A stretch of DNA of 64,000 nucleotides, taken from NCBI GenBank assembly GCA_016871715.1, contig VHCO01000012.1:1-64000 (forward strand). The letters are read 5' to 3'. The stretch is from Verrucomicrobiota bacterium (GTDB lineage: Bacteria > Verrucomicrobiota > Verrucomicrobiia > Limisphaerales > J093). Every line of letters starts with the position of its first letter. Positions within the stretch are counted from its first letter, which is position 1. Both the position numbers and the translations under genes were made by a program. This document shows positions 1-64,000 of the stretch, in pieces. The notes below the pieces were generated by a model. It was not told the DNA's origin. It saw nothing but the letters and a program-made list of their open reading frames with translations, and made no database searches.

Positions 1-285
1 GCGCGGGCGTCTCGCCCGCGGCAGCGCGGCGTCCCGTGTGCACAGCGACTTGCGGCGCGCAGCGGAGTGCGCGCCCTACCGGGCAGGCATTCTCGAACGG
101 AGCGCGGGCGTCTCGCCCGCGGCAGCGCGGCGTCCCGTGTGCACAGCGACTTGCGGCGCGCAGCGGAGTGCGCACCCTACCGGGCAGGCATTCTCGAACG
201 GAGCGCGGGCGTCTCGCCCGCGGCAGCGCGGCGTCCCGTGTGCACAGCGATTTGCGGCGCGCAGCGGAGTGCGCGCCCTACCGGG
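1..285. repeat. Tandem repeat, period 101 bp, about 2.8 copies, possibly continuing left of the window
   Basis: Units starting gcgcgggcgtctcgcccgcggcagcgcggcgtcccgtgtgcacagcga at 1, 102 and 203, nearly identical; match ends at about 285. Confidence 0.95.
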
Positions 286-321
286 GGTTACCGGCACGCT
301 GTCCCCTACCCCGAGCTCTCG

Positions 322-1581
322 TCAGCCGGGCGGGCTCTCGGACGGATCTCGCTTGGGTTTGGGTGTGAGTTTGAGGCCCAGGCGCGGATCGGCGGGGGCG
401 AGTTTGATGGGCTGGCTTTCGCGTTGGGGTCGGGCCTGTTTACCCAGCAGGGCGAGGCGACGGGCGGCTGTCGCAGCGGCGGCGCTGCCCGGGTAGCGAT
501 CGATGATTCGTCGCAGGGTTTGGCGCGCCAGGGCGGGCTCGCCCGTTTCCTTAAGCTGGGTTTCGGCAAGGAGGTTGAGCCAGTGAACCACGCGTCCTGG
601 GGGCGCATGGGGTTGAGCGAGCAACTGCTCGAATTCGGCAGTCGCCAGGTCGAGTCGGTGGAACTCGCTGGCATAGAGCAGGGCGAGGTCCTCGCGGGTC
701 TGGTTGTCGGCTGGATGCAGATCGAGTTGGTGGACGAGTTCTGCGGCCTTGGCGCGGGGGTCGACTGGGGCGGGCTTGAGCCCGGTGAAATCCGCGCGCA
801 GGCCGAGGCGCTCGTCGGAATGCGGCACGGCCAAAGGTTCGGGGGCGTCGCGGGCGATCAAGCGTTCCGCGGTGGCGAGGTGAGCGAGGCGTTGGTGGGC
901 GAAATGGGCCTCCGGCGAGTCGGGGAACAGGGTCGGGATTCGTTCGAGGGTGCGGCGGGCCGATTCGGGGTCGCGGCGATACTTGAGGTGCCAGTCGGCC
1001 AATCGGCTGAGGGCATAGGCGAGGTTCTTGGGGGCGTGGTCGGGTTGTTGGAGGAGATGCTCGATCGAGGCGGCGGCGCCCTCGACGTCGCGCAGGTCCT
1101 CGGCCTGGATTTCGGCCAACATCAGCCAGAGGCGGAAGTCGGTGGGGAACAGCTCGAGTTGTTGGCGGATCTCGGCGATGGCCTCGGCGTACCGCCCCAA
1201 CTTGCGCCGGGCTTCCGCCACCGAGAAACTAGGTTCCGGTTCCGGCGCGGCGGTGCCGCCGTCGTAGAGTCGGCCCAAGTGTCGGCCGGCGGCCTCGACG
1301 ATGCTGGGGACCCAGACCAGGGCGAGGACCATGCCGGCCAAGGCGGCCAGGGGGACGGCCATTGCGGCGCTGGGATCGCTCTGGTCCATGCGCTTGACCA
1401 GCGGGCCGACCATCAAGGCCAGGAAGGCGAACACCCCCACCGTCAACAACCAACGAATGAAAAGGGCGGCGCGGTCGTCGCTGCGCTTCCACCATTTGAC
1501 CATGACCCACAGCGCCACGACCGCGAGCGCGGCGAGGGGCATCCCGTTGCGCACGATTTCCCACAAGCTCATTGGAGACAA
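322..1581 (-). CDS. Membrane-anchored tetratricopeptide-repeat protein
   Basis: 419 aa ORF; two N-terminal hydrophobic segments followed by TPR-like repeats (RKLGRYAEAIAEIRQQLELFPTDFRLWLMLAEI). Confidence 0.8.
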   Translation of the reverse strand: MSPMSLWEIVRNGMPLAALAVVALWVMVKWWKRSDDRAALFIRWLLTVGVFAFLALMVGPLVKRMDQSDPSAAMAVPLAALAGMVLALVWVPSIVEAAGRHLGRLYDGGTAAPEPEPSFSVAEARRKLGRYAEAIAEIRQQLELFPTDFRLWLMLAEIQAEDLRDVEGAAASIEHLLQQPDHAPKNLAYALSRLADWHLKYRRDPESARRTLERIPTLFPDSPEAHFAHQRLAHLATAERLIARDAPEPLAVPHSDERLGLRADFTGLKPAPVDPRAKAAELVHQLDLHPADNQTREDLALLYASEFHRLDLATAEFEQLLAQPHAPPGRVVHWLNLLAETQLKETGEPALARQTLRRIIDRYPGSAAAATAARRLALLGKQARPQRESQPIKLAPADPRLGLKLTPKPKRDPSESPPG

Positions 1582-1604
1582 GGTTGGCCGGCTGGGAGGG
1601 CCGT

Positions 1605-2660
1605 TTAGCCGCCGCGTTTGGCGATGCGATCGGGGTGCCGCACCCGGCTCAGGGCGACGTCGTAGCTGATGGCGCAGCGACAGTACAGATCGTGCAGGCA
1701 GGCATCGAGCAGGACCATGCCGTCCCGGCCGCCGGTTTGGATAATGGTCTCGAGCATGTGAAGCTGGTTCTCGCGGATGACATTGCGGACGGCGCTGTTG
1801 GCGACGAGCAGTTCGTAGGCGAGGGCGCGCCGCACGCCGTCGACGCCGGGGACCAACTCCTGGTAGATGACCGCCACCAGGGAGCTGGCCAATTGCAGCA
1901 CGATCTGGCGCTGGCCTGGAGCTTCGCAGACGCCGATGATTCGTTCCAGGGCGTGCACCACATTGGGCGAATGCATGGTGGCCAACACCAAGTGCCCCGT
2001 TTCCGCCGCGTTCAACGCGGTGCCGACCGCCTCCGGTTCGCGGATTTCACCGATGACAATCACGTCGGGGTCTTGGCGCAGGACATGGATCAGGGCGCGG
2101 TTGAACGAATGGGTGTCGGTCAGCACCTCCTGCTGCACGACGATGGCGCGTTTGTTATGGTGCACGAACTCGATCGGATCCTCGATGGTGACGATTTTGC
2201 ACCGTCGCTCCCGGTTAATCAGGTCCACCAGATAGTTTAAGGTGGTGGTCTTGCCCGAGCCGCTCGGCCCGGTGATCAACACCAGCCCGTTGGGGCGGCG
2301 CACCAGTTCGTCCAGCTTGGGTGGCAGGCCCAAGTCGTCTCGGGTCGCAATGTACTCTCCGCAGAACCGGAAGCAGAACTCGGGGCAACCGTTGCGCCGA
2401 TAGAGGGTGAGCCGCATCCGGCCGACTTCCGGCGCGTGCAAGGACACGCTCAGCTCCCACTCGCGTTCGAGCGTATCCCGCTGTTGCACATTGAGCAACG
2501 CGCTGGCCATTTGGCCTAACTCGGTCCCCTCGAGCGCGTCGGCATCGGCGAGGATGATCTCCCCGTTGATACGGAAAGCCGGCGGCGCACCCGCCACCAG
2601 GTGGAGGTCCGACGCGCCGCGCTCGACCGCCATGGCCAGGAGTTGATCGAGCTTGTTCAT
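1605..2660 (-). CDS. PilT-type (GspE/PulE superfamily) ATPase
   Basis: Start MNKLDQLLAMAVERGASDLHL; Walker A GPSGSGKTTTLNYL; DPDVIVIGEIREPEA. ORF-track extension upstream of 2660 is spurious. Confidence 0.88.
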   Translation of the reverse strand: MNKLDQLLAMAVERGASDLHLVAGAPPAFRINGEIILADADALEGTELGQMASALLNVQQRDTLEREWELSVSLHAPEVGRMRLTLYRRNGCPEFCFRFCGEYIATRDDLGLPPKLDELVRRPNGLVLITGPSGSGKTTTLNYLVDLINRERRCKIVTIEDPIEFVHHNKRAIVVQQEVLTDTHSFNRALIHVLRQDPDVIVIGEIREPEAVGTALNAAETGHLVLATMHSPNVVHALERIIGVCEAPGQRQIVLQLASSLVAVIYQELVPGVDGVRRALAYELLVANSAVRNVIRENQLHMLETIIQTGGRDGMVLLDACLHDLYCRCAISYDVALSRVRHPDRIAKRGG

Positions 2661-3436
2661 GATCCGGCGGGGCGTCCGCGCCGCCACCAACCCAGCCAGC
2701 GGTGCCACCAACTGACATTGCGCAGGTCGGCCAGGGCCTCGCCGAGCGCTGGACACCGCGGGTCCAACTGGCGCGCTTGATCGAATGAATCGGCTGCCGC
2801 GCTGGCCAGCCCCAGCGCCATTTGACAGCGGCCCATTTGCAGCCAGATGACCGCTTGCGCGCCGTCCAGGGCCAAGGCCTGGCTGATCAGGCGCAGCGCC
2901 ACGGAGAAGCGGCGGTACCAGGAGTGGATGCGCGAGGCGAGCCAGGGCCAGAGCCAATCGCGGGGCGTGACCGCCAGCGCCTTGCTGAAGCAGTAGTCGG
3001 CGCGCCGTTCTTTCCGGGCGAGCAAGACGTCGCCGCGCGCCAACCAGATGTAGGGCGTGTCACCCCGCTCCTCGATGGCTGCGTCCGAGAACAGCAAGGC
3101 GGCCTTCAAGTCCCCCGTCCGTGCCAGGGCCACGGCCTTGGCGGCCAACACCTCCGGCTCGCGTGGAAACCGCGCGGCGGCTTGATCCGCCCAGTTCTTG
3201 GCTTCCTCGAAATCGCCCAATTCGATCAGCATGCGGACTTGTCCGACCCAGGCGTGGGGGTTTTGCGGGTTGGACTCGAGCACGCGCGCGAAGGCGCGCA
3301 AGGCCAGCTCGAAATCGCCGCGGCGCAAGGCCTCCTCGGCCGCCTGCGCCTGGAGACCTTCGTCACAGGCCAGCTCTTGCTGCCGAACCTCGTGAGGCCG
3401 GCGTTCGCCGAATTCGAGGTTGCCAAAGCGGCTCAT
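2657..3436 (-). CDS. TPR protein
   Basis: Start MSRFGNLEFGERRPHEV; TPR-like repeats (LRRGDFELALRAFARVLESNPQNPHAWVGQ); overlaps the next start by 4 bp. Confidence 0.75.
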   Translation of the reverse strand: MSRFGNLEFGERRPHEVRQQELACDEGLQAQAAEEALRRGDFELALRAFARVLESNPQNPHAWVGQVRMLIELGDFEEAKNWADQAAARFPREPEVLAAKAVALARTGDLKAALLFSDAAIEERGDTPYIWLARGDVLLARKERRADYCFSKALAVTPRDWLWPWLASRIHSWYRRFSVALRLISQALALDGAQAVIWLQMGRCQMALGLASAAADSFDQARQLDPRCPALGEALADLRNVSWWHRWLGWWRRGRPAGS

Positions 3437-3675
3437 GCCACGACTAACGTTCCGGCGTCTGCACCGCACCGAGCGTACCCACACCTAACCGTTCCCGCCC
3501 CGGCGCCGGGCGGAAGTCTGCCACGGCAAATTCGCAAGACAAAGCTTTTCCCATGCCAGCCTTAGACCGGCGCGCCGGGTTGGGCTCACGGGTTCAGGTG
3601 TAGGGTCGACGACCCGCCCCGGTTGGATTCTCCGCTTGAAATCCGGCGGCGTTAACCGAAGTTAGGCGCCGTTTT

Positions 3676-3984
3676 ATGACGTACATTTTAACGGCGTATA
3701 TCGTGCTCCTGCTCGTGGGAGGACTGATCGGGTATGTGAAGGCGGGGAGCAAGGTCTCGTTGGCGATGTCGCTCGGATTCGCCGCGGCGATAGGGCTATG
3801 TGTGTTCACGGGTGTGCGGCACGGGCTGACGATCGCGGTGGTGCTACAGTTGGCCTTGCTGGCGGTGTTTGTGGCGCGCTACCTCAAGACCAAGAAGTTC
3901 ATGCCCGCGGGTCTGATGGGGGTGGTAACCGTGCTGGCCGTGACGGCCGAGTTGGCGATCCAATCGGTGGGGCGCGGCTCGTAG
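3676..3984 (+). CDS. TMEM14 family small membrane protein
   Basis: MTYILTAYIVLLLVGGLIGYVKAGSKVSLAMSLGFAAAIG is TMEM14-like. Confidence 0.75.
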   Translation: MTYILTAYIVLLLVGGLIGYVKAGSKVSLAMSLGFAAAIGLCVFTGVRHGLTIAVVLQLALLAVFVARYLKTKKFMPAGLMGVVTVLAVTAELAIQSVGRGS

Positions 3985-4036
3985 GACCCGCTAGGCGGAG
4001 GTGGCCGTCCGCGCTCCACCTCGTCAAGGATTCCGG
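3969..4036 (+). repeat. Partial or diverged copy of the MITE-like element found at 42253-42383
   Basis: 65-bp ungapped alignment to the reverse complement of 42256-42320 with about 9 mismatches; end acctcgtcaaggattccgg resembles the TIR. Confidence 0.8.
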
Positions 4037-4118
4037 CTGTCGGTTTCTGGAGCCGGGGACATAATCGGCTTCCGTTGGGCCGGCACGTGACCCTAAGCTG
4101 CCGCTCGTCAACCGCAAC

Positions 4119-5063
4119 ATGAAGACCGTTCGCATCGGGAAAAGCTCGCTGACGTCGAGCCGGCTGGCCTACGGCTGCTGGCGGCTCGCGGGCACCAACG
4201 ACCCCCACCAACTCACGCCGGAGCGAGAAAGCCACGGACGAGCGGCGGTGCTGGCCGCGCACGAGGCCGGGTACACGCTGTTCGATCACGCGGACATCTA
4301 CTGCGACGGCACCGGGGAGCGGATCTTCGGTCAAGTGTTGCGGGACGTACCCGGGTTGAGGGAGCAGATCGTGCTGGCTAGCAAGTGCGGCATCCGCATG
4401 GCTGGCCAGCCCGAGGCGACGGCGCCCTACCGGTATGACTTTTCGGCGGACTACATTATCAGTTCGTGCGAGGGCTCGTTGCAGCGGTTGGGCGTGGAAA
4501 CGATCGACCTGTACCAGTTGCACCGACCCGACTTCCTCGGGCGGCCGGACGAGGTTGCTGGGGCGTTTAGTCGGCTGCTCGAGGCGGGCAAAGTGCGCGA
4601 GTTCGGCGTGAGCAATTTCCGCCCTTCACAGTGGGCGGCTCTGCAGCGGGCGTGTCCGATGCCGCTGGTGGCAAACCAGATCGAACTGAGCCTCTGCCAC
4701 CTCGATGCCTTTCAGGACGGGACCTTGGACCAGTGCTTGGCCGAAGGGGTTACCCCGGTGGCATGGGGTCCGTTGGGTGGTGGGCGGCTGGCCCGGGTGG
4801 CAGCGGTGGATCTGCAAGATCCACACCATGCCCACAAGTTGAAGTTGTCCGACGCACTCGAGGCAGTAGCTCGCGAGCGTGGGGTGAGCCGGTCGGTGGT
4901 GGCGTTGGCGTGGCTGTTGCGCCATCCCAGCGGCATCGTGCCCATTGTGGGCTCGACGCAGCCGGACCGCATCCGGGACTGCGCCCAGGCCGATGCGCTC
5001 GAGTTGACGCGGGAAGAATGGTACCGGCTCCACGAGGCGGCCTATGGGCAACGGCTCCCTTGA
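4119..5063 (+). CDS. Aldo/keto reductase
   Basis: AYGCWRLAG, GYTLFDHADIYCDGTGERIFG, VSNFRPSQW, IVPIVGSTQPDRI. Confidence 0.9.
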   Translation: MKTVRIGKSSLTSSRLAYGCWRLAGTNDPHQLTPERESHGRAAVLAAHEAGYTLFDHADIYCDGTGERIFGQVLRDVPGLREQIVLASKCGIRMAGQPEATAPYRYDFSADYIISSCEGSLQRLGVETIDLYQLHRPDFLGRPDEVAGAFSRLLEAGKVREFGVSNFRPSQWAALQRACPMPLVANQIELSLCHLDAFQDGTLDQCLAEGVTPVAWGPLGGGRLARVAAVDLQDPHHAHKLKLSDALEAVARERGVSRSVVALAWLLRHPSGIVPIVGSTQPDRIRDCAQADALELTREEWYRLHEAAYGQRLP

Positions 5064-5108
5064 GGTTTTCGCGACCGTGGGGTGCCTGGGCGGTGCCGGG
5101 TTCCGAAT

Positions 5109-6152
5109 ATGAAGGTGCCTGAGGTTATGGGCTTTCGCCTGGCGGCGGAGTGGGAAGACCACCGCGCGACCTGGCTGAGTTGGCCCCGGCCCGACAGCCC
5201 GAGTTACGCCGAGGGTTACGAGGCCGCCCTCGAGGTCCTGGTCCGGTTCGTTCGCCTCCTGGTCCAGGGCGAGGAAGTCCGGATCCTGGTCCGGAACGAG
5301 GGCCTGGAAGGACAGGCGCAGGCGGCGCTCCGACAAGGCCGTATCCCCATGCACCGGGTCTTCTTCCATCGCATCCCCACCTACGAACCCTGGTGCCGCG
5401 ATTACGGCCCCGTCTTCCTGGTGCGCGAGCGGATTAGCCAACGGCAAGTTGCCGTCGTGGATTGGCGCTACAACGCTTGGGGCGGGAAGTACGCGCCCTA
5501 CGAAGAGGACGACGCGATGCCGGCGCACGTGGCGCGCTTGCGGCGCCAGACGTTGTTCACGCCCAAGATCGTCCTCGAAGGCGGGGCTCTCGAAGCCAAC
5601 GGCGCGGGCTCGCTCCTGACCAGCGAAGCCGCCGTGTTGAGCGCCGGCCGCAACCCGGACCTGACGGCCCAGGAGGCCGAACGGATCTTTCTGGACTACC
5701 TAGGCGTGTCGAACGTTCTGTGGCTGCGGGAGGGTTTGGACGGCGACTATGCTGGGGGCCGTGTTGACAACCTGGCGCGGTTTGTGAACCCCAGCACGAT
5801 CGTCGCGGCGGTCGAGGACGATCTCGAGGACGGCAATTACATGGCGCTGCAGGAGAATCTCCGGCGGCTCCGCACGATGCGCGACCAGGAGGAGCACCTG
5901 TTTCGGATTGTGAAGTTGCCCTTGCCGGGGCGTCTCGAGCGGGCTGGCCGGCGCCTGCCGGCGAGCTACCTGCAATTCTACATCGCCAATAGCGCGGTGG
6001 TCGTCCCGACCTATGGCCACTCCCGCGACCGCGTCGCCCTCGAGTCGTTGCAGCGGGAATTCGCGGACCGCCGCGTGGTCGGGCTCGATTGCCGCGACCT
6101 GCTTCGCGGCGGCGGCTCGCTCCACAGCTTGGCGTTGCCCGAACCGCTTTGA
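5109..6152 (+). CDS. Agmatine deiminase / peptidyl-arginine deiminase family protein
   Basis: FRLAAEWEDHRATWLSWPRP, WCRDYGPVFLV, VVDWRYNAWGGKY, LEGGALEANGAGSLLTSE. Confidence 0.9.
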   Translation: MKVPEVMGFRLAAEWEDHRATWLSWPRPDSPSYAEGYEAALEVLVRFVRLLVQGEEVRILVRNEGLEGQAQAALRQGRIPMHRVFFHRIPTYEPWCRDYGPVFLVRERISQRQVAVVDWRYNAWGGKYAPYEEDDAMPAHVARLRRQTLFTPKIVLEGGALEANGAGSLLTSEAAVLSAGRNPDLTAQEAERIFLDYLGVSNVLWLREGLDGDYAGGRVDNLARFVNPSTIVAAVEDDLEDGNYMALQENLRRLRTMRDQEEHLFRIVKLPLPGRLERAGRRLPASYLQFYIANSAVVVPTYGHSRDRVALESLQREFADRRVVGLDCRDLLRGGGSLHSLALPEPL

Positions 6153-6746
6153 ATGAGCGCTGCGATTCGCGCGTTTGTCGCCCTGAAAGTGGGTGGCGCG
6201 GTGCTCGACGCCGTGCTGCAGAGCCAGCAGGCGTTGCGCGATCGGGTGCCCGCCTCCGCGGTCCGCTGGACACCCCGTGAACAACTTCATCTGACGCTCC
6301 GGTTCCTTGGCCAAGTCCCGCGGGCCAGCCTTCCGGCTTTGACGTCGGCCCTGGACGCGGCCGCGGGCGTGGGGCAAGGCCTCGAGTTGGAGTTGGCCGG
6401 CCTGGGCGCGTTTCCCAGCCTGCGCTCGCCTCGGGTCTTGTGGATCGGGGTGCGGGGTGACACGGCCGCGCTCGCCCGGTTGCAGGCGAGTGTAACGACC
6501 GCCACGGCCAGCTTCGGCGAACCACCCGAGAGCCGGCGGTGGCATCCTCACCTCACGATGGGGCGCGTGAGCGGGCACGAGCGCGACGCGGCATCTCGGG
6601 TGGGGGCAGCGCTGGCGGACCAACGCGTCGCCTCGCTCGGCCGCTGGCGTGCCACCCAGATCCACCTGGTCCAGAGCGAGCTGTTGCCCGCTGGGGCGCG
6701 CTATACGGACGTCGCAACGTTCGCGTTGGTGGCAGAGACAGGCTGA
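6153..6746 (+). CDS. thpR: RNA 2',3'-cyclic phosphodiesterase (LigT/ThpR family)
   Basis: Two HxT/S-type motifs: QLHLTLRFLGQV and WHPHLTMGRV. Confidence 0.88.
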   Translation: MSAAIRAFVALKVGGAVLDAVLQSQQALRDRVPASAVRWTPREQLHLTLRFLGQVPRASLPALTSALDAAAGVGQGLELELAGLGAFPSLRSPRVLWIGVRGDTAALARLQASVTTATASFGEPPESRRWHPHLTMGRVSGHERDAASRVGAALADQRVASLGRWRATQIHLVQSELLPAGARYTDVATFALVAETG

Positions 6747-6811
6747 GCGCCTACCCTTGGCTTTGGCTCAGGAGCGGGACGAGCTGGCGAGCCGAATGAA
6801 TGCGACCGTGG

Positions 6812-7972
6812 TTAACGGACGAAGGACTTGGTGAAATCCTCGCTGCTGACGGCGATGACCTTTTTCTCGAACTTAGATTCCGCGATCAACTGAAGCAGCT
6901 TGTGCTCGTAGGCGGCGCCATCCAGTGGCAGGGGCACCGTGGCGTTGGTCAACGAGGAGAAGAGCATCGCGTTGGCCAGTTCGACCGAGTTCATGCCTTC
7001 GGCTCCCGGCGCGATCAGGGGTGCGCCATCGAGGATGGCATCGACGAAATTCTGGGTGAGGGTCGAGTGTTGCGCCGGGGCGTTCTCGAAAGGGATCTCG
7101 ACATGCCACACCTCCGGGCGGGCAAAGCCGGTCTTGGCGGTGCGGCTGTACTCGACCATATCGACTTGGTTGCGCGTGAACGCGATGCGGTTGTTCTCGA
7201 GAACGACCTTGCCGCGGGTGCCGCAAAGCTCGAGGCGGTTGGTGCCCGGGGCTTCCCCGGTCGAGGTCACGAACACGCCCGAGGCGCCGCTGGCCCATTC
7301 CCAGTAGGCCGTGACGTTGTCTTCGACTTCGATGCCGTGGTAGCGGCCGAGTTGGCAGAAACCGCGCACGCGCGCGGGCATCCCGCAGAGCCATTGGAGG
7401 ATGTCGAGATTGTGTGGGCATTGGTTCAAGAGGACGCCGCCGCCTTCGCCCTTCCAGGTGGCGCGCCAGCCGCCGCTGGCGTAGTAGGCCTCGGTGCGGA
7501 ACCAGTCGGTCATGATCCAGCTCACGCGCACCAACTCGCCCAACTCGCCGCTGGCGATCAGGTGTTTGAGCTTCACATAGCGCGGTTCGGTGCGGAGCTG
7601 GAACATCGCGCCGAAGACCCGCTGCGGATGCCGCGCATGGGTGGCAATGAGACGTTCGGCGTCGGCCTTGTGGACCGAGATCGGTTTCTCGACCATCACG
7701 TGCAAGCCCGCCTCGAGCGCCGCTATGCCCAGGGTGGTGTGCTGGTAGTGCGGCGTGGCAACGATGACCGCATCCACTTCGCCCGAGGCAATCAGTTCGG
7801 CGCCGTCCGGGAAGGTCTTCAGTGGCCGGTAGGGCTCGAGGGGGGCAAACGCGTCCGCCACGGCCGTGAGTTCGCACCGGTTCACTTTACCATTTCGCAA
7901 ATAGTCGGCGTGGTACTTGCCGATGTTGCCCAGGCCAATAATGCCCATGCGTACGTTGGTCATGCCCGCCAT
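6812..7972 (-). CDS. Gfo/Idh/MocA family oxidoreductase
   Basis: MGIIGLGNIGKYHADYL Rossmann motif; VMVEKPISVHKADAERLI; GGGVLLNQCPHNLDILQWL. Confidence 0.92.
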   Translation of the reverse strand: MAGMTNVRMGIIGLGNIGKYHADYLRNGKVNRCELTAVADAFAPLEPYRPLKTFPDGAELIASGEVDAVIVATPHYQHTTLGIAALEAGLHVMVEKPISVHKADAERLIATHARHPQRVFGAMFQLRTEPRYVKLKHLIASGELGELVRVSWIMTDWFRTEAYYASGGWRATWKGEGGGVLLNQCPHNLDILQWLCGMPARVRGFCQLGRYHGIEVEDNVTAYWEWASGASGVFVTSTGEAPGTNRLELCGTRGKVVLENNRIAFTRNQVDMVEYSRTAKTGFARPEVWHVEIPFENAPAQHSTLTQNFVDAILDGAPLIAPGAEGMNSVELANAMLFSSLTNATVPLPLDGAAYEHKLLQLIAESKFEKKVIAVSSEDFTKSFVR

Positions 7973-8114
7973 TATACTGAGCGGGCCGGCTCGTAGGGAA
8001 CTCCGAAACGCGTGACGGCGCGGCGTCCTTCGGTCGGGTGTGCCCCGCTTGACGCCCGCTGCCCGCCCGACATATAGGTTGCGCGGCCGACCCGAGACGG
8101 GTCACATTCCAACG

Positions 8115-9152
8115 ATGAACACGATTCCGAAGCTTCTGTTGGCGCTCCTCGCCGCGGTACCGTTGGCGCAAAGCGCCCAGCCCACTCCTGACCCTTACAT
8201 GGGCGACTGGCAAGGCACCCTGCGATTGGAAGAGGGCGCCGACCAACCCATCGCCGTCAACCTCATCCCGCATGGCGCCGGCCAGTATGAGGCCCGGCTA
8301 CTCTCCACCTTCGAGCGGCGTGTGCCCGTCCTGTTTCAACTCCGCGTCCGGTTTCAGGGAGGCGAGTTTCGGGCTGTGGACGCTATCCCATTCGAGGTGG
8401 GCCGGGTCGTGCGCGCCACCGAGGACGGCGTGGTGGTGAATGCCTCGCTGTGGACTGGCCGCCTCGATGAGGGTGTCTTGGCCGGCCGGTTGGTCGGCAA
8501 TCGGGCTGGCCAGTTCCGTTTGCGGCCGATGGAACGGCCCTCGCCGACGCTTGGGCAATCGCCGCCGGCCGGTGCCCTGGTGTTGTTCGACGGCCAGAAC
8601 CTCGAGGCCTGGACCCCGCGCGATCCCAACGCCGGTGCTGTCCGGTGGAAGTTGGTCGAGGAAAGGGCTATGGAGGTCCAAGGCGGCGACATTCGCACCA
8701 AGGAACTGTTCGGGGACCATCGGTTGCACCTCGAGTTTCGCACGCCCTACATGCCGCAAGCCCGGGGCCAAGGGCGAGGCAACAGTGGCGTCTACCTCGA
8801 AGGCCGGTACGAACTGCAGGTCCTCGACAGCTACGGCCTCGAGGGTGAAGACAACGAGTGCGGCGGCATCTACACCGTGGCCAAGCCCCGCGTCAACATG
8901 TGCGCCCCGCCCCTCCAGTGGCAGACCTACGACATCACCTTCACCTCGGCACGCCTGGACGCCGACGTCAAAAAGACCGCCCCCGCCCGGGTCACCATCC
9001 TGCACAATGGCGTGGTCATCCATGAGGACCTTGAATTGCCGCGGGTCACGGGCGGTGCCTTCGACAGCCGGGAGGGCACCCCGGGGCCGCTCTTACTACA
9101 AGACCACGGCAACCCAGTACGCTTCCGGAATATCTGGATCGAGAAACGCTGA
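8115..9152 (+). CDS. Secreted DUF1080 (3-keto-disaccharide hydrolase) family protein
   Basis: Signal peptide MNTIPKLLLALLAAVPLAQSAQ; LFDGQNLEAWTPRD...GNSGVYLEGRYELQVLDSYG. Confidence 0.9.
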   Translation: MNTIPKLLLALLAAVPLAQSAQPTPDPYMGDWQGTLRLEEGADQPIAVNLIPHGAGQYEARLLSTFERRVPVLFQLRVRFQGGEFRAVDAIPFEVGRVVRATEDGVVVNASLWTGRLDEGVLAGRLVGNRAGQFRLRPMERPSPTLGQSPPAGALVLFDGQNLEAWTPRDPNAGAVRWKLVEERAMEVQGGDIRTKELFGDHRLHLEFRTPYMPQARGQGRGNSGVYLEGRYELQVLDSYGLEGEDNECGGIYTVAKPRVNMCAPPLQWQTYDITFTSARLDADVKKTAPARVTILHNGVVIHEDLELPRVTGGAFDSREGTPGPLLLQDHGNPVRFRNIWIEKR

Positions 9153-9176
9153 AGCTCAGGAGCGGCCGGCCGCCGG

Positions 9177-9941
9177 CTACGGTTTCGCCCGGAGTCGCGC
9201 GATGTGTCGCTCGAGCTCGGGGCCGAGATCTTCTTGATAGAAATAGGCGTCCCGCTCGCCGGCGGTGCTCCAACTGTGAATGAAGAGCATCTGGTTGAAC
9301 CGGAGCCAGCGAGCCGATCCGTCCATGAAGACCTGGTTGCCGCCCTCGGGAATTCCCCCCGGCCCGCGATGCGGTGGCATGCCCTTGAAGGCCGAGTCGC
9401 GCCCGCCGCCCCATTGCCGGTCGATCTTCATGACGGCGTCTGCCGCCAACACCCAGCCCGGTTGAGATTGGCCGGTCTTGATCGGGCTGCGCGAGGGGAA
9501 CGTGCCGGCGGGATTCCGCCACTGTGGGATGCCCCCGAAGTACTGAAAACCGATCACCCATTGCGGGTACTGGGCTTCGTAGGTCGGAAAACCGGGCCGG
9601 TTCGGACAGGTCCAAATCTGCGCCAGCGAGTTGGTTGTCAGGTTCAGTCCGGCGGTCGCGGCGGCTTCGCGCTCGGGTGGATTCAGGCAGATTTGCACCT
9701 CGCCGAAGCGCGCCTCGACCACGCGGTCGGCGTTGTCGCCAGCGTACACCGTCATGCCGATGAGGATTTGGCGTAGGTTGTTGATACACTTCGCCCGCCG
9801 ACTGGTTTCCTTCGCCCGGCTCAGAGCGGGCAACAACATCCCTGCCAGAATGGCAATGATCGCAATCACCACCAAGAGCTCGATCAAGGTAAACCCACCG
9901 CCGCGGGCACGGAAAACATAACGCTGGTTTGGGTCGTGCAT
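9177..9941 (-). CDS. Type II secretion/prepilin-type N-terminal cleavage protein
   Basis: [30 protein letters not shown]. Confidence 0.9.
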
Positions 9942-10362
9942 AAGCGTAAGCGTGTGCTGTTGCCCGAAAGCTACGCCCCGTGGTCCGGCGCGGCAAGCCC
10001 AGAACCTCCGGGTCTCGAGCGCCGGACTGCGGCACCGGCACTCTGCTCTGGGGGGCGAGCCCCTGGGGAACGGGTCCAGCCCAGTTGACCCTCTTTCAAT
10101 TCCATTAGTATGCAGTTCGACGGGTTTATAATAGTTGACAGGACTGCAAGAGGCCTAGCTAGCGTAAGGATGCCCAGTGGTCAGGGGAGTCACCGAGGAT
10201 GGGCGGGCGTTAGCGCCCCGTTGCCGGAGGCGGGCGAGGGCGAGGGGGGTGAGGGGTGATGAGGGGGGACAAAGGCGGACGACAAAGGCAGGCGACAAAG
10301 GAGGGGATAACAGGGAGGGCGAGGATGTGGGTCCGAGATGATCCGCCAGTGGTAGGATGCGA

Positions 10363-11292
10363 TCAGTGCTCGGCGTCGGCGCGTTCGAGGACCTCGAGAA
10401 TGAGGTTAAAGGCGTCGCGCAACTGGGAGTAGTCGCGCAAGTCAACCGTGAACCGCGCGTCGGCATTGGGTCGTGTCCGGACACTCCCGTCGGCGTAGAG
10501 GACGTTGGCCGTCCGCTGGCGGTGGTGGGTGCGGGGTTTAACGTTGAACGTGGCGAGGCTGGGGGGGCAAAGGAATAGGGTGTCGATGGCCAGTGCGCGG
10601 ATGGGTTGTCCCTGGCGGTTAAGGCCGAGGTTGTCGAGTTGGAGTTGGGGCGCGGCGTTGGTGGCGTTGGGGTTGTCAAAAAGCTGGGTGTTACCACCGT
10701 GGCGGTAGTAGTAACTGCCTTGCGCCTGCTGCTTGCCGACCTTGGCCAACTCGGTTTCGGCATCGACCGGTTGGTCGCTGCCCGGGCAGAACAGGACCTT
10801 GGCATGGTGGGCGAGTTGTTCCGACAACAACAGTCCCAGGCCCACGGGAGCGCCGCTCTGGAGCGAGAGCAGGCTGGTGGGGGCGCCGGTCGAGGGGTAG
10901 AGGCTCGCCGGGCTGGTGAAGGGCGGCGCTTTGGGGCCGAAGGGGATACTGCCGCCATGGTCTTGGGCGTAGGTGTGGATGGCGATGCTGACCTGGCGCA
11001 AGTTCGAGAGGCAAGCCACGCGGCGCCCGGCCTCCTTAGCCGAGGCGAGCGAAGGCAAGAGCAAGGCTGCCAGAATCGCGATGACCGCGATGACCACGAG
11101 CAGTTCGACGAGCGTGAAGGCCTGGCGCTGAGCTTGCCCAACTGCAGCAGGCGGCGTCAGGGGCACCCAGCCATCGCATCGGCCCAGCGCCACGCATGCT
11201 GGGCCTCGGCGGGATTCGCGGCCGACGGCAACCCGGTGGATGGGGATCGAGCCCGGCATGATCCCGGTGTGTTCAGGGCAGTTGCTGCGCAC
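10363..11292 (-). CDS. Prepilin-type N-terminal cleavage protein
   Basis: [43 protein letters not shown]; start may be internal because the 5' end overlaps the upstream gene. Confidence 0.85.
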
Positions 11293-12286
11293 GGTAGAAA
11301 CGATGCGGGGCGGCGGGCGCAGGGTCCTCGAAGGTGACTTGGCCGGTGAGGTTGGTGACCGTTCCGAGGCTCGTCCAAGCGGGCATGGGTTGGGTGACGT
11401 TCGAGGTGGTGAGGATCTCGAAGCGCAGGCCTGGCTCGCTGGCGATTAAGAAGCGCAGGCGCCCATCCGCCCAGGTCGGATCGAGGAGTTTGGGCGCCTG
11501 GGACATGGTCAACCGGACTTGGTCCAGGTCCCAGTAACCGCCGGCCAACGCGGGGTTGACGGTCGAGAGCAAGCGCACCCCCAGGTGTCGACCCGCCCAG
11601 GGATCGGTGGCTTGGACGGGAGCCGATTCGAGGGTGAAATCCACCAGGCGCGTCAGGTTGGGGAAGGTGCTCAAGCTGTGCGTGACGGTGGTGGCATCGA
11701 CGGTCTGGAGGGCGCCGGAGTCGTCGCGGTAATAGAGGCTCAATTCGAGGGTGGCGCCTTCGGCCATGTTGCCGCCGCCGCCTAAGACGGCGACCGTGAG
11801 TTGGTAGGTGCGTCCGACCTGGAAGCGAACGTCGAAGGCGTGCGACGGGGGTGCGCCGGTCCAGTCGGTGGACTCGTAGTCCTGGAACAAACCGACCTCG
11901 GGGACGGCGAAAAGAAAGATGGCCTGCTTGCCGTCCACGTTGGCGATGTGATCTGGGCTGCTGGGGGGCGTGTTGAGGAAGACACCGGTCAATTGGGCCC
12001 AGAGGAACCCACCGCTTTCATCGTACCAGAACGGTTTCGGGGTCTTCTGCCAGGAGTCGATTCGGGGATCGGCGAAGTCGGTCGTGGGCGACTCGAAGGA
12101 CGCGTTGGGGATGGGGATGGGTTGGGAGAGGAGGGCGGACGAGGTGCTGGCGAGGATCAGCAGGGCGGTGGCAGCGATCCGTCCGGCGCGCCCGGTCGGC
12201 GGGTGGGGGTGGCAGGCGAGCGGGTGCCGAGCGACCAGTGGCTGGTGGCGGCGTAGGGCATATCGAGAGTGCATCATAAAGCGCAT
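11273..12286 (-). CDS. Secreted protein with 'FYR' C-terminal module
   Basis: Signal-like segment [19 protein letters not shown]; ends [10 protein letters not shown]...[11 protein letters not shown]; start chosen at [11 protein letters not shown]. Confidence 0.65.
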
Positions 12287-12303
12287 CAGTATCGACCATG
12301 CTT

Positions 12304-12324
12304 CCCCGGGCGTCCAGCCCGGGG
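12304..12324 (-). terminator. Perfect 8-bp stem hairpin between two minus-strand genes (terminator or regulatory hairpin)
   Basis: ccccgggc-gtcca-gcccgggg at 12304-12311/12317-12324; no clear U-tract on the minus strand. Confidence 0.35.
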
Positions 12325-12382
12325 TGCGTTTTGCCGGGGGAGCGGGGAAGTGGATAGGCGGATCGCAGGCGGCCACGAGTCG

Positions 12383-14470
12383 TTAGGGTGAGCCGTCTTC
12401 TTTCTCCCAAGGGACGACCCATTTATAGATGGTATGGTGGGGGCTTTCGTAGCTGCCATCGTCGGGGTCGGTGTCCGGTTCCTTGACGTCGTAAACCAGG
12501 ACGGGTTTCGCGCCGCGCATGTCGAAGTCGTGGGAGACGATCCGGGCCCCGTGGCGGAGTTTCTCGAGTTGGGGCATGAGGCGCACGTTGAGGTCGGGGA
12601 GGAGGTAAAGGGTGACAACGGAGGCCTCGCGGAGGTCGAGGGTGAAGATGTCGGCGTTGCGGATGGTGACGAGGTGTTCGACGCGGTTGGAGCGGACATT
12701 GGCCTGGGCCTCGCGAATGCGCTGGGGGTCGATGTCGAAGCCGACGGCTTTGACGCCGTATTTTTTGGCGGCGGTCACGACGATCCGGCCGTCGCCACAG
12801 CCGAGGTCGTAGACGACATCGCCGGTTTTGACCTCGGCCAACTCGAGCATTTTGTCCACGACGACCTGGGGTGTGGGCACGTAGATGACGTCGGGCGTTT
12901 GGGACAGGCCGATTTCGAAGGCGATCGCGTGCTCGCCCGGGAGTTTCTGGGGCCGTTGAATGACCAAGGCGTCCGATTGCTGGGTCCAGGTGAGGGGCTC
13001 GGCGCTGCCGAGCAGGCGGACGGCGGTGACGGAGCGCGAGGTGACGAGGGAATCGCGGCCCAGCGATGCGATGCGGATGTCGGCGGTGGGCCGGCCGAGG
13101 CAGAAGGCGTAGAGAGCGGTGCCTTTGGTGGTGAAGCGGATGTCGCTGGCGGAATAGGTTTGGGTGTCAGGTTCGGTACCTTGAGTGGAGGCGGCTGGAG
13201 TGCCTTCGCCGAACTCCTTCCAGGGGCGAGTGCCGTAGATGGCTTCGCCATGGATTTGCAGCCATTGGCCCACGGATTCGAGCAGGCGGACTTCGTCGGG
13301 GTCGAGGGTGCCGTCGGCGCGCAAGGGGATATTGAGGAGGAGGTTGCCGTTCTTGCTGACGACATCGATCAGCATGGCGATGACGGCGGTGGCGCTTAGG
13401 TAGCGATGGTTGTCGTTGTGGGCGCGGGCGTCGTATCCGCCGCCGATGGAGGTGGCGGTTTGCCAGGGGTAGGGAGCCAGCTCGTCGGCCTTACGGCGCT
13501 CGAGGTTCCAGACCAGGGCGGGGCGCTGGTGGGATTCGAGTTGCTGAGTGGCCAAGACGGCCTCGTTGCGGCCGTGCCAGGCGAGGTTCGAGTTGTAGAA
13601 GTGCGCGGCCAACTGCAAGCCGAGGTGTTCCCCCACCTCGCGCAGTGGCAGGACGTTGTCGTCGAAGTACAGGAGGTCGGGCCGGTACGAGTCCACGAGG
13701 TCTTTGACTCGGAGGAAGAACTTGTCGGCATAAGCGGCGCTGGGCGGGGCGCCGACGGGATGGGCTTGGGCATAGAGATCTTGCGGATCGTAACCGTTCC
13801 ACCACTGACCGCTGCCATCGGCCTTCGTGAGTCGGCCGTCATAGGGCACTCCGGCCAGCGGCCCGGTGGTGTCGGCGCCCTGGGCGGGTTCGTACCAGGT
13901 CCAGGCGCGTGCGGCGTGGACGGTGACGCCGAAGCGTAGGCCGGCGGCGCGTGCGGCGTTGGCCCAGAGCCCGATAAGGTCTTTGTTGGGGCCGAGGTTG
14001 ACGGCGTTCCAGGGCTGGTATTTGGAATTGAAGTTGTCGAAGTTGCAGTGGTGGTTGGCCAAGGCGACGAAGTATTTCGCGCCGGCGCGCTGGTAGAGGG
14101 CGAGGAGGTTGGCGGGATCGAAGTTCTCCGCCTTCCAGAGGCGGCAGACGTCCTTGAACCCGACCTTCGAGGGATGGCCGTAGCGTGCGAGGTGGGCTTG
14201 GTATAGGGGATGGCCCTGGAGGTAAAGTTTGCGGGCGTACCCATCGCCCTGCTCGGGCTCGGACTGAGGTCCCCAGTGTGCCCAAATGCCGAACTTGGCG
14301 TCGCGGAACCAGTCCGGGCACCGGTACTGCTCACGCAGGGATTCCCAGGAGGGTTGGTAGGGACCGGGGGCGATGGTGCGCGCGGGATTCTCGGCGGCGG
14401 TCAGGGCGGCTAGGAGCACGCCGGCGGCGCCGGCGGCCAGCCCATGCGGTATCGGCAGAGGTCTGTTCAT
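12383..14470 (-). CDS. Alpha-L-fucosidase (GH29-like) fused to a C-terminal class I SAM-dependent methyltransferase
   Basis: N-terminal CPDWFRDAKFGIWAHWGPQSEPEQGDGYARKLY, GLWANAARAAGLRFGVTVH; C-terminal VIYVPTPQVVVDKMLELAEVKTGDVVYDLGCGDGRIVV...VTLYLLPDLN in one frame. Confidence 0.88.
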   Translation of the reverse strand: MNRPLPIPHGLAAGAAGVLLAALTAAENPARTIAPGPYQPSWESLREQYRCPDWFRDAKFGIWAHWGPQSEPEQGDGYARKLYLQGHPLYQAHLARYGHPSKVGFKDVCRLWKAENFDPANLLALYQRAGAKYFVALANHHCNFDNFNSKYQPWNAVNLGPNKDLIGLWANAARAAGLRFGVTVHAARAWTWYEPAQGADTTGPLAGVPYDGRLTKADGSGQWWNGYDPQDLYAQAHPVGAPPSAAYADKFFLRVKDLVDSYRPDLLYFDDNVLPLREVGEHLGLQLAAHFYNSNLAWHGRNEAVLATQQLESHQRPALVWNLERRKADELAPYPWQTATSIGGGYDARAHNDNHRYLSATAVIAMLIDVVSKNGNLLLNIPLRADGTLDPDEVRLLESVGQWLQIHGEAIYGTRPWKEFGEGTPAASTQGTEPDTQTYSASDIRFTTKGTALYAFCLGRPTADIRIASLGRDSLVTSRSVTAVRLLGSAEPLTWTQQSDALVIQRPQKLPGEHAIAFEIGLSQTPDVIYVPTPQVVVDKMLELAEVKTGDVVYDLGCGDGRIVVTAAKKYGVKAVGFDIDPQRIREAQANVRSNRVEHLVTIRNADIFTLDLREASVVTLYLLPDLNVRLMPQLEKLRHGARIVSHDFDMRGAKPVLVYDVKEPDTDPDDGSYESPHHTIYKWVVPWEKEDGSP

Positions 14471-14591
14471 AGTAGCGGATTGAGTCGAAAAGGATGGTGC
14501 GCGCGGCCGTTGGTGGCTGAGCGGATGTTCGGTTGGCTCATCCGCTCGTTAAGACCGCTGGGCTGGGCAACGGGTTACTGGGCGCTCGAGG

Positions 14592-17225
14592 CTACTCGAC
14601 GGAGCCAGCCGATTCGGTCCACACCAGCGCGGGGGGTGACGGCACATGCCAGAGCGATTCCCAGTAGCGCTGTTCGGTGGCGTAGATGTCGATGGGATCG
14701 TTCGGGGGGAGGTCGGCTGGCAAGACGCCGTAGCGCTGCATTTCGCGCACCCAATCGGGGCGGGGGCGAAACCCGGGCATATCGAATCGTTTGATTTGGT
14801 CAAGCCGTTGGTGGCCGGCGGCGCAGAGGGCTAGGAGGGTGCGATAGTCGGGGTCGGCGGTATCGGCGAAGACGGCGACCGGCGCTTTGGTTTGGGGATC
14901 GCGGCAGAGGCCCCAGCCGCCGGCGGCCTCAGCCAGGGGCGCCAAGAGGAGAATGGACCGCTCGGGTTGGGTCAGGTTAAACACGATGTGGCGGCTGGTG
15001 TTGAGCCGGGGATCGCCCAGTTCCGGTTGCCAGAAGGAGACCCCGCGTTCATCCGCGAGGCTACGGGGTAACAGGCGCCCGGGTTGGTCGTGGCACCCGC
15101 CGCATCGTTGGGCGATCACTGGGGCAGCCGCGCGGGTGGTCGGCCAGTCCCAATCGGCGTGGATCTGCTTGTTCTCGGCATAGCCGCCGATCATGCCGGT
15201 GCCAAGGGCGGCGTAGGTTCCGGGGTAAGCGGCGCCCGACTCGATCCAGAGGCGGAGGGTTTTCTTCTGACGGTCCGTGGCGCGCACGTCGTAATGCGAG
15301 CCATCGAGCAGGGTGAGCAGTCGGCTCGAGGAGGAGCCGAGGGTCCGCGGGGCATAGTTGCTCTGGGGGCGGTTGCGGCCGTCGGAGAAGAGCCGGGCGA
15401 TGGTCAGCATGTAGTAGCTGTGACTGAACATGGGACCGCGGTCGCCGCTCAGGATCAAACGCCCGGCGCGTGGGCCGCCGGCGGTGGTTTTCTGATAGCC
15501 ATGACAACTCACGCAGAGGTCATCGAGGATGGGTTGGACATCGCGCGGAAAGTCGATCACCTCGGGCACCTCCTCGATGGGCTCGATGCGGCTGGCGGCG
15601 CGGCGCGCCGCCACGGCGGTGAGGGTGGCGGCGGCCGTATGGTGGGGTGTGCGGGTCCGTTGCTCGTGGCAACCGACACAACTGCTGATCTCGCCCGGTT
15701 GCACGGTGAGCCAGCTTTGCATGCGTTTGACCGCAAGGTCGTGCTCGTCCAAGGCCACAAAGAAGAGACTGCGTAAGGCGGGCAACTCGATGTAAGCGGA
15801 GCCGTCCGGTTCGACGGGGACGGTGCCAAGAATCCGTTCGAGGGTGAAGGTGCCCCCATAGCTGATCGGGTCCATGCCGCCGGTGTAATGGATCGGCATG
15901 GGCAGGCTTTCGAGGACCAGGAGTTTCTTGATGTCGCCGGGCTTCACGCCCTCCATGTTGCGGCCTTCGTAGACGTTGGCTAAAACCAAGTGACCGGTCG
16001 CTTGGGCAGGGTTAACGCGGTCCGGAACCACGGGCTCCCGGGGGCGAGGGGTGAGGGGGCGCGGTTCGTGCAGGTGCATGCCCGCCCGCACATCGGTTTC
16101 GGGGAGTCGGAAGATGGCTTGCTGTTGGCCGGCGTCGTCCAGCAGGACCAGTTGCGGTCCGAGGGCGGCCATGAAGGAGGTTTCGGCAAAGGCCCACGGA
16201 TCGTAGAACTGATTGCCTTTGCTGATGCGGCGGGCGGAGGCGAGGTGATCGGGGCCGGCGCCGAGGTCGAGGATGGTCAGGGTGCCGGCGTGTTCGCGCT
16301 GGCCATGGCCCGGGGAGAAGTTGGCCACGATCTTCTCCGAGCCGGGGATGGGCTTGGCATCGATCATGACGATGCCGGGGTGTTGGTTGCCAAAGGCGAT
16401 CATCTGCCCCGTGCCGTCGGGGTTCGAGACCCAGAGGTGATGGTAATCGACCTGACTGCGGTCCACGTACTCCCAACGGGTGTAGAGCAGGCGGCCGTCT
16501 CGTAGGGGCCACGGGGTGTTGTCATGCTCGGTGTTACTCGAGATGGGCCGGACGTTGCGCCCGTCGGCGTCGCACCGGTACATGATGGCGACCTGCGTCA
16601 GCCAGCAGTTGACCCACCGCTTACAGCGGGTCGACACAAACACAATGTCTCCGTTGGGCAGATACGTCGGCTCGATGTCGTCATAGTCGCCGTCCGTCAA
16701 CTGACGCAGGTCGGTGCCGTCAGCGTCGATCTCGTACAGCAGGTAGTTCTCGGTGCCGCCGCGCCGGTAAGAGAACAGGATCTTGCCGCCGTCGTAATGG
16801 ACTTGCGGATCGCGAATCCCCCCCTGCGGGTCCTCGAGCAAGGTTGTCAAGGCGCCCGTGACGAGGTTCCACCGATAGAGCTTGCTGCCCTCGCGCCACG
16901 CCTTGCGCCCTGGGTCGTCAGCGTAGTAACCCAGGTTGGCATACCAGTGACCGTCAGTCTCGTTCATCTTGCGCGCCGCAAAGACGATGTCCTGGACCCC
17001 GGCCATCGGGCCGGCGCGGAACCGGTCCAACAAGGAGCCGGCTGCGGCGTTGGGCTGACCGCCGGAACTCGCCGCCCAGGCCTCGCCGGCGAGCAAGAGC
17101 CCGCCTAGGCAGAGCAGCGCGGTCCAGGGGGCGCGCATTCGAAGAGGGCGCAACCCACAGGTGCCGGCTGGCCGGCGGCTGAACAAGGAGTAGGGACGGT
17201 GGCGGGGGAGAAGACGAATCGTCAT
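14592..17225 (-). CDS. HzsA-related / PD40 beta-propeller protein with CXXCH heme-binding motifs
   Basis: Propeller-like repeats (IEPTYLPNGDIVFVSTRCKRW); three CXXCH motifs: CVGCH, CVSCH, CGGCH. Confidence 0.75.
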   Translation of the reverse strand: MTIRLLPRHRPYSLFSRRPAGTCGLRPLRMRAPWTALLCLGGLLLAGEAWAASSGGQPNAAAGSLLDRFRAGPMAGVQDIVFAARKMNETDGHWYANLGYYADDPGRKAWREGSKLYRWNLVTGALTTLLEDPQGGIRDPQVHYDGGKILFSYRRGGTENYLLYEIDADGTDLRQLTDGDYDDIEPTYLPNGDIVFVSTRCKRWVNCWLTQVAIMYRCDADGRNVRPISSNTEHDNTPWPLRDGRLLYTRWEYVDRSQVDYHHLWVSNPDGTGQMIAFGNQHPGIVMIDAKPIPGSEKIVANFSPGHGQREHAGTLTILDLGAGPDHLASARRISKGNQFYDPWAFAETSFMAALGPQLVLLDDAGQQQAIFRLPETDVRAGMHLHEPRPLTPRPREPVVPDRVNPAQATGHLVLANVYEGRNMEGVKPGDIKKLLVLESLPMPIHYTGGMDPISYGGTFTLERILGTVPVEPDGSAYIELPALRSLFFVALDEHDLAVKRMQSWLTVQPGEISSCVGCHEQRTRTPHHTAAATLTAVAARRAASRIEPIEEVPEVIDFPRDVQPILDDLCVSCHGYQKTTAGGPRAGRLILSGDRGPMFSHSYYMLTIARLFSDGRNRPQSNYAPRTLGSSSSRLLTLLDGSHYDVRATDRQKKTLRLWIESGAAYPGTYAALGTGMIGGYAENKQIHADWDWPTTRAAAPVIAQRCGGCHDQPGRLLPRSLADERGVSFWQPELGDPRLNTSRHIVFNLTQPERSILLLAPLAEAAGGWGLCRDPQTKAPVAVFADTADPDYRTLLALCAAGHQRLDQIKRFDMPGFRPRPDWVREMQRYGVLPADLPPNDPIDIYATEQRYWESLWHVPSPPALVWTESAGSVE

Positions 17226-17530
17226 AAACAGGAGATCGGCTCGACGGCCGCGTCGAATGGTGCCCGGCTCGGGCCGGTGTCATGTGCTGACCAGAGGCGC
17301 ATGGAGACCGGGCAGAGCGTGCCATACCGGCTGCGGTTGTCGATGGTGAATTCCGTCCGGGGGGGCAGAAACATGGGGAGGGGGGCACACCGGGGTAGGA
17401 ACGTCGCGGGTGGGGTGAACAAGAGCTGGAGGGTAGTTGATTAACCCGGTCCCGGTCGGCTCAGATCCGACTGGTCAGCCCGAAGGTCGCTCGACGCAAA
17501 GCGCCGACCAACCTCCTGTCATCTGCTCCC

Positions 17531-17768
17531 ATGCCGATCATCGTCCATGGCCCCATTCGACGCCTCTCGCAGTCGGAGTTCCGCGATCTGTCTTACACGG
17601 TCATGCGCCATGTGTTCGACATGCACCGCGACCTCGGTCGACTCTTCGATGAGAAGATCTACAAGCGTGAGCTAGCGCGACGGGCTCCTGCAATCCGGCT
17701 TGAGGTGCCCGTGACGGTGTCCCTCGGTTCGTTCACCAAGAAGTACTTCCTCGACGTGCTGGTCGGGT
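17531..17768 (+). pseudogene. Truncated GxxExxY family protein
   Basis: YTVMRHVFDMHRDLGRLFDEKIYKREL...EVPVTVSLGSFTKKYFLDVLVG, then runs into the convergent gene; C-terminal half absent. Confidence 0.6.
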
Positions 17769-17773
17769 TAGGT

Positions 17774-20698
17774 TTAAGGCACGCGAACCACTCGATAGAA
17801 GCGGTGGGGCAACAGGTAACCCGTTGGGTCCACTGAATCGAGCGGTGCGTCGAGGCTGGGCGCCACGAGCAGCCGTTCCCAATCGACGAGGTTCGTCGAG
17901 GCTTCGAGGCCCAAATCGCTTTCGGGCCAGCCTGGGAATTCGAGACGGGGCAGGCCGGCGGCGGAGCGTGCGAGGCGGAGTCGTGGGGGCGGCATCATTA
18001 ACCGGACTTGGCCGGTCTCGTCGACCTGAAGGCGCAGTTCTTGGGACTGGGCCTGTTGCCCTTTGCCGTCGGTGACGCGTGCGCTGAGGCTGTGCAAGCC
18101 GGCTTGGGAGCTGATCCAGTGGAGGGCGTACGGTGGCTCGAAGGCGCGGCCGACGGGCAAGCCGTTCTGGTAGAACTCGACCTTGCTGACGCCAACCCCG
18201 AGGTCGGCCGATACATCAGCGGTCAGGAGGATGGGGCTTTGGCTGGTGAGGAGCCTACCCGCCAGCGGAGTGGATAGGGTGAGGGTGGGTGAGGCGAGGG
18301 TTGCGGGTGGGCGGACGGCGATCGAGCTGAACTCACTCGCCGCGTTGGACCAGGTGTAGAGGCCGACGGTGCCACGGCTCAGGGCGGTATCGGTGACGAT
18401 CCCGCCGAAGAGGGGCCGGCCATTGAGACTCACGCGGTGGGACGTGCCTACGCATTCGATTTGGAGGTTGAGCTCGTAGCCGATTTCGTAACTGCCGGTC
18501 TCGGCCGCCAGCGTGGTTTCTTGGCCGTGCTGGAGTCGCAGCAGTTTACGGAAGTTGTGTTGTCGGTCGAATTCGACCTTGTAGTAGTTGTCCGGGTCAG
18601 TGTACCGGAACAGCACGCCGATGCCGTCATCGTCGAAGGAGCGGATGCGGGCGGTGAAGGCGTAGCTGCTCAAGTGTTGGGCGGCGGGCGAGCTCCAATA
18701 GACGAAGCTGCCTTTGCGGCCGGTTGGGGCGCTTGCGTCTGGGCCATGGATGTTGCTCAACTGCCACAAGGCGCCATCGGTCACGAACCAGCTCGAGGGG
18801 CCCTCCTGCGTGCCCTCATCGACGACTCGCCACTGGCCCAAGCGGGGGGTCGAGAAATCGGTCGTCAGATAGGCTGGGGAAGGCTGGATGCGGGTGGCGA
18901 GCTGCGGCGGCTCGAGGTTGGGGCTTGCGGATTGACCCACCACACCCTGGATGGCAAGGGTGGAGGATGCTTGCGGGTTCAAGGGAGAAGCCAGGGCGAG
19001 CACGACCGTCTGTTGGTCGGATAGGAGCCGCGCGGACCGGAGCGGATGGCCATCGTCGAGGGCATAGTGGCTTAGCTCGGTGGCTGAGGCGCGATCCAGA
19101 AGGCGATCGAACCGGACCGTGATCTCGGCGGCGAAGCTGAAGGCGCTGGCCTCGACGAGGGAGACGGGCTCGGGGTCGAGGTCGTCGCTGACTAGCGTGA
19201 GGGTGACCTCTTGGTGTTGGGGATCGAGGGTATAGGGCGGGGGCGCCTTTGGGAACAGGCCCAGGTCGGTGTAGGCAAAGTGGTTTTGGGGATCGGTTAG
19301 ATGGGCGTCTACGGCGGGTGAGTACGACCAGGCGACCAGTCTGTCGTCGGCGGGGAAGAACTGGATGAGGCGGAGGAAGCCGCTGCCGCCGCCAGGGTAC
19401 CACTGATAATTGCAGAGCATCTGAAAGACTTTGTTGCCATGGTCGCCGACGCCGACGAGTCGTCCCTGGCCGTCGCCGCCCACATGACCGTTGAAGACCA
19501 AGGCGAGGTTGGGATGGCGACGGAGGAACTTGTCCCACACTTCGGCGCCATCGTTCTCCGCCCCGTAGCGTTTAGGTGCGACCGGCGTATTGGGGGCGGT
19601 GCCCAGCAAGGTGTCGTCGTCGGACACGTGGGCATGGGTCAAGACGATCGCCTTGCGGTCTGGGAATCGAGCCACCAGACGGTTAGCCCAGTCGAGCACG
19701 GCATCGCGGGGGCCAAACTCGAGCGTCAACAGCAGCCAATCGACACCTCCAGCGCTGAAGAGGTGATAGCAGTTGTCCATAAGGTTAGGAGCGAAGACGT
19801 CCCCGAATGTCGGTAGCGCGGCGAACTTGGCGAGGGGGAAAAAGGTGTTGAAGTTCCCCGTGTGCCCCCGCCAGGTGAACCCGTCGTGGTTGCCCACGGC
19901 AATGGCGTAGGGGACCTCGCCGTCGAGCAGGTTCATGCTGGCTTGTGCCAGCCGCCATTCGGCAACGGCGCCGGTCTCGGTGACATCCCCTTCGTGCAGC
20001 ACGTAGACGATGTTGAACTCGTCCTTGTGCTCGACAATCCAGCGAGTCTGGCTTGTGAACATCTCGGGACGCCCTCCCCGCTTGCTGGAGACGTAGTATT
20101 GAGTGTCGGGCAGGATGGCTAGACTGAACGGGGCAGGCGCGAGGACGAGCTCAAGCTTGACGGTTTCCAAGCCTTCGACTTCGGCGTCGTCGAGCGGCCG
20201 GATTTCGATCGTGGCCGATGGGGCGCCGGCTGGCAGCGTGACTTGACCCGAGAGCCGCTCGTAATCCTTCCCATGCCGGGCCGTGCCTCCCATCGCGTAG
20301 TTCACGGTCAGGGCCGCTGTGCTGGAACCGGTGCGGGTGATCAGCGCCCGAGCGGGTCGTGCGCCCGCCTCGGCTGCGCTCGTCTCGAGGGCGACCAGAC
20401 TGACGGTTGGAATCTCTGCGCCAGGCGGTTCTGGGTCGGTTGGCGGCGCCGGTTCTGGGGGTGGGATTTCTTCGTGTGCGGGGGCGACCTCGGGCTCGGT
20501 TGGCGGCGGTTCGGTGGCGGGGGTCGGGACTGGGTCGGTTGGCGGCAGTTCGCTGCCGGGTGGAACCGCGGCTGGTTTGGGGGCTGGGTCGTCGGGGCGA
20601 TTGGGCATTTGCGCCGTCGCGAGGGCCAAGGTGAAGGTGGTGAGGAGGGTTACGAACCGCCCCACCAACTCGGGGCGGCCGGTGCGTCGGTTGATCAT
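17774..20698 (-). CDS. Secreted multidomain metallophosphoesterase (Calx-beta, phosphoesterase, Ig-like, 'FYR' tail)
   Basis: Calx-beta-like MGGTARHGKDYERLSGQVTLPAGAPSATIEI; phosphoesterase LAILPDTQYY...VLHEGDVTE...AIAVGNHD; Pro-rich N-terminal linker; ends PHRFYRVVRVP. Confidence 0.82.
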   Translation of the reverse strand: MINRRTGRPELVGRFVTLLTTFTLALATAQMPNRPDDPAPKPAAVPPGSELPPTDPVPTPATEPPPTEPEVAPAHEEIPPPEPAPPTDPEPPGAEIPTVSLVALETSAAEAGARPARALITRTGSSTAALTVNYAMGGTARHGKDYERLSGQVTLPAGAPSATIEIRPLDDAEVEGLETVKLELVLAPAPFSLAILPDTQYYVSSKRGGRPEMFTSQTRWIVEHKDEFNIVYVLHEGDVTETGAVAEWRLAQASMNLLDGEVPYAIAVGNHDGFTWRGHTGNFNTFFPLAKFAALPTFGDVFAPNLMDNCYHLFSAGGVDWLLLTLEFGPRDAVLDWANRLVARFPDRKAIVLTHAHVSDDDTLLGTAPNTPVAPKRYGAENDGAEVWDKFLRRHPNLALVFNGHVGGDGQGRLVGVGDHGNKVFQMLCNYQWYPGGGSGFLRLIQFFPADDRLVAWSYSPAVDAHLTDPQNHFAYTDLGLFPKAPPPYTLDPQHQEVTLTLVSDDLDPEPVSLVEASAFSFAAEITVRFDRLLDRASATELSHYALDDGHPLRSARLLSDQQTVVLALASPLNPQASSTLAIQGVVGQSASPNLEPPQLATRIQPSPAYLTTDFSTPRLGQWRVVDEGTQEGPSSWFVTDGALWQLSNIHGPDASAPTGRKGSFVYWSSPAAQHLSSYAFTARIRSFDDDGIGVLFRYTDPDNYYKVEFDRQHNFRKLLRLQHGQETTLAAETGSYEIGYELNLQIECVGTSHRVSLNGRPLFGGIVTDTALSRGTVGLYTWSNAASEFSSIAVRPPATLASPTLTLSTPLAGRLLTSQSPILLTADVSADLGVGVSKVEFYQNGLPVGRAFEPPYALHWISSQAGLHSLSARVTDGKGQQAQSQELRLQVDETGQVRLMMPPPRLRLARSAAGLPRLEFPGWPESDLGLEASTNLVDWERLLVAPSLDAPLDSVDPTGYLLPHRFYRVVRVP

Positions 20699-20915
20699 TC
20701 CGTCTGCGCAGTACGCGTGTTCATGGCTTGCCGCCGGGGTGGATTGATGCTTGCCGGCCGGCTTAGGCTCATGGCCGCTTCGAGATAATGTCGGCTGTGG
20801 GGCGACTCACGTTAAGAGGGACGAACCCTGTTTCGCAGGTAAGGGAATCCCTGACGGGCCAGGACTCGAGGTCGGGCGGAGGGGCAGGCGGAAGCCTGCG
20901 TGGGGGCCGGGGCGA

Positions 20916-21587
20916 TTAGCCGGGGTGGTTTTGGACCCACTGCAGGGCGTGTTGGAGCAGTTGGGTCGCGTCGTCGAGCCGGAGTTTCTCCTTGATCCGG
21001 GCTTTGTAGGTTTCGACGGTCTTAACGCCAAGGCGCAGTTCTTCGGCGATACGGCGAGTTCCCATGCCGCGCCCGATCATCTGGAAGACCTCCAACTCGC
21101 GATCGGTGAGGATGTCCAAGGGCGAACCTGAGTCCTGGGCTGGGGCGCCCACCACACGGCGCATGAGACGCGCGGCCATGCGATCGCTGAGGTAGACTTC
21201 GCCGCGGAGGACTTTGCGAAGGGCGGTGAGGATGTTGACGGTGGCGGCTTGCTTGGTGATGTAACCCAGGGCGCCGGCGCGCAGGACGCGCTCGGCGTAG
21301 AGGGATTCGTCGTGCATGGAGAGGACGAGCACGGGCAACTGCGGATGGAGGGCCTTGATATGCTTGAGCAGTTCGAGGCCATGCGACTCTTTGAGCGAGA
21401 GGTCCATGACGACCAGGTCTGGGGGCGTCTTCTCGATTTGGGCAAGGGCCGATGGGGCATCTTCCGCCTCGCCGCAGACGGTCAGGTCGGGCTCGCGGCG
21501 GATCAAGGCCGCCAAGTGGTCCCGGACCATGGGATGGTCATCGACCAGGAAGATGTTGGCTTGCCGGGGCGGCTTAGGGTCAGCCAT
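20916..21587 (-). CDS. NarL/LuxR-family response regulator
   Basis: IFLVDDHPMVRDHLAALI, LVVMDLSLKESHG receiver; HTH LTDRELEVFQMIGRGMGTRRIAEELRLGVKTVETY. Confidence 0.93.
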   Translation of the reverse strand: MADPKPPRQANIFLVDDHPMVRDHLAALIRREPDLTVCGEAEDAPSALAQIEKTPPDLVVMDLSLKESHGLELLKHIKALHPQLPVLVLSMHDESLYAERVLRAGALGYITKQAATVNILTALRKVLRGEVYLSDRMAARLMRRVVGAPAQDSGSPLDILTDRELEVFQMIGRGMGTRRIAEELRLGVKTVETYKARIKEKLRLDDATQLLQHALQWVQNHPG

Positions 21588-23142
21588 GGCTACCACAGGA
21601 GGTGAGGTTGGAGCGCTTGAGGGTGCAGGTGACCACGGTGCCACCCTCCGAGCCGGGCTGGATATTCAGGGCCGCGCCGATCAGGCGCGCGCGGTAGTTC
21701 ATCATGTGCAGTCCCAGGCCGCGGCTCTGGTCGAGGCGGGAGGGCAGGCCGACGCCGTCATCGGCGGTGGCGAGGACCAGTTGGCGGTGATCGCTGGCCA
21801 GGCTGATGGTGATGCGGCGGGCGCGGGCGTGCTTCACGGAGTTATTGACGGCCTCTTGAGCGATGCGGAACAGGTCGGTCACGCCGTTGAAGCCGGTGAC
21901 TGGGCTGGGGGTATGGTCGAGGAACCGGCACGCGATGCGGTGGCGCGACTGGACCTGCGAGGCCAGCGCCTCCAACGCCGAACTCAGGCCGCCAGCCTCC
22001 AACTGGACGCCGTAGAGCCCCCGGGCGACCTCGCGGGCTTGAGTGATGGCCTGGTCCAGGAGTTCAGCCAGTTCGGCGGCGTCGTCAGCCTCGGGTTGGT
22101 GTCGCTCGCGCAGGCGATCGGCCAGCAGGCGAGCGGCGAAGGCGGCGCTGACCAGGTGTTGGCAAAGGCCGTCGTGCAAGTCCTGGCCGAGGCGGCGCTG
22201 TTCCCGTTCGCTGATCTCGGCGATCTGCCGTTCGAGCCGGCGCCGAGCCGTGATGTCGGCGAACACCATCACGCCGCCCGCAAGTTGGCCGGCGGCAGCC
22301 CGCAGCGGGCGGGCGCTGAGCGAAAGCCAGCGTTCCTCGCCAAAGGCGGGTGGCCGCAGCACCATCTCTGCGCCTTCGACCGACTCACCGCGCCGGGCGC
22401 GGGCCAGGGGGTGTTCGTGGCTGGGCGTGTCGGTCAGGCAATCCAGGTGGTAGGTGTCTTGGTCCTGGAGCCAGGCGGCGGGATCCAGGTTGTCCGCCGC
22501 GGGTCGTAGCAGGCGTTCGGCGGCTGGGTTGATCAGGCTGAGGTTTCCGGCGAGGTCGGCGACGACCACGCCATCGCCCATGCTGTTGAGGATCGAGCCG
22601 AGGAGTTGAGTCTGCGCTTGCAGCGCGCGTTCGGCCCGCTTGCGCTCGGCCACTTCGGCGGTCAGCACGGCGATGAGGCAAAAGATGGTCAGGCGGACCG
22701 CGCCGTTCCAATAAGGGATCAACGGATGGGACGTCGAGGCGCCGGTCATCAGCTCGATGAACAACCACAGGCAGCCGCTGCCCAACGCGATGGCCAAACC
22801 CGGCCAGCGCCCCGCCGTCCACGCCACCAGCAAGATGGCCGGCAGGTAGAAAACCGAGAACGCCACCTGCGGCCCGGTAAACCAATCCACCGCGGCCGCC
22901 CCCAACAGCAGGCTAATCCCCACCCCACCCACCCACCTTCGCGGAAGGCGGCCTAGACGTTCGGCTAGCGAGGGCCTATGCGGTTTCACGCGGCGACGGC
23001 CAGCCCCGAAGATAAGGCAACCGCGGCGAAGGGCGCAACGGGTCTTTGCGGGTCTGCGGGTCGGGTCATCGCAGCACGCGCGCGCGGCCTCGTGGCGCGC
23101 CTTGACAGGGGCGCGCCCATGCCGAACCGTGTGCGGCCACAT
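21580..23142 (-). CDS. Membrane sensor histidine kinase (PAS, HisKA_3/HATPase), partner of the adjacent regulator; start uncertain
   Basis: REQRRLGQDLHDGLCQHLVSAAFAARLLADRL; HATPase NNSVKHARARRITISL...DDGVGLP; overlaps the regulator by a few bp. Confidence 0.9.
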   Translation of the reverse strand: MWPHTVRHGRAPVKARHEAARACCDDPTRRPAKTRCALRRGCLIFGAGRRRVKPHRPSLAERLGRLPRRWVGGVGISLLLGAAAVDWFTGPQVAFSVFYLPAILLVAWTAGRWPGLAIALGSGCLWLFIELMTGASTSHPLIPYWNGAVRLTIFCLIAVLTAEVAERKRAERALQAQTQLLGSILNSMGDGVVVADLAGNLSLINPAAERLLRPAADNLDPAAWLQDQDTYHLDCLTDTPSHEHPLARARRGESVEGAEMVLRPPAFGEERWLSLSARPLRAAAGQLAGGVMVFADITARRRLERQIAEISEREQRRLGQDLHDGLCQHLVSAAFAARLLADRLRERHQPEADDAAELAELLDQAITQAREVARGLYGVQLEAGGLSSALEALASQVQSRHRIACRFLDHTPSPVTGFNGVTDLFRIAQEAVNNSVKHARARRITISLASDHRQLVLATADDGVGLPSRLDQSRGLGLHMMNYRARLIGAALNIQPGSEGGTVVTCTLKRSNLTSCGSHG

Positions 23143-23581
23143 GAAGTCCGAAGGGATTCTGCGGCATTTGGCCGTCGTGGCGCTGGCCTCCGTCCTGTTC
23201 TATGTGGGGGGGTTCTGGGGCGTGCAGACGTGGCGTGAACGCCAGGGCCCGTGGGAAGTGACCTTCTCCGCCGACGCCGCGGGGAACCCCACGGTCGAGA
23301 TCAACCAAGCCCGACTGGGCATCCGCCAGGTGAGATTGGTCTTCGCGGGTGCGCCGGCGCGGTCGGCGCAGGTCCCCAAGACCATTCGGTTCACCGATCC
23401 TGAAGCGCGGGTGCGGATCCCGTTCGGGTCGGTGGTCTTCCTGGACACGACGGTTCTGCCGGGCACGGTGACCCTGACGCTCTTCGGCCATGAGATCGAG
23501 TTGTTGCCGCGGGTGTTGATTGTGGACAAGCGCGAGCATGCCTGGACTGCGGGGTTGCGGCTGGATTTCGAGCGTTCGTGA
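23141..23581 (+). CDS. Hypothetical membrane-anchored protein
   Basis: MKSEGILRHLAVVALASVLFYVGGFWGVQ hydrophobic N-terminus; overlaps start of the downstream MFS gene. Confidence 0.6.
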   Translation: MKSEGILRHLAVVALASVLFYVGGFWGVQTWRERQGPWEVTFSADAAGNPTVEINQARLGIRQVRLVFAGAPARSAQVPKTIRFTDPEARVRIPFGSVVFLDTTVLPGTVTLTLFGHEIELLPRVLIVDKREHAWTAGLRLDFERS

Positions 23582-24807
23582 GGAGGGCTGTGCCGATGAG
23601 GTTTTCGCCGCGGGTTAAGACTGGGGTGTTCGTGTTGGAGGGTGTCAACGCCCTGGCGACGTCCCTGTACTTTTACTATCTGTTCTTTCTGATGCGGGCC
23701 GAGCACGGGTTCACCAACTTGGGCAACCTGACCCTGTGCGCGACGAGCGGCTTGGTGTACACGATCGTGGTGTGGCTGGCGGGAAAGTTCGCCCAACGTC
23801 GCGGCTACTTCTTGGCCTTGCAGATTGGGTTTGGCTGCATGGCGCTGGCGCTGTTGGTGGGCGCGCAGATCCAGACTGTGGCTGGGCACGTCACGATCCT
23901 GGTGATGTGGACCGTGGGCATGTGCTTTACTTGGCCGACCCTGGAAGCCATCACCAGCGAACACGAGCCCCCAGCGCGGTTACAGCGGTTGATCGGGATC
24001 TACAATGTGGTCTGGGCCAGCGGCAGCGGCTTGGCCTATTTCATCGGCGGTGCTCTGCTCGAGCAGTGGGGGCGGCAGAGCATCTTTTGGGTGCCCGCCA
24101 GTTTGCATCTGTTCCAACTGGCGCTGTTGGCCTGGCTCGCCCGGCTCGCCCGGAGGGCCCCGCCGCCGCGCCCGAAGCCTGAGCCGCAGCCCGCCCGGAG
24201 AGCCTCGGTGGCCGAACGACGGCGCTCGCCGGTGGCGCCGCGGGTCTTCTTGCTGATGGCGTGGTGGGCGAACCCGTTTGCCTACATTGCGATGAACGCG
24301 ATGTTGCCGGTGATCCCGAAGCTGGCGGAGGAGCTGGGGTTGGGGCCGATGCTCGCCGGGTTTTTCTGTTCGGTGTGGTTTTTTGCGCGGGCATTGGCGT
24401 TCCTGGCGTTGTGGCTGTGGACGGGGTGGCACTACCGGTTCCGCTGGCTGGCGAGTGCGTACGTGGCCTTGATGGTGTGTTTTGCCACGATCCTCCTGGG
24501 TCGGAACCTTTGGCTGTTGGTCAGTGTGCAGGTGGTCTTCGGCGCCGCACTGGGCTTGGTCTACTACTCGTCCCTCTATTACTCGATGGATCTCGGGGAA
24601 ACGAAGGGTGAACACGGCGGCTTCCACGAGGCGGCTATCGGGGTCGGCATCTTTACCGGACCCGCCGTGGGCGCGGCGTCGCTGGCTTTCTTCCCCGAGT
24701 TGCCCAACATGAACACCTGGGCGGTGACCGTGCTGCTGCTGGGGGGGCTGGGCGGGCTGGCCTGGCTGCGCTGGCGGCGGCAGGCGCGATCCAAGGGCGC
24801 CGTCTAG
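23578..24807 (+). CDS. MFS transporter
   Basis: 409 aa with about 12 hydrophobic segments and MFS-like pattern. Confidence 0.85.
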
Positions 24808-25805
24808 CGGGCGCCGGACTGGGTGCGAAACCAGGGGATGGTCTTGGCCAAGCCCTCGCGCAACGACACCTGGGGCGTCCAGGCGAGTAGCTCCCGGGCC
24901 CGCGTAATGTCCGGGCGGCGCTGGCGCGGATCGTCTTGGGGCAGCGGACGGAACACGATCCGGCTGCGCGAGCGGGTAGCGGCGAGGATCGCGCGCGCGA
25001 ATTCGAGGACGGTCATCTCCTGCGGATTACCGAGGTTCACCGGCTGGGAGAAGCGACTCATCATCAGCCGGAAGATGCCCTCGATGAGGTCCGCGCAGTA
25101 GCAGAAGCTGCGGGTTTGGCTGCCCTTGCCAAAGACGGTGATTGGGCGGTGGCGTAGGGCTTGGCCGATGAACGCCGGCACCACCCGGCCATCGTTCGTG
25201 CGCATGCGCGGGCCGTAGGTGTTGAAGATCCGCACGATCCTCGTCTGGAGTCCGTGTTCGTGATGGTAGGCCATGGTGATCGCCTCGGCGAAGCGCTTGG
25301 CTTCATCATAGCAGCCCCGCGGCCCGATCGGGTTCACGTTGCCCCAGTACTCCTCGGTCTGCGGGTGCACCAACGGGTCGCCATACACCTCCGAGGTCGA
25401 GGCGAGCAGGAACCGGGCGCGCTTGTGTTTGGCCAGGCCCAGGGCCTTGTGGGTGCCGAGCGACCCCACCTTAAGGGTCTGGATCGGCAACTCGAGATAG
25501 TCGACCGGGCTGGCCGGCGAGGCGAAATGCCACACGTAATCGACCGGCCCCTCCAAGAACACGTACTCCGTCACGTCCTGCTGGATAAAGCGGAACCGCG
25601 GGTCCCCGGCGTGGTGGGCGATGTTGTCCACGCTGCCGGTCACCAGGTTGTCTAGGACCACCACGCGGTGGCCGCGCGTGAGCAAGAGGTCCACGAGGTG
25701 TGACCCCAAGAAACCCGCTCCCCCTGTCACCACGGAGGTTGGCGGCGGCTCTGGCTTCGCGGTTCTGGGGCGTCGTGGGCGGGGCGCGGGCATCATCGGC
25801 TGCAA
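24804..25805 (-). CDS. UDP-glucuronate decarboxylase-like NAD-dependent epimerase (UXS type)
   Basis: [64 protein letters not shown]. Confidence 0.9.
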
Positions 25806-25857
25806 GGGTGCGGTGGCGGTCGCGGCGGGGGGTGCCGAGGGTGTCGGTTCGGGGAGC

Positions 25858-27252
25858 TCACTTGGCTCCCGAGCCGGTCACCACCGCCGGGATGGTGCGC
25901 ACCAGGATCTTGAGGTCCAGCCACAGGGACCAGTTATCGATGTATTCGAGGTCCAACCGCACCCAGTCGCGGAAATCGCGCACCTCGTTGCGGCCGCTGA
26001 CCTGCCACAGACAGGTCAAGCCCGGCCGGACACTGAGCCGGCGGCGGTGGGCGAAATCGTCGAACCGCCGCACTTCATCCACCGGCAAGGGCCGCGGGCC
26101 CACCAGGCTCATCTCGCCGCGCAGGACGTTGATGAGTTGGGGCAGTTCATCGATGCTGTAGCGGCGCAGGAACCGGCCGATCGGCGTGACGCGCGGGTCC
26201 TGGGTTACCTTGAAGACCGGTCCACTCATCTCGTTGAGCGCCTCGAGTTCGTGCTTGAGTTGCTCGGCGTCCGTCACCATCGAGCGGAACTTGAGCATCG
26301 TGAACGGTTGGCCGTTGAGCCCGCTGCGCTGTTGCCGAAAGAGCACAGGCCCCGGCGACGTGAGCCGAATGATCGCCGCTACCAAGAGCATCGGCGACCC
26401 CAACGTCGCCAGCAACAACAAGGCCCCGGTAAAGTCGATGCCCTGCTTGATTAAGGCGGGCCAAGAGATCTCCGGCCCCGACCGGAAGACGAGCATTGGG
26501 CGGCCGAAGAACTCATCCACGGTCGTCTGGGACACTTGGGTCTTGAAGAAGTCGGCCAACAGCCACACCTCGACGCCCTCCCGCTCGCAGACCTCGATGG
26601 CTTGCTCGATTTGGCCGAAGTACGTGTGTTTGGCGGTCAGGATGACGCCATTGGCGGAGTGCTCATGCAGCAGGCTGACCAAGCTCTCGATCCGTTCCTC
26701 GTTCAGGTCCAACGTGGCGGCCACCGCCAGCTCGTGGTGTTGGCCGCGCAACAGATCGGCGCGCAACCGCGCCGTCTCGGCCGGCGTGCCCACTAACACC
26801 AACCGGCGCTTCGACTGAGACTGGCCCAGACTGCTGCGACGCCACTGGAGCAGCAATTCCTCCTTGAGATAGAGCATCCCAAAACCGATGACGCCGAACT
26901 GGACCACCACGGCGCGCGCGATGTTGGTGTCGCGCATGACCCAGACCGACAGCGCCACCATCACCGGCATCCAGAAAGAAGCCTTCAACAACTGCCACGC
27001 CGTCAGTTGCCGCGACGCCAACAGCGGCCGGTTGTAGAACCCGAGCATCCGCAGGATGAAAGGCGCCGCCGGCACTACCACCGCCAACAACCACACGTAG
27101 TACTCGAAAGGGAAGATCTCGCGTGTCCCGCCAAAGATCTCGACATGCCACACGGTGCGCAGCGCCCAAGCCAAGTAGAGCGACAGCCCGCAGAGGCAGC
27201 CGTCTACCAGCATTTGAACTCGGCGCTGGATCTGTTTTTGGCGACGCAACAT
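25858..27252 (-). CDS. Polyprenyl-phosphate sugar-1-phosphate transferase (exopolysaccharide initiating enzyme)
   Basis: [77 protein letters not shown]. Confidence 0.93.
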
Positions 27253-27337
27253 ACCCGGCCCGCGCTCGTGCCCGGGTCAGAGGAAGGATTATTTAGCCTA
27301 GTACCCAGCCTTCAGGCAATCTAAGAATGAACCGCCC

Positions 27338-28099
27338 TTAGGGTTGTGGCTCCGGTGGCGTGGAGGGGGGCGGCGGACTCCCCCCGGCCGAGGGCAACGT
27401 CACGAGCTGGAACTCGGGCACCGCCGCTGCCAGGAACTGCGCCATCCGTTCGTAGACGACCTGTTCCTGCCCGGGGGGGCAGGTGGCGAAACAGCTCACA
27501 TAGGCCCAGCGCGGCAAGACCCCCGTCCGCAGCAGATCCCACGTGATGGTGGCCACCCGGGAGAGATGACTTGCCGTCAGGTGTTGGTCCGCCACAAACC
27601 AAAAGACGTAGACGCCACTCCAGCGAGTCACCTGCCCCCCCGGACCTTGCGCCGCCATGCTCGCGTAGAACTTGCGGACCGGCAGCTCATAAGGATGCGG
27701 ATACTCGATGGGGAGGGCGGTCGTCTCCTGGTGCGTGATTTGCCACCCCTGCGAGGTCAGGCAGAACTCCGGCTTATGAATGCTGGTGCGGTCCGTGCCC
27801 ATCATCACCACGCTCAAGAGCAGTTGAAATCCGCTCGGCGACAGGTACAGGCGCCGGCCGAAGGTGGTGTCTTGAGGCAGGGTGCTCAACTCCAGCTCGG
27901 TGGGCGCGACGTTCGTCGAGGCATACTGCCGCACCCGCGCAGGCAACTCGATCTCGAGCCGTTCGCTTCCCGGCAGGGCCACCACCTTCACCCCGGGCGG
28001 CCCGAGCCGTTGCACGGCCTTCAAGCGGAAGAGCAGGGCGGCGCTCAGCGCCATCAGGGCCAGCGCGACGCCGGCTACGATCCACTTCGAGCGCGTCAT
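27338..28099 (-). CDS. Exosortase-associated EpsI-like protein
   Basis: MTRSKWIVAGVALALMALSAALLF; DRTSIHKPEFCLTSQGWQI; the 591-aa track ORF extends out of frame into the exosortase gene. Confidence 0.75.
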   Translation of the reverse strand: MTRSKWIVAGVALALMALSAALLFRLKAVQRLGPPGVKVVALPGSERLEIELPARVRQYASTNVAPTELELSTLPQDTTFGRRLYLSPSGFQLLLSVVMMGTDRTSIHKPEFCLTSQGWQITHQETTALPIEYPHPYELPVRKFYASMAAQGPGGQVTRWSGVYVFWFVADQHLTASHLSRVATITWDLLRTGVLPRWAYVSCFATCPPGQEQVVYERMAQFLAAAVPEFQLVTLPSAGGSPPPPSTPPEPQP

Positions 28100-29085
28100 G
28101 AGGGGGGCGTTAGGGGCGCTGGCGCCCGCACCGGAGTGGGCTCGCGGAGCCAGTGGCCCAACGTCAGTAGGACAGCCAGGGCGATGGCGAAGGTGACAAA
28201 GCCAAACCAGTTGTGCACGAACTCGCCAGCCGCTTGGCCGAAGGCCTCCGCCGCCACGACGATCGCCACCAGGCGGATCACGTTCCCCAGCAGCGCCAGC
28301 GGCGCGGCCAACAACACCATCAACCCCCGCTTCCACGCGCGCGTGAAGGCGACGAAGCCATAGATAGTGGTCAAAGCCAGCAACGTGATCAGACTGCGTA
28401 TCCCGCTGCAGGCCGCCGCCACTTCGTAATTGTACGCCCCCTTCGGGTCCATGATCTGGACCCCCTCCTGCAACACCGGGATCCCCATCGCGTGCCGGAC
28501 CACCCCCACCGCGATGTCCGTCGACACATGCCGCAACGGCACCGTCACCGGATCCGCAATCGTGCCCACCGGAATGCAGAAGACGAACAGGACGAAGGGA
28601 AAGAAACTGGCCCGCGCCAGGCGCCAGCCCCATACCAGCGCTAGGAGGGCGTAGATGCCGCCGAGCAAGGCCACAATAGACACGCGCGGCTGTTGGATGA
28701 GGTAGCCCGCCGCATGGAGCCCCAAACAACCCGCCAACGCCAGCAGCGCCGGCCACCAAACCCGCACGGGCTGCGCCCGCAATTGCTCGCGTTTCCACCA
28801 GCACAAACCCAGCACCACCAACGGGATCAACAGCCCGTGGCCATCCTCCGAGTTCGGCACCGTGTACAGCCGGTACATCCAGACCCACAACGACGGCGTG
28901 TCCACATAGCCGAAGGTCGAGTTGCCCACCAGGTGGAAGAGCGCCACCCATGCCGCTAACAAACCCAGAAACAAACCCTTGTCCGGAATCGCCTGCCAAA
29001 CCGCTGGCAGTTCTGCGCGCAGTATTTCCAGGGCCGATCGGCCGCTTGTCGTCGTGGTAGTCGCCATCCCGATAACGCCACGCAT
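28096..29085 (-). CDS. Exosortase (archaeo/exosortase family transpeptidase)
   Basis: Multi-TM; catalytic motifs AACSGIRSLITL (Cys), LLGNVIRLVAIV (Arg), EFVHNWFGFV (His). Confidence 0.92.
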   Translation of the reverse strand: MRGVIGMATTTTTSGRSALEILRAELPAVWQAIPDKGLFLGLLAAWVALFHLVGNSTFGYVDTPSLWVWMYRLYTVPNSEDGHGLLIPLVVLGLCWWKREQLRAQPVRVWWPALLALAGCLGLHAAGYLIQQPRVSIVALLGGIYALLALVWGWRLARASFFPFVLFVFCIPVGTIADPVTVPLRHVSTDIAVGVVRHAMGIPVLQEGVQIMDPKGAYNYEVAAACSGIRSLITLLALTTIYGFVAFTRAWKRGLMVLLAAPLALLGNVIRLVAIVVAAEAFGQAAGEFVHNWFGFVTFAIALAVLLTLGHWLREPTPVRAPAPLTPPS

Positions 29086-29218
29086 CAGACAACAACCCCG
29101 TGCCCGCGCTCAATCAAAATCCGCGTCCGCACGCCGCATCGACCCGCGCGCTCCCGCGTGGCGTCAGCCCCATACTCCTGGCTTGGCAGTCGTGCCCCGT
29201 TCTCCTTAGGCTGCTGCC

Positions 29219-29761
29219 ATGCACGCTTTCATTCGCTTCGTCGGCGTGGTCAACGCGGCGGTCTGGGTTGGCGCGCTGGTCTTCTTCACGGTGGCGGCCG
29301 GACCCGCGTTCTTCTCGAGCGAGATGTTGGAGTTCTTGCCGCGCCCCTACGCGGGGCGCGCCGCGGAGGTGGTGATCGGCCGCCTGTTTACCCTGCAGCA
29401 GTGGTGCGCGGGCTTGGCGCTGCTGCATTTGGCGGCGGAGTACCTGTACGCCGGCCGCGCCGTGAACCGGTTCGTGGTCACCGGGCTCGCCACCCTCTTC
29501 GCGCTCAACCTGCTCGGCGGCTATTGGCTCTTGCCGCATATGCACAGCCTGCAGCAGCGCCGCTACTCGGCGAGCTTGGCCGAACCCGACCGCGCGGCGG
29601 CGGCCCGCTCTTTCGCGCTCTGGCACGGCACGACCCAAGCGGTGAACCTGTTGATGATGGCTTGGCTCCTGTATTACCTCTGGCACCTCACCCGGGAGCC
29701 GACCGGCGCGCGTCTCGTGGGCAGGGGCATGGACCGGTTCCCGGTCAAATTACGCAGTTGA
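29219..29761 (+). CDS. DUF4149-like membrane protein
   Basis: FIRFVGVVNAAVWVGALVFFTVAAGPAFFSSEM; four hydrophobic segments. Confidence 0.65.
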   Translation: MHAFIRFVGVVNAAVWVGALVFFTVAAGPAFFSSEMLEFLPRPYAGRAAEVVIGRLFTLQQWCAGLALLHLAAEYLYAGRAVNRFVVTGLATLFALNLLGGYWLLPHMHSLQQRRYSASLAEPDRAAAARSFALWHGTTQAVNLLMMAWLLYYLWHLTREPTGARLVGRGMDRFPVKLRS

Positions 29762-29836
29762 CAAAACCGGCGATTTGTCAAACAAATTCGCGTGTCAGCA
29801 TGAGCATGAGCCGCGCCCGCAGAGCGCCCGGGTATT

Positions 29837-30127
29837 ATGACATCAACCGACTGCCCCACCCCGACCGGTCCACGGCCCGATCCCACCGCTAGCCCGCTGC
29901 CTCACGGCGAGGAGAAGACTCTCAAAACCGAACGGCTTCAGATCGAACGTAAGACCTTCCTCTTCGCCCTGCGCGAAAACCCGCGCGGCAAATTCCTGCG
30001 CATCACCGAGGACGTTAACGGCCGGCGCGACTCGATCATCGTCCCGGCGCCCGGTCTGGAGGAGTTCCGGCGCGTGTTAGAAGGCATGAGCACAGCGGCT
30101 GTTCAGACCTCGGCCACCCCGGCCTGA
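29837..30127 (+). CDS. PUR (Pur-alpha-like) nucleic-acid binding protein
   Basis: KTERLQIERKTFLFALRENPRGKFLRITEDVNGRRDSIIVPAPGLEEFRRVLEGM. Confidence 0.75.
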   Translation: MTSTDCPTPTGPRPDPTASPLPHGEEKTLKTERLQIERKTFLFALRENPRGKFLRITEDVNGRRDSIIVPAPGLEEFRRVLEGMSTAAVQTSATPA

Positions 30128-30323
30128 GACCACCCCTCGGGCACCGTCGTACCCCTCACCCTCGCCCGTGCCTTTGCCTTGGATGGGGTTTGGTCTCCCA
30201 CCAACTGGGGCCGAGCAAGACTGTTGGGACGTTAGCTGGTCGCCCTTTGCCCCAGGAGGAAAGCGGCCGGACGAAATCCCACTTGCAACCCAGTCTCAAG
30301 TACCCTAGCTTGCCCGCAGCCAG

Positions 30324-30620
30324 ATGAGTGGACCATCGAAACGACACGCTCCCGGGCCTCTTGAAAGCGGAGCCGGTGGGGTGTGTCCGCTCAGTCAGGT
30401 GCGGGCGGGCACGGCCGTGCGCATTAAGCAGTTGGTGGCCTCGCCCGATCTCTGCCAGCGCCTGCGGGAGCTGGGTTTTTGCGAGGAACAACGAGTCAAA
30501 CTGCTCTTGCACAACCGCAACGTGGTCTGCCAGGTGTGCAACGTGCGCTTGGGCCTGAGCGCCGAACTGGCCGACACCATCTGGGTGGAACCGCTCCCGA
30601 CCCACCGGCGCGCCGCTTAA
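30324..30620 (+). CDS. feoA: FeoA domain protein
   Basis: CPLSQVRAGTAVRIKQL...LRELGFCEEQRVKLL; directly upstream of a second feoA and feoB. Confidence 0.85.
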   Translation: MSGPSKRHAPGPLESGAGGVCPLSQVRAGTAVRIKQLVASPDLCQRLRELGFCEEQRVKLLLHNRNVVCQVCNVRLGLSAELADTIWVEPLPTHRRAA

Positions 30621-30627
30621 CTGCCGC

Positions 30628-30870
30628 ATGTCCGCTCCAGCCCAGCCTCTCACCAGCCTGGCGGCGGGCCAGTACGGCACCGTCGCCGAGATCCGCGTCC
30701 CGGCGGAGGCCAAAGCGCGTCTCCTCGAGATGGGGTTGCTCGTCGGAACCGCCGTGCAACTGGTGCGGTTCGCCCCGCTTGGCGATCCGGTTGAGATCAA
30801 GGTGCGCGGCTATCACCTGACGTTGCGTAAGCATGAAGCGGAGCAAATCCTGGTCGCGCCTCACCCCTAG
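30628..30870 (+). CDS. feoA: FeoA domain protein
   Basis: LTSLAAGQYGTVAEIRVPAEAKARLLEMGLLVGTAVQLVRFAPLGDPVEIKVRGYHLTLRKHEAEQI. Confidence 0.92.
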   Translation: MSAPAQPLTSLAAGQYGTVAEIRVPAEAKARLLEMGLLVGTAVQLVRFAPLGDPVEIKVRGYHLTLRKHEAEQILVAPHP

Positions 30871-30933
30871 CTGCTTACCCAGCCCGCTCGGCTGCCGGCC
30901 CACCCGGACCCGCAAGCCAGGTTTACACCCGCA

Positions 30934-33249
30934 ATGAGCTCAGGTGCGGACCCAACCGGCCCACCCGCCGCCCATCCCCACCCGGTCCCTGCCCCGGCTC
31001 GACCGGCCGCAGGAGCTCGAGCGCGACCCTTTCTGGTGGCGCTTACGGGCAACCCGAACTGCGGCAAGACCACCCTGTTCAACGCCCTGACCGGGCTGCG
31101 GGCAAAGGTGGGCAACTACGCCGGCGTCACCGTCGAGCGCAAGGAGGGCCGCCTCCAAGGCGCCGGTGCGACGTCGCCCATCACGCTGCTGGACCTGCCG
31201 GGAACCTACAGCGTGAGCCCGCAGTCGCTCGACGAACAGATCGCGCGCGACGTGCTCCTCGGGCGCCTGGCCGAGGTGGCGCCGCCTGATTTGGTGGTTG
31301 TGGTGGTGGATGCCTCGAACCTCGAACGCAACCTGTACTACGCCACCCAGGTCATCGAGTTGGGCCATCCCACCGTGTTGGCGCTGAACATGCTCGATGT
31401 GGCCGAGGAGAACGGTCATGTCGTGGATGCCGACCAACTCGCCGCCGAGCTTGGCGTGGCCGTCTTTCCCATGATCGCCAGCACGCGCCAGGGGATCGCG
31501 CCCCTGCGCGAGCGGATCGTTGCCTGGGCCGCTCACCCTCCCCTGGCCCCGCCGGTCCAACGCACCGTCAGGCACTGGCCGCCCCCAGTCGACGCCGAAC
31601 TCCAGGCGCTCGAGGCGCTGCTGCCCGACCGGGCAAACCGCCCCGGCGCGCTGCGCGCCACCGAGGCGCTCCTGGCGTTGACCGACGAGAAGGAACTGGA
31701 CCGATACGCCGCTTGCTATCCGCTGGAGCTCCAGAGGCGTGTCCCCGCCGCCCGCCAGCGCCTCGATGCCGCCGGGATCGACTGGCGCAGCGTCGCCATC
31801 GAGGCGCGCTACGAACGCGTGGCGGCCCTCGCCGGCCGGGTCCTCACAGAGTCGGGTCAGCCGGGCGAGACCTTCAGCGACCGGCTGGACCGTGCGTTGA
31901 CGCACAAGGTCTGGGGCGTGTTGCTGTTCGTGGTGCTGATGGCCTTCATGTTCCAGAGCATCTTCACCTTCGCCCAGCTCCCCATGAACGCCCTCGAAGG
32001 GGGCGTCGCTTGGCTCGGCCACCAGGTCGGCCGCTGGCTGCCCTCCGGCGACCTGCGCAGCCTGCTCGTCGACGGCGCCATCGCGGGCGTGGGCGCGGTC
32101 GTGGTCTTCCTGCCGCAGATCTGTCTGTTGTTTCTGTTCATCGGTCTGCTCGAGGACACCGGCTACATGGCGAGGGCTGCCTTTCTCATGGACCGCCTGA
32201 TGAGCAAGGTGGGCCTGCATGGCAAGAGCTTCATCCCGCTGCTGAGTTCCTTCGCCTGCGCCATTCCCGGCATCATGGCCACTCGCACCATCGAAACCCC
32301 AAAGGACCGCCTGGTCACCATCCTGGTGGCGCCCCTGATGAGCTGTTCAGCCCGCCTGCCGGTCTACACCCTCCTCATCGCCGCCTGCATCCCGGAACGG
32401 CGTGTGCTGGGCTTCCTCAAGCTCACCGGCCTCACCATGCTGGGGATGTACTTGTTAGGCATCGCGCTCGCGCTCGGGATGGCTTGGGTGTTCAAGAAGA
32501 CCCTGCTCCGCGGCCACGCGCCGATGCTGATCATGGAGCTGCCGCCCTACAAGCGGCCGGTCCTGCGTGTGGTGCTCCGACACATGTGGGACCGTGCGAA
32601 ACTCTTCCTGCGCCGAGCGGGCACGGTCATCCTGGGCATCAACATCCTCCTCTGGTTTCTGGCCACCTACCCGCGCAGCGCAAGCCTCGAGGAGCAATTC
32701 GCCGCCCGCCGTGCCGCCATCGACCAGTCCTCCGCCCTCACGACGGCGCCCGACGCCGTCTTGGTCCAGCAACGGGCCGCGCTGGACCAGGAAGAGGCCG
32801 GTGCGAGACTCCGCTACAGCTTCGCCGGCAGGCTCGGCCAGCTCCTCGAACCCGCCATCCGGCCGCTCGGCTTCGATTGGAAGATCGGCATCGGGTTGGT
32901 CACTTCGTTCGCCGCGCGGGAAGTCTTTGTCAGCACCATGTCGGTCGTCTACAACCTCGGCGCGGGGGGCGAGGGCGAGGGGGCCGAGGCTGACGCCCCG
33001 GGCACCTTGGCACAGACGCTCCGCCAGCAAACGCGCGCGGACGGTACCCCGCTCTACACCACCCTCACCGGGCTCACCTTGATGGTCTTCTACGTGCTCG
33101 CTTTGCAGTGTGTGAGCACCGTCGCCGTGGTCCGGCGCGAGACCAATGCCTGGAAGTGGCCTCTCTTCCAGTGGGCCTACATGAGCGGTCTAGCCTGGCT
33201 GCTCGCCTTCCTCACCTACCAAGGCGGCCTACTCCTGGGATTCCGCTGA
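30934..33249 (+). CDS. feoB: Ferrous iron transport protein B
   Basis: G1 GNPNCGKTTLFNALTG; LLDLPGTYS; GFSCAIPG-like SFACAIPGIMATRTI; C-terminal membrane domain. Confidence 0.97.
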   Translation: MSSGADPTGPPAAHPHPVPAPARPAAGARARPFLVALTGNPNCGKTTLFNALTGLRAKVGNYAGVTVERKEGRLQGAGATSPITLLDLPGTYSVSPQSLDEQIARDVLLGRLAEVAPPDLVVVVVDASNLERNLYYATQVIELGHPTVLALNMLDVAEENGHVVDADQLAAELGVAVFPMIASTRQGIAPLRERIVAWAAHPPLAPPVQRTVRHWPPPVDAELQALEALLPDRANRPGALRATEALLALTDEKELDRYAACYPLELQRRVPAARQRLDAAGIDWRSVAIEARYERVAALAGRVLTESGQPGETFSDRLDRALTHKVWGVLLFVVLMAFMFQSIFTFAQLPMNALEGGVAWLGHQVGRWLPSGDLRSLLVDGAIAGVGAVVVFLPQICLLFLFIGLLEDTGYMARAAFLMDRLMSKVGLHGKSFIPLLSSFACAIPGIMATRTIETPKDRLVTILVAPLMSCSARLPVYTLLIAACIPERRVLGFLKLTGLTMLGMYLLGIALALGMAWVFKKTLLRGHAPMLIMELPPYKRPVLRVVLRHMWDRAKLFLRRAGTVILGINILLWFLATYPRSASLEEQFAARRAAIDQSSALTTAPDAVLVQQRAALDQEEAGARLRYSFAGRLGQLLEPAIRPLGFDWKIGIGLVTSFAAREVFVSTMSVVYNLGAGGEGEGAEADAPGTLAQTLRQQTRADGTPLYTTLTGLTLMVFYVLALQCVSTVAVVRRETNAWKWPLFQWAYMSGLAWLLAFLTYQGGLLLGFR

Positions 33250-33395
33250 ACCTTAGTGGGTCGTTAGTGGGTCGTTTGGGGGCCTTGGGCGCCGGGGCGC
33301 CAGGAACCTCAGACGCAGCAAGCCAACGACTTGCCCGTTAGGGCGACCTGCCGGCTTTGGCGTGCTTCCCGGATGTTGCTTGCAGCAAATTCTGT

Positions 33396-33824
33396 CAGGC
33401 AAAAAGACATTGACACAGCTTGAACCGTGGACTGGGCGGTCTGCGGGGGGGCGTTGGTGCCGCACCGAGCGGCTTGCGCAGGGTAACCAGGATGTAGCCA
33501 ATCGCCAGGCACAAAGACGTTGACACGGGTGAAGCAGGGAGGGGTCGGGGGCTGCGAGCTTCGGTTGGTCGGGTTGGTGGGGCGGTTGGCGGGCGGTGCC
33601 GGTCTGTGTCAGGGGTCAGGGTGGTCCTCTTGAGTTGGCGGTATGCTTCCTGCACCCTGCACGATGCACTCCGCTCCGCACTCCGCACTCCGCTCCGCAC
33701 TGCACTCTCGGTCCGGTCCGGGGGGATGGGGCGGAGCGTCTGGGCGAGGGGCAGACCGAAAGAGGGGATGGTGACTCTATCCTACACAATTCTTACTATT
33801 GGCCAGGCAGAAAAACGTTGACAT
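33396..33824. repeat. Three dispersed copies of a 21-bp direct repeat CAGGCAnAAAGACGTTGACAC
   Basis: 33396-33416 caggcaaaaagacattgacac; 33506-33526 caggcacaaagacgttgacac; 33804-33824 caggcagaaaaacgttgacat. Confidence 0.8.
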
Positions 33825-34151
33825 GGCATGGACGGCGAATTGGGTGGCCGGGAGATGCGGGGGACGGGTGGCCGGGGGAAGGCGGATGTGCAAGCATCGA
33901 ACGGGGGAGGGCGGAGCGGCAGCGGCAGGCAGGGATATGATGGATACGATAGGAGACCGGCCGAGGTTGGGGCAGCGGCGCAGCGGACGTGGAGTGGTGG
34001 AGTGGAGGGGGAGCGGGCGAGACGCGGGTGTCCAGGAGGTATCGCCGACGCTTGGAGGTGGCAGGTGCCCTGGCGCTGGCGCGAGGACGGGCCGTGGGCC
34101 TTCGGTGTGCATTGGTCAGCGCGAACCGCTGGCGCGGCGTGGGCCGTTGTT

Positions 34152-35054
34152 TTACCGCATGCGACGGAAGGCGTCCGGCGACAGACCGAAGGCGGCCTTG
34201 AAGGTGCGGGAGAAGTGGAAGGCGTCGCCAAAGCCAATTCGTGCGGCGACCTGCTTGACCAGTGCGTCTGGGGACCTGAGCAGGTCGGCAGCGGCGTTCA
34301 TCTTCAGCCGCAGCAAATACTGGTAAGGGCTTTGGTGATCGTATCGCCGGAACAGACGGCAGAGATAAGCAGGGTGGGCACGACATTCCCCGGCGAGTTG
34401 GTCGAGCGTGCGGAGGCGCAGAAAATGCCGCTGCGCGTGGTCGCGGCAGTGCTGGTAGGTCGTGAAGGCGCGCGACTCCTTGGCTTCGACCGGCGAGCGG
34501 GCGGCGGCAATTTTCAGCAGCAGGCATTCGAGCAGGCGCCCGCAAAGCTCGGCGCTCTGCCGGGTTCCCGTGGTCCCGCTGGCGATCAATTCGTCAAAGA
34601 TCCCCTGGACCTCGTGCGGCGGGAAGATGTGCGCAATCCGACCCGGGGACAGCCGAGCATTTTGCAGAAGCTTCAGCGCCCGGGTGCCGGTGAAGTCCAC
34701 GAAGTACTTGACCATGGGGTCGGAGGGCTCGGATCGGATGCCGTGGTGCACGCCTGGGCCGTAAGAAAACAGGCGGCCTGGAAGCAGTGGATGTCGTTGC
34801 CGCCCAAAGGCTAGGGTCCCACGACCGCGCACAACGTATTCCACCGAGTAAAACGGGAACGTGTCGCGGTGGATTTCGTAGCTGGGGTTACAGCTCTCGA
34901 CCCCACCGCAGACCACGGCCAGCGGTTGGCGCCTGGGCGGATTGAGGTTCAAGTAGAAGCGCCGCGCCGCGGCGACTTCAGTGGAGAAGAACTCTGGGGC
35001 GGCGCCCGAGTCGAGGTCGGGTGGGGGTGGGTGGCCGGGGAGGCGCCGGTTCAT
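34152..35054 (-). CDS. AraC-family transcriptional regulator
   Basis: LDQLAGECRAHPAYLCRLFRRYDHQSPYQYLLRLKMNAAADLL...VAARIGFGDAFHFSRTFKAAFGLSPDAFRRMR. Confidence 0.93.
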   Translation of the reverse strand: MNRRLPGHPPPPDLDSGAAPEFFSTEVAAARRFYLNLNPPRRQPLAVVCGGVESCNPSYEIHRDTFPFYSVEYVVRGRGTLAFGRQRHPLLPGRLFSYGPGVHHGIRSEPSDPMVKYFVDFTGTRALKLLQNARLSPGRIAHIFPPHEVQGIFDELIASGTTGTRQSAELCGRLLECLLLKIAAARSPVEAKESRAFTTYQHCRDHAQRHFLRLRTLDQLAGECRAHPAYLCRLFRRYDHQSPYQYLLRLKMNAAADLLRSPDALVKQVAARIGFGDAFHFSRTFKAAFGLSPDAFRRMR

Positions 35055-35199
35055 GAAAAGTCAAGAATCCTCATGCACGGGCCAACTCTAGGCATTCCCA
35101 GGTCTGAAAACAACCGGTTAAATGTGGGGAGTTGACACGGTGAGTCGATGAAGAGGACCAGGCTGGGCGAGCGCTGGAACCGAGAACCGGAAGACCGCT

Positions 35200-36249
35200 A
35201 TGCATGAACAGAAACGAGTCGTGGAGAAGGACCCCCCGCTGAAGAAGGACGACCCGATCGTCATCACGGGGGCGGGTGGTTTCATTGGCGGCAACCTGGC
35301 GTTGTACTTCAAGAAGCGGGGCTTTACGCGCCTACGCGCCGTGGACAAGAAACCGCTCTACGAATGGTATTTGCATGTGCCGGGCGTGGAGAACCTGTGC
35401 CTGGACGTGAGCCGGGAGGACACCTGCCAGCGCGTTTGCGAGGGCGCGGTGGAAGTCTACAACCTGGCGGCCGACATGGGCGGCATGGGTTTCATCGAGC
35501 GTTTTCGCATCGAGTGCCTGCGCTCGATCCTGATCAATACGCACCTGATCGAGGCGGCGTGTCGGGCTGGAGCGCGCCGGTACTTCTTCTCGAGTTCGGC
35601 CTGCGCCTACAACACGCTGCTCCAGCAGGATCCGAAGGTGCGGGCGCTCAAGGAATCGGACGCCTACCCGGCGATGGCGGAACGCGGCTACGGCTGGGAG
35701 AAGCTCATGAGCGAGATGTTCTGCGAGGAGTATTGGCACGAGCGCGGCCTGAAGACGTTCATTGCCCGCTTCCACAATGTTTACGGCCCGCATGGGACGT
35801 GGGACGGGGGTCGCGAGAAAGCGCCTGCCGCGATGTGTCGCAAGGTGATCGAGGGCATCGACCGGAACGATCTGGCGATCAACATCTGGGGCAACGGCGA
35901 GCAGACGCGCAGCTTCATGTACATCGACGACTGCGTGAAGGGCATCGACCGGATCATGCACTGCGACGACCTGATTGCCACGCCGATCAATCTGGGCTCG
36001 AGCGAGATGGTCTCGATCAACACGCTGGTCAGCAAGGTGGAGAAGATCGCGGGTGTGCGGTTGAAGCGCACCTATGATTTGAACGCCCCGCAGGGCGTGG
36101 CCGGACGCAACTCGGATAACACGTTCATCAAGCAGGTTCTGCAGTGGGAGCCGAACACCTCGCTCGATCGGGGTTTGGCGGCGACCTACAAATGGATCAA
36201 GGGACAATACGACAAGCGCAAGCGTGGGCATCGGGTGGGGGTGGGTTAA
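35200..36249 (+). CDS. NAD-dependent epimerase, GDP-mannose 3,5-epimerase-like
   Basis: IVITGAGGFIGGNLALYF; NLAADMGGMGFIERF; FFSSSACAYN; YGWEKLMSE; FHNVYGPHGTWDGGREKAPAA. Confidence 0.87.
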   Translation: MHEQKRVVEKDPPLKKDDPIVITGAGGFIGGNLALYFKKRGFTRLRAVDKKPLYEWYLHVPGVENLCLDVSREDTCQRVCEGAVEVYNLAADMGGMGFIERFRIECLRSILINTHLIEAACRAGARRYFFSSSACAYNTLLQQDPKVRALKESDAYPAMAERGYGWEKLMSEMFCEEYWHERGLKTFIARFHNVYGPHGTWDGGREKAPAAMCRKVIEGIDRNDLAINIWGNGEQTRSFMYIDDCVKGIDRIMHCDDLIATPINLGSSEMVSINTLVSKVEKIAGVRLKRTYDLNAPQGVAGRNSDNTFIKQVLQWEPNTSLDRGLAATYKWIKGQYDKRKRGHRVGVG

Positions 36250-37063
36250 ACCGGGGAAGGACGCCGTGAAGCAGCCGGATTCTGTGGAGCGGGCGCTGGG
36301 GTACATCCCCAACCGCCTGCAACTGGCGGGCGGTTGGATCGACCAGCCGTTCGTCTCGAGGCACAACCCCAAGCCGCCCGGTTCGATGGTGGTGGTGCAG
36401 ATCGAGCCGAACTTTCGGCCCATGGATCGCTCGGGCATCGCCAGTGGCACGCGGGCCGTCGCAGCCCGACTCTGGAAGCGCCGGTTGCCGAATCGTCCCC
36501 GCGACGAGCTGGTGCGCGAGCTCTATCACGCCGAGAACCGGGGGAAAGCGGAGCCCAGCGGGTCCCAGGACATGATCGGGTTGATCTATCCCGGGGTGAA
36601 CCGGTTGGATTACGACTACCGCGTCGAGGGGGGCGTTTTTCCTGCGCACATCGAATCGTGCAACCGCCTGGAGGTGGCGCGCTGGCTCGAGCGGTCGCTG
36701 CATCTGCTGGCGGTTGAACCGCGGCCGGCGGGCTATCATCCGCTCGCCGAGCAGCGCCTCGAGCCGAGGTGGGTGGCGCGTCTGGGGCAATCGGGCAAGG
36801 ACTGCTACGAGGCCATTTGCTGGCGCGACCTCGAGGGGCTGGGCGCGTCGCTCAATCGGAACATGAAGTGTTGGGAGACGCTGCTCCCGCTGACAGTCCG
36901 GCACCCACTCATCCAGGTGGATTTGCTGGGTCTCTTGCAGGCCTATCAGAAGCGTTACGCTGGAGCGATGTACTCCGGTTGCGGCGGCGGCTACCTGATC
37001 GTGGTCGCCGACGAACCGGTCCCCGGGGCATTCAAGGTCAAGGTCCGGGTTGCTTCCGCATGA
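36224..37063 (+). CDS. GHMP kinase-like protein (start uncertain)
   Basis: YIPNRLQLAGGWIDQPFVS; C-terminal YSGCGGGYLIVVADEPVPGAFKVKV. Confidence 0.55.
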   Translation: MGIGWGWVKPGKDAVKQPDSVERALGYIPNRLQLAGGWIDQPFVSRHNPKPPGSMVVVQIEPNFRPMDRSGIASGTRAVAARLWKRRLPNRPRDELVRELYHAENRGKAEPSGSQDMIGLIYPGVNRLDYDYRVEGGVFPAHIESCNRLEVARWLERSLHLLAVEPRPAGYHPLAEQRLEPRWVARLGQSGKDCYEAICWRDLEGLGASLNRNMKCWETLLPLTVRHPLIQVDLLGLLQAYQKRYAGAMYSGCGGGYLIVVADEPVPGAFKVKVRVASA

Positions 37064-37075
37064 CCTCAGTGACTC

Positions 37076-37663
37076 ATGAGTATGGCAAGGGAATCCGCTG
37101 AGCTGAGCGCGTGGGCAACGCTCGATCGACGCGCGGTCTACGAGGCGCCTCCGTTTGTGCGATTGAGCGTGGAACGCGTGCGCCTCCCCGACGGCAGGGT
37201 GATCGAGGACTATCATCGGATCGTAAAGCCGGACTACGCGCTGGTGGTTCCCCAACGAGCGGACGGACGCATCTTGCTGGTGCGGCAATACAAGCATGGG
37301 GTGGGGGCGGTCGGCTTGTATCCGCCGGGCGGGTACGTTGCGCCAGGGGAATCGCCGTTGCAGGCCGCGCAGCGCGAGTTGCTGGAGGAGACCGGCCATG
37401 TGGCCGGGCGTTGGCGCAGCCTGGGCGCTTATACGGCGGATGCCAACCATGGGTGCGGCCGCGCACACTTCTTTGCGGCGGAAGAGCTGCGATGCGCGGA
37501 CACTCCCCGCTCGGGGGACTTGGAAGCGATGGAGCTGGTCTTCCTGACGCCGCAGGGATTGCTCGAGGCCATGACTCGCGGCGAGATCAACGCCCTGGGC
37601 GCGGCGACCGGTCTAGCGTTAGCGCTGTTGCCTGGCTTTTCCATTTCGCCAGAAAACCGATGA
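37076..37663 (+). CDS. Nudix hydrolase
   Basis: Nudix box GGYVAPGESPLQAAQRELLEETGHVAG. Confidence 0.93.
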   Translation: MSMARESAELSAWATLDRRAVYEAPPFVRLSVERVRLPDGRVIEDYHRIVKPDYALVVPQRADGRILLVRQYKHGVGAVGLYPPGGYVAPGESPLQAAQRELLEETGHVAGRWRSLGAYTADANHGCGRAHFFAAEELRCADTPRSGDLEAMELVFLTPQGLLEAMTRGEINALGAATGLALALLPGFSISPENR

Positions 37664-37687
37664 CACACCCGGACTACCAACTAACCT

Positions 37688-39246
37688 ATGAACAAACTCG
37701 CTTCTCGCATCCGCGAGCTGTCGGCAACGCTTGGTGCTTTGGCGGGATTCGCCGCCCTGGCGGGCGACTGGCCCATCGCCCCAGGCCCCTTCGAGCCTAC
37801 CATGGATTCGCTCACGAACTACGCCTGCCCGGAGTGGTTTCGGGACGCCAAGTTCGGCATTTGGTCGCACTGGGGACCCCAGTCGGTGCCGATGGCCGGC
37901 GATTGGTATGCGAAGCACATGTACGTGGAGAGCAACCCGCGCGGCCAATACCGACATCACCTCGAGAACTACGGCCACCCGTCCACCAACGGCTGGAAGG
38001 ACATCATCCCGCTTTGGAAGGCGGAGAAGTGGGATCCCCAACGGCTCATGCGTCTCTACCGTCAGGCTGGTGCGAAGTATTTCGTCAGCATGGCGTCGCA
38101 CCACGACAACTTCTCGCTCTGGAACGACCCGTTCCACCGCTGGAACACGTGGCCATGGGGCCGCGCCGCGACGTGGTTGGGGACTGGCAGAAGGCGGCCA
38201 AGCAACAGGGGCTGAAATTCGGCGTGTCCGAGCACCTCGGGGCGAGTTTCACCTGGTGGCAGCCGAACAAAGGCAGCGATACCAACGGGCCGCTCGCCGG
38301 CGTGCCCTACGACGGGGCGGATGCGCAGTGGCAGGATCTCTACCACTGGCCTGCGGCGCCGGGCGACGCCGCCTGGTACAGCACCGATGCGCGTTGGCAC
38401 CAGCAATGGTACAAGCGGATCAAGGGGCTGGTGGATCAATACCGGCCGGACCAGCTCTATTCCGACGGCGCTCTGCCCTTTGGCGAAGTGGGGCGCTCGC
38501 TGGTGGCCCACTACTACAACGCCAACCAGGCCGCGCACGGGGGAAAGCTCGAGGCGCTCTACTGCCTGAAGGACTGGCGGACGCGAGCCGGGCATGGCGA
38601 CTACGTGGAGGGCATTGGCGTGCAAGACGTCGAGCGGGGCGGCCTTGCCGACATCAAGCCGGCGCCCTGGCAGACGGACACGTCGATCGGCGACTGGTTC
38701 TACAACCAGAACTGGAAAGCCAAGGACACCGGCACGATGTATCGGTCGCCCAAGTGGGTGATCCAGACGTTGGTGGATGTCGTCAGCAAGAACGGCAACA
38801 TGCTGCTCAACGTGGTGCAGCGCCCCGACGGCTCGCTCGATCCTCAAGTCGAACAACTGCTCGCGGAGGTCGGCGCGTGGATGAAGATCAATGGGGAGGC
38901 GATCTTCAAGACGCGCCCGTGGTTGACCTCGGGCGAGGGTGCCACCCAGACTGAAAGCGGCCATTTCAAGGAAGACTTCGCGTTCAGCGCGCAAGATGTC
39001 CGCTTCACCCGGTCGAAGGATGGCAAGACCGTCTATGCGATCCTGCTGGGCTGGCCGGGAGACGGCGCGACGATCACGATCCGCTCGCTGGCCGAGGGCA
39101 AAGGTCCGCAAGCGATTCGCTCGGTCAAATTGCTCGGTAGCCCGGGGAATCTGAGGTGGAGTCGGCAGGCGGAGGGGTTGACGGTGACGTTGCCGGCCAC
39201 GGCACCGTGCCCGCCCGCCGTAGCGCTCAAGCTGGCCGCCCGATGA
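37688..39246 (+). pseudogene. Alpha-L-fucosidase (GH29-like) split by a -1 frameshift near 38152
   Basis: Frame 1 CPEWFRDAKFGIWSHWGPQSVPMAGDWYAKHMY...WNDPFHRWNTW; continues in another frame as (A)MGPRRDVVGDWQKAAKQQGLKFGVSEHLGASFTW to 39246. Confidence 0.88.
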
Positions 39247-39795
39247 GTCTCCCGGGATCTCATGTGCTAAGGAAGCGCTCGGCGAGTTGGGGCGGGCCGC
39301 CGGGCCCCAGTTGGGGCTATCATTGGGCGGACTTGGACATCCTGCGCTCGCTCAACTTCCAGGTCTTCGGCGACGAACGCACCGCGTCATTCCTACGATC
39401 TGCTGATCGCCGATCAGGACCAGGCACGGAGGGACTGTGCCGCGCTCTCAGCCCGCTACCGCGCCACCCGCGAGCAGGTTGCCCCGGCGGATTACTACCG
39501 GTTCTATCCCGCGCTCGGCGGCACGAACCGATTCGATCGTTTTGGCCCTACGGTACCGGTGGCCGACGGTTTCGGCGCGCCATGCGCCACCGACGGGCTC
39601 GAATGGGACCTCAGCTTCTCGCCCAACGCGCCCAAGCGGCTCGAATCGAAGCGATCCCAAAGAACTGACGCCATGAACTCCCAACTCACGAACATCGTCA
39701 GCATGTCGTTGATGGCCAGCGCCGTTTGGCTCGGCCTCTCGGGCTGCACCACCATGGGGTCCGATGCCGAAGATCTCACGCAAATGGAACTGTAG

Positions 39796-39973
39796 GTGGA
39801 CGCGGATGAGGCCGACGTCGGCCAGGTCAAGCAGGGCCAGGACGCCACCTTCACGGTGGACGCCGATCCCCTTCACGAAAGGTCTGAGCGACGGTCTCCA
39901 CACCGAGGTTGCCAGCGGCCAGGTCGAACCCGGCATGGAAGTGGTGATCGATGAAGCAACCGCCCCCCCATGA
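39796..39973 (+). pseudogene. Remnant of MacA-like RND/ABC periplasmic adaptor
   Basis: VDADEADVGQVKQGQDATFTVDADP, then frame change to FTKGLSDGLHTEVASGQVEPGMEVVIDEA*. Confidence 0.7.
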
Positions 39974-40125
39974 AGGCGACTGAAACCCAGCCCGACCACG
40001 GCACGCCGCTCATCGACTTGCGGCGAGTGACCAAGGTCTATGGCGCCGGCAGCGCGGTGATGCAGGCGTTGCGCGGCGTGGACCTGCGCATCCAGGCGTG
40101 GACTGAATACCGGTGGCTGGATTAA
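39970..40125 (+). pseudogene. 5' fragment of MacB-like ABC transporter ATPase, lost before Walker A
   Basis: TPLIDLRRVTKVYGAGSAVMQALRGVDLRIQA then WTEYRWLD*. Confidence 0.75.
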
Positions 40126-40139
40126 TGTCCCAAGGACCA

Positions 40140-41648
40140 ATGAACCGCGCCCGATCGTCTGAATCTCGGCCCATCAAAAACTGTCTGTCACCCTCACTTC
40201 CGCCCGGGCGATGGCTCCGTGCCCGATGGACCGTTGGCCCGAGCCTTGTGTTTCTCGCCGCCCTCGCCGCCGGAGCCGTGCTTGCAGCCGGCACCCCAAG
40301 GACGAGCGCGCCCGCCCGCGGGCCCTTGCGCGTGCATCCGGATAATCCGCGCTACTTCACCGATGGCACCGGCAAGGCCATCTTCCAGCCGGGATCGCAT
40401 ACCTGGAACAACTTCCAACACAACGGTGTTTACCCGTCGGTCAACTACGACGAATACCTGGACTTCCTCCAAGAGCACCACCACAACTTCATCCGGTTCT
40501 GGGTTTGGGAACAAGGCGGCTGGGATCCGTGGGCGAAAGACCACGTGCAGGTCGGGGCGCTGGCCTTTGTGCGCACTGGCCCCGGCCAGGCCCTGGACGG
40601 CCAGCCAAAATACGACCTTACGCGCTTCAATGAGGAGTATTTCCAGCTCCTGCGCCAGCGCGTGCGGGCCGCGCGCGACCGGGGCATTTACGTGTCCGTG
40701 ATGCTCTTCGAAGGCTGGAGCGTCGAGAAGAAGGGCCAGGGCGGCAATCCGTGGCAGGGCCATCCTTTCAACCAGGCAAACAACATCAACGGCGTTGACG
40801 GCGACTCGAATGGCGATGGCCAGGGCCCGGAAATCCACACCCTGGCGGCGCCCAAGGCGATCCTCGACTTCCAGCACGCCTACGTGCGGCGCGTCCTTGA
40901 CACGCTCAACGCCCTCGACAACGTGCTTTACGAGATTGGCAACGAGATGCACCCCGGCTCGATCCAATGGCAGTATCGCATGATTGACTTCATTCACGCC
41001 TACGAAAAGCAAAAGCCCAAGCAGCATCCGGTGGGTATGACCGGCGCGCCGATTGACAACGCCGCCTTGCTGGCTGGACCGGCCGACTGGATCGCGCCCA
41101 CCGCGAAAGACGGTTACAACACCGACCCGCCGGTGGCTGACGGCCGGAAGGTGATCATCTCGGACGTGGACCATGTCTGGCCGCGCCATTTTCCGCAGTG
41201 GCCGTGGAAGAGCTTCCTGCGCGGATTGACTACAGTTTTCATGGACCTCTACGGCGCCACCAAGATCGGCGGCCAGGAGATCAAGTCGTTGAAGTTCGTG
41301 GGAGACTGGATGGCCCATCATGAAACCAGCCGCCTGCGCATGGGCCAGACCAGGCGCCTGGCCGACCGGATCAACCTGGCGGCCATGACGCCGCAGCCAA
41401 GTCTGGTGTCGAGCGGCTATTGCCTGGCCCATCCCGCGAAGCGCGATGCCGAGTATGTGGTTTATCTGCCCGACGGCGGATCGGTGACGGTGGATCTGTC
41501 CGGCTCGGAAGGTTCGCTAACGGTCGAGTGGATTCACCCGCAAACCGGCGCTGTGCAAGCGGGCCGGCCGGTGGCAGCGGGCGGCTCCGCCAAACTGGAC
41601 GCCCCGTTTGCCGGCGATGCAGTGGTGTATTTGCGAGGCGGCTCCTGA
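40140..41648 (+). CDS. Secreted TIM-barrel glycoside hydrolase-like protein with C-terminal collagen-binding-like domain
   Basis: PLRVHPDNPRYFTDGTGKAIFQPGSHTWNNFQ; NFIRFWVWEQGGW; NVLYEIGNEMH; C-terminal VYLPDGGSVTVDLSGSEGSLTVEWIHPQTG. Confidence 0.75.
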   Translation: MNRARSSESRPIKNCLSPSLPPGRWLRARWTVGPSLVFLAALAAGAVLAAGTPRTSAPARGPLRVHPDNPRYFTDGTGKAIFQPGSHTWNNFQHNGVYPSVNYDEYLDFLQEHHHNFIRFWVWEQGGWDPWAKDHVQVGALAFVRTGPGQALDGQPKYDLTRFNEEYFQLLRQRVRAARDRGIYVSVMLFEGWSVEKKGQGGNPWQGHPFNQANNINGVDGDSNGDGQGPEIHTLAAPKAILDFQHAYVRRVLDTLNALDNVLYEIGNEMHPGSIQWQYRMIDFIHAYEKQKPKQHPVGMTGAPIDNAALLAGPADWIAPTAKDGYNTDPPVADGRKVIISDVDHVWPRHFPQWPWKSFLRGLTTVFMDLYGATKIGGQEIKSLKFVGDWMAHHETSRLRMGQTRRLADRINLAAMTPQPSLVSSGYCLAHPAKRDAEYVVYLPDGGSVTVDLSGSEGSLTVEWIHPQTGAVQAGRPVAAGGSAKLDAPFAGDAVVYLRGGS

Positions 41649-41757
41649 TCCGCATCCTTCAGTGCATCGCCCACCATGCCAGTCTGCCCAGGAAGCCTCC
41701 CTATGCGCTGGATCGCCTCCCAGCAACCGTCCTCGACCCATGGGACGCCCTGACCAT

Positions 41758-41860
41758 CCACAATTTGAGTACCCCGCTGCGCCTCGTCCCCCATTACGGC
41801 TGGGCCAATCGCGGCGTGACTGAAATGGCCGTCCGCTGGAAAGCAACGCAACCGGCGAGG
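41758..41860 (+). pseudogene. Possible C-terminal fragment of a GH127-like (DUF1680) protein
   Basis: STPLRLVPHYGWANRGVTEMAVRWK resembles the GH127 C-terminal strand motif. Confidence 0.4.
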
Positions 41861-42029
41861 CCGGTGGCGGGCCGGCGCAAGAACTGGACCTCGAACTGGT
41901 TCCGATCGAGGAAGCTGCGTAGGTGTTACATGGAAGCTCTGCGACGCCATGGTCTCCCCTTCAGGCTTCGGTTATCGGATCGTGGATTTGAGCTCGAGGG
42001 CTCGCGGAACTCGCCCCTCCAGCAGCGGT

Positions 42030-42455
42030 TCAGGGCACCTCGCCCCTCACCCGCTGAAGCTCCGGCGCCTGGACGATTCCCTGGCCATCGGTAAATACGC
42101 GCAAGCCGGCGCCCTTGCCATGCTTTGCGCCGGTCTGGTCCCAGGGGATCGTGAGCGTGCGCCCATGATAAGCGACGCTGTCCAACCAGAAACACGCCCA
42201 CTCTCCCGGTGGCACGAGGGGATGGACCTCCACTTGACGGTCGACGCGCGTACCCGAATCCTTAGCGAGGTGGAGCGCGGACGGTCACGTCCGCCAAGCG
42301 GGCCTGACGACCCGCGCCCCACATGGAGCCGGCCGGGTTTCACCTGCGATGGCAGCCCTCAAGGACCTCGCTAAGGATTCGGGGCGCGTACGGAGGCCGA
42401 CGAGTCCGCTGATTACGAGGCCGCAAGACGTGGAATGGTTGTTGTCTTCGCATCA
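42030..42455 (-). pseudogene. C-terminal fragment of a large glycoside hydrolase, interrupted by the MITE-like element
   Basis: EDNNHSTSCGLVISGLVGLRTR | element | VDRQVEVHPLVPPGEWACFWLDSVAYHGRTLTIPWDQTGAKHGKGAGLRVFTDGQ. Confidence 0.7.
42253..42383. mobile_element. 131-bp MITE-like element, perfect 19-bp TIRs, 7-bp flanking duplication GCGCGTA (42246-42252 and 42384-42390)
   Basis: cccgaatccttagcgaggt (42253-42271) and acctcgctaaggattcggg (42365-42383) are exact reverse complements; GCGCGTA abuts both ends. Confidence 0.88.
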
Positions 42456-42681
42456 TCCGTTGTGGCTGGGTCGTCGCACCCGGCCGGGCGGCCGATCCGC
42501 CCAAACCCTGAAACGCCGCGGCCGAGTGGATTCCCGGAAACTGGACGCGGGCAGAGAAAACGGGTATTCACATGCCCATGCCGTGCCGCTCCAGAACGAA
42601 CTAGGAACGGTGGCCCGGTTGGCTGCCAACCTTGAGTCTGGCAGAGCGGCGGCCGCTCTCCGGCTTTGAATCGTCAATGCT

Positions 42682-45279
42682 ATGTTCAGCATCAAATCCA
42701 CGTGCCAACTCCCGGCGTTGGGGCTCGCGTTCCTGCTGCCGTTGAACGCCGGCCCCGTTCAGGCGCCGCTCCATCCCCTGGCAGGCACGACGACGGAACC
42801 CGCTGCCAGCGCAGAAACACCTTTGTTGATCGGCGGTGTCGGCGGGGTCTATTTCCTGGCCGAACCGGGCGAACTGGTGGTCGAGGTCGAAAAGCGGGAC
42901 CTGAACCGGCGTGGTTCTCGCGCCGAGTTGCGCGCCCTTCTGGTGGGACCCGATCGGCAGGTGTTGCAGGAGGCGACCCTTCCCGACGACGGCCAGCCCA
43001 GAGGCAGCGGCTTGGGGCCGGTGCAACGCTGCCGGTTATCGACCAAGGTCCCGGCCCAAGGTGTCTATGCGCTCAACGTGACCGTGTCGCAGGACCGGTA
43101 TGGCGAGGAAATGGTCTGGGGTTTCCGCGCCAATTGTCCGAAGTACCTCATTGAGACCGCCCGCGGACACAAAGACGAACGGCACCAGGAACCCATCGTG
43201 TTGGCCAGTCCGGGGCGCCCGGCGACCGTGTGTTTCTGGCCGCGGCGCGAGGCGTTGGAGCTCGAGGTGACGGGACTGCCCGTGGACGCTGGGGATTTGA
43301 AAGTGTTCGATGCGCAGGGGACCTTGCTGGCGACCATACCGGTGGGCACGAACGGCGCGGCGACCCACCATTTCTCAGCCCGGATCCCGCGCACCGCCGC
43401 GCCGTGGCAACTGCATCTTCCATCGGCCCAAGCGACCGTTAACCTGGACGGCGTCACTCGATGGGACAGCGGAGATCTGTATCCGGACATGGCTTGCTGG
43501 ACGCCCGATCCGCAGTCGTGGTTCCCACTGCTCGACAACCGCTGGTTGCTGACCCCCTACCGCCGCACGGTCCACGGCGTGGCGGGTGAGAGGACAGAAG
43601 TCGCCTTTCAGGTCCATAACAACTCCGCCCGAGAAAGAACCGTTCAACTGATCGTAGAATCCCCCGAGGGCGCTTGGCCCGCGGGCCAAAAGGCGGCCGA
43701 GGGCAAGTCGGTTGCCTTGTCGGCGGAGCGCGTGGTGCTGGGCCCGAAGCAAACCGGGACGGTCACAGTTTCCTGCATCGTGCCCCCGCAGGGAGAGAGG
43801 CGCTCGGCGCGCCTCCGGGTGACGCCCTTGGACGAGACAGGATTCTCAACTTACTCGACCCTCACGGTGAAGGCCGGCGAGGCGCCCGCCAACCGTCCCC
43901 TGGCTATGCCTATCGTGCTGAGGCCGTATCAGCACGAGAACGAGCAGTTCGGTCATCGGGCCGACTACCCGGTGGAAAACCAGGTCTACTTCGATGCGCG
44001 CAACCGGCCTTTCTTATGGGCCGGCGGTGGGATCGCGGCGTGGCGTGAGGGGCAGTGGGACACGCCGCCGCTCCGTGTAGCCGTGAGCTCGCGCACGCCG
44101 TCGTTCGCGGGTGATTCGTTTGGCCTGACCAGCACGAAGATCGCGTTCGATCGGGACCACGATCTCTACACCCTCGCCACCGCCGGCCGGACCACGGTGT
44201 TGCTGCATTCCGCGGATGGCGCACAGACCTTTGCCGCCTACGCAATCCCCGGCCGCGACAACCAGCCGCGCGCGTTCGATGTCGAGCAGTATTCCGGTCA
44301 TAACCTGCCCGAGGGCCCGCCGCCGATCTTGCGCTACACCCAGACGGCGCGAGACGAGAAACTGATCTGGCGCCGTTTGAACGACCTCGAGCTGTTCGTT
44401 CCCAAGAAGGTCGGTGGTCGGTTGCTGGTCGGTGAACCGATCCTGCTTTCGACCAAGTGCATTGGCCTGTCGGCGCATTCGGGCATTCCCGCTGCCGTGG
44501 TTTCCCGCGGTTCGAGGGTGCATGTGGCTTGGGGCGAAGCCACCAACCCGCAGCAGAAGGTCCCCGGTGTGCCGGCGTTCGTGGCGACCTACGACCGCGA
44601 CACCGGGCAATTGGGCCAACCAGCATTGGTGGCGTACGGTCCGCCGGCCAACGATGTCCACAACTCGCCCAGCATCACCATCGACAGCAAGGGTTACTTG
44701 CACATCCTCGCGGGAACGCATGGCCGGCCGTTTCCGTACGCCCGCTCCTTGCAGCCCAACGACGCCCAGGCCGGCTGGACCGACGCCTCCCCCGCGGGCG
44801 AGGGCCTGGGCCAAACCTATATCGGCCTGGTGTGCGGCCCGGACGACACGTTGCACTCGGTGTTCCGGATGTGGCGCTCCGGTGTCGAGCCGTTCCCGGC
44901 CAGTTCCCACGCGACGCTGGCGTATCAGCGCAAACGCCCGGGCCAGCCCTGGGAGGCGCCACGGGTCTTGATCGTGGCGCCGTTCTCCGAATACAGCATC
45001 TTCTATCATCGGCTCACGATCGACCGCCACGGTCGCCTGTTTCTGTCTTACGACTACTGGTCCACGTTCTGGTTCTATCGCAACGACCACTTCGGCCGCC
45101 GCCGCGCGTTGCTGATGTCGCCCGACGGTGGCGAGACGTGGAAGTTGGCGGACACGATGGACCTAACGGGAGTTGGAAGTTCCGTGAGTTCATGCAGCCA
45201 GGACGTTCTCTATCCACCCCTCCAAACGCCGGAGGTCGCTGGGTCGCGCCGGACCGAGGCTCATTTCATCGGCCGGTAG
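42682..45279 (+). CDS. Secreted BNR-repeat (neuraminidase-like) protein, C-terminus probably truncated at about 45170
   Basis: SIVLQ-type N-terminus absent but hydrophobic LGLAFLLPLNAGPVQA; BNR-type motifs VLLHSADGAQTF, LLMSPDGGETW; degenerate tail GVGSSVSSCSQDVLYPP. Confidence 0.7.
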   Translation: MFSIKSTCQLPALGLAFLLPLNAGPVQAPLHPLAGTTTEPAASAETPLLIGGVGGVYFLAEPGELVVEVEKRDLNRRGSRAELRALLVGPDRQVLQEATLPDDGQPRGSGLGPVQRCRLSTKVPAQGVYALNVTVSQDRYGEEMVWGFRANCPKYLIETARGHKDERHQEPIVLASPGRPATVCFWPRREALELEVTGLPVDAGDLKVFDAQGTLLATIPVGTNGAATHHFSARIPRTAAPWQLHLPSAQATVNLDGVTRWDSGDLYPDMACWTPDPQSWFPLLDNRWLLTPYRRTVHGVAGERTEVAFQVHNNSARERTVQLIVESPEGAWPAGQKAAEGKSVALSAERVVLGPKQTGTVTVSCIVPPQGERRSARLRVTPLDETGFSTYSTLTVKAGEAPANRPLAMPIVLRPYQHENEQFGHRADYPVENQVYFDARNRPFLWAGGGIAAWREGQWDTPPLRVAVSSRTPSFAGDSFGLTSTKIAFDRDHDLYTLATAGRTTVLLHSADGAQTFAAYAIPGRDNQPRAFDVEQYSGHNLPEGPPPILRYTQTARDEKLIWRRLNDLELFVPKKVGGRLLVGEPILLSTKCIGLSAHSGIPAAVVSRGSRVHVAWGEATNPQQKVPGVPAFVATYDRDTGQLGQPALVAYGPPANDVHNSPSITIDSKGYLHILAGTHGRPFPYARSLQPNDAQAGWTDASPAGEGLGQTYIGLVCGPDDTLHSVFRMWRSGVEPFPASSHATLAYQRKRPGQPWEAPRVLIVAPFSEYSIFYHRLTIDRHGRLFLSYDYWSTFWFYRNDHFGRRRALLMSPDGGETWKLADTMDLTGVGSSVSSCSQDVLYPPLQTPEVAGSRRTEAHFIGR

Positions 45280-45904
45280 ACTCGAGGGGCGGGACCTCGG
45301 GGAGTCGCAGCACCGCGGCACCGTGCCCGGCAGATTCACCTTGCCGACGACGGAGATCGGCGTTAAACACGCTAGATAGCTGCCTCCACGAGACGCTGTC
45401 CGGCGTCTTCTGTCAGCGCCTCGCGCGCAGAACAAAACAGCCGGTGTCGCATCGCACCCAGCTTGAACCGGAGTCCAGATGCACGATCGCTCCCGCGCGA
45501 TCGAGGCCAGCCGCGCCCGCACAGCACGTGGTCTGGCATCCGCCGCGGCGCAGCCGCCTCCGTACTTCGCCCGGCGATGATCTGACCTGACTGCCCACGA
45601 AGACATCGCGCTGCCTTGATTCCCTCCGCCCGCGGACCTGGTCCCGTGCGCCGTTTGCCACCCTCCTGGTCTGCACCAGTCTGGCCTGGGGACAGGTGCC
45701 GCTGGACCTGGACTCCAGCCTGAGCTTCGATTTTGGCACCGACCCGCCGGCCGATCCGTTGTGCACGGCCGAGTGGCTGGGTTGAACCAGCGGCCCAGCC
45801 GGCGATCCGATGGTCCGGTATTCAGGCACCGGCCAGACACGGCGGTGGGTTGGCGGAACGGCCATCGCCGCGCGCCTGAACGCAACCGATAATGGCACCG
45901 ACGG

Positions 45905-46267
45905 TTGCGAGGTGTGGGCGACCTGCTCAGCAGCCAGGGTCGCGTCGTCAAAGCCCAAGAAGAACTCCTCGCCCGCTTCCATCCGCCACCGATCCCCACC
46001 GACTTCGGCCTGGACGCCCTGTTCATCGTGTCGGATGCCACGGCTTGGCCTGCGCCGCCCCGGTGTGTCGCGCTGCGCGTGAGGGCCGAGGGACCAGACC
46101 TCACCCTGCACTTCGATGTCCCGGGCCGCGTCTTCCAACTGGAAACGGCAACCGCCATCGTCGGCCCCTGGCTGCCGATCAGACCCTTGGGTCTAGACCT
46201 CGAATTCACTGACGCTGGCGCGCTGACGAAGACCCCGCAAGCCTTCTACCGCTTGCGGCAGTGGTAA
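45905..46267 (+). pseudogene. 3' fragment of a secreted protein retaining the 'FYR' C-terminal module
   Basis: LHFDVPGRVFQLETATAIVGPWLPI...DAGALTKTPQAFYRLRQW*; N-terminal secreted-like fragment CTSLAWGQVPLDLDSSLSFDFG lies just upstream out of frame. Confidence 0.55.
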
Positions 46268-46587
46268 ACTGGAGCGAGCCGAGAGGACACGCTCTGGCGA
46301 CGCTCGCGATCCGATCCGAACAGACCAACGGACGCTGCTGGTCGAGACTCGAATGGAGGCCATCATCCGCTGCATGACGAACGCATAACGAATCCGTCTG
46401 GTCTTGCCGGGAACCGCCCTGGTTGTCGGAATAATCTCTCCTTCCTTTGCCGCTCTGCTGCCTCCGGAAGGCTACCCGTGGGTGAAGGACGCCCGGTTCT
46501 CAGAGGAAGTGATTCCTAGCGGGTTCGACGTCATCGGTGGTGCGAGTCGTGGGCCATCCCGATCGCTGTTACCGAGCGGCATCGTTG

Positions 46588-47007
46588 TCAACCCGGCGCT
46601 ACCAGCGGGATCACCTGGCGTTCGAAGCGCCGGTAAACCTGAAAATCCCGTCGGTCGAGGGTGAACACCCGGCAGTCGCGGTACAGTTCAGACATGCGGA
46701 CCAAACAGGCGTCCGCCAGTTGCATGCCTTGGTCGCTGTACTTCTCCACCAGGTGAGCGACGGGACCGGCATGGTCCTCCAGGCGAAACGGCGCGGCAAT
46801 GACCTTGCGTTCAAACAGGGCCAGGACCTTGTTGACGGGTAGCCCGGCGTGTTCCCGCAGCAAGTACGTGGCTTCGGCCAGGACCGGTTCGCACGTGAGG
46901 ATCGGCACGGGCGCCTGCGCCCATCGTTGCTTTACCCACGCGTGGTCGGCGTCGCTGCGGTCAAAGAAGGCGACCAGCGGTCCGGTGTCCAGGAGCCAAG
47001 CGCTCAC
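46588..47007 (-). CDS. vapC: PIN-domain toxin (VapC family)
   Basis: GTG start; SAWLLDTGPLVAFFDRSDADHAW, CEPVLAEATYLL, LADACLVRMSEL, VFTLDRRDFQVYRR. Confidence 0.88.
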   Translation of the reverse strand: MSAWLLDTGPLVAFFDRSDADHAWVKQRWAQAPVPILTCEPVLAEATYLLREHAGLPVNKVLALFERKVIAAPFRLEDHAGPVAHLVEKYSDQGMQLADACLVRMSELYRDCRVFTLDRRDFQVYRRFERQVIPLVAPG

Positions 47008-47234
47008 CGCCCAAAGCCTTTCAAGTGCTTCTTGTTCCGGGCCAAGTCGCGCAAGCCGCTCTGAACACACCCGCACAAGTCTGCCGTCAGGTCGAGAGCC
47101 GATTGGCGCTGGCGCTCCCGGTGTTGCTGGAGAATTTGCCGCACCAGGGCGGATTTCGGCTGCCGCGCGCGCTTGGCCTCGCTCTCCAGCCAGCCCAGCA
47201 ACTGATCAGGCAGCTTCATCGTCAGCGTCTTCAT
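47004..47234 (-). CDS. Ribbon-helix-helix antitoxin of the adjacent PIN toxin
   Basis: MKTLTMKLPDQLLGWLESEAKRARQPKSALVRQILQQH; 4-bp overlap with the toxin start. Confidence 0.8.
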   Translation of the reverse strand: MKTLTMKLPDQLLGWLESEAKRARQPKSALVRQILQQHRERQRQSALDLTADLCGCVQSGLRDLARNKKHLKGFGR

Positions 47235-47276
47235 GGCGACATGGTGACACCGAACTGGCAGAACGGCAATACCGAA

Positions 47277-47390
47277 CGACGGCCATCCACTTCGGCCGCT
47301 ACAACGTCGTCTGGGAAACCCCATCCAAGGACGCCACCGGCCAGATGCCGCTGGGCAATGGCGACATCGCCGCCGGCGCAAGGATCCGTT
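47277..47390 (+). pseudogene. N-terminal fragment of a DUF5703/GH95-like protein
   Basis: GRYNVVWETPSKDATGQMPLGNGDIAAGA then loss of similarity. Confidence 0.55.
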
Positions 47391-47574
47391 TCCTCCCACA
47401 TACCTGCGGCCGACCGCCGCGTCGGGCGTCCTACAGTGGGACTGGTGGTGGGACGATCACGTTGCCGGGCTTCGGCCACGGTGGACATGGTCACGGAAAT
47501 GCCCGCGCATCCTACCGCACGATCTCATTCTGATGTTGGCGGTCGGCTTCAGTCGGGAATAGGGTTGCCGGGCC

Positions 47575-48819
47575 ATGATCCTGACCGGATGGAGAGATTT
47601 CCTTGCCCTGCGGCGCAACACGACGTTGCTGCTTGTAGCGCTGGTGCTGGCTGGGACGGGAGAGCGACTCTGGCTGGGTTTTGCGCCCAAGTATCTCGAG
47701 ACGCTTGGGGCGACCGTCCTGATCATCGGGTTGTTTGATGCGCTGCAGACTCTGCTCGGAGCCGTCTATGCTTATCCGGGTGGTTGGCTGACCGACCGCC
47801 TGGGCCAGCGCCGTTCGTTGCTGGTGTTCAGCGCGCTCTCGTTGGCCGGCTACGGTTTGGTGTTGCTGATGCCGCACTGGCTGGCGTTGCTGCTCGGCTC
47901 CTTCTTGTTTCTTGCCTGGAGTGCGTTGTCGTTGCCCGCGACCTTCGCAGTCGTCGCTGCTTCACTCGACAAGAGCCAGCACACGATGGGCGTGGGCGTG
48001 CAGTCGTTGGTGCGTCGTGTGCCGATGATGGTGGGTCCGCTCCTGGGCGGGTGGCTCATCACGCGGTTTGGCTGGGAGCAAGGGGTGCGCTTCGCGTTGC
48101 TGGGCTGCATCGTCCTCAGCGCGGCGACCGCGCTATTCCAATGGCTGATGATGGAACCAACGGCAGAAGGCGCCATGGCTTCTGGCCCCGCGTCATCCCC
48201 CCTCTCATTTCGCAGCGTGGTGAAGTCGTTTAACCCCACGCTGCGCGAGTTGCTGGTGAGCGACATCCTCATCCGCTTCTGCGAGCGGATTCCTTACGCC
48301 TTCGTCATTCTCTGGGCGATGAACCACGGGGGCGTCAGCGCAGCGCAATATGGCTGGCTGATCACCATCGAGATGGTCACGGCCATGGTCTGCTACATCC
48401 CCGTGGCCCGGTTGGCCGACCAACATGGCCAGCGCCCATTCGTGCTCGTCACCTTCGTCTGCTTCACGCTCTTTCCGCTAACCCTGCTGGGAGCACACAA
48501 CTTCGCCTGGCTGGCGGTCGCCTTTGCCGTGCGCGGCCTGAAGGAGTTCGGGGAACCGGCCCGAAAGGCTCTCCTGATCGCGCAAGCGGCCCCTGAACTG
48601 CGGGCCCGCACTTACGGGGCCTACTATTTCATCCGCGACACGCTCGTCACGACCGGATCCTTCGTTGGCGCTGGCCTGTGGAGCCTGAGCCCGCAAGCCA
48701 ACTTCCTCGGTGCCGCAGTCTGTGGTGCGTGTGGCACGGTGGTCTTCTGGCGGCTGATCTGTCGGCCGCCTCGCGCGGTGACAGGTAACGATCGTCACCA
48801 CGCTAGCGTTGGCCCGTGA
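47575..48819 (+). CDS. MFS transporter
   Basis: LETLGATVLIIGLFDALQTLLGAVYAYPGGWLTDRLGQRRSLL; about 12 hydrophobic segments. Confidence 0.9.
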   Translation: MILTGWRDFLALRRNTTLLLVALVLAGTGERLWLGFAPKYLETLGATVLIIGLFDALQTLLGAVYAYPGGWLTDRLGQRRSLLVFSALSLAGYGLVLLMPHWLALLLGSFLFLAWSALSLPATFAVVAASLDKSQHTMGVGVQSLVRRVPMMVGPLLGGWLITRFGWEQGVRFALLGCIVLSAATALFQWLMMEPTAEGAMASGPASSPLSFRSVVKSFNPTLRELLVSDILIRFCERIPYAFVILWAMNHGGVSAAQYGWLITIEMVTAMVCYIPVARLADQHGQRPFVLVTFVCFTLFPLTLLGAHNFAWLAVAFAVRGLKEFGEPARKALLIAQAAPELRARTYGAYYFIRDTLVTTGSFVGAGLWSLSPQANFLGAAVCGACGTVVFWRLICRPPRAVTGNDRHHASVGP

Positions 48820-48889
48820 CCGGCGCTGGCGGTGCGGGTCGTCAACAGGTATGAGAACGCTGCGGTTGCGGACACACCCTGAATGCTGT

Positions 48890-50110
48890 TCACGGGCGAC
48901 TTCTTGTTCGTGGGCGGGTCGGGTCCTGCCCTACGACCGGCCGATTCTGGTCGTGTTGGACGAACCGGCGCAAATGCCGGCCTTCGATGACGTCTTCGTG
49001 GGTGATGTCGTAATCGCAAGCGATTAGGCGGCCCCGGCGGATGCAGAGGGACGGGCTGGTCCGGGCCACGAACGCCTTTTCGCAACCGGGCACGTATTTG
49101 CGGAACAACTCGGCGGCTTTGGCCATGCGTTTGCGGACCTCGAGTTCGGCTCGGGCCATGTCGTCCCGGTCGATAACGCTGCCGGGCACCTTGTAGCTGC
49201 ACTTCACGAACATGATGTAGTTGTCGTGGACCGTGGTGATCATGGAGGACATCCCGATCTCACGGGCTTCCTTGGCGAAATCCCCGCCCAAGCCGCCATT
49301 GAAGCGGACCACCTTGCCCGGTTGACCGCTGCGCAGGCCATAGGCGACCTGGTTCGATCCGCCACTGGCCTTGAGATACTCGAAGTACCGGTCCAGATCC
49401 ACGTTCGCCAGTCCGATGCTGTTGCAGCTGGCGTAATCGTTCGGGACGCTGGACTTGGCGCCGGCGAAGGCAGCGAGGTCGCCGTAAGCGGTGCAATCCA
49501 CGAAGGCCTTCGCGTAGATGGCCTCCCGACCGGAGCGGCTTTCGGCGATCACGCCTCGGACACGGTCCCGTTCCACGATGGCGTCCGTGAGAAGGGTGTT
49601 GAGGGCCATGAAGACGCCGGCTTCATCGAGCATCTCCATAGTCACCAACCTGTAAAGTTCGACGTCCACGGCGGTACAGACCGAATCGTACTCGTATCCC
49701 TTGAGCATCTCCGCGTGGCCGGAACACCCGCCTACCGCCATAAGCCGGTCGACGATCGTCTGAGGGATGCCCTGGACGACCTGGCGTTTCTTGACCCCAA
49801 AGGCCTGCCAGAGATTGAAGAAGCTGTGCAGCGCCGTGCCGCCCTCGGTCACCGTCCCGCCGGTGTACCCTTTCCGCTCGATGAGCATGGTCTTGGCGCC
49901 CTGCCGGGCCGCAGCCAGCGCGGCGACAACCCCCGCCGTCCCACCCCCAGCCACCACCACATCAAAGTTGCGGACGGGTAGGTTCCGGGCCGGTTCCCGG
50001 TGGGTTTCGATCGAGGGACCGCTGGCCTGCTCCCCCGCATGGGTCGCCGTTCCGGTGAGCGCGCCTGCGCCGAACATCAGACAGGTCTTGTGGAAGTCGC
50101 GTCGGTTCAT
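48890..50110 (-). CDS. Tat-signal FAD-dependent oxidoreductase, C-terminally truncated (likely pseudogene)
   Basis: MNRRDFHKTCLMFGAGAL; FDVVVAGGGTAGVVAALAAARQGAKTMLIERKGYTGGTVTEGG; ends abruptly after CDYDITHEDVIEGRH with unrelated Arg/Pro-rich tail. Confidence 0.75.
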   Translation of the reverse strand: MNRRDFHKTCLMFGAGALTGTATHAGEQASGPSIETHREPARNLPVRNFDVVVAGGGTAGVVAALAAARQGAKTMLIERKGYTGGTVTEGGTALHSFFNLWQAFGVKKRQVVQGIPQTIVDRLMAVGGCSGHAEMLKGYEYDSVCTAVDVELYRLVTMEMLDEAGVFMALNTLLTDAIVERDRVRGVIAESRSGREAIYAKAFVDCTAYGDLAAFAGAKSSVPNDYASCNSIGLANVDLDRYFEYLKASGGSNQVAYGLRSGQPGKVVRFNGGLGGDFAKEAREIGMSSMITTVHDNYIMFVKCSYKVPGSVIDRDDMARAELEVRKRMAKAAELFRKYVPGCEKAFVARTSPSLCIRRGRLIACDYDITHEDVIEGRHLRRFVQHDQNRPVVGQDPTRPRTRSRP

Positions 50111-50268
50111 AACCGTGTTCTTTCGTCAGGTTCGGTTGCTGTTCAACGAATCCTAGAGGTAAACCTCCCAGTCCTGTCCCGGAAAGGCCGCCGCCTGTGG
50201 ACGGAGGCACGACAAGAGCAACAAACCGGTCCCAAGGACACGCGCAGGGCGGTGGATCGAGATCAGGA

Positions 50269-52590
50269 TCATGGGGTGGCGCGGATGCGAAAGAAGCGGT
50301 TGTCCTCCGTCCAAATCGGAATCGTGTACGGCGGGGTCGGCGCCGGCGTCCGGTTCGTGTAGGGGCCGGTCACGATGCTTGCCGACTGCAACTGGCCTTG
50401 GCCGGTCCAGACCAGCGTGACGTGGCCGTCGGCGTGTGTCGCCCCGGAAAAGCGCGTCGGGCCCAAAGCGACCACCTCGGTTGCGCTCAACGCGCGGTCG
50501 TAGATCCGCACCTCGTCCAGGCGGCCGCGAAAAGGGGTACCCCCGACCGGCCGGTCGCCGAGCGCAACGTTGAGACCCGAGTTGTGTTGCGCGGCCGGCA
50601 CGCTGGCGGTCACGGCGCGATCGGGGAGGCCGTCGACATAGATCCGCAAAGCGACGCCGGGTTCGAAAGTTCCAGCCAGGTGAATCCATTGGCGGACCGG
50701 CAGCGGACGGCTGTTGACGAAGAAGAGGTTGTGGGCGTCCCGCGCGATTTGGAAGGAGGCGTAACCGCCGCTCTCCAGGTTGAGCGACCAGCCGCGATTG
50801 CCTCCGCCGCCTTGTTTGCTGATCAGGCGGCCGTTGCCCGAAAAACTCTCGATCCAGACCCAGGCCGCCACGGTCAGGGCGCCGGTCAGGCGCAGCGGCA
50901 CCGGGTTGCCGAGATCGACCCGGTCATCCACGCCGTCGAAGGCCAAGGCCGAGCCCGTTTGGCCTTGGGTCCATTGGACTCCGTTGAGGAGCGTGCCTGT
51001 GAGTTGGCTGGGCGTGGCGTCGGCGGTGGCCAGGCCGACCCCTTCCTCGAGTTCCCAGTGGCCGACCAAGCCAGTGGTCGTGCCGCCGTTCGTGGACGCA
51101 GCGGTCACGGTGACCGTCACACGACGGAGGCTGGTGAGCGGCGGGTCGCCATTGTCGGTGACACCCAGGATGCAATGCAGCGGTTGCGGGCTGCCGCGGT
51201 CGGGCGCCAGGAAGCTCGCCACAGCGGCGGTGGCGTTACTGAGGATGATGCCGTCGGGCGCCCGACCAGGCTCGGCGTAGAAAGCCCATGCGTAGGCCAG
51301 GGCATCGCCATCCGGGTCGAACGAACCGCGCGCGTCCAACTCGACCACGGCCCCGGGTTCGGCCGTCACGGATAGAACCGCGCGGGATCCGTCCTGGTTC
51401 ACAAAAGCCACCGGCCGATGGTTGGCGAGCGCGCGGGGCTGTCGACACCAGTCCAGGCGCGCCTGGAACTCGTTCTGGAATGCCGGGCGCCAACGAGCCA
51501 CGGTGTAGCGTTCGTTAGCGCCGCCAAAGCCAACCCCCTCGACTGCGTCCTGAGCCCCCACATAGGTCTGGCCGGTTAAAGCTTGGAAGCGGCCGCCCCA
51601 ACCACCCCAGGTAGGCTGCTCCGGATCGTTCAGGCCGTGGGGCAAGACGTACGCCCAGGAGGGTGTGTCCCCTTCTTTCATGCCGGGAACACCGGCACCA
51701 TCGCGCGGGTATTGAGCGCCCAGGGGACCATGATCGACGCGGAGGTTGGCCTCGACCCAATCCCGCCCTTGCTGGGTGAGAACGCCGGTTTGGTACTGGC
51801 CGCGGAAGACCTGGCGGGATTGACTCAGGCCGGCGCCATTGTCAATCCAGAGCAGGTCAGGATGCGCAGCACGGATTGGGGCGCCGTGGCCGTCTTGGTC
51901 GGCGATCGCGTGGACGCGCAGCTTGGCCACGAAGGCCTGCGTGGCGGCTGGGGTGCGGCTCTGGCGGACGCGCCAAAGGGCCTGGTGCAGTTCGCGCGAG
52001 CCACCCCAGATGACGACCCACAGGGGGCGCGGATCCTCGGCGTCAACCACCTCGATGAGGTGCTGGGAGGCGGGAGAATCCAGGCCCTCACCCACGCGGC
52101 CGTGCTCGCCCAGACCGACGCGGATGGCCTCGCGCAACGAGTTGGCCGTCGGCCAGCCTTGGGCGTGTTGAGCCAAGTTCGTGACGACCTGGCCATAGGC
52201 GTCGACGATATTGGCGATCAAGTGGGGCATGGTGTCTTGGCCGTGGCCCATCCGACCGGTGGCCAAGAGGCCCTCGATGTCGAATTCGTTGGCATAGGCG
52301 AGCAGACGCACCAGGGATTGCTGGTCGTCCGGGTCGCCGCCAATGTCGGTCAACACCAGCAAACGCGGTTTGGCCTGGGTTAACCGCAACACCCAGTCGC
52401 CCGGACCGGGCGGGGTGAAGGTGTGGCTGGCCGTGGGCGAGATGACCTGGGGCACCGACCAGTAACGGTTGTTGACCGGATCGAACCACACCGCCCGCAG
52501 CGGCGCGGGGAAACTCGACAGGGCTACTTCGAATGGATCGCCTTGGACCAATGATAGGGCTGGCTCGGGTCGTTCGGCCAGTTCCACAGG
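50269..52590 (-). pseudogene. Collagen-binding-like, DUF1593 (nucleoside hydrolase-like) and LamG domains; lacks its own start and continues the adjacent DUF4038 gene out of frame
   Basis: SSFPAPLRAVWFDPVNNRYWSVPQ...FTPPGPGDWVLRL; PRLLVLTDIGGDPDDQQSLVRLLAYANEFDIEGLLATG; LamG VDDRVDLGNPVPLRLTGALTVAAWVWI; ends NRFFRIRATP. Confidence 0.7.
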
Positions 52591-53903
52591 CCGTAGGCAC
52601 CGTAGGTGTAGCCCAGGGCGCCGGAGGTCCAGCTCAGATAGGCCAGCGACCGGGCATCGCGCGCCGTGCCTTGGTGTTTGGTAGCCAAGCCAGCCGTGGT
52701 GCCGTTGGCGTCGTAGAAGGCCTCGAGGTTGATCACGGGCTTGTGAGGGACCCGATGGTAGAGGGCCAAGTTCCACTCGACGGCGTGGGCGGCGCACTTG
52801 GCACGGTCGCCGTTGTTGTGGCCGCTCTGGCAGCCGGAGAAGTCCAGGTAAGCTCGGTCATAGTAGCGCTGGGCCGCGTCGAGGCTGGTGCCCACGTGTT
52901 GGGTGATGAGGTGGACGGAGGTTGCGGCGTGGATTTCCTCGCCCACACGGTCGCCCAAGGCGGCGTAGGGGCTGTCGAAACTGGGCGAAAACAGCACGAA
53001 ATCGCCGTAGAGCCGGGCAACAATGTTGTGCGCGAACAGCCGCGCCTCAGCTTCGCTGGGGTAGCGTGTCTGGGGCTCCATCAGTCCCACCAGGAGCACA
53101 TACAATCCCTGTTCGTTGGCGTACTGCACCTTCTGTTCGAACCCCTGCCAGTAGGCCGGGTTCCATCGGCCCAGGCCACTGCCCAGAAAGGGCGCGTTCC
53201 CGGCGGTGTCGGTGGTGAACCCACTCCATCGACTGGCGGGCGCAATTTGAATGACGGTGAAATGCTTGTTGCGGCGATCGTCGATGTAAGCGCGCCAATC
53301 GGCCAGCGACGCGCCCAGCGGCGCCGCCCACGCCGTGTCGCCCAGCCAGAGAAAGGGCTTGTGGTCCTGGAACGTCAAGTACCGGCCATTAGCACTGACC
53401 CGCAGCCGGCCGTGGCGGTAGAGGGGATGGCTGCCCGCGTAAGGCTGGACGGTGACCGTGCCGACCTGCTGGTGGAGCCCGCCATTGGCAGGGTCCGAAC
53501 AACGGGTTCGCCATTCCCAAACGCCTGCGGCCGGAAAGGCGCACCGCAGCTTGAAGAGGTCGCCCCCATCCCAGAACCCAAACGTCTCGAGCGTGGCGCC
53601 ATCCGGCCCGCTGTAGGTCACGGACACCGTGACCTCGCGGTAGGGATTGGCGTAGGCTACGGCGCTGATGAGGCTCTGTTCCCAGCGCTGCCATTGGACG
53701 GCGGTGCTTTCGCCCCTCGGCCCAGCGCCCGCCGTCACCCACGGCAGCAACACCAAGGCCCCCAGCCCACCGCGCAGCAAGCCCCATCGCGGCAGGAACC
53801 AACTCGGCCGCGCGCCAAGCCCGGGTGTCCCGTCGTTCGACTGCATCACGCCACGAGCGGGGGGAAGCCCGTCAGGCCTCCCCCCAAGTTGCCGATCGTT
53901 CAT
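52524..53903 (-). CDS. DUF5060/DUF4038 apiosidase-like glycoside hydrolase (3' end broken)
   Basis: ANPYREVTVSVTYSGPDGATLETFGFWDGGDLFKLRCAFP; LRVSANGRYLTFQDHKPFLWLGDTAW; ends QPYHWSKAIHSK*. Confidence 0.82.
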   Translation of the reverse strand: MNDRQLGGRPDGLPPARGVMQSNDGTPGLGARPSWFLPRWGLLRGGLGALVLLPWVTAGAGPRGESTAVQWQRWEQSLISAVAYANPYREVTVSVTYSGPDGATLETFGFWDGGDLFKLRCAFPAAGVWEWRTRCSDPANGGLHQQVGTVTVQPYAGSHPLYRHGRLRVSANGRYLTFQDHKPFLWLGDTAWAAPLGASLADWRAYIDDRRNKHFTVIQIAPASRWSGFTTDTAGNAPFLGSGLGRWNPAYWQGFEQKVQYANEQGLYVLLVGLMEPQTRYPSEAEARLFAHNIVARLYGDFVLFSPSFDSPYAALGDRVGEEIHAATSVHLITQHVGTSLDAAQRYYDRAYLDFSGCQSGHNNGDRAKCAAHAVEWNLALYHRVPHKPVINLEAFYDANGTTAGLATKHQGTARDARSLAYLSWTSGALGYTYGAYGLWNWPNDPSQPYHWSKAIHSK

Positions 53904-53921
53904 CGTTTGCCCGCGACGGGT

Positions 53922-56900
53922 TCAAGGCGTGGTCCAGAGTCGGAAGAAACGATTCTCGCCGGGCACGACCTCGATGGTATGCGGCGGTGTGGGCGCCGGC
54001 GTGAAGTCAGACCAAGGCCCGGTAACCGTCGGGGCCCACTGCAACTGGGCCGTGCCGGTCCAATTCAAGGTCAGTTGGTTGCCCGCCAGGACCGGCGCTA
54101 GGAATTGCGGCGCGGCGGCGGGTGGTTCGGCCAACTCGGCAATCTCCGCATCGCTCAAGGCTCGCGTGTAGATGCGCACCTCATCGATGAGCCCATCGAA
54201 CGGCGTGCCGCCCCCGGCGCGGTTGCCGATGCCGACACTTTGGCCCGAGTTGCTTTGGGTCTCGAGCACACCGCTGGTCAGCGTGGCATCCAACACCCCA
54301 TCGACATAGAGCTTGAGAATCGGGCCCCCGACATCGTTGGGATCGTAAACCCCGGCCACATGGGTCCAGCGCTCGCGCGGCACCGGCCCGATCGAGGCAA
54401 CGGACACCAGCGCGTTGGGGTTGGTGGCCACCTGGAAGGCGAACACGTCCGAGTTCTCGACGTTCAACGACCAGCCCCGCTGGCCGCCCCCGCCGCCCTT
54501 GGTGACAATGCGGCCGTTGGCTGCGACGGTGCGCACCCAGACCCAGGCCGAGAGGGTCATGGGCCCGGTGATGCGCAAGGTGTCGGGATTGCCCACGTTG
54601 ACCCGGCTGTTGATGCCATCGAAGCTGAGGGCGTGTTGACCGAAGAGTCCGGGCGCCCAGGTCGGTGGACCGTTCTGCAGCGCGCCGGTGAAGCCGTTGC
54701 CGGAGGCATCGGCGGTGCTGGTGCCGCTGCCTTCTTCGAATGGCCAATGGCCAGCCAGACTGCTGTAGGCAAAGGTGGCGCGGGTTGGGTTGGGCGAGAT
54801 GACGTTGGCCGGGACCGCCTGGTCGACCACGTTCTCGATGGAAAGGGTATAGACCGGTCCCTCAGTGAGCGGGGCATCGGTGCTGAGGAGCACCGTGCGC
54901 GCGTCGACGCCCAGCGCGGCTGCGCTGAGGACCACACCGCCGCCCGGACCGGTGAGTTGGTAACGACCCACCGTCGTGGCGCTGGTCGGATCCATGTCTT
55001 CGCTAAAGATCACTGTCAGCGCCGTGGGATTGCCCGCGGCGCTTACCGAGACGAGCGTCGGCGGCGTGACGTCGGGGATGAGGGTCAAGGTGGCGACAGC
55101 CGAGTTCTCGATCAACCCCGCAAAATAGACTTGCACTCGAAAGCGCGCGCCGTGGTCGACGGGCCGGGCAACGAGGCTATAGGTCGGACCGGTGGCGTTG
55201 GCCAGATCGACAAAGGCGCCCGTGCCGTCATCGCGTTGCCATTGGTAGGCCAACTCCGAAGCCGGCGCGCCTGTGGCCTCGACCTGGACCTGGAAGCTAG
55301 CGCTTGTGTTTTGCACCACGGAGGTATCCGTGGGGGGCTGCGCGATCGCCAAGGTAACGCCGCTAAAGACCACGTTGCCGTAAGCTCCAAACTTCGCGAG
55401 CGTCGGATCGGTCGTGTCACTGTGCGCCGTGGCCGCCAACCCGAGATGAACCGGATCGGCCAGCGTGAGCGTGGTCTGGCCCATGGCTGTCCAGTCCACC
55501 CCATCGGTGCTCCGGAACGCCGCAAACTGATCGCCCCAGCGCCGCAAGCGCAGCCACACGTCCGGCATGGCCGCACCGGTGAAGGTCGTGCCCCAAACCG
55601 CGGTGGCGCCGCCGGCTGACGCCCGCCGCCCCGCCTCGATGTAGCCACGGCCAGTGGGCAGGGGCGGATTGGCCAACAGATGGACGGTGGGACTGTCGGC
55701 GTCGCGCGTGGCCCGGACCATGAGACCGGCTTTGGCGGTATTGTGGACCGGGGTCAGGCTTAACACTTGCACCTTGACGTCGAAATCGCCGCTGACCTGG
55801 CTCGAGGCGAAATGGCCGTGATCGGCTGCGCCCCACAGGTCCACGCCCCCCGCCGTAATCTCGAAGACCTCCGGCCGGCAGGTAAACGTCTCGCCCAACT
55901 GCGCCGGGAAGCCCAGGTCGGCCGCCGTCATCCCCACCACCGTCCCGTTGGCCGGCGGTCCCGCTGCGATCGGGTTGCCCACCAGGTCCGTGACACCGGT
56001 GACGGCGACCGAGAACGCGCCCGTAATGGGGGCGGTCAGGTAGAGCATGGCCGACTGACCGTCGGCTCGGGGCATACTCCAGGCCACCCCCACCGCGCCT
56101 CCATTGACCGTAAAGTAAGACGGGTCCCAAAGCAGGTTCTGATCCATCGGTTCACTGAAACAGACTCCGACAGCGTTGCCGTCCGCGCTGCCAACGCCAA
56201 CGACGGTGGGCGAAGTCGTATCGGCGCTGACGGTGAGCACGGCAGTGTCGCTCGTAGCGGTGTAGGCCAGGTTCTTGACCTCGACATGATACCGGTTGCC
56301 GTTCATCCACGGCATCACCGAGGGGATACTGATCGAAAAATCGGCCGCGCCCGGGATCTCGACGCCGTTTTCATACCACTGCACAGAATAGGGGGGCGAA
56401 CCGCTCACCGCCGCCGTAAAGGTCACCGGTCGGGTCTCCGCCACCGTCCGGCTCAGCGGCTGGGTCTTGAAGGTGAGCGGGGTCTGAACCAACTCCGGCA
56501 GTGCCTGGATTTCCGCCTGGGTCAGCGCCCGATCGAACACGCGCACCTCGTCGATGACCCCGTTGAAGGGATTGTCCACGCTCCCGGTCGGCCGGCCGCC
56601 GATGGTGACGTTGAGCCCGGTGTTGTGCTGTGCGGCGGGCACGCTGTCGGTGCGCTCGTTGTTGAGGAAACCGTTGGTGTAAAAGCGCAAGGCGACTCCC
56701 GGCTCGTAAACGCCGCAGAGATGAATCCATTGGTTGCTCGCAATGCCGGTGGTGGTGTTGACCGCATACAACGTGTTGCCGTTGGCGGCGATCTGAATGC
56801 CGGCCGCCTGAAAGGGCGTGGTGGTGCCGTTGCCCACTTCCACCGTCAACGCCCAACCGCGTGAACCGCCGCCGCCGCCCTTGGTGACGATGCGGCCGCT

Positions 56901-57335
56901 GGTGTTGAAGCGCCGCACGTAGACCCAAGCCGATACCGTCATGGGCCCGGTCAACCGGAGTGCGGTCGGGTTGCCCAAGTTAACGCGGTCGTTCACGCCG
57001 TCGAAGCTCAGCGCGTGCTGGCCGAATGGGCTAGCGACCCAGGCTGGGCCGCCCCAAGTCGCCACGTTGTCCAAGGTGCCGTCGAGGTTGTTCCCGGACC
57101 GATCGGCGGTCGTGGTGCCGGTCCCTTCTTCGAAGGTCCAATGGCCTAGGGACGCGGGGCCGGCTCCCCAACAGGGCACAGCGACCAGGCCCACCAGGAG
57201 ACTGCCGAGCCCAAACCGGGCCCAGCGAGCGAGACGAGAACGGATCGGGTCGATGGGGGTCGTGACATCGATATTCATGACGAATAGCAGTTTGCCTCTT
57301 TCGCGTGGTTTTGGTGGTCTGATTGATAGGAGCAT
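53922..57335 (-). CDS. Secreted multidomain LamG / Ig-like / DUF1349-like protein
   Basis: Two LamG modules (SFDGVNDRVNLGNPTALRLTGPMTVSAWVYV and SFDGINSRVNVGNPDTLRITGPMTLSAWVWV); ends NRFFRLWTTP. Confidence 0.85.
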   Translation of the reverse strand: MLLSIRPPKPRERGKLLFVMNIDVTTPIDPIRSRLARWARFGLGSLLVGLVAVPCWGAGPASLGHWTFEEGTGTTTADRSGNNLDGTLDNVATWGGPAWVASPFGQHALSFDGVNDRVNLGNPTALRLTGPMTVSAWVYVRRFNTSGRIVTKGGGGGSRGWALTVEVGNGTTTPFQAAGIQIAANGNTLYAVNTTTGIASNQWIHLCGVYEPGVALRFYTNGFLNNERTDSVPAAQHNTGLNVTIGGRPTGSVDNPFNGVIDEVRVFDRALTQAEIQALPELVQTPLTFKTQPLSRTVAETRPVTFTAAVSGSPPYSVQWYENGVEIPGAADFSISIPSVMPWMNGNRYHVEVKNLAYTATSDTAVLTVSADTTSPTVVGVGSADGNAVGVCFSEPMDQNLLWDPSYFTVNGGAVGVAWSMPRADGQSAMLYLTAPITGAFSVAVTGVTDLVGNPIAAGPPANGTVVGMTAADLGFPAQLGETFTCRPEVFEITAGGVDLWGAADHGHFASSQVSGDFDVKVQVLSLTPVHNTAKAGLMVRATRDADSPTVHLLANPPLPTGRGYIEAGRRASAGGATAVWGTTFTGAAMPDVWLRLRRWGDQFAAFRSTDGVDWTAMGQTTLTLADPVHLGLAATAHSDTTDPTLAKFGAYGNVVFSGVTLAIAQPPTDTSVVQNTSASFQVQVEATGAPASELAYQWQRDDGTGAFVDLANATGPTYSLVARPVDHGARFRVQVYFAGLIENSAVATLTLIPDVTPPTLVSVSAAGNPTALTVIFSEDMDPTSATTVGRYQLTGPGGGVVLSAAALGVDARTVLLSTDAPLTEGPVYTLSIENVVDQAVPANVISPNPTRATFAYSSLAGHWPFEEGSGTSTADASGNGFTGALQNGPPTWAPGLFGQHALSFDGINSRVNVGNPDTLRITGPMTLSAWVWVRTVAANGRIVTKGGGGGQRGWSLNVENSDVFAFQVATNPNALVSVASIGPVPRERWTHVAGVYDPNDVGGPILKLYVDGVLDATLTSGVLETQSNSGQSVGIGNRAGGGTPFDGLIDEVRIYTRALSDAEIAELAEPPAAAPQFLAPVLAGNQLTLNWTGTAQLQWAPTVTGPWSDFTPAPTPPHTIEVVPGENRFFRLWTTP

Positions 57336-57875
57336 CGCGAAACCGAAGGGGGGCGTTCAAGCTGAAACCGGGGACGACGCCTAAACGACGGGGCGGTCCA
57401 GGAAGCTCATAAGTCTGCCGCCGCTTTCGGCTCCGGTTGCCCCTGCTCGCCGCGGTTCTTGTTGAAATGCCACCTGTCGCAGCGCGACCAGGTGATGGGC
57501 CATTGCGGTGACTCGACCAGTGTCAACTTCTATAATCCTGTCTTGGGGGATTTTGAGGGCACATCGCGATTTCGCACAGATTTTGGACAGAATTCGGGCC
57601 GATCCTCTGACCGGCCTATGAGGTTCCCCGGCGCCAGGGGGCTGCATCTTGGCGCCATGGATGTTGTTGAGCCCTGCGCAGCGAATCGGCCACCCCCGTG
57701 TAGTACCCCATGCAGACACGCCTGTTGAAATGGAATCGGCACATCATCGAGTGTTAGCCGCCCTTGTCCTCCTACCGACCGAGCCACGGGCTGGGTGGGA
57801 ACTGGAGATGGGCGAACCGCAGCAGCAGCAACAACAACAGAGGAACAAGCCGTTGGAAGAAAGGATTCGGAATAT

Positions 57876-58795
57876 ATGCCCGCCGTAAACGTTCAATGCC
57901 CCGGTTGTCAAACCGCCTACGACCTGTCATGGAGTTCATCCCCGGCACACCGCTCGGATCGTGGTTGGCGGGACAGCCGGCGCCGGCAACTCGGCCGGTG
58001 GCTCAGGTGCTGGCGATCTTCGCCCAGATCCTGCGGGGCGTGGCCTTCGCCCACGCAAAAGGCGTGGTGCATCGAGATCTCAAGCCAGACAACGTGATTC
58101 TGACTTCGGACGGCACGGTGAAGATCCTGGACTTCGGTTTGGCGAAGGGCCTGACGGACGTGGATCTGACGAATTCGGGCCAGCGCATGGGCACGCCGGC
58201 GTATATGTCGCCGGAACAGTGCCGAGGGGCGCTGATCGACGCGCGTTCGGATGTCTACTCCCTAGGGGTGATGCTGTTCGAACTGTGCACGGGCAGTCGA
58301 CCGTTCCATGGCGACAGTTGTATGACCCTGGCGTATCAGCACCAGCATGCCGACCCGCCCGCGCCGCGATCGCTGCGTTCGGACATACCCGGCATGGTGG
58401 ACTTGGCCATCCTCAAGGCCTTGCAGAAGAACCCTGAACACCGGTTCCCTTCGGCCAAGGATTTCCTCGACGAGCTTGGGAAAGTCACGCCAGCCGGCGA
58501 CACCGCCGTTGCCACCGCCGAGGCGACCTTCCGCCAGTTGGCCGAGGGTGCATGGCTGGACGGGACGCTCACCCAGGAGGAGGAGAAATCTCTGCTCGGG
58601 CGCGCTGAGGTTCTGGGTCTGGCGGTTGCTCGCGCCAAGGAAATCATCTTCGACGCTATGCCCCGAGGTCGAACCGTTGGCGTGGCAATAGGGCGCACGG
58701 TTGGGAGTGATGGCCAGCAGGCTGGGTTTTCGAGACTGCCCTTGACCGGTGCGCATGCTCCACAGACTATGGCGCGGGGCAGGCGGGGACGATAG
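57876..58795 (+). pseudogene. Serine/threonine protein kinase paralog, internally deleted (no ATP-binding lobe)
   Basis: PAVNVQCPGCQTAYDL joined near 57929 to VMEFIPGTPLGSWLAGQPAP...HRDLKPDNVILTSDGTVKILDFGLAKG in another frame. Confidence 0.85.
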
Positions 58796-58849
58796 GAACC
58801 ATGAGGCGACTACTGGAAGACCTGAGGGCGAGTGAAAGGAACGACAGGA

Positions 58850-60565
58850 ATGCTCAACGTGAACGTGCAATGCCCCAGTTGCCAGACGGTCTACGGCCTG
58901 GACGGATCCTACGTGGGGCGCAAGGTTCAGTGCAGCCAGTGCGAATCGAAGTTCTACCTGGTGGAAGAAGGGGGTGGGGTGATGTCCAAGCTGGAGGTGA
59001 TCTGCCCTCAGTGTCAGGCAGCCCACGCCATTCCCAGCCACCAGATTGGCTCGACCGGCGAGTGCGCGAGTTGCCGCCAACCGTTTGTCCTTAAGGGCTC
59101 TCGCTCTCCGCGCGGCGCTCAGACGATGGCCCTGCCACCCGTCGGTCCCTCGAGCGGAAGCGCCGAGGGGGAGATCATCGGGGGGCGGTACCGTGTAGGG
59201 CGACTCCTGGGCGCCGGGGGCATGGGCGAAGTGTGGCAAGCCGACGACACCGCCCTGCACAACCGGCCGGTGGCGGTGAAGCGGATCCACCGGCATTACG
59301 TCAGCACGCCGGAGACCATCCAACGCTTCGATCGTGAGATCCGCACGCTGGCGGGCCTGCACCACCCGCATATCGTGTCGGTCACCGACATGGGCCAAGA
59401 CGAGAAGGGGTACTATTACGTCATGGAGTTCATCCCGGGCACGCCGTTGGGGTCATGGCTGGCGGGCCAGCCGGCGCCGGGGGCTCAGCCGGTGGCGGAG
59501 GTGCTGGCGATCTTTGCCCAAATCCTCCGGGGCGTGGCCTTCGCCCACGCGAAAGGCGTGGTGCATCGAGACCTCAAGCCAGACAACGTGATTCTGACTT
59601 CCGACGGGACGGTGAAGATCCTCGATTTCGGTCTGGCGAAGGGCTTGACGGACATCGATCTGACGAACTCGGGCGAGCGCATAGGCACGCCGGCTTACAT
59701 GTCGCCGGAACAGTGCCGAGGGGCGTTGATCGACGCGCGTTCGGACGTCTACTCGCTCGGGGTGATCTTGTTCGAGCTGTGCACGGGCAGCCGACCGTTC
59801 CACGGCGACAGTTGGATGACCCTGGCGTACCAGCACCAACATGCCGATCCGCCCGCACCACGATCCCTGCGTTCGGACCTCCCCAGAGCGGTGGACTTGG
59901 CCATCCTGAAGGCCCTGCAGAAGAACCCCAACCATCGCTTCACTTCGGCCACCGAGTTCCTGGCCGAAATCCGCTGCGTCATGAGCAGCGACGTCAGCCC
60001 GGCGGGAGACGCGGAGGCCGCGTTCCGGCAGTTAGCCGAAGGGGCGTGGCTGGACGGCACCCTGACCCCACAGGAGGAGAGCTTCCTTTTCTCACGAGCG
60101 GAGAAGCTGGGCCTGCCGGCCTCCCGGGCCAAAGAGATCATCTTCGACACCATGCCCCGTAACCGGCCCGTGGGAAGCGGCGACACGCGGGCCCCGCCAC
60201 CTACCCAGTCGCCGGGGCCGCAAGCCGGAACGCCGGCCAAGAAACGCTGGTTCCAGGGCGTCCTGGGACCGCGCGCTTCGGGGGCGCAAGGGGGCACCTC
60301 GGGGAAACCACCGGGCCCGGGAGTCGCCGGCGGGCCTCCACCGGCTCAAGTCTCGGTCCCAAGCGGGAACGCGCCCAAACCGACCGACTCCCGAGAGCTG
60401 GCAGAACTCCGCGAGCAGATCCGGGCGCTTTTCGTCAACGCCGGGAAACCGCCCACTCCTGAGGCGATGGACGAGGTGATGAAGTCCATCGCCAAGCAGA
60501 TCCAACAGGGGAACCGGGTGTGCGTTCGCGGAAACCAGATCGTTATCGAAGGCGGTCGGCGCTGA
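58850..60565 (+). CDS. Serine/threonine protein kinase with two N-terminal Cys4 zinc-finger-like motifs
   Basis: VQCPSCQTVYGLDGSYVGRKVQCSQCESKFYL; GGRYRVGRLLGAGGMGEVW; RPVAVKRI; HRDLKPDNV; DFGLAKG. Confidence 0.95.
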   Translation: MLNVNVQCPSCQTVYGLDGSYVGRKVQCSQCESKFYLVEEGGGVMSKLEVICPQCQAAHAIPSHQIGSTGECASCRQPFVLKGSRSPRGAQTMALPPVGPSSGSAEGEIIGGRYRVGRLLGAGGMGEVWQADDTALHNRPVAVKRIHRHYVSTPETIQRFDREIRTLAGLHHPHIVSVTDMGQDEKGYYYVMEFIPGTPLGSWLAGQPAPGAQPVAEVLAIFAQILRGVAFAHAKGVVHRDLKPDNVILTSDGTVKILDFGLAKGLTDIDLTNSGERIGTPAYMSPEQCRGALIDARSDVYSLGVILFELCTGSRPFHGDSWMTLAYQHQHADPPAPRSLRSDLPRAVDLAILKALQKNPNHRFTSATEFLAEIRCVMSSDVSPAGDAEAAFRQLAEGAWLDGTLTPQEESFLFSRAEKLGLPASRAKEIIFDTMPRNRPVGSGDTRAPPPTQSPGPQAGTPAKKRWFQGVLGPRASGAQGGTSGKPPGPGVAGGPPPAQVSVPSGNAPKPTDSRELAELREQIRALFVNAGKPPTPEAMDEVMKSIAKQIQQGNRVCVRGNQIVIEGGRR

Positions 60566-60663
60566 CCCAACCACGCCCGCACGAGCCAATGACCAAGCCG
60601 CTGGGTCCGTGCAGCCAATTGGCGGCGTCCGTGTAGTAAGAGGGTGAAGGAACAACTGCCGAT

Positions 60664-63600
60664 ATGAATACCGCAAACGCCGCTGTCGAACCCCTCGAGA
60701 AACCTATCAACGTGACATACCCGCTCAACCCCTTACGGCGGACTGGTCGGGCCCTGGTTTTGGCCGGTGCCCTGCTTGCCTCGCTCGCTGCACCACCCAT
60801 GTCGGTGTTGGCCCAGGTTGTGCCCTACGCAGACTCGTATCCCTACCTTGAGGGTTTCGAGGGCGGCCGACTCGACGCGTTGGGCGCCGAATGGGAGTTC
60901 CAGGCGAGCGGCGGCGAGTTCGAGGTGACGGACGCTTTTAGCCCGCCGGAGGAAGGTGCCTGCCACCTAAGCGTGACCGCCAAGGAGCGGGGTGCCAGCG
61001 CGTCGCTCCGGGCCATCCTTCATTTGGATCTGGCGAGCCAGTCTGGGGTGACCCTGGATTTCGGGACCCGGCGCAACAGCAGCCAGGGTGGCGGTCTGGT
61101 GGGAGTGTCGGTGCGGGCTGGGAGCTCGGCCAATTGGCGAAGCTTGGGGAGCTGGAGTCCGGGCCTGGGGGCGTATGAGCATTGGAACCTGAACCTCGAC
61201 CCGATTGTGGCGTCGGCGGGATGGGCTTACACGACCGATTTCCAGATCCGATTGAGCCTTTCCTTCTCGTCGCCCGTGGGGCATCTGCTGCTCGACAACC
61301 TCCGGGTGCAGGTGGAGGCGGATGTCGTCGGACCGAGAGTCCTCAGCCTGTCGCCCACTGAACTGGCGCCCGAGGTGGCGGCTTTCGACACCCTGCGCTT
61401 GAGCTTCGACTCATCGCTCGCGCTTGACTCCCTCGAGTTGGACGATCTTCGCGTCTGGCGTCCGGACGGCCATCGAGTCGAGGTGCAAGCCATCGAGCCG
61501 GTGCCCGACTCGCAGAACCGGCAATTCGAGGTGACGCTCGCGGAGCCGCAGCGGCAACGAGGCACATACCAATTGACGGTGGGACCGGAGCTTCGCGATG
61601 AGCGCGGCAACCTCATGAACCAGGACCAGGACGTATTGAACGGCGAAGCCGCGGACGGATTCAGCGGCACGATCCGGTTCCAGCCAACGCTTCTGTCGCT
61701 GCCTGCCTCCAGTCCAGTGCTGTACCACGAAGGCTTTGAGGATTGGTCAGAACCGCCGCCCCACTGGGCCCTTCAGTCAGCCGCATTCGGGACGATCCTG
61801 GCGGTCGACTCCGCCGACGCACCGGCCGGATCCAGACATCTCGTGCTGGGTGGCAGCGGAACCGAGTCGGCCACGCTCGCTGTGTCCGCGAGCCATCTTG
61901 GCGAGGGCGAAAGTCTCTACCTCGATTTCTCGGCCAAAGTCGACTCTCTCACCGACAATGCGCTGCGAATTCAGCTCAGTGGGGATGGCGTACGTTGGTC
62001 GCCGACCCCCAGCCTCGACCGGGTCAAGTTGCTCCGCTACCGCGGCTATCGACTTAACCTGAAGGAGCTCGCCGCGCTGAACGGAATCGATCCGCGACAG
62101 GGTATCTGGATCCGGTTCGAGAAAGCCCCGGCCACAAGTGTGTTCCTGGACGAAATCCGCGTCACCAGCGGTCAGCCCTCGCTCTGGGTCGAGATCGAGC
62201 CGAGAACAGTCCCCGAGTCTGCGGGGGCCGGCGGCGCCATCGGTGTTATCCATCGGCTGAACGTCGATGACGTGTCCTCGGCGCTCGAGGTGGACCTGGC
62301 CAGCAGCGAGCCGGCCATCGTCTTGGTTCCTTCCCAGGTCAGCATCGGGACCAACGACCTTGCGGCCATGTTCTTCATCGGGACCGCTGACGCTGGCCTA
62401 CCCTCCGGAGCGAGAGAGGCGACCATCAGTGCGAGCGCCGTCGGATTCCAGACCCGTTCGAGCGTCATCCAAGTGGGCGAAGCGACGACGCCACGACTCG
62501 CGGTCTGGCTTTCGGTGGCGGAGTTGAACGAGGCCTCGGCCGGCCAGCGGTTTCTCGGCCGGGTTGACCGTGATCGCGGCTTTGACACCAACTTGACGGT
62601 CCAGCTCACGAGTTCTAACCCACGCGAGGTTCGTGTCCCGGCTTCACTCTCGATGCCGGCGGGAGCCCGCCGCGTCGAGTTCATGTTCGAAGCGGCGAAC
62701 GATGGACTGGTGGACGGCAGCCAAACCGTGCAGGTCATCGCGAACGCGCCGGGCTACGCGGCCGCCTCGGCTGCGGTGACGGTACTGGACGATGACACGG
62801 AGGGATCGCGGACTCTCGGTGGGCAGATCGCCGGAGCCTTGCCTTTGCACACGTACACGGTGACGAGCGACCTGCTCGTCCCGCAGGACGAGACGCTCAC
62901 CATCCAAGCCGGCGCCCGCCTACTTTTCCGGCCAGCCACGGGTCTCGCGGTGGATGGAAGTCTGGTCGCGCAGGGCCAAGGCACGGCGCCAATTGTCTTC
63001 TCGAGCGCGCTGGGCCAACCCGAGCGGGGATCCTGGGAGGGGATCGATCTCAACCTCAACCGAGGCTCCTCGAATGTGCTGGACGGAGTGGAGATCGCCT
63101 ATGGCGTTGTCGGGCTAGATGTCTGGGGGGACCGCGGCCGGGTCGGCCTGGTACGCTCCGAGGTTCACCACCACAGCTACTCCGGGGTCAAGGTCAGCGC
63201 TTGGGGCACGCTCATGGACTCGGCTTCGGTCTCGATCCTGCAGAACCGGATTGGCGACAATCGCTTTGGCGTTGTGCTCTCGTCGCGAACCAGTTGGTGT
63301 GACGCAGCCTTGCTCCAGGCCGAGGTGTCGGGCAACGACATCTACCAGAACGACGCCGAGGCGTTGGTCTTGGAGGCGAGCGGTTCCACTTCTTCCGGTT
63401 GCTCCCCAACCAGGATCGCCGAGATTCGGGGCGTAGTCTCGGGCAACTTCATCCACCATAATGGGGCAGGAATCACGGTGGTGGGAGCGCCCAAGTCCTG
63501 GGCCTCGGGCGGATTGGGACGCATTTCGGCCGCGATCGTCAACAACCTGATCCAAAGCAACCGCGCGGCGGGTGTCGTCCTCGAGGGCAACTTCTTCGGC

Positions 63601-64000
63601 GTCGCGATCAACAACACCATCCTAGGGAACGCCGGGCCGGGCGTCGAAAGCGATCTCGTTGCCGCGAGCGCCCCTGAGCTTCGTAACAACCTGCTGCTCG
63701 GCAACGGCGCCGGCGTCAGCGCCACCACTTCGCCCACCAACCGACTCGCCTCGGTCGCGCACAACAACGTCTATGGCAATGCCACCAATTGGCTGAATTA
63801 TCCGGACACTTTCGGTCTCGTGACGACGAACAACCAGCGCGGCACGCCCTCCGACGCGTTCATGAACACCAGCATCGATCCGCAATTCCTCGCTGCAGGC
63901 GACTTTCACCTCGACCCGAGATCGCCCCTGGTGGATGCCGGGGCAACCAAGGACGCGCCGCAGGGAGATTACGACGGGGACCTACGGCTCAACGTGCCGG
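60664..64000 (+). CDS. Large secreted right-handed beta-helix protein, partial (runs off window)
   Basis: Open frame from ATG at 60664; signal-like VLAGALLASLAAPPMSVLAQ; beta-helix repeats (VVSGNFIHHNGAGITVVG, IVNNLIQSNRAAGVVLEG, INNTILGNAGPGVES); frame checked near start and end; absent from ORF track. Confidence 0.87.
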   Translation, partial: MNTANAAVEPLEKPINVTYPLNPLRRTGRALVLAGALLASLAAPPMSVLAQVVPYADSYPYLEGFEGGRLDALGAEWEFQASGGEFEVTDAFSPPEEGACHLSVTAKERGASASLRAILHLDLASQSGVTLDFGTRRNSSQGGGLVGVSVRAGSSANWRSLGSWSPGLGAYEHWNLNLDPIVASAGWAYTTDFQIRLSLSFSSPVGHLLLDNLRVQVEADVVGPRVLSLSPTELAPEVAAFDTLRLSFDSSLALDSLELDDLRVWRPDGHRVEVQAIEPVPDSQNRQFEVTLAEPQRQRGTYQLTVGPELRDERGNLMNQDQDVLNGEAADGFSGTIRFQPTLLSLPASSPVLYHEGFEDWSEPPPHWALQSAAFGTILAVDSADAPAGSRHLVLGGSGTESATLAVSASHLGEGESLYLDFSAKVDSLTDNALRIQLSGDGVRWSPTPSLDRVKLLRYRGYRLNLKELAALNGIDPRQGIWIRFEKAPATSVFLDEIRVTSGQPSLWVEIEPRTVPESAGAGGAIGVIHRLNVDDVSSALEVDLASSEPAIVLVPSQVSIGTNDLAAMFFIGTADAGLPSGAREATISASAVGFQTRSSVIQVGEATTPRLAVWLSVAELNEASAGQRFLGRVDRDRGFDTNLTVQLTSSNPREVRVPASLSMPAGARRVEFMFEAANDGLVDGSQTVQVIANAPGYAAASAAVTVLDDDTEGSRTLGGQIAGALPLHTYTVTSDLLVPQDETLTIQAGARLLFRPATGLAVDGSLVAQGQGTAPIVFSSALGQPERGSWEGIDLNLNRGSSNVLDGVEIAYGVVGLDVWGDRGRVGLVRSEVHHHSYSGVKVSAWGTLMDSASVSILQNRIGDNRFGVVLSSRTSWCDAALLQAEVSGNDIYQNDAEALVLEASGSTSSGCSPTRIAEIRGVVSGNFIHHNGAGITVVGAPKSWASGGLGRISAAIVNNLIQSNRAAGVVLEGNFFGVAINNTILGNAGPGVESDLVAASAPELRNNLLLGNGAGVSATTSPTNRLASVAHNNVYGNATNWLNYPDTFGLVTTNNQRGTPSDAFMNTSIDPQFLAAGDFHLDPRSPLVDAGATKDAPQGDYDGDLRLNVP

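Follow-up and report, generated by a model that had tools for sequence, protein, structure and literature searches.

A GH29 glycosidase fused to a predicted exported methyltransferase module of the aKMT/FAM173 type

The 64,000-nucleotide stretch of DNA analysed here (the window) encodes a protein in which a leader-bearing GH29 glycosidase is fused to a class I methyltransferase (MTase) domain related to the archaeal protein-lysine MTase aKMT. This MTase module recurs in several phyla, alone and on many unrelated secreted enzymes, its SAM-binding site is conserved, and its genes are linked to a LAT-type transporter. The recurrence suggests that SAM-dependent methylation takes place outside the cytoplasm in some bacteria. 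Bacterial SAM-dependent methylation is regarded as intracellular, with prepilin peptidase as an inner-membrane case. If the exported family is real and its SAM site intact, then either SAM is delivered beyond the cytoplasm or a classic fold is reused there. The reading toward which we lean, with some reserve, is that of a secreted GH29 glycosidase carrying a tethered and probably active exported MTase that would methylate proteins outside with SAM supplied by the LAT transporter.

The fusion gene and its glycosidase half

The original prediction of a single uninterrupted ORF containing a GH29 fucosidase and a class I MTase is borne out by Pfam and PDB matches over 695 aa without a stop. The coding sequence runs on the minus strand from an ATG at 14470 to a stop at 12383 and contains no N. 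In Pfam, PF01120 scores 269 bits (cut-off 25.2), and generic MTase families match from residue ~546. The features of this gene, and of a second GH29 gene in the window, are as follows.

12383..14470, minus strand: fusion ORF of 695 aa, comprising leader, GH29 domain, fucosidase C-terminal domain and aKMT/FAM173-like MTase
14393..14470, minus strand: Sec-type signal peptide, residues 1-26 (MNRPLPIPHGLAAGAAGVLLAALTAA), called by the leader heuristic
13244..14380, minus strand: GH29 catalytic domain, residues 31-409 (PF01120 Alpha_L_fucos, E 1e-79)
13661..13663, minus strand: Asp270, putative nucleophile by alignment to 7lnp, retained in homologues
12926..13147, minus strand: Fucosidase_C domain, residues 442-515 (PF16757, E 3e-7)
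12395..12901, minus strand: aKMT/FAM173-like class I MTase module, residues 524-692 (PDB match, structural model and Foldseek)
12869..12880, minus strand: VPTP motif, residues 531-534, common to aKMT and conserved at >=93% per column in the exported family
12785..12808, minus strand: predicted SAM-binding motif I, DLGCGDGR, residues 555-562, by alignment to aKMT
37769..39246, plus strand: second GH29 gene, without an MTase, frameshifted at ~38.15 kb

The reading frame is free of stops and frameshifts from one half of the fusion to the other. The last strand of Fucosidase_C (HAIAFEIGL) is followed at most two residues later by TPDVIYVPTP, which is the start of the conserved region in free MTases, and GC3 stays at 0.84-0.89 across the GH29 domain, the junction and the MTase with no break. 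An assembly chimera is ruled out by orthologous fusions in two further genomes. As to a viral or mobile origin, a scan of viral contigs gave no match. Structure prediction for the full-length protein gives a mean pLDDT of 59.8, with a poor GH29 half. The product of a neighbouring gene (14592-17225, minus strand) has a match to HZS_alpha (hydrazine synthase alpha middle) and CXXCH motifs.

The solved structures nearest to the GH29 half are an alpha-L-fucosidase (7snk) and an exo-alpha-L-galactosidase (7ljj). Because the latter is among the closest solved enzymes, the label of fucosidase is itself uncertain, and alpha-L-galactosidase activity would be equally possible. The window protein shares the catalytic and C-terminal domains with 7ljj/7lnp and 7snk, which have no MTase. 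The nucleophile also aligns: Asp270 pairs with the Asp that 7lnp carries as Asn. The protein departs from its GH29 homologues at eight columns that are 94-100% conserved among them, including W77G, W345G, D322N and G326R. At the positions considered for acid/base function and the sugar pocket, Glu324 is retained, but the protein differs at W77, K309, D322, G326 and W345, all of them in columns of 97-100% conservation. In the other GH29 homologues that were compared, such changes number one to five each. These substitutions point to altered specificity or a weakening of the GH29 half, rather than a standard fucosidase. The second GH29 gene lacks an MTase, as had been predicted, and its frameshift reflects either a broken gene or a sequencing error. 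Its active-site Trp residues are intact, unlike those of the fusion.

The methyltransferase module and its predicted export

The solved structures nearest to the MTase domain are those of the protein-lysine MTase aKMT from Sulfolobus islandicus (5fa8, 5fad, 5jwj) and the structure of a Salinibacter protein in complex with SAH (5bxy). In a PDB search with the full-length fusion protein, 5fa8 is matched at E 1e-39. A model of the domain built from 46 sequences has a mean pLDDT of 89.9, and its top Foldseek match by a wide margin is 5fad (target TM-score 0.93, rmsd 1.3). The aKMT structures matched by the model were solved with SAM and SAH, and family knowledge suggests that the C-terminal domain could bind SAM. 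Relative to aKMT and aKMT4, the target-normalised TM-scores are 0.90-0.93 with 46-47% identity in the structural alignment, the VPTP motif is shared, and motif I (DLGCGDGR) is identical. Fold, VPTP motif and motif I signature all agree with membership in the aKMT/FAM173 family. The score against NF041081, an archaeal equivalog of NCBIfam, is 139.8 and falls below the cut-off of 200, so by sequence comparison the domain is a homologue of aKMT and not a member of that equivalog.

Conservation within the module is consistent with a functional SAM site. All 52 columns that are conserved at >=93% among 129 domain copies hold the consensus residue in the fusion protein, and conservation is equal in fused (31) and free (81) copies. 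Gly559, which by counting from the alignment is the equivalent of Gly38 in aKMT4, is invariant in all 129 copies. aKMT4 acts broadly as a lysine MTase and is also its own substrate, and its Gly38 to Arg variant is described as methyltransferase-deficient (PMC4639711). Judged by the alignments of both halves, the MTase has stayed constrained while the GH29 domain has been diverging. The human proteins FAM173A and FAM173B (ANT-KMT and ATPSc-KMT) are reported to be homologues of aKMT and are lysine MTases whose targets are membrane carriers and ATP synthase (PMC9006661). They differ from the window's domain, by description rather than by alignment, in being mitochondrial, membrane-anchored, non-secreted and free of a glycosidase.

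What sets the window's domain apart from these relatives is its predicted location. The aKMT protein is cytoplasmic, stand-alone and archaeal, whereas the domain studied here is fused and predicted to be exported. A location with access to SAM, in the cytoplasm or matrix, would be expected of an aKMT/FAM173-type enzyme, but each of the three GH29 fusions begins with a leader, as does almost every homologue. Leaders were called by a rule that calls for a positive n-region, a 10-residue uncharged hydrophobic core and a start codon upstream of the domain; this is a home-made heuristic, which makes a few false calls, and not SignalP. Applied to 131 distinct MTase ORFs whose 5' side is intact, it assigns a leader of the Sec or lipobox type to 120 (19 of the lipobox type). 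As many as five of these assignments are internal artefacts, which leaves ~115-120. In a control set of 542 random windows of 60 residues, 36 (6.6%) satisfy the rule.

Export is hard to avoid because two types of leader occur on one domain and because the domain is fused to leader-bearing hydrolases. The export and modularity of the family are well supported by these sequence features, and export of an active enzyme is probable. The puzzle raised by the original prediction, that a secreted hydrolase is joined to a SAM-dependent enzyme, is real, and it is larger than was claimed because the whole MTase family appears to be exported. Searches of open-licence papers for exported, periplasmic or secreted MTases, for prokaryotic FAM173 proteins and for GH-MTase fusions turned up no description of this family, which may have been described elsewhere.

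Recurrence, partners and transporter linkage

The distribution of the module was traced with a scan of the genomes of 85,000 species, from which the best 80 of 578 loci were used, and with two group surveys that find the MTase in 29 of 320 genomes of the host's order and in 22 of 298 genomes of a Phycisphaerae sample. Most of the genomes compared are MAGs. Relatives in the host's order carry a free MTase gene with its own leader that is 62-76% identical over the domain; it lies elsewhere in the genome, and no relative was seen to encode the two halves as adjacent genes. Close GH29 homologues of the fusion have no MTase. The same fusion occurs in two Phycisphaerae genomes with an overall identity of 58-61%, and leaders are present in both orthologues. 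One of them is complete (G935, locus L178, 1798-3978) and retains the Trp residues that the window fusion has lost. The other (G706) is split on two contigs, with the C-terminal half at loci L066 and L180 and the leader and N-terminal half at L179. Within the gene at L179 (contig C268) there is a switch to unrelated sequence, which is probably a misassembly.

N-terminal partners of the module identified with Pfam are GH9 and PQQ_2 (two loci each), 3keto-disac_hyd, Phosphodiest, Endonuclease_NS, Methyltransf_3 and GH29. Among the best 80 of the 578 scan loci and the two surveys, there are at least seven Pfam-verified partner families as well as tandem copies, and the diversity of partners by itself calls for seven or more separate fusions. 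On a poorly resolved tree, a parsimony count comes to 24 switches of partner label, a figure that lies toward the upper side. A further partner that recurs in Phycisphaerae (two loci) has no Pfam match. Double or triple tandem copies of the MTase occur at six loci. At five of these, the products are predicted exported triple-tandem aKMT-like proteins of Phycisphaerae and their relatives. In a divergent branch (L029, L058, L215 and L221) the exported MTase is N-terminal and is followed by ~270-310 aa of uncharacterised C-terminal sequence.

In a quick MTase tree, which is poorly resolved, the fusions are scattered. The GH29 tree places the window protein beside unfused homologues, but a grouping of the three fusions is not rejected (AU p 0.064), so that a single origin is neither favoured nor dismissed. 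The suggestion that the gene might be a recent fusion holds insofar as it is a fusion, but it is only one among many involving a promiscuous exported module.

LAT-type transporters of the APC superfamily, which normally carry amino acids, are a recurrent neighbour of the MTase gene. Neighbour families were found by an all-against-all comparison of ORFs flanking MTase genes, and the best profile for this one is TIGR00911, with a score far below the cut-off. A profile search finds the LAT gene immediately adjoining the MTase gene on the same strand at 18 distinct loci from seven phyla, and no case on the opposite strand among the adjacent loci. LAT and the aKMT-like MTase co-occur in 13 genomes of the host's order versus 1.8 expected (hypergeometric p 8e-11, a value that ignores shared ancestry). 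In all three genomes with a GH29 fusion, the LAT gene is not beside the fusion gene and instead directly follows a leader-bearing O-MTase of the PF01596 type. The instance in the host genome is listed here.

Host genome (G000), contig C120:12074-13540 (loci L227 and L236), minus strand: LAT gene after a leader-bearing PF01596-type O-MTase

In a set of 22 LAT loci, the transporter gene comes after an exported O-MTase in 12 and after an exported aKMT-like MTase in 2; at locus L085 the partner of LAT is a fusion of the two types. By these leaders the PF01596-type O-MTase is a second family of exported SAM-dependent MTases. Two exported MTase families that share one transporter have SAM and SAH as their common factor, and the linkage therefore suggests that LAT exchanges one for the other, a function that we put forward tentatively. 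There is precedent in the fungal amino-acid permeases Sam3 and Gap4, which are APC-family proteins that carry SAM (PMC5177730). They are yeast plasma-membrane importers of another APC branch. One could also imagine that LAT is itself the substrate for methylation, as membrane carriers are for FAM173A. This agrees less well with the linkage to O-MTases. An exported MTase and LAT pair also occurs in a MAG titled Bordetella parapertussis (CAMDFL010000048.1), a name probably given in error to an environmental bin.

Possible roles of the fused methyltransferase

In the reading that we prefer, the leader of the GH29 domain would export the whole chain, in place of the MTase's own leader that free relatives have kept. 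The MTase would then methylate proteins beyond the inner membrane, and the fusion may hold it at or near the site of action of the glycosidase, a purpose for the tether that we infer. SAM would be supplied by the LAT/APC-type transporter, perhaps by SAM/SAH exchange. Confidence is not uniform across these steps. Methyl transfer outside the cytoplasm seems about evenly balanced, and lysine residues of proteins, which are suggested by homology to aKMT, are somewhat doubtful as the targets. Extended to other genomes, this would amount to dedicated extracytoplasmic methylation in several phyla by two exported MTase families in free, lipid-anchored and hydrolase-fused forms with SAM from an adjacent LAT/APC-type SAM/SAH exchanger, which we offer as a tentative generalization. 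We know of no established SAM pool in the periplasm of these bacteria or outside their cells, and this counts against the preferred reading. So do the absence of LAT beside the fusion gene, the role of Sam3 and Gap4 as importers, the score below the NF041081 cut-off and the loss of invariant residues from the GH29 half.

Extracytoplasmic SAM not being known, the module might instead have kept its fold without methylating anything and act as an exported binding or scaffold domain, with SAH, nucleosides or some partner at the surface as its ligand, which would explain its fusion to secreted enzymes of nearly every kind. Its promiscuous partners and triple tandem repeats do resemble those of a binding module, and the non-methyltransferase role mentioned in the original prediction stays among the readings considered. 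We consider it unlikely, since the exported family shows no variation at the SAM-site residues, among them the glycine on which aKMT4 depends, and since one transporter linked to two exported MTase families fits catalysis better. Fusion as a neutral passenger, in which a stop loss placed a nearby exported MTase gene in frame without joint function, would agree with the scatter of fusions on the MTase tree and with the drift of the GH29 half at conserved sites. It is rather improbable given that there are at least seven partner families, that orthologues of the GH29 fusion are spread over two phyla and that the MTase half is fully conserved.

The original prediction also proposed an O-methylfucose role, and the MTase could act on the sugar of the GH29 domain, for example by O-methylating fucose, or both could process O-methylated glycans. 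Glycosidases do recur as partners (GH29 three times and GH9 twice), and the change of two invariant Trp residues to Gly could open the sugar pocket. The complete Phycisphaerae fusion retains these Trp residues, however, the module is also joined to a nuclease, a phosphodiesterase, a PQQ propeller and an O-MTase, and its nearest solved and characterised relatives are protein-lysine MTases, all of which disfavours this role and leaves it decidedly improbable. SAM is abundant in the cytoplasm, and aKMT itself is cytoplasmic, which would suit an MTase that works there by way of an internal translation start or an unused leader. This is very improbable, because almost every member of the family has a leader, in some cases with a lipobox, and because no credible internal start precedes the VPTP motif: a TTG at residue 502 lacks a ribosome site, and the other starts, from residue 531 onward, would truncate that motif.

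Follow-up and report, generated by a model that had tools for sequence, protein, structure and literature searches.

A MITE copy within a glycoside hydrolase remnant

The window, that is, the whole stretch of 64,000 nucleotides analysed, carries a 131-bp element bounded by terminal inverted repeats (TIRs) and target site duplications (TSDs), which splits a minus-strand gene remnant encoding the C-terminal domain of a glycoside hydrolase (Table 1). The perfect 19-bp TIR pair, 131 bp apart and accompanied by a flanking 7-bp direct repeat, lies far outside what chance would produce. A previous sequence-only reading had placed both repeats and the GCGCGTA copies abutting them, and was correct to the base. 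The family TIR is 18 bp long, base 19 being paired in the window copy and unpaired in the family consensus; the family ends are written as CCCGAATCC, also CCCGAATCCTTAGCGAGG, with T at position 7 and C at position 8 in CCCGAATC. The element has neither a gene of its own nor coding capacity, it is strongly self-complementary (z = -7.7), and no promoter or terminator pattern was found when these were sought within it.

Table 1. Coordinates of the features described in the window
Feature	Position	Strand	Remarks
MITE copy, 131 bp	42253..42383	+	8 substitutions (6.1%) relative to the family consensus
Left TIR, CCCGAATCCTTAGCGAGGT	42253..42271	+	family consensus TIR is the first 18 bp
Right TIR	42365..42383	-	exact reverse complement of the left TIR
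Left TSD, GCGCGTA	42246..42252	n/a	direct reading and genome-wide TSD statistics
Right TSD, GCGCGTA	42384..42390	n/a	direct reading; the empty paralogous site has one copy
REP-like twin-hairpin cassette, GGAGC-GCGGACG/GTCA/CGTCCGC-CAA-GCGGGCC/TGAC/GACCCGC-GCCCC, inside the MITE	42272..42320	+	
Hairpin 1, GCGGACGGTCACGTCCGC	42277..42294	+	
Hairpin 2, GCGGGCCTGACGACCCGC	42298..42315	+	in the family, GCGGATCTGACGATCCGC or GCGGGTCTGACGACCCGC
Glyco_hydro_65C C-terminal gene remnant, split by the MITE	42033..42452	-	halves join in frame after MITE removal
Second, decayed half copy of the MITE (left 70 bp, 84% identical)	3967..4036	-	

Removal of the MITE and one GCGCGTA restores the minus-strand frame (CEDNNHSTSCGLVISGLVGLRTRVDRQVEVHPLVPPGEWACFWLD...), which confirms the continuity claimed in the earlier reading, and the restored frame matches PF03633 Glyco_hydro_65C above the cut-off. 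Empty sites with one TSD copy had been proposed by that reading as something to look for at orthologous loci; one was found at a paralogous locus of this genome (C7:11483-11761; 314 nt, 87% identical), gap-free through the insertion point and carrying one TCCGCGC in place of the TACGCGC of the window. Of the 23 other genomes with a match, most have homologs that, at the protein level, run through the site uninterrupted. Beside the insertion, the host gene lacks its 5' part, with no long upstream frame, and the similarity to the paralog begins abruptly at about 42452; judging from these features, the host fragment was probably a truncated remnant before the MITE was inserted, and the effect on the host gene is one of ordinary gene decay.

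Copy number, divergence and target site duplications

The assembly of the genome that contains the window is a fragmented draft of 8.58 Mb in 554 contigs, 94.5% complete. Near-full copies of the MITE, about 40 in number and 75-95% identical to the window copy, were located on tens of contigs; the search of the genome gave 40 near-full or long matches, with identities of 86-100%. The right-end 25-mer yielded 30/29 matches (59 copies) against 0/0 in the control, bearing out the prediction that the 131 bp would recur. With up to three mismatches, the 18-bp TIR matched at 97 forward and 98 reverse positions, where the reversed control matched at 2 and 5. The family thus comprises about 60 to 100 scattered copies; the neighbourhoods of approximately 80 sites were retrieved for inspection. 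Nearly all of the 41 extracted full copies have a length of 131 bp. Since divergence from the consensus spans 0.8% to 21% (median 4.2%), the family has been active over a long period, with a younger group of copies. The youngest, at most 2.5% from the consensus, include C217:5747, C15:6037 and C79:2489. An older subfamily is visible in which the ends are those of the main family and the right half has diverged.

TSDs were evaluated in the 40 copies for which both flanks were available, using as a null the right flanks shuffled among copies. Exact duplications of 6, 7 and 8 bp were present in 7, 10 and 2 copies, respectively, against shuffled means of 0.20, 0.25 and 0.05 (19/40 in total, 7 bp being the commonest length), and a 7-bp duplication with at most one mismatch was also found in 19/40 copies, with 0.6 expected. 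Target duplications are present at insertion sites other than that in the window. No exact 5-bp duplication occurred among the 40 copies, and no strong target motif was seen in the flanks (G+C 67%). About half of the copies are missing an exact TSD, which we attribute to their age.

The family displays the defining features of MITEs apart from an identified partner: it is short (the range being about 30-300 bp) and without a transposase gene, the TIRs are common to the copies, TSD length is nearly constant, and copies are dispersed in large number, with empty sites. Multicopy dispersal, TIRs, target duplications, an empty site and long activity are all on record here; the type of element is known, the family new. 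We are highly confident that the 131-bp element is a non-coding copy of a lineage-specific bacterial MITE family with 18-19-bp TIRs, moved by a putative DDE-type transposase that would be supplied in trans. The reading of the locus as a non-autonomous transposon is supported by the dispersed copies, the TSDs and the empty site; because no autonomous partner with matching TIRs was found, mobilisation in trans is something that we infer. The transposase would recognise the TIRs, excise or copy the MITE (by cut-and-paste or copy-out) and insert it at a target cut with a stagger of 6-8 bp (most often 7); at this locus, such an event would have left GCGCGTA on both sides and interrupted the minus-strand remnant of the GH65C domain. 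It is scarcely credible that the element is instead an artefact of assembly or a regulatory hairpin repeat that does not move, since the strong self-complementarity and the lack of coding capacity, which would suit such an origin, stand against TSDs, an empty site, copies of differing age dispersed over many contigs, and a lack of compensation among the TIR substitutions (1 compensatory versus 31 broken cells).

Distribution and comparison with known miniature elements

No full copy of the MITE was detected in 57 relatives, and in 321 relatives from the order the TIR gave only single one-mismatch matches, in five genomes, which resemble chance matches. The blastn search of plasmids returned no MITE, the TIR was absent from the viral contigs, and no Rfam family matched. 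A lone TIR match among GTDB contigs, in a Pirellulaceae genome, was judged by eye to lie in coding sequence and was discarded as a chance match. Among the genomes searched, the expansion looks confined to this lineage.

The family resembles the known bacterial MITEs (Correia/NEMIS, ERIC and RUP; PMC2229807) in its size of roughly 100-200 bp, TIRs, strong base pairing, lack of a transposase, genic and intergenic copies, and target duplications, but differs from them in its TSDs of 6-8 bp (mode 7), in the absence of a terminal TA, and in being unmatched in Rfam, plasmids and viral contigs and present in one genome among those searched. A comparable case is MITEAba12 (PMC6382973), which likewise is IS-derived, small and non-autonomous and is found both interrupting genes and in a composite unit; a parent IS (ISAba12) has been proposed for it, whereas no parent was found for the family described here. 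A well-supported MITE family is hereby added, with an unusually clear record of TSDs, empty site and age spread, and its interest lies in a REP-like core and in composite units.

TIR-bounded units with foreign DNA

Among 18 eligible TIR pairs separated by 0.26-12 kb, one was flanked by a duplication. This unit (C239; L034 133-3411) measures 3279 bp and has two family ends and an exact 8-bp TSD (GTTGGCGA), which we estimate would arise by chance about one time in a thousand. It contains a Peptidase_S8 (subtilase) gene remnant, flanked by two miniature elements, and, at its left end, a second MITE type of 182 bp. The arrangement is reminiscent of TIME and TIME-COMP structures (PMC4133298), in which two miniature elements bracket and mobilise passenger DNA, and the single outer duplication around 3.28 kb suggests passenger mobilisation of the TIME-COMP type; composite units of this kind could move passenger genes. 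TIMEs, however, derive from Tn3 and have ends of 38 bp and duplications of 5-6 bp, compared with 18-19 bp and 6-8 bp here. Membership of the family among Tn3-derived TIMEs was rejected on its 18-19-bp TIRs and the lack of exact 5-bp duplications.

A second unit, of 555 bp (C65:29392-29946), has family ends (one exact, the other with 1 mismatch) that enclose pieces of a transposase ending in YRVRWQIELIFKHL; no TSD was found at it. The transposase fragment is of IS4 type, and its presence between family ends raises the possibility, which we consider improbable, that the family is mobilised by an IS4-family element (PF01609, YREK signature). Where the ends of the nearest full-length relatives could be delimited, the TIRs are of the type CATAAGCGYTAACTTA or GGCGTCAAGTTAAGGAT and the duplications measure about 10-11 bp, and because these differ from the ends and TSDs of the MITE the fragment is read as captured. 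The junction of the unit points the same way: the E(6)K motif, which the other remnant has whole, is disrupted there at a shared TGCTTGA, which gives the unit the look of captured DNA, and the unit has no TSD. The IS4 subgroups listed in Table 1 of PMC2266710 end in CA, CAT, CT, CW, YT or -AAT, and none has ends like those of the MITE. On the ends and the duplication length (6-8 bp in the MITE), an IS4-type transposase was rejected as partner for now.

Search for the autonomous partner

A full-length transposase with matching TIRs was sought, as the sequence-only reading had advised. Every exact TIR match was located, as were nearly every one-mismatch match on contigs up to C192 and each of the 59 right ends, and almost all of these sites were inspected; no intact transposase between matching TIRs was found in the draft of 554 contigs (94.5% complete). 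Frames adjoining single TIRs appeared by eye to be ordinary genes and were dismissed as candidates. Because short-read drafts lose multicopy insertion sequences, this absence is weak evidence that the partner is missing from the organism, and the assembly could lack a multicopy insertion sequence that had collapsed.

One lead, and we regard it as a lead only, comes from C373, where a family-type right end at position 3226 lies about 150 bp downstream of the decayed C-terminus of a transposase whose relatives are annotated as IS1634 family (L170 3226-3720); the ends of a relative 60% identical to this transposase begin CCCATCTTT. It is conceivable, if rather unlikely, that an IS1634-family element serves, or once served, as the partner. 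The resemblance between the ends of this relative and those of the MITE is slight, C373 is a single decayed locus whose other end is lost, and the intact-looking IS1634-type element of the same genome (L096) has different ends. Duplications of IS1634 elements are mostly reported to be 5-6 bp, and their ends have the form C-----YT (PMC2266710); the MITE has T at position 7 but C at position 8, TSDs of 6-8 bp and one relic association.

An IS630-like element, recognised by eye, lies at several contig ends of the genome, which suggests that multicopy insertion sequences have been lost from the draft. It is inserted at CTNAG sites (L081, L079, L067, L145-L149). Eight of its junctions were seen; as two of them interrupt a MITE TIR and a third abuts the TIR-like CTAAGGATTCGGG, the MITE ends serve it as target.

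A REP-like twin-hairpin core

The internal hairpin claimed in the earlier reading is present (hairpin 1), and is followed by a second one that was absent from its list. In the family consensus, the core consists of the hairpins GCGGACG-GTCA-CGTCCGC and GCGGATC-TGAC-GATCCGC. Hairpin 1 also occurs outside the MITE, in this genome as well as elsewhere in the order, and the pattern GGAGCGCGGAC-N3-9-GTCCGC was found in 20/40 genomes searched, this one included, against a near-zero control. The genome also contains the cassette without a TIR, for example as 96-bp tandem units on two contigs (C48 and C95) and alone on a third (C22). One paired swap was observed in hairpin 2 in 8/33 copies; it is explained by a subfamily or by REP gene conversion, and with the TIRs uncompensated, RNA-level selection on the hairpins was rejected.

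These observations bear on whether the element might be of the REP/REPIN type, a RAYT (HUH tyrosine) transposase, and not a DDE transposon, being responsible for its movement. Its core does hold two palindromes, the first of which belongs to an order-wide REP-like repeat, but the mobile boundary is an 18-19-bp TIR with 6-8-bp TSDs, REP cassettes without a TIR exist separately (L153, L154, L157), and target duplications are not known from REPINs; we judge this origin very unlikely. The twin hairpins share with REP, BIME and REPIN sequences (PMC3733652, PMC3116915) the match to a palindrome repeated in half of the related genomes sampled, while differing from them in that the cassette lies inside a TIR-bounded mobile unit with TSDs. 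Assignment to the REP/REPIN class, defined by a RAYT association and by palindromes with neither long TIR nor TSD, was rejected, the family having TIR and TSD.

REP-like palindromes are carried here inside a TIR-bounded element, and the MITE is probably a mosaic in which transposon ends surround REP sequence. As to the order of assembly, which we infer, the simplest reading of the sequences would be that a REP-like cassette already resident in the genome became enclosed by transposon ends. A broader proposal, which we offer tentatively and think less probable than not by a wide measure, is that of a mosaic mobile element in which DDE-transposon ends captured the resident twin-hairpin cassette and later a transposase fragment and a subtilase gene, so that in this lineage the TIRs would work as an open system for capturing genes.

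Two sets of tandem repeats were observed. The 96-bp arrays at L153 1-400 and L154 200-858 contain a twin-hairpin cassette of the MITE-core kind, and positions 1-303 of the window hold three units of 101 bp in tandem, with the REP-like palindrome GGAGCGCGGGCGTCTCGCCCGC present in at least the first two.
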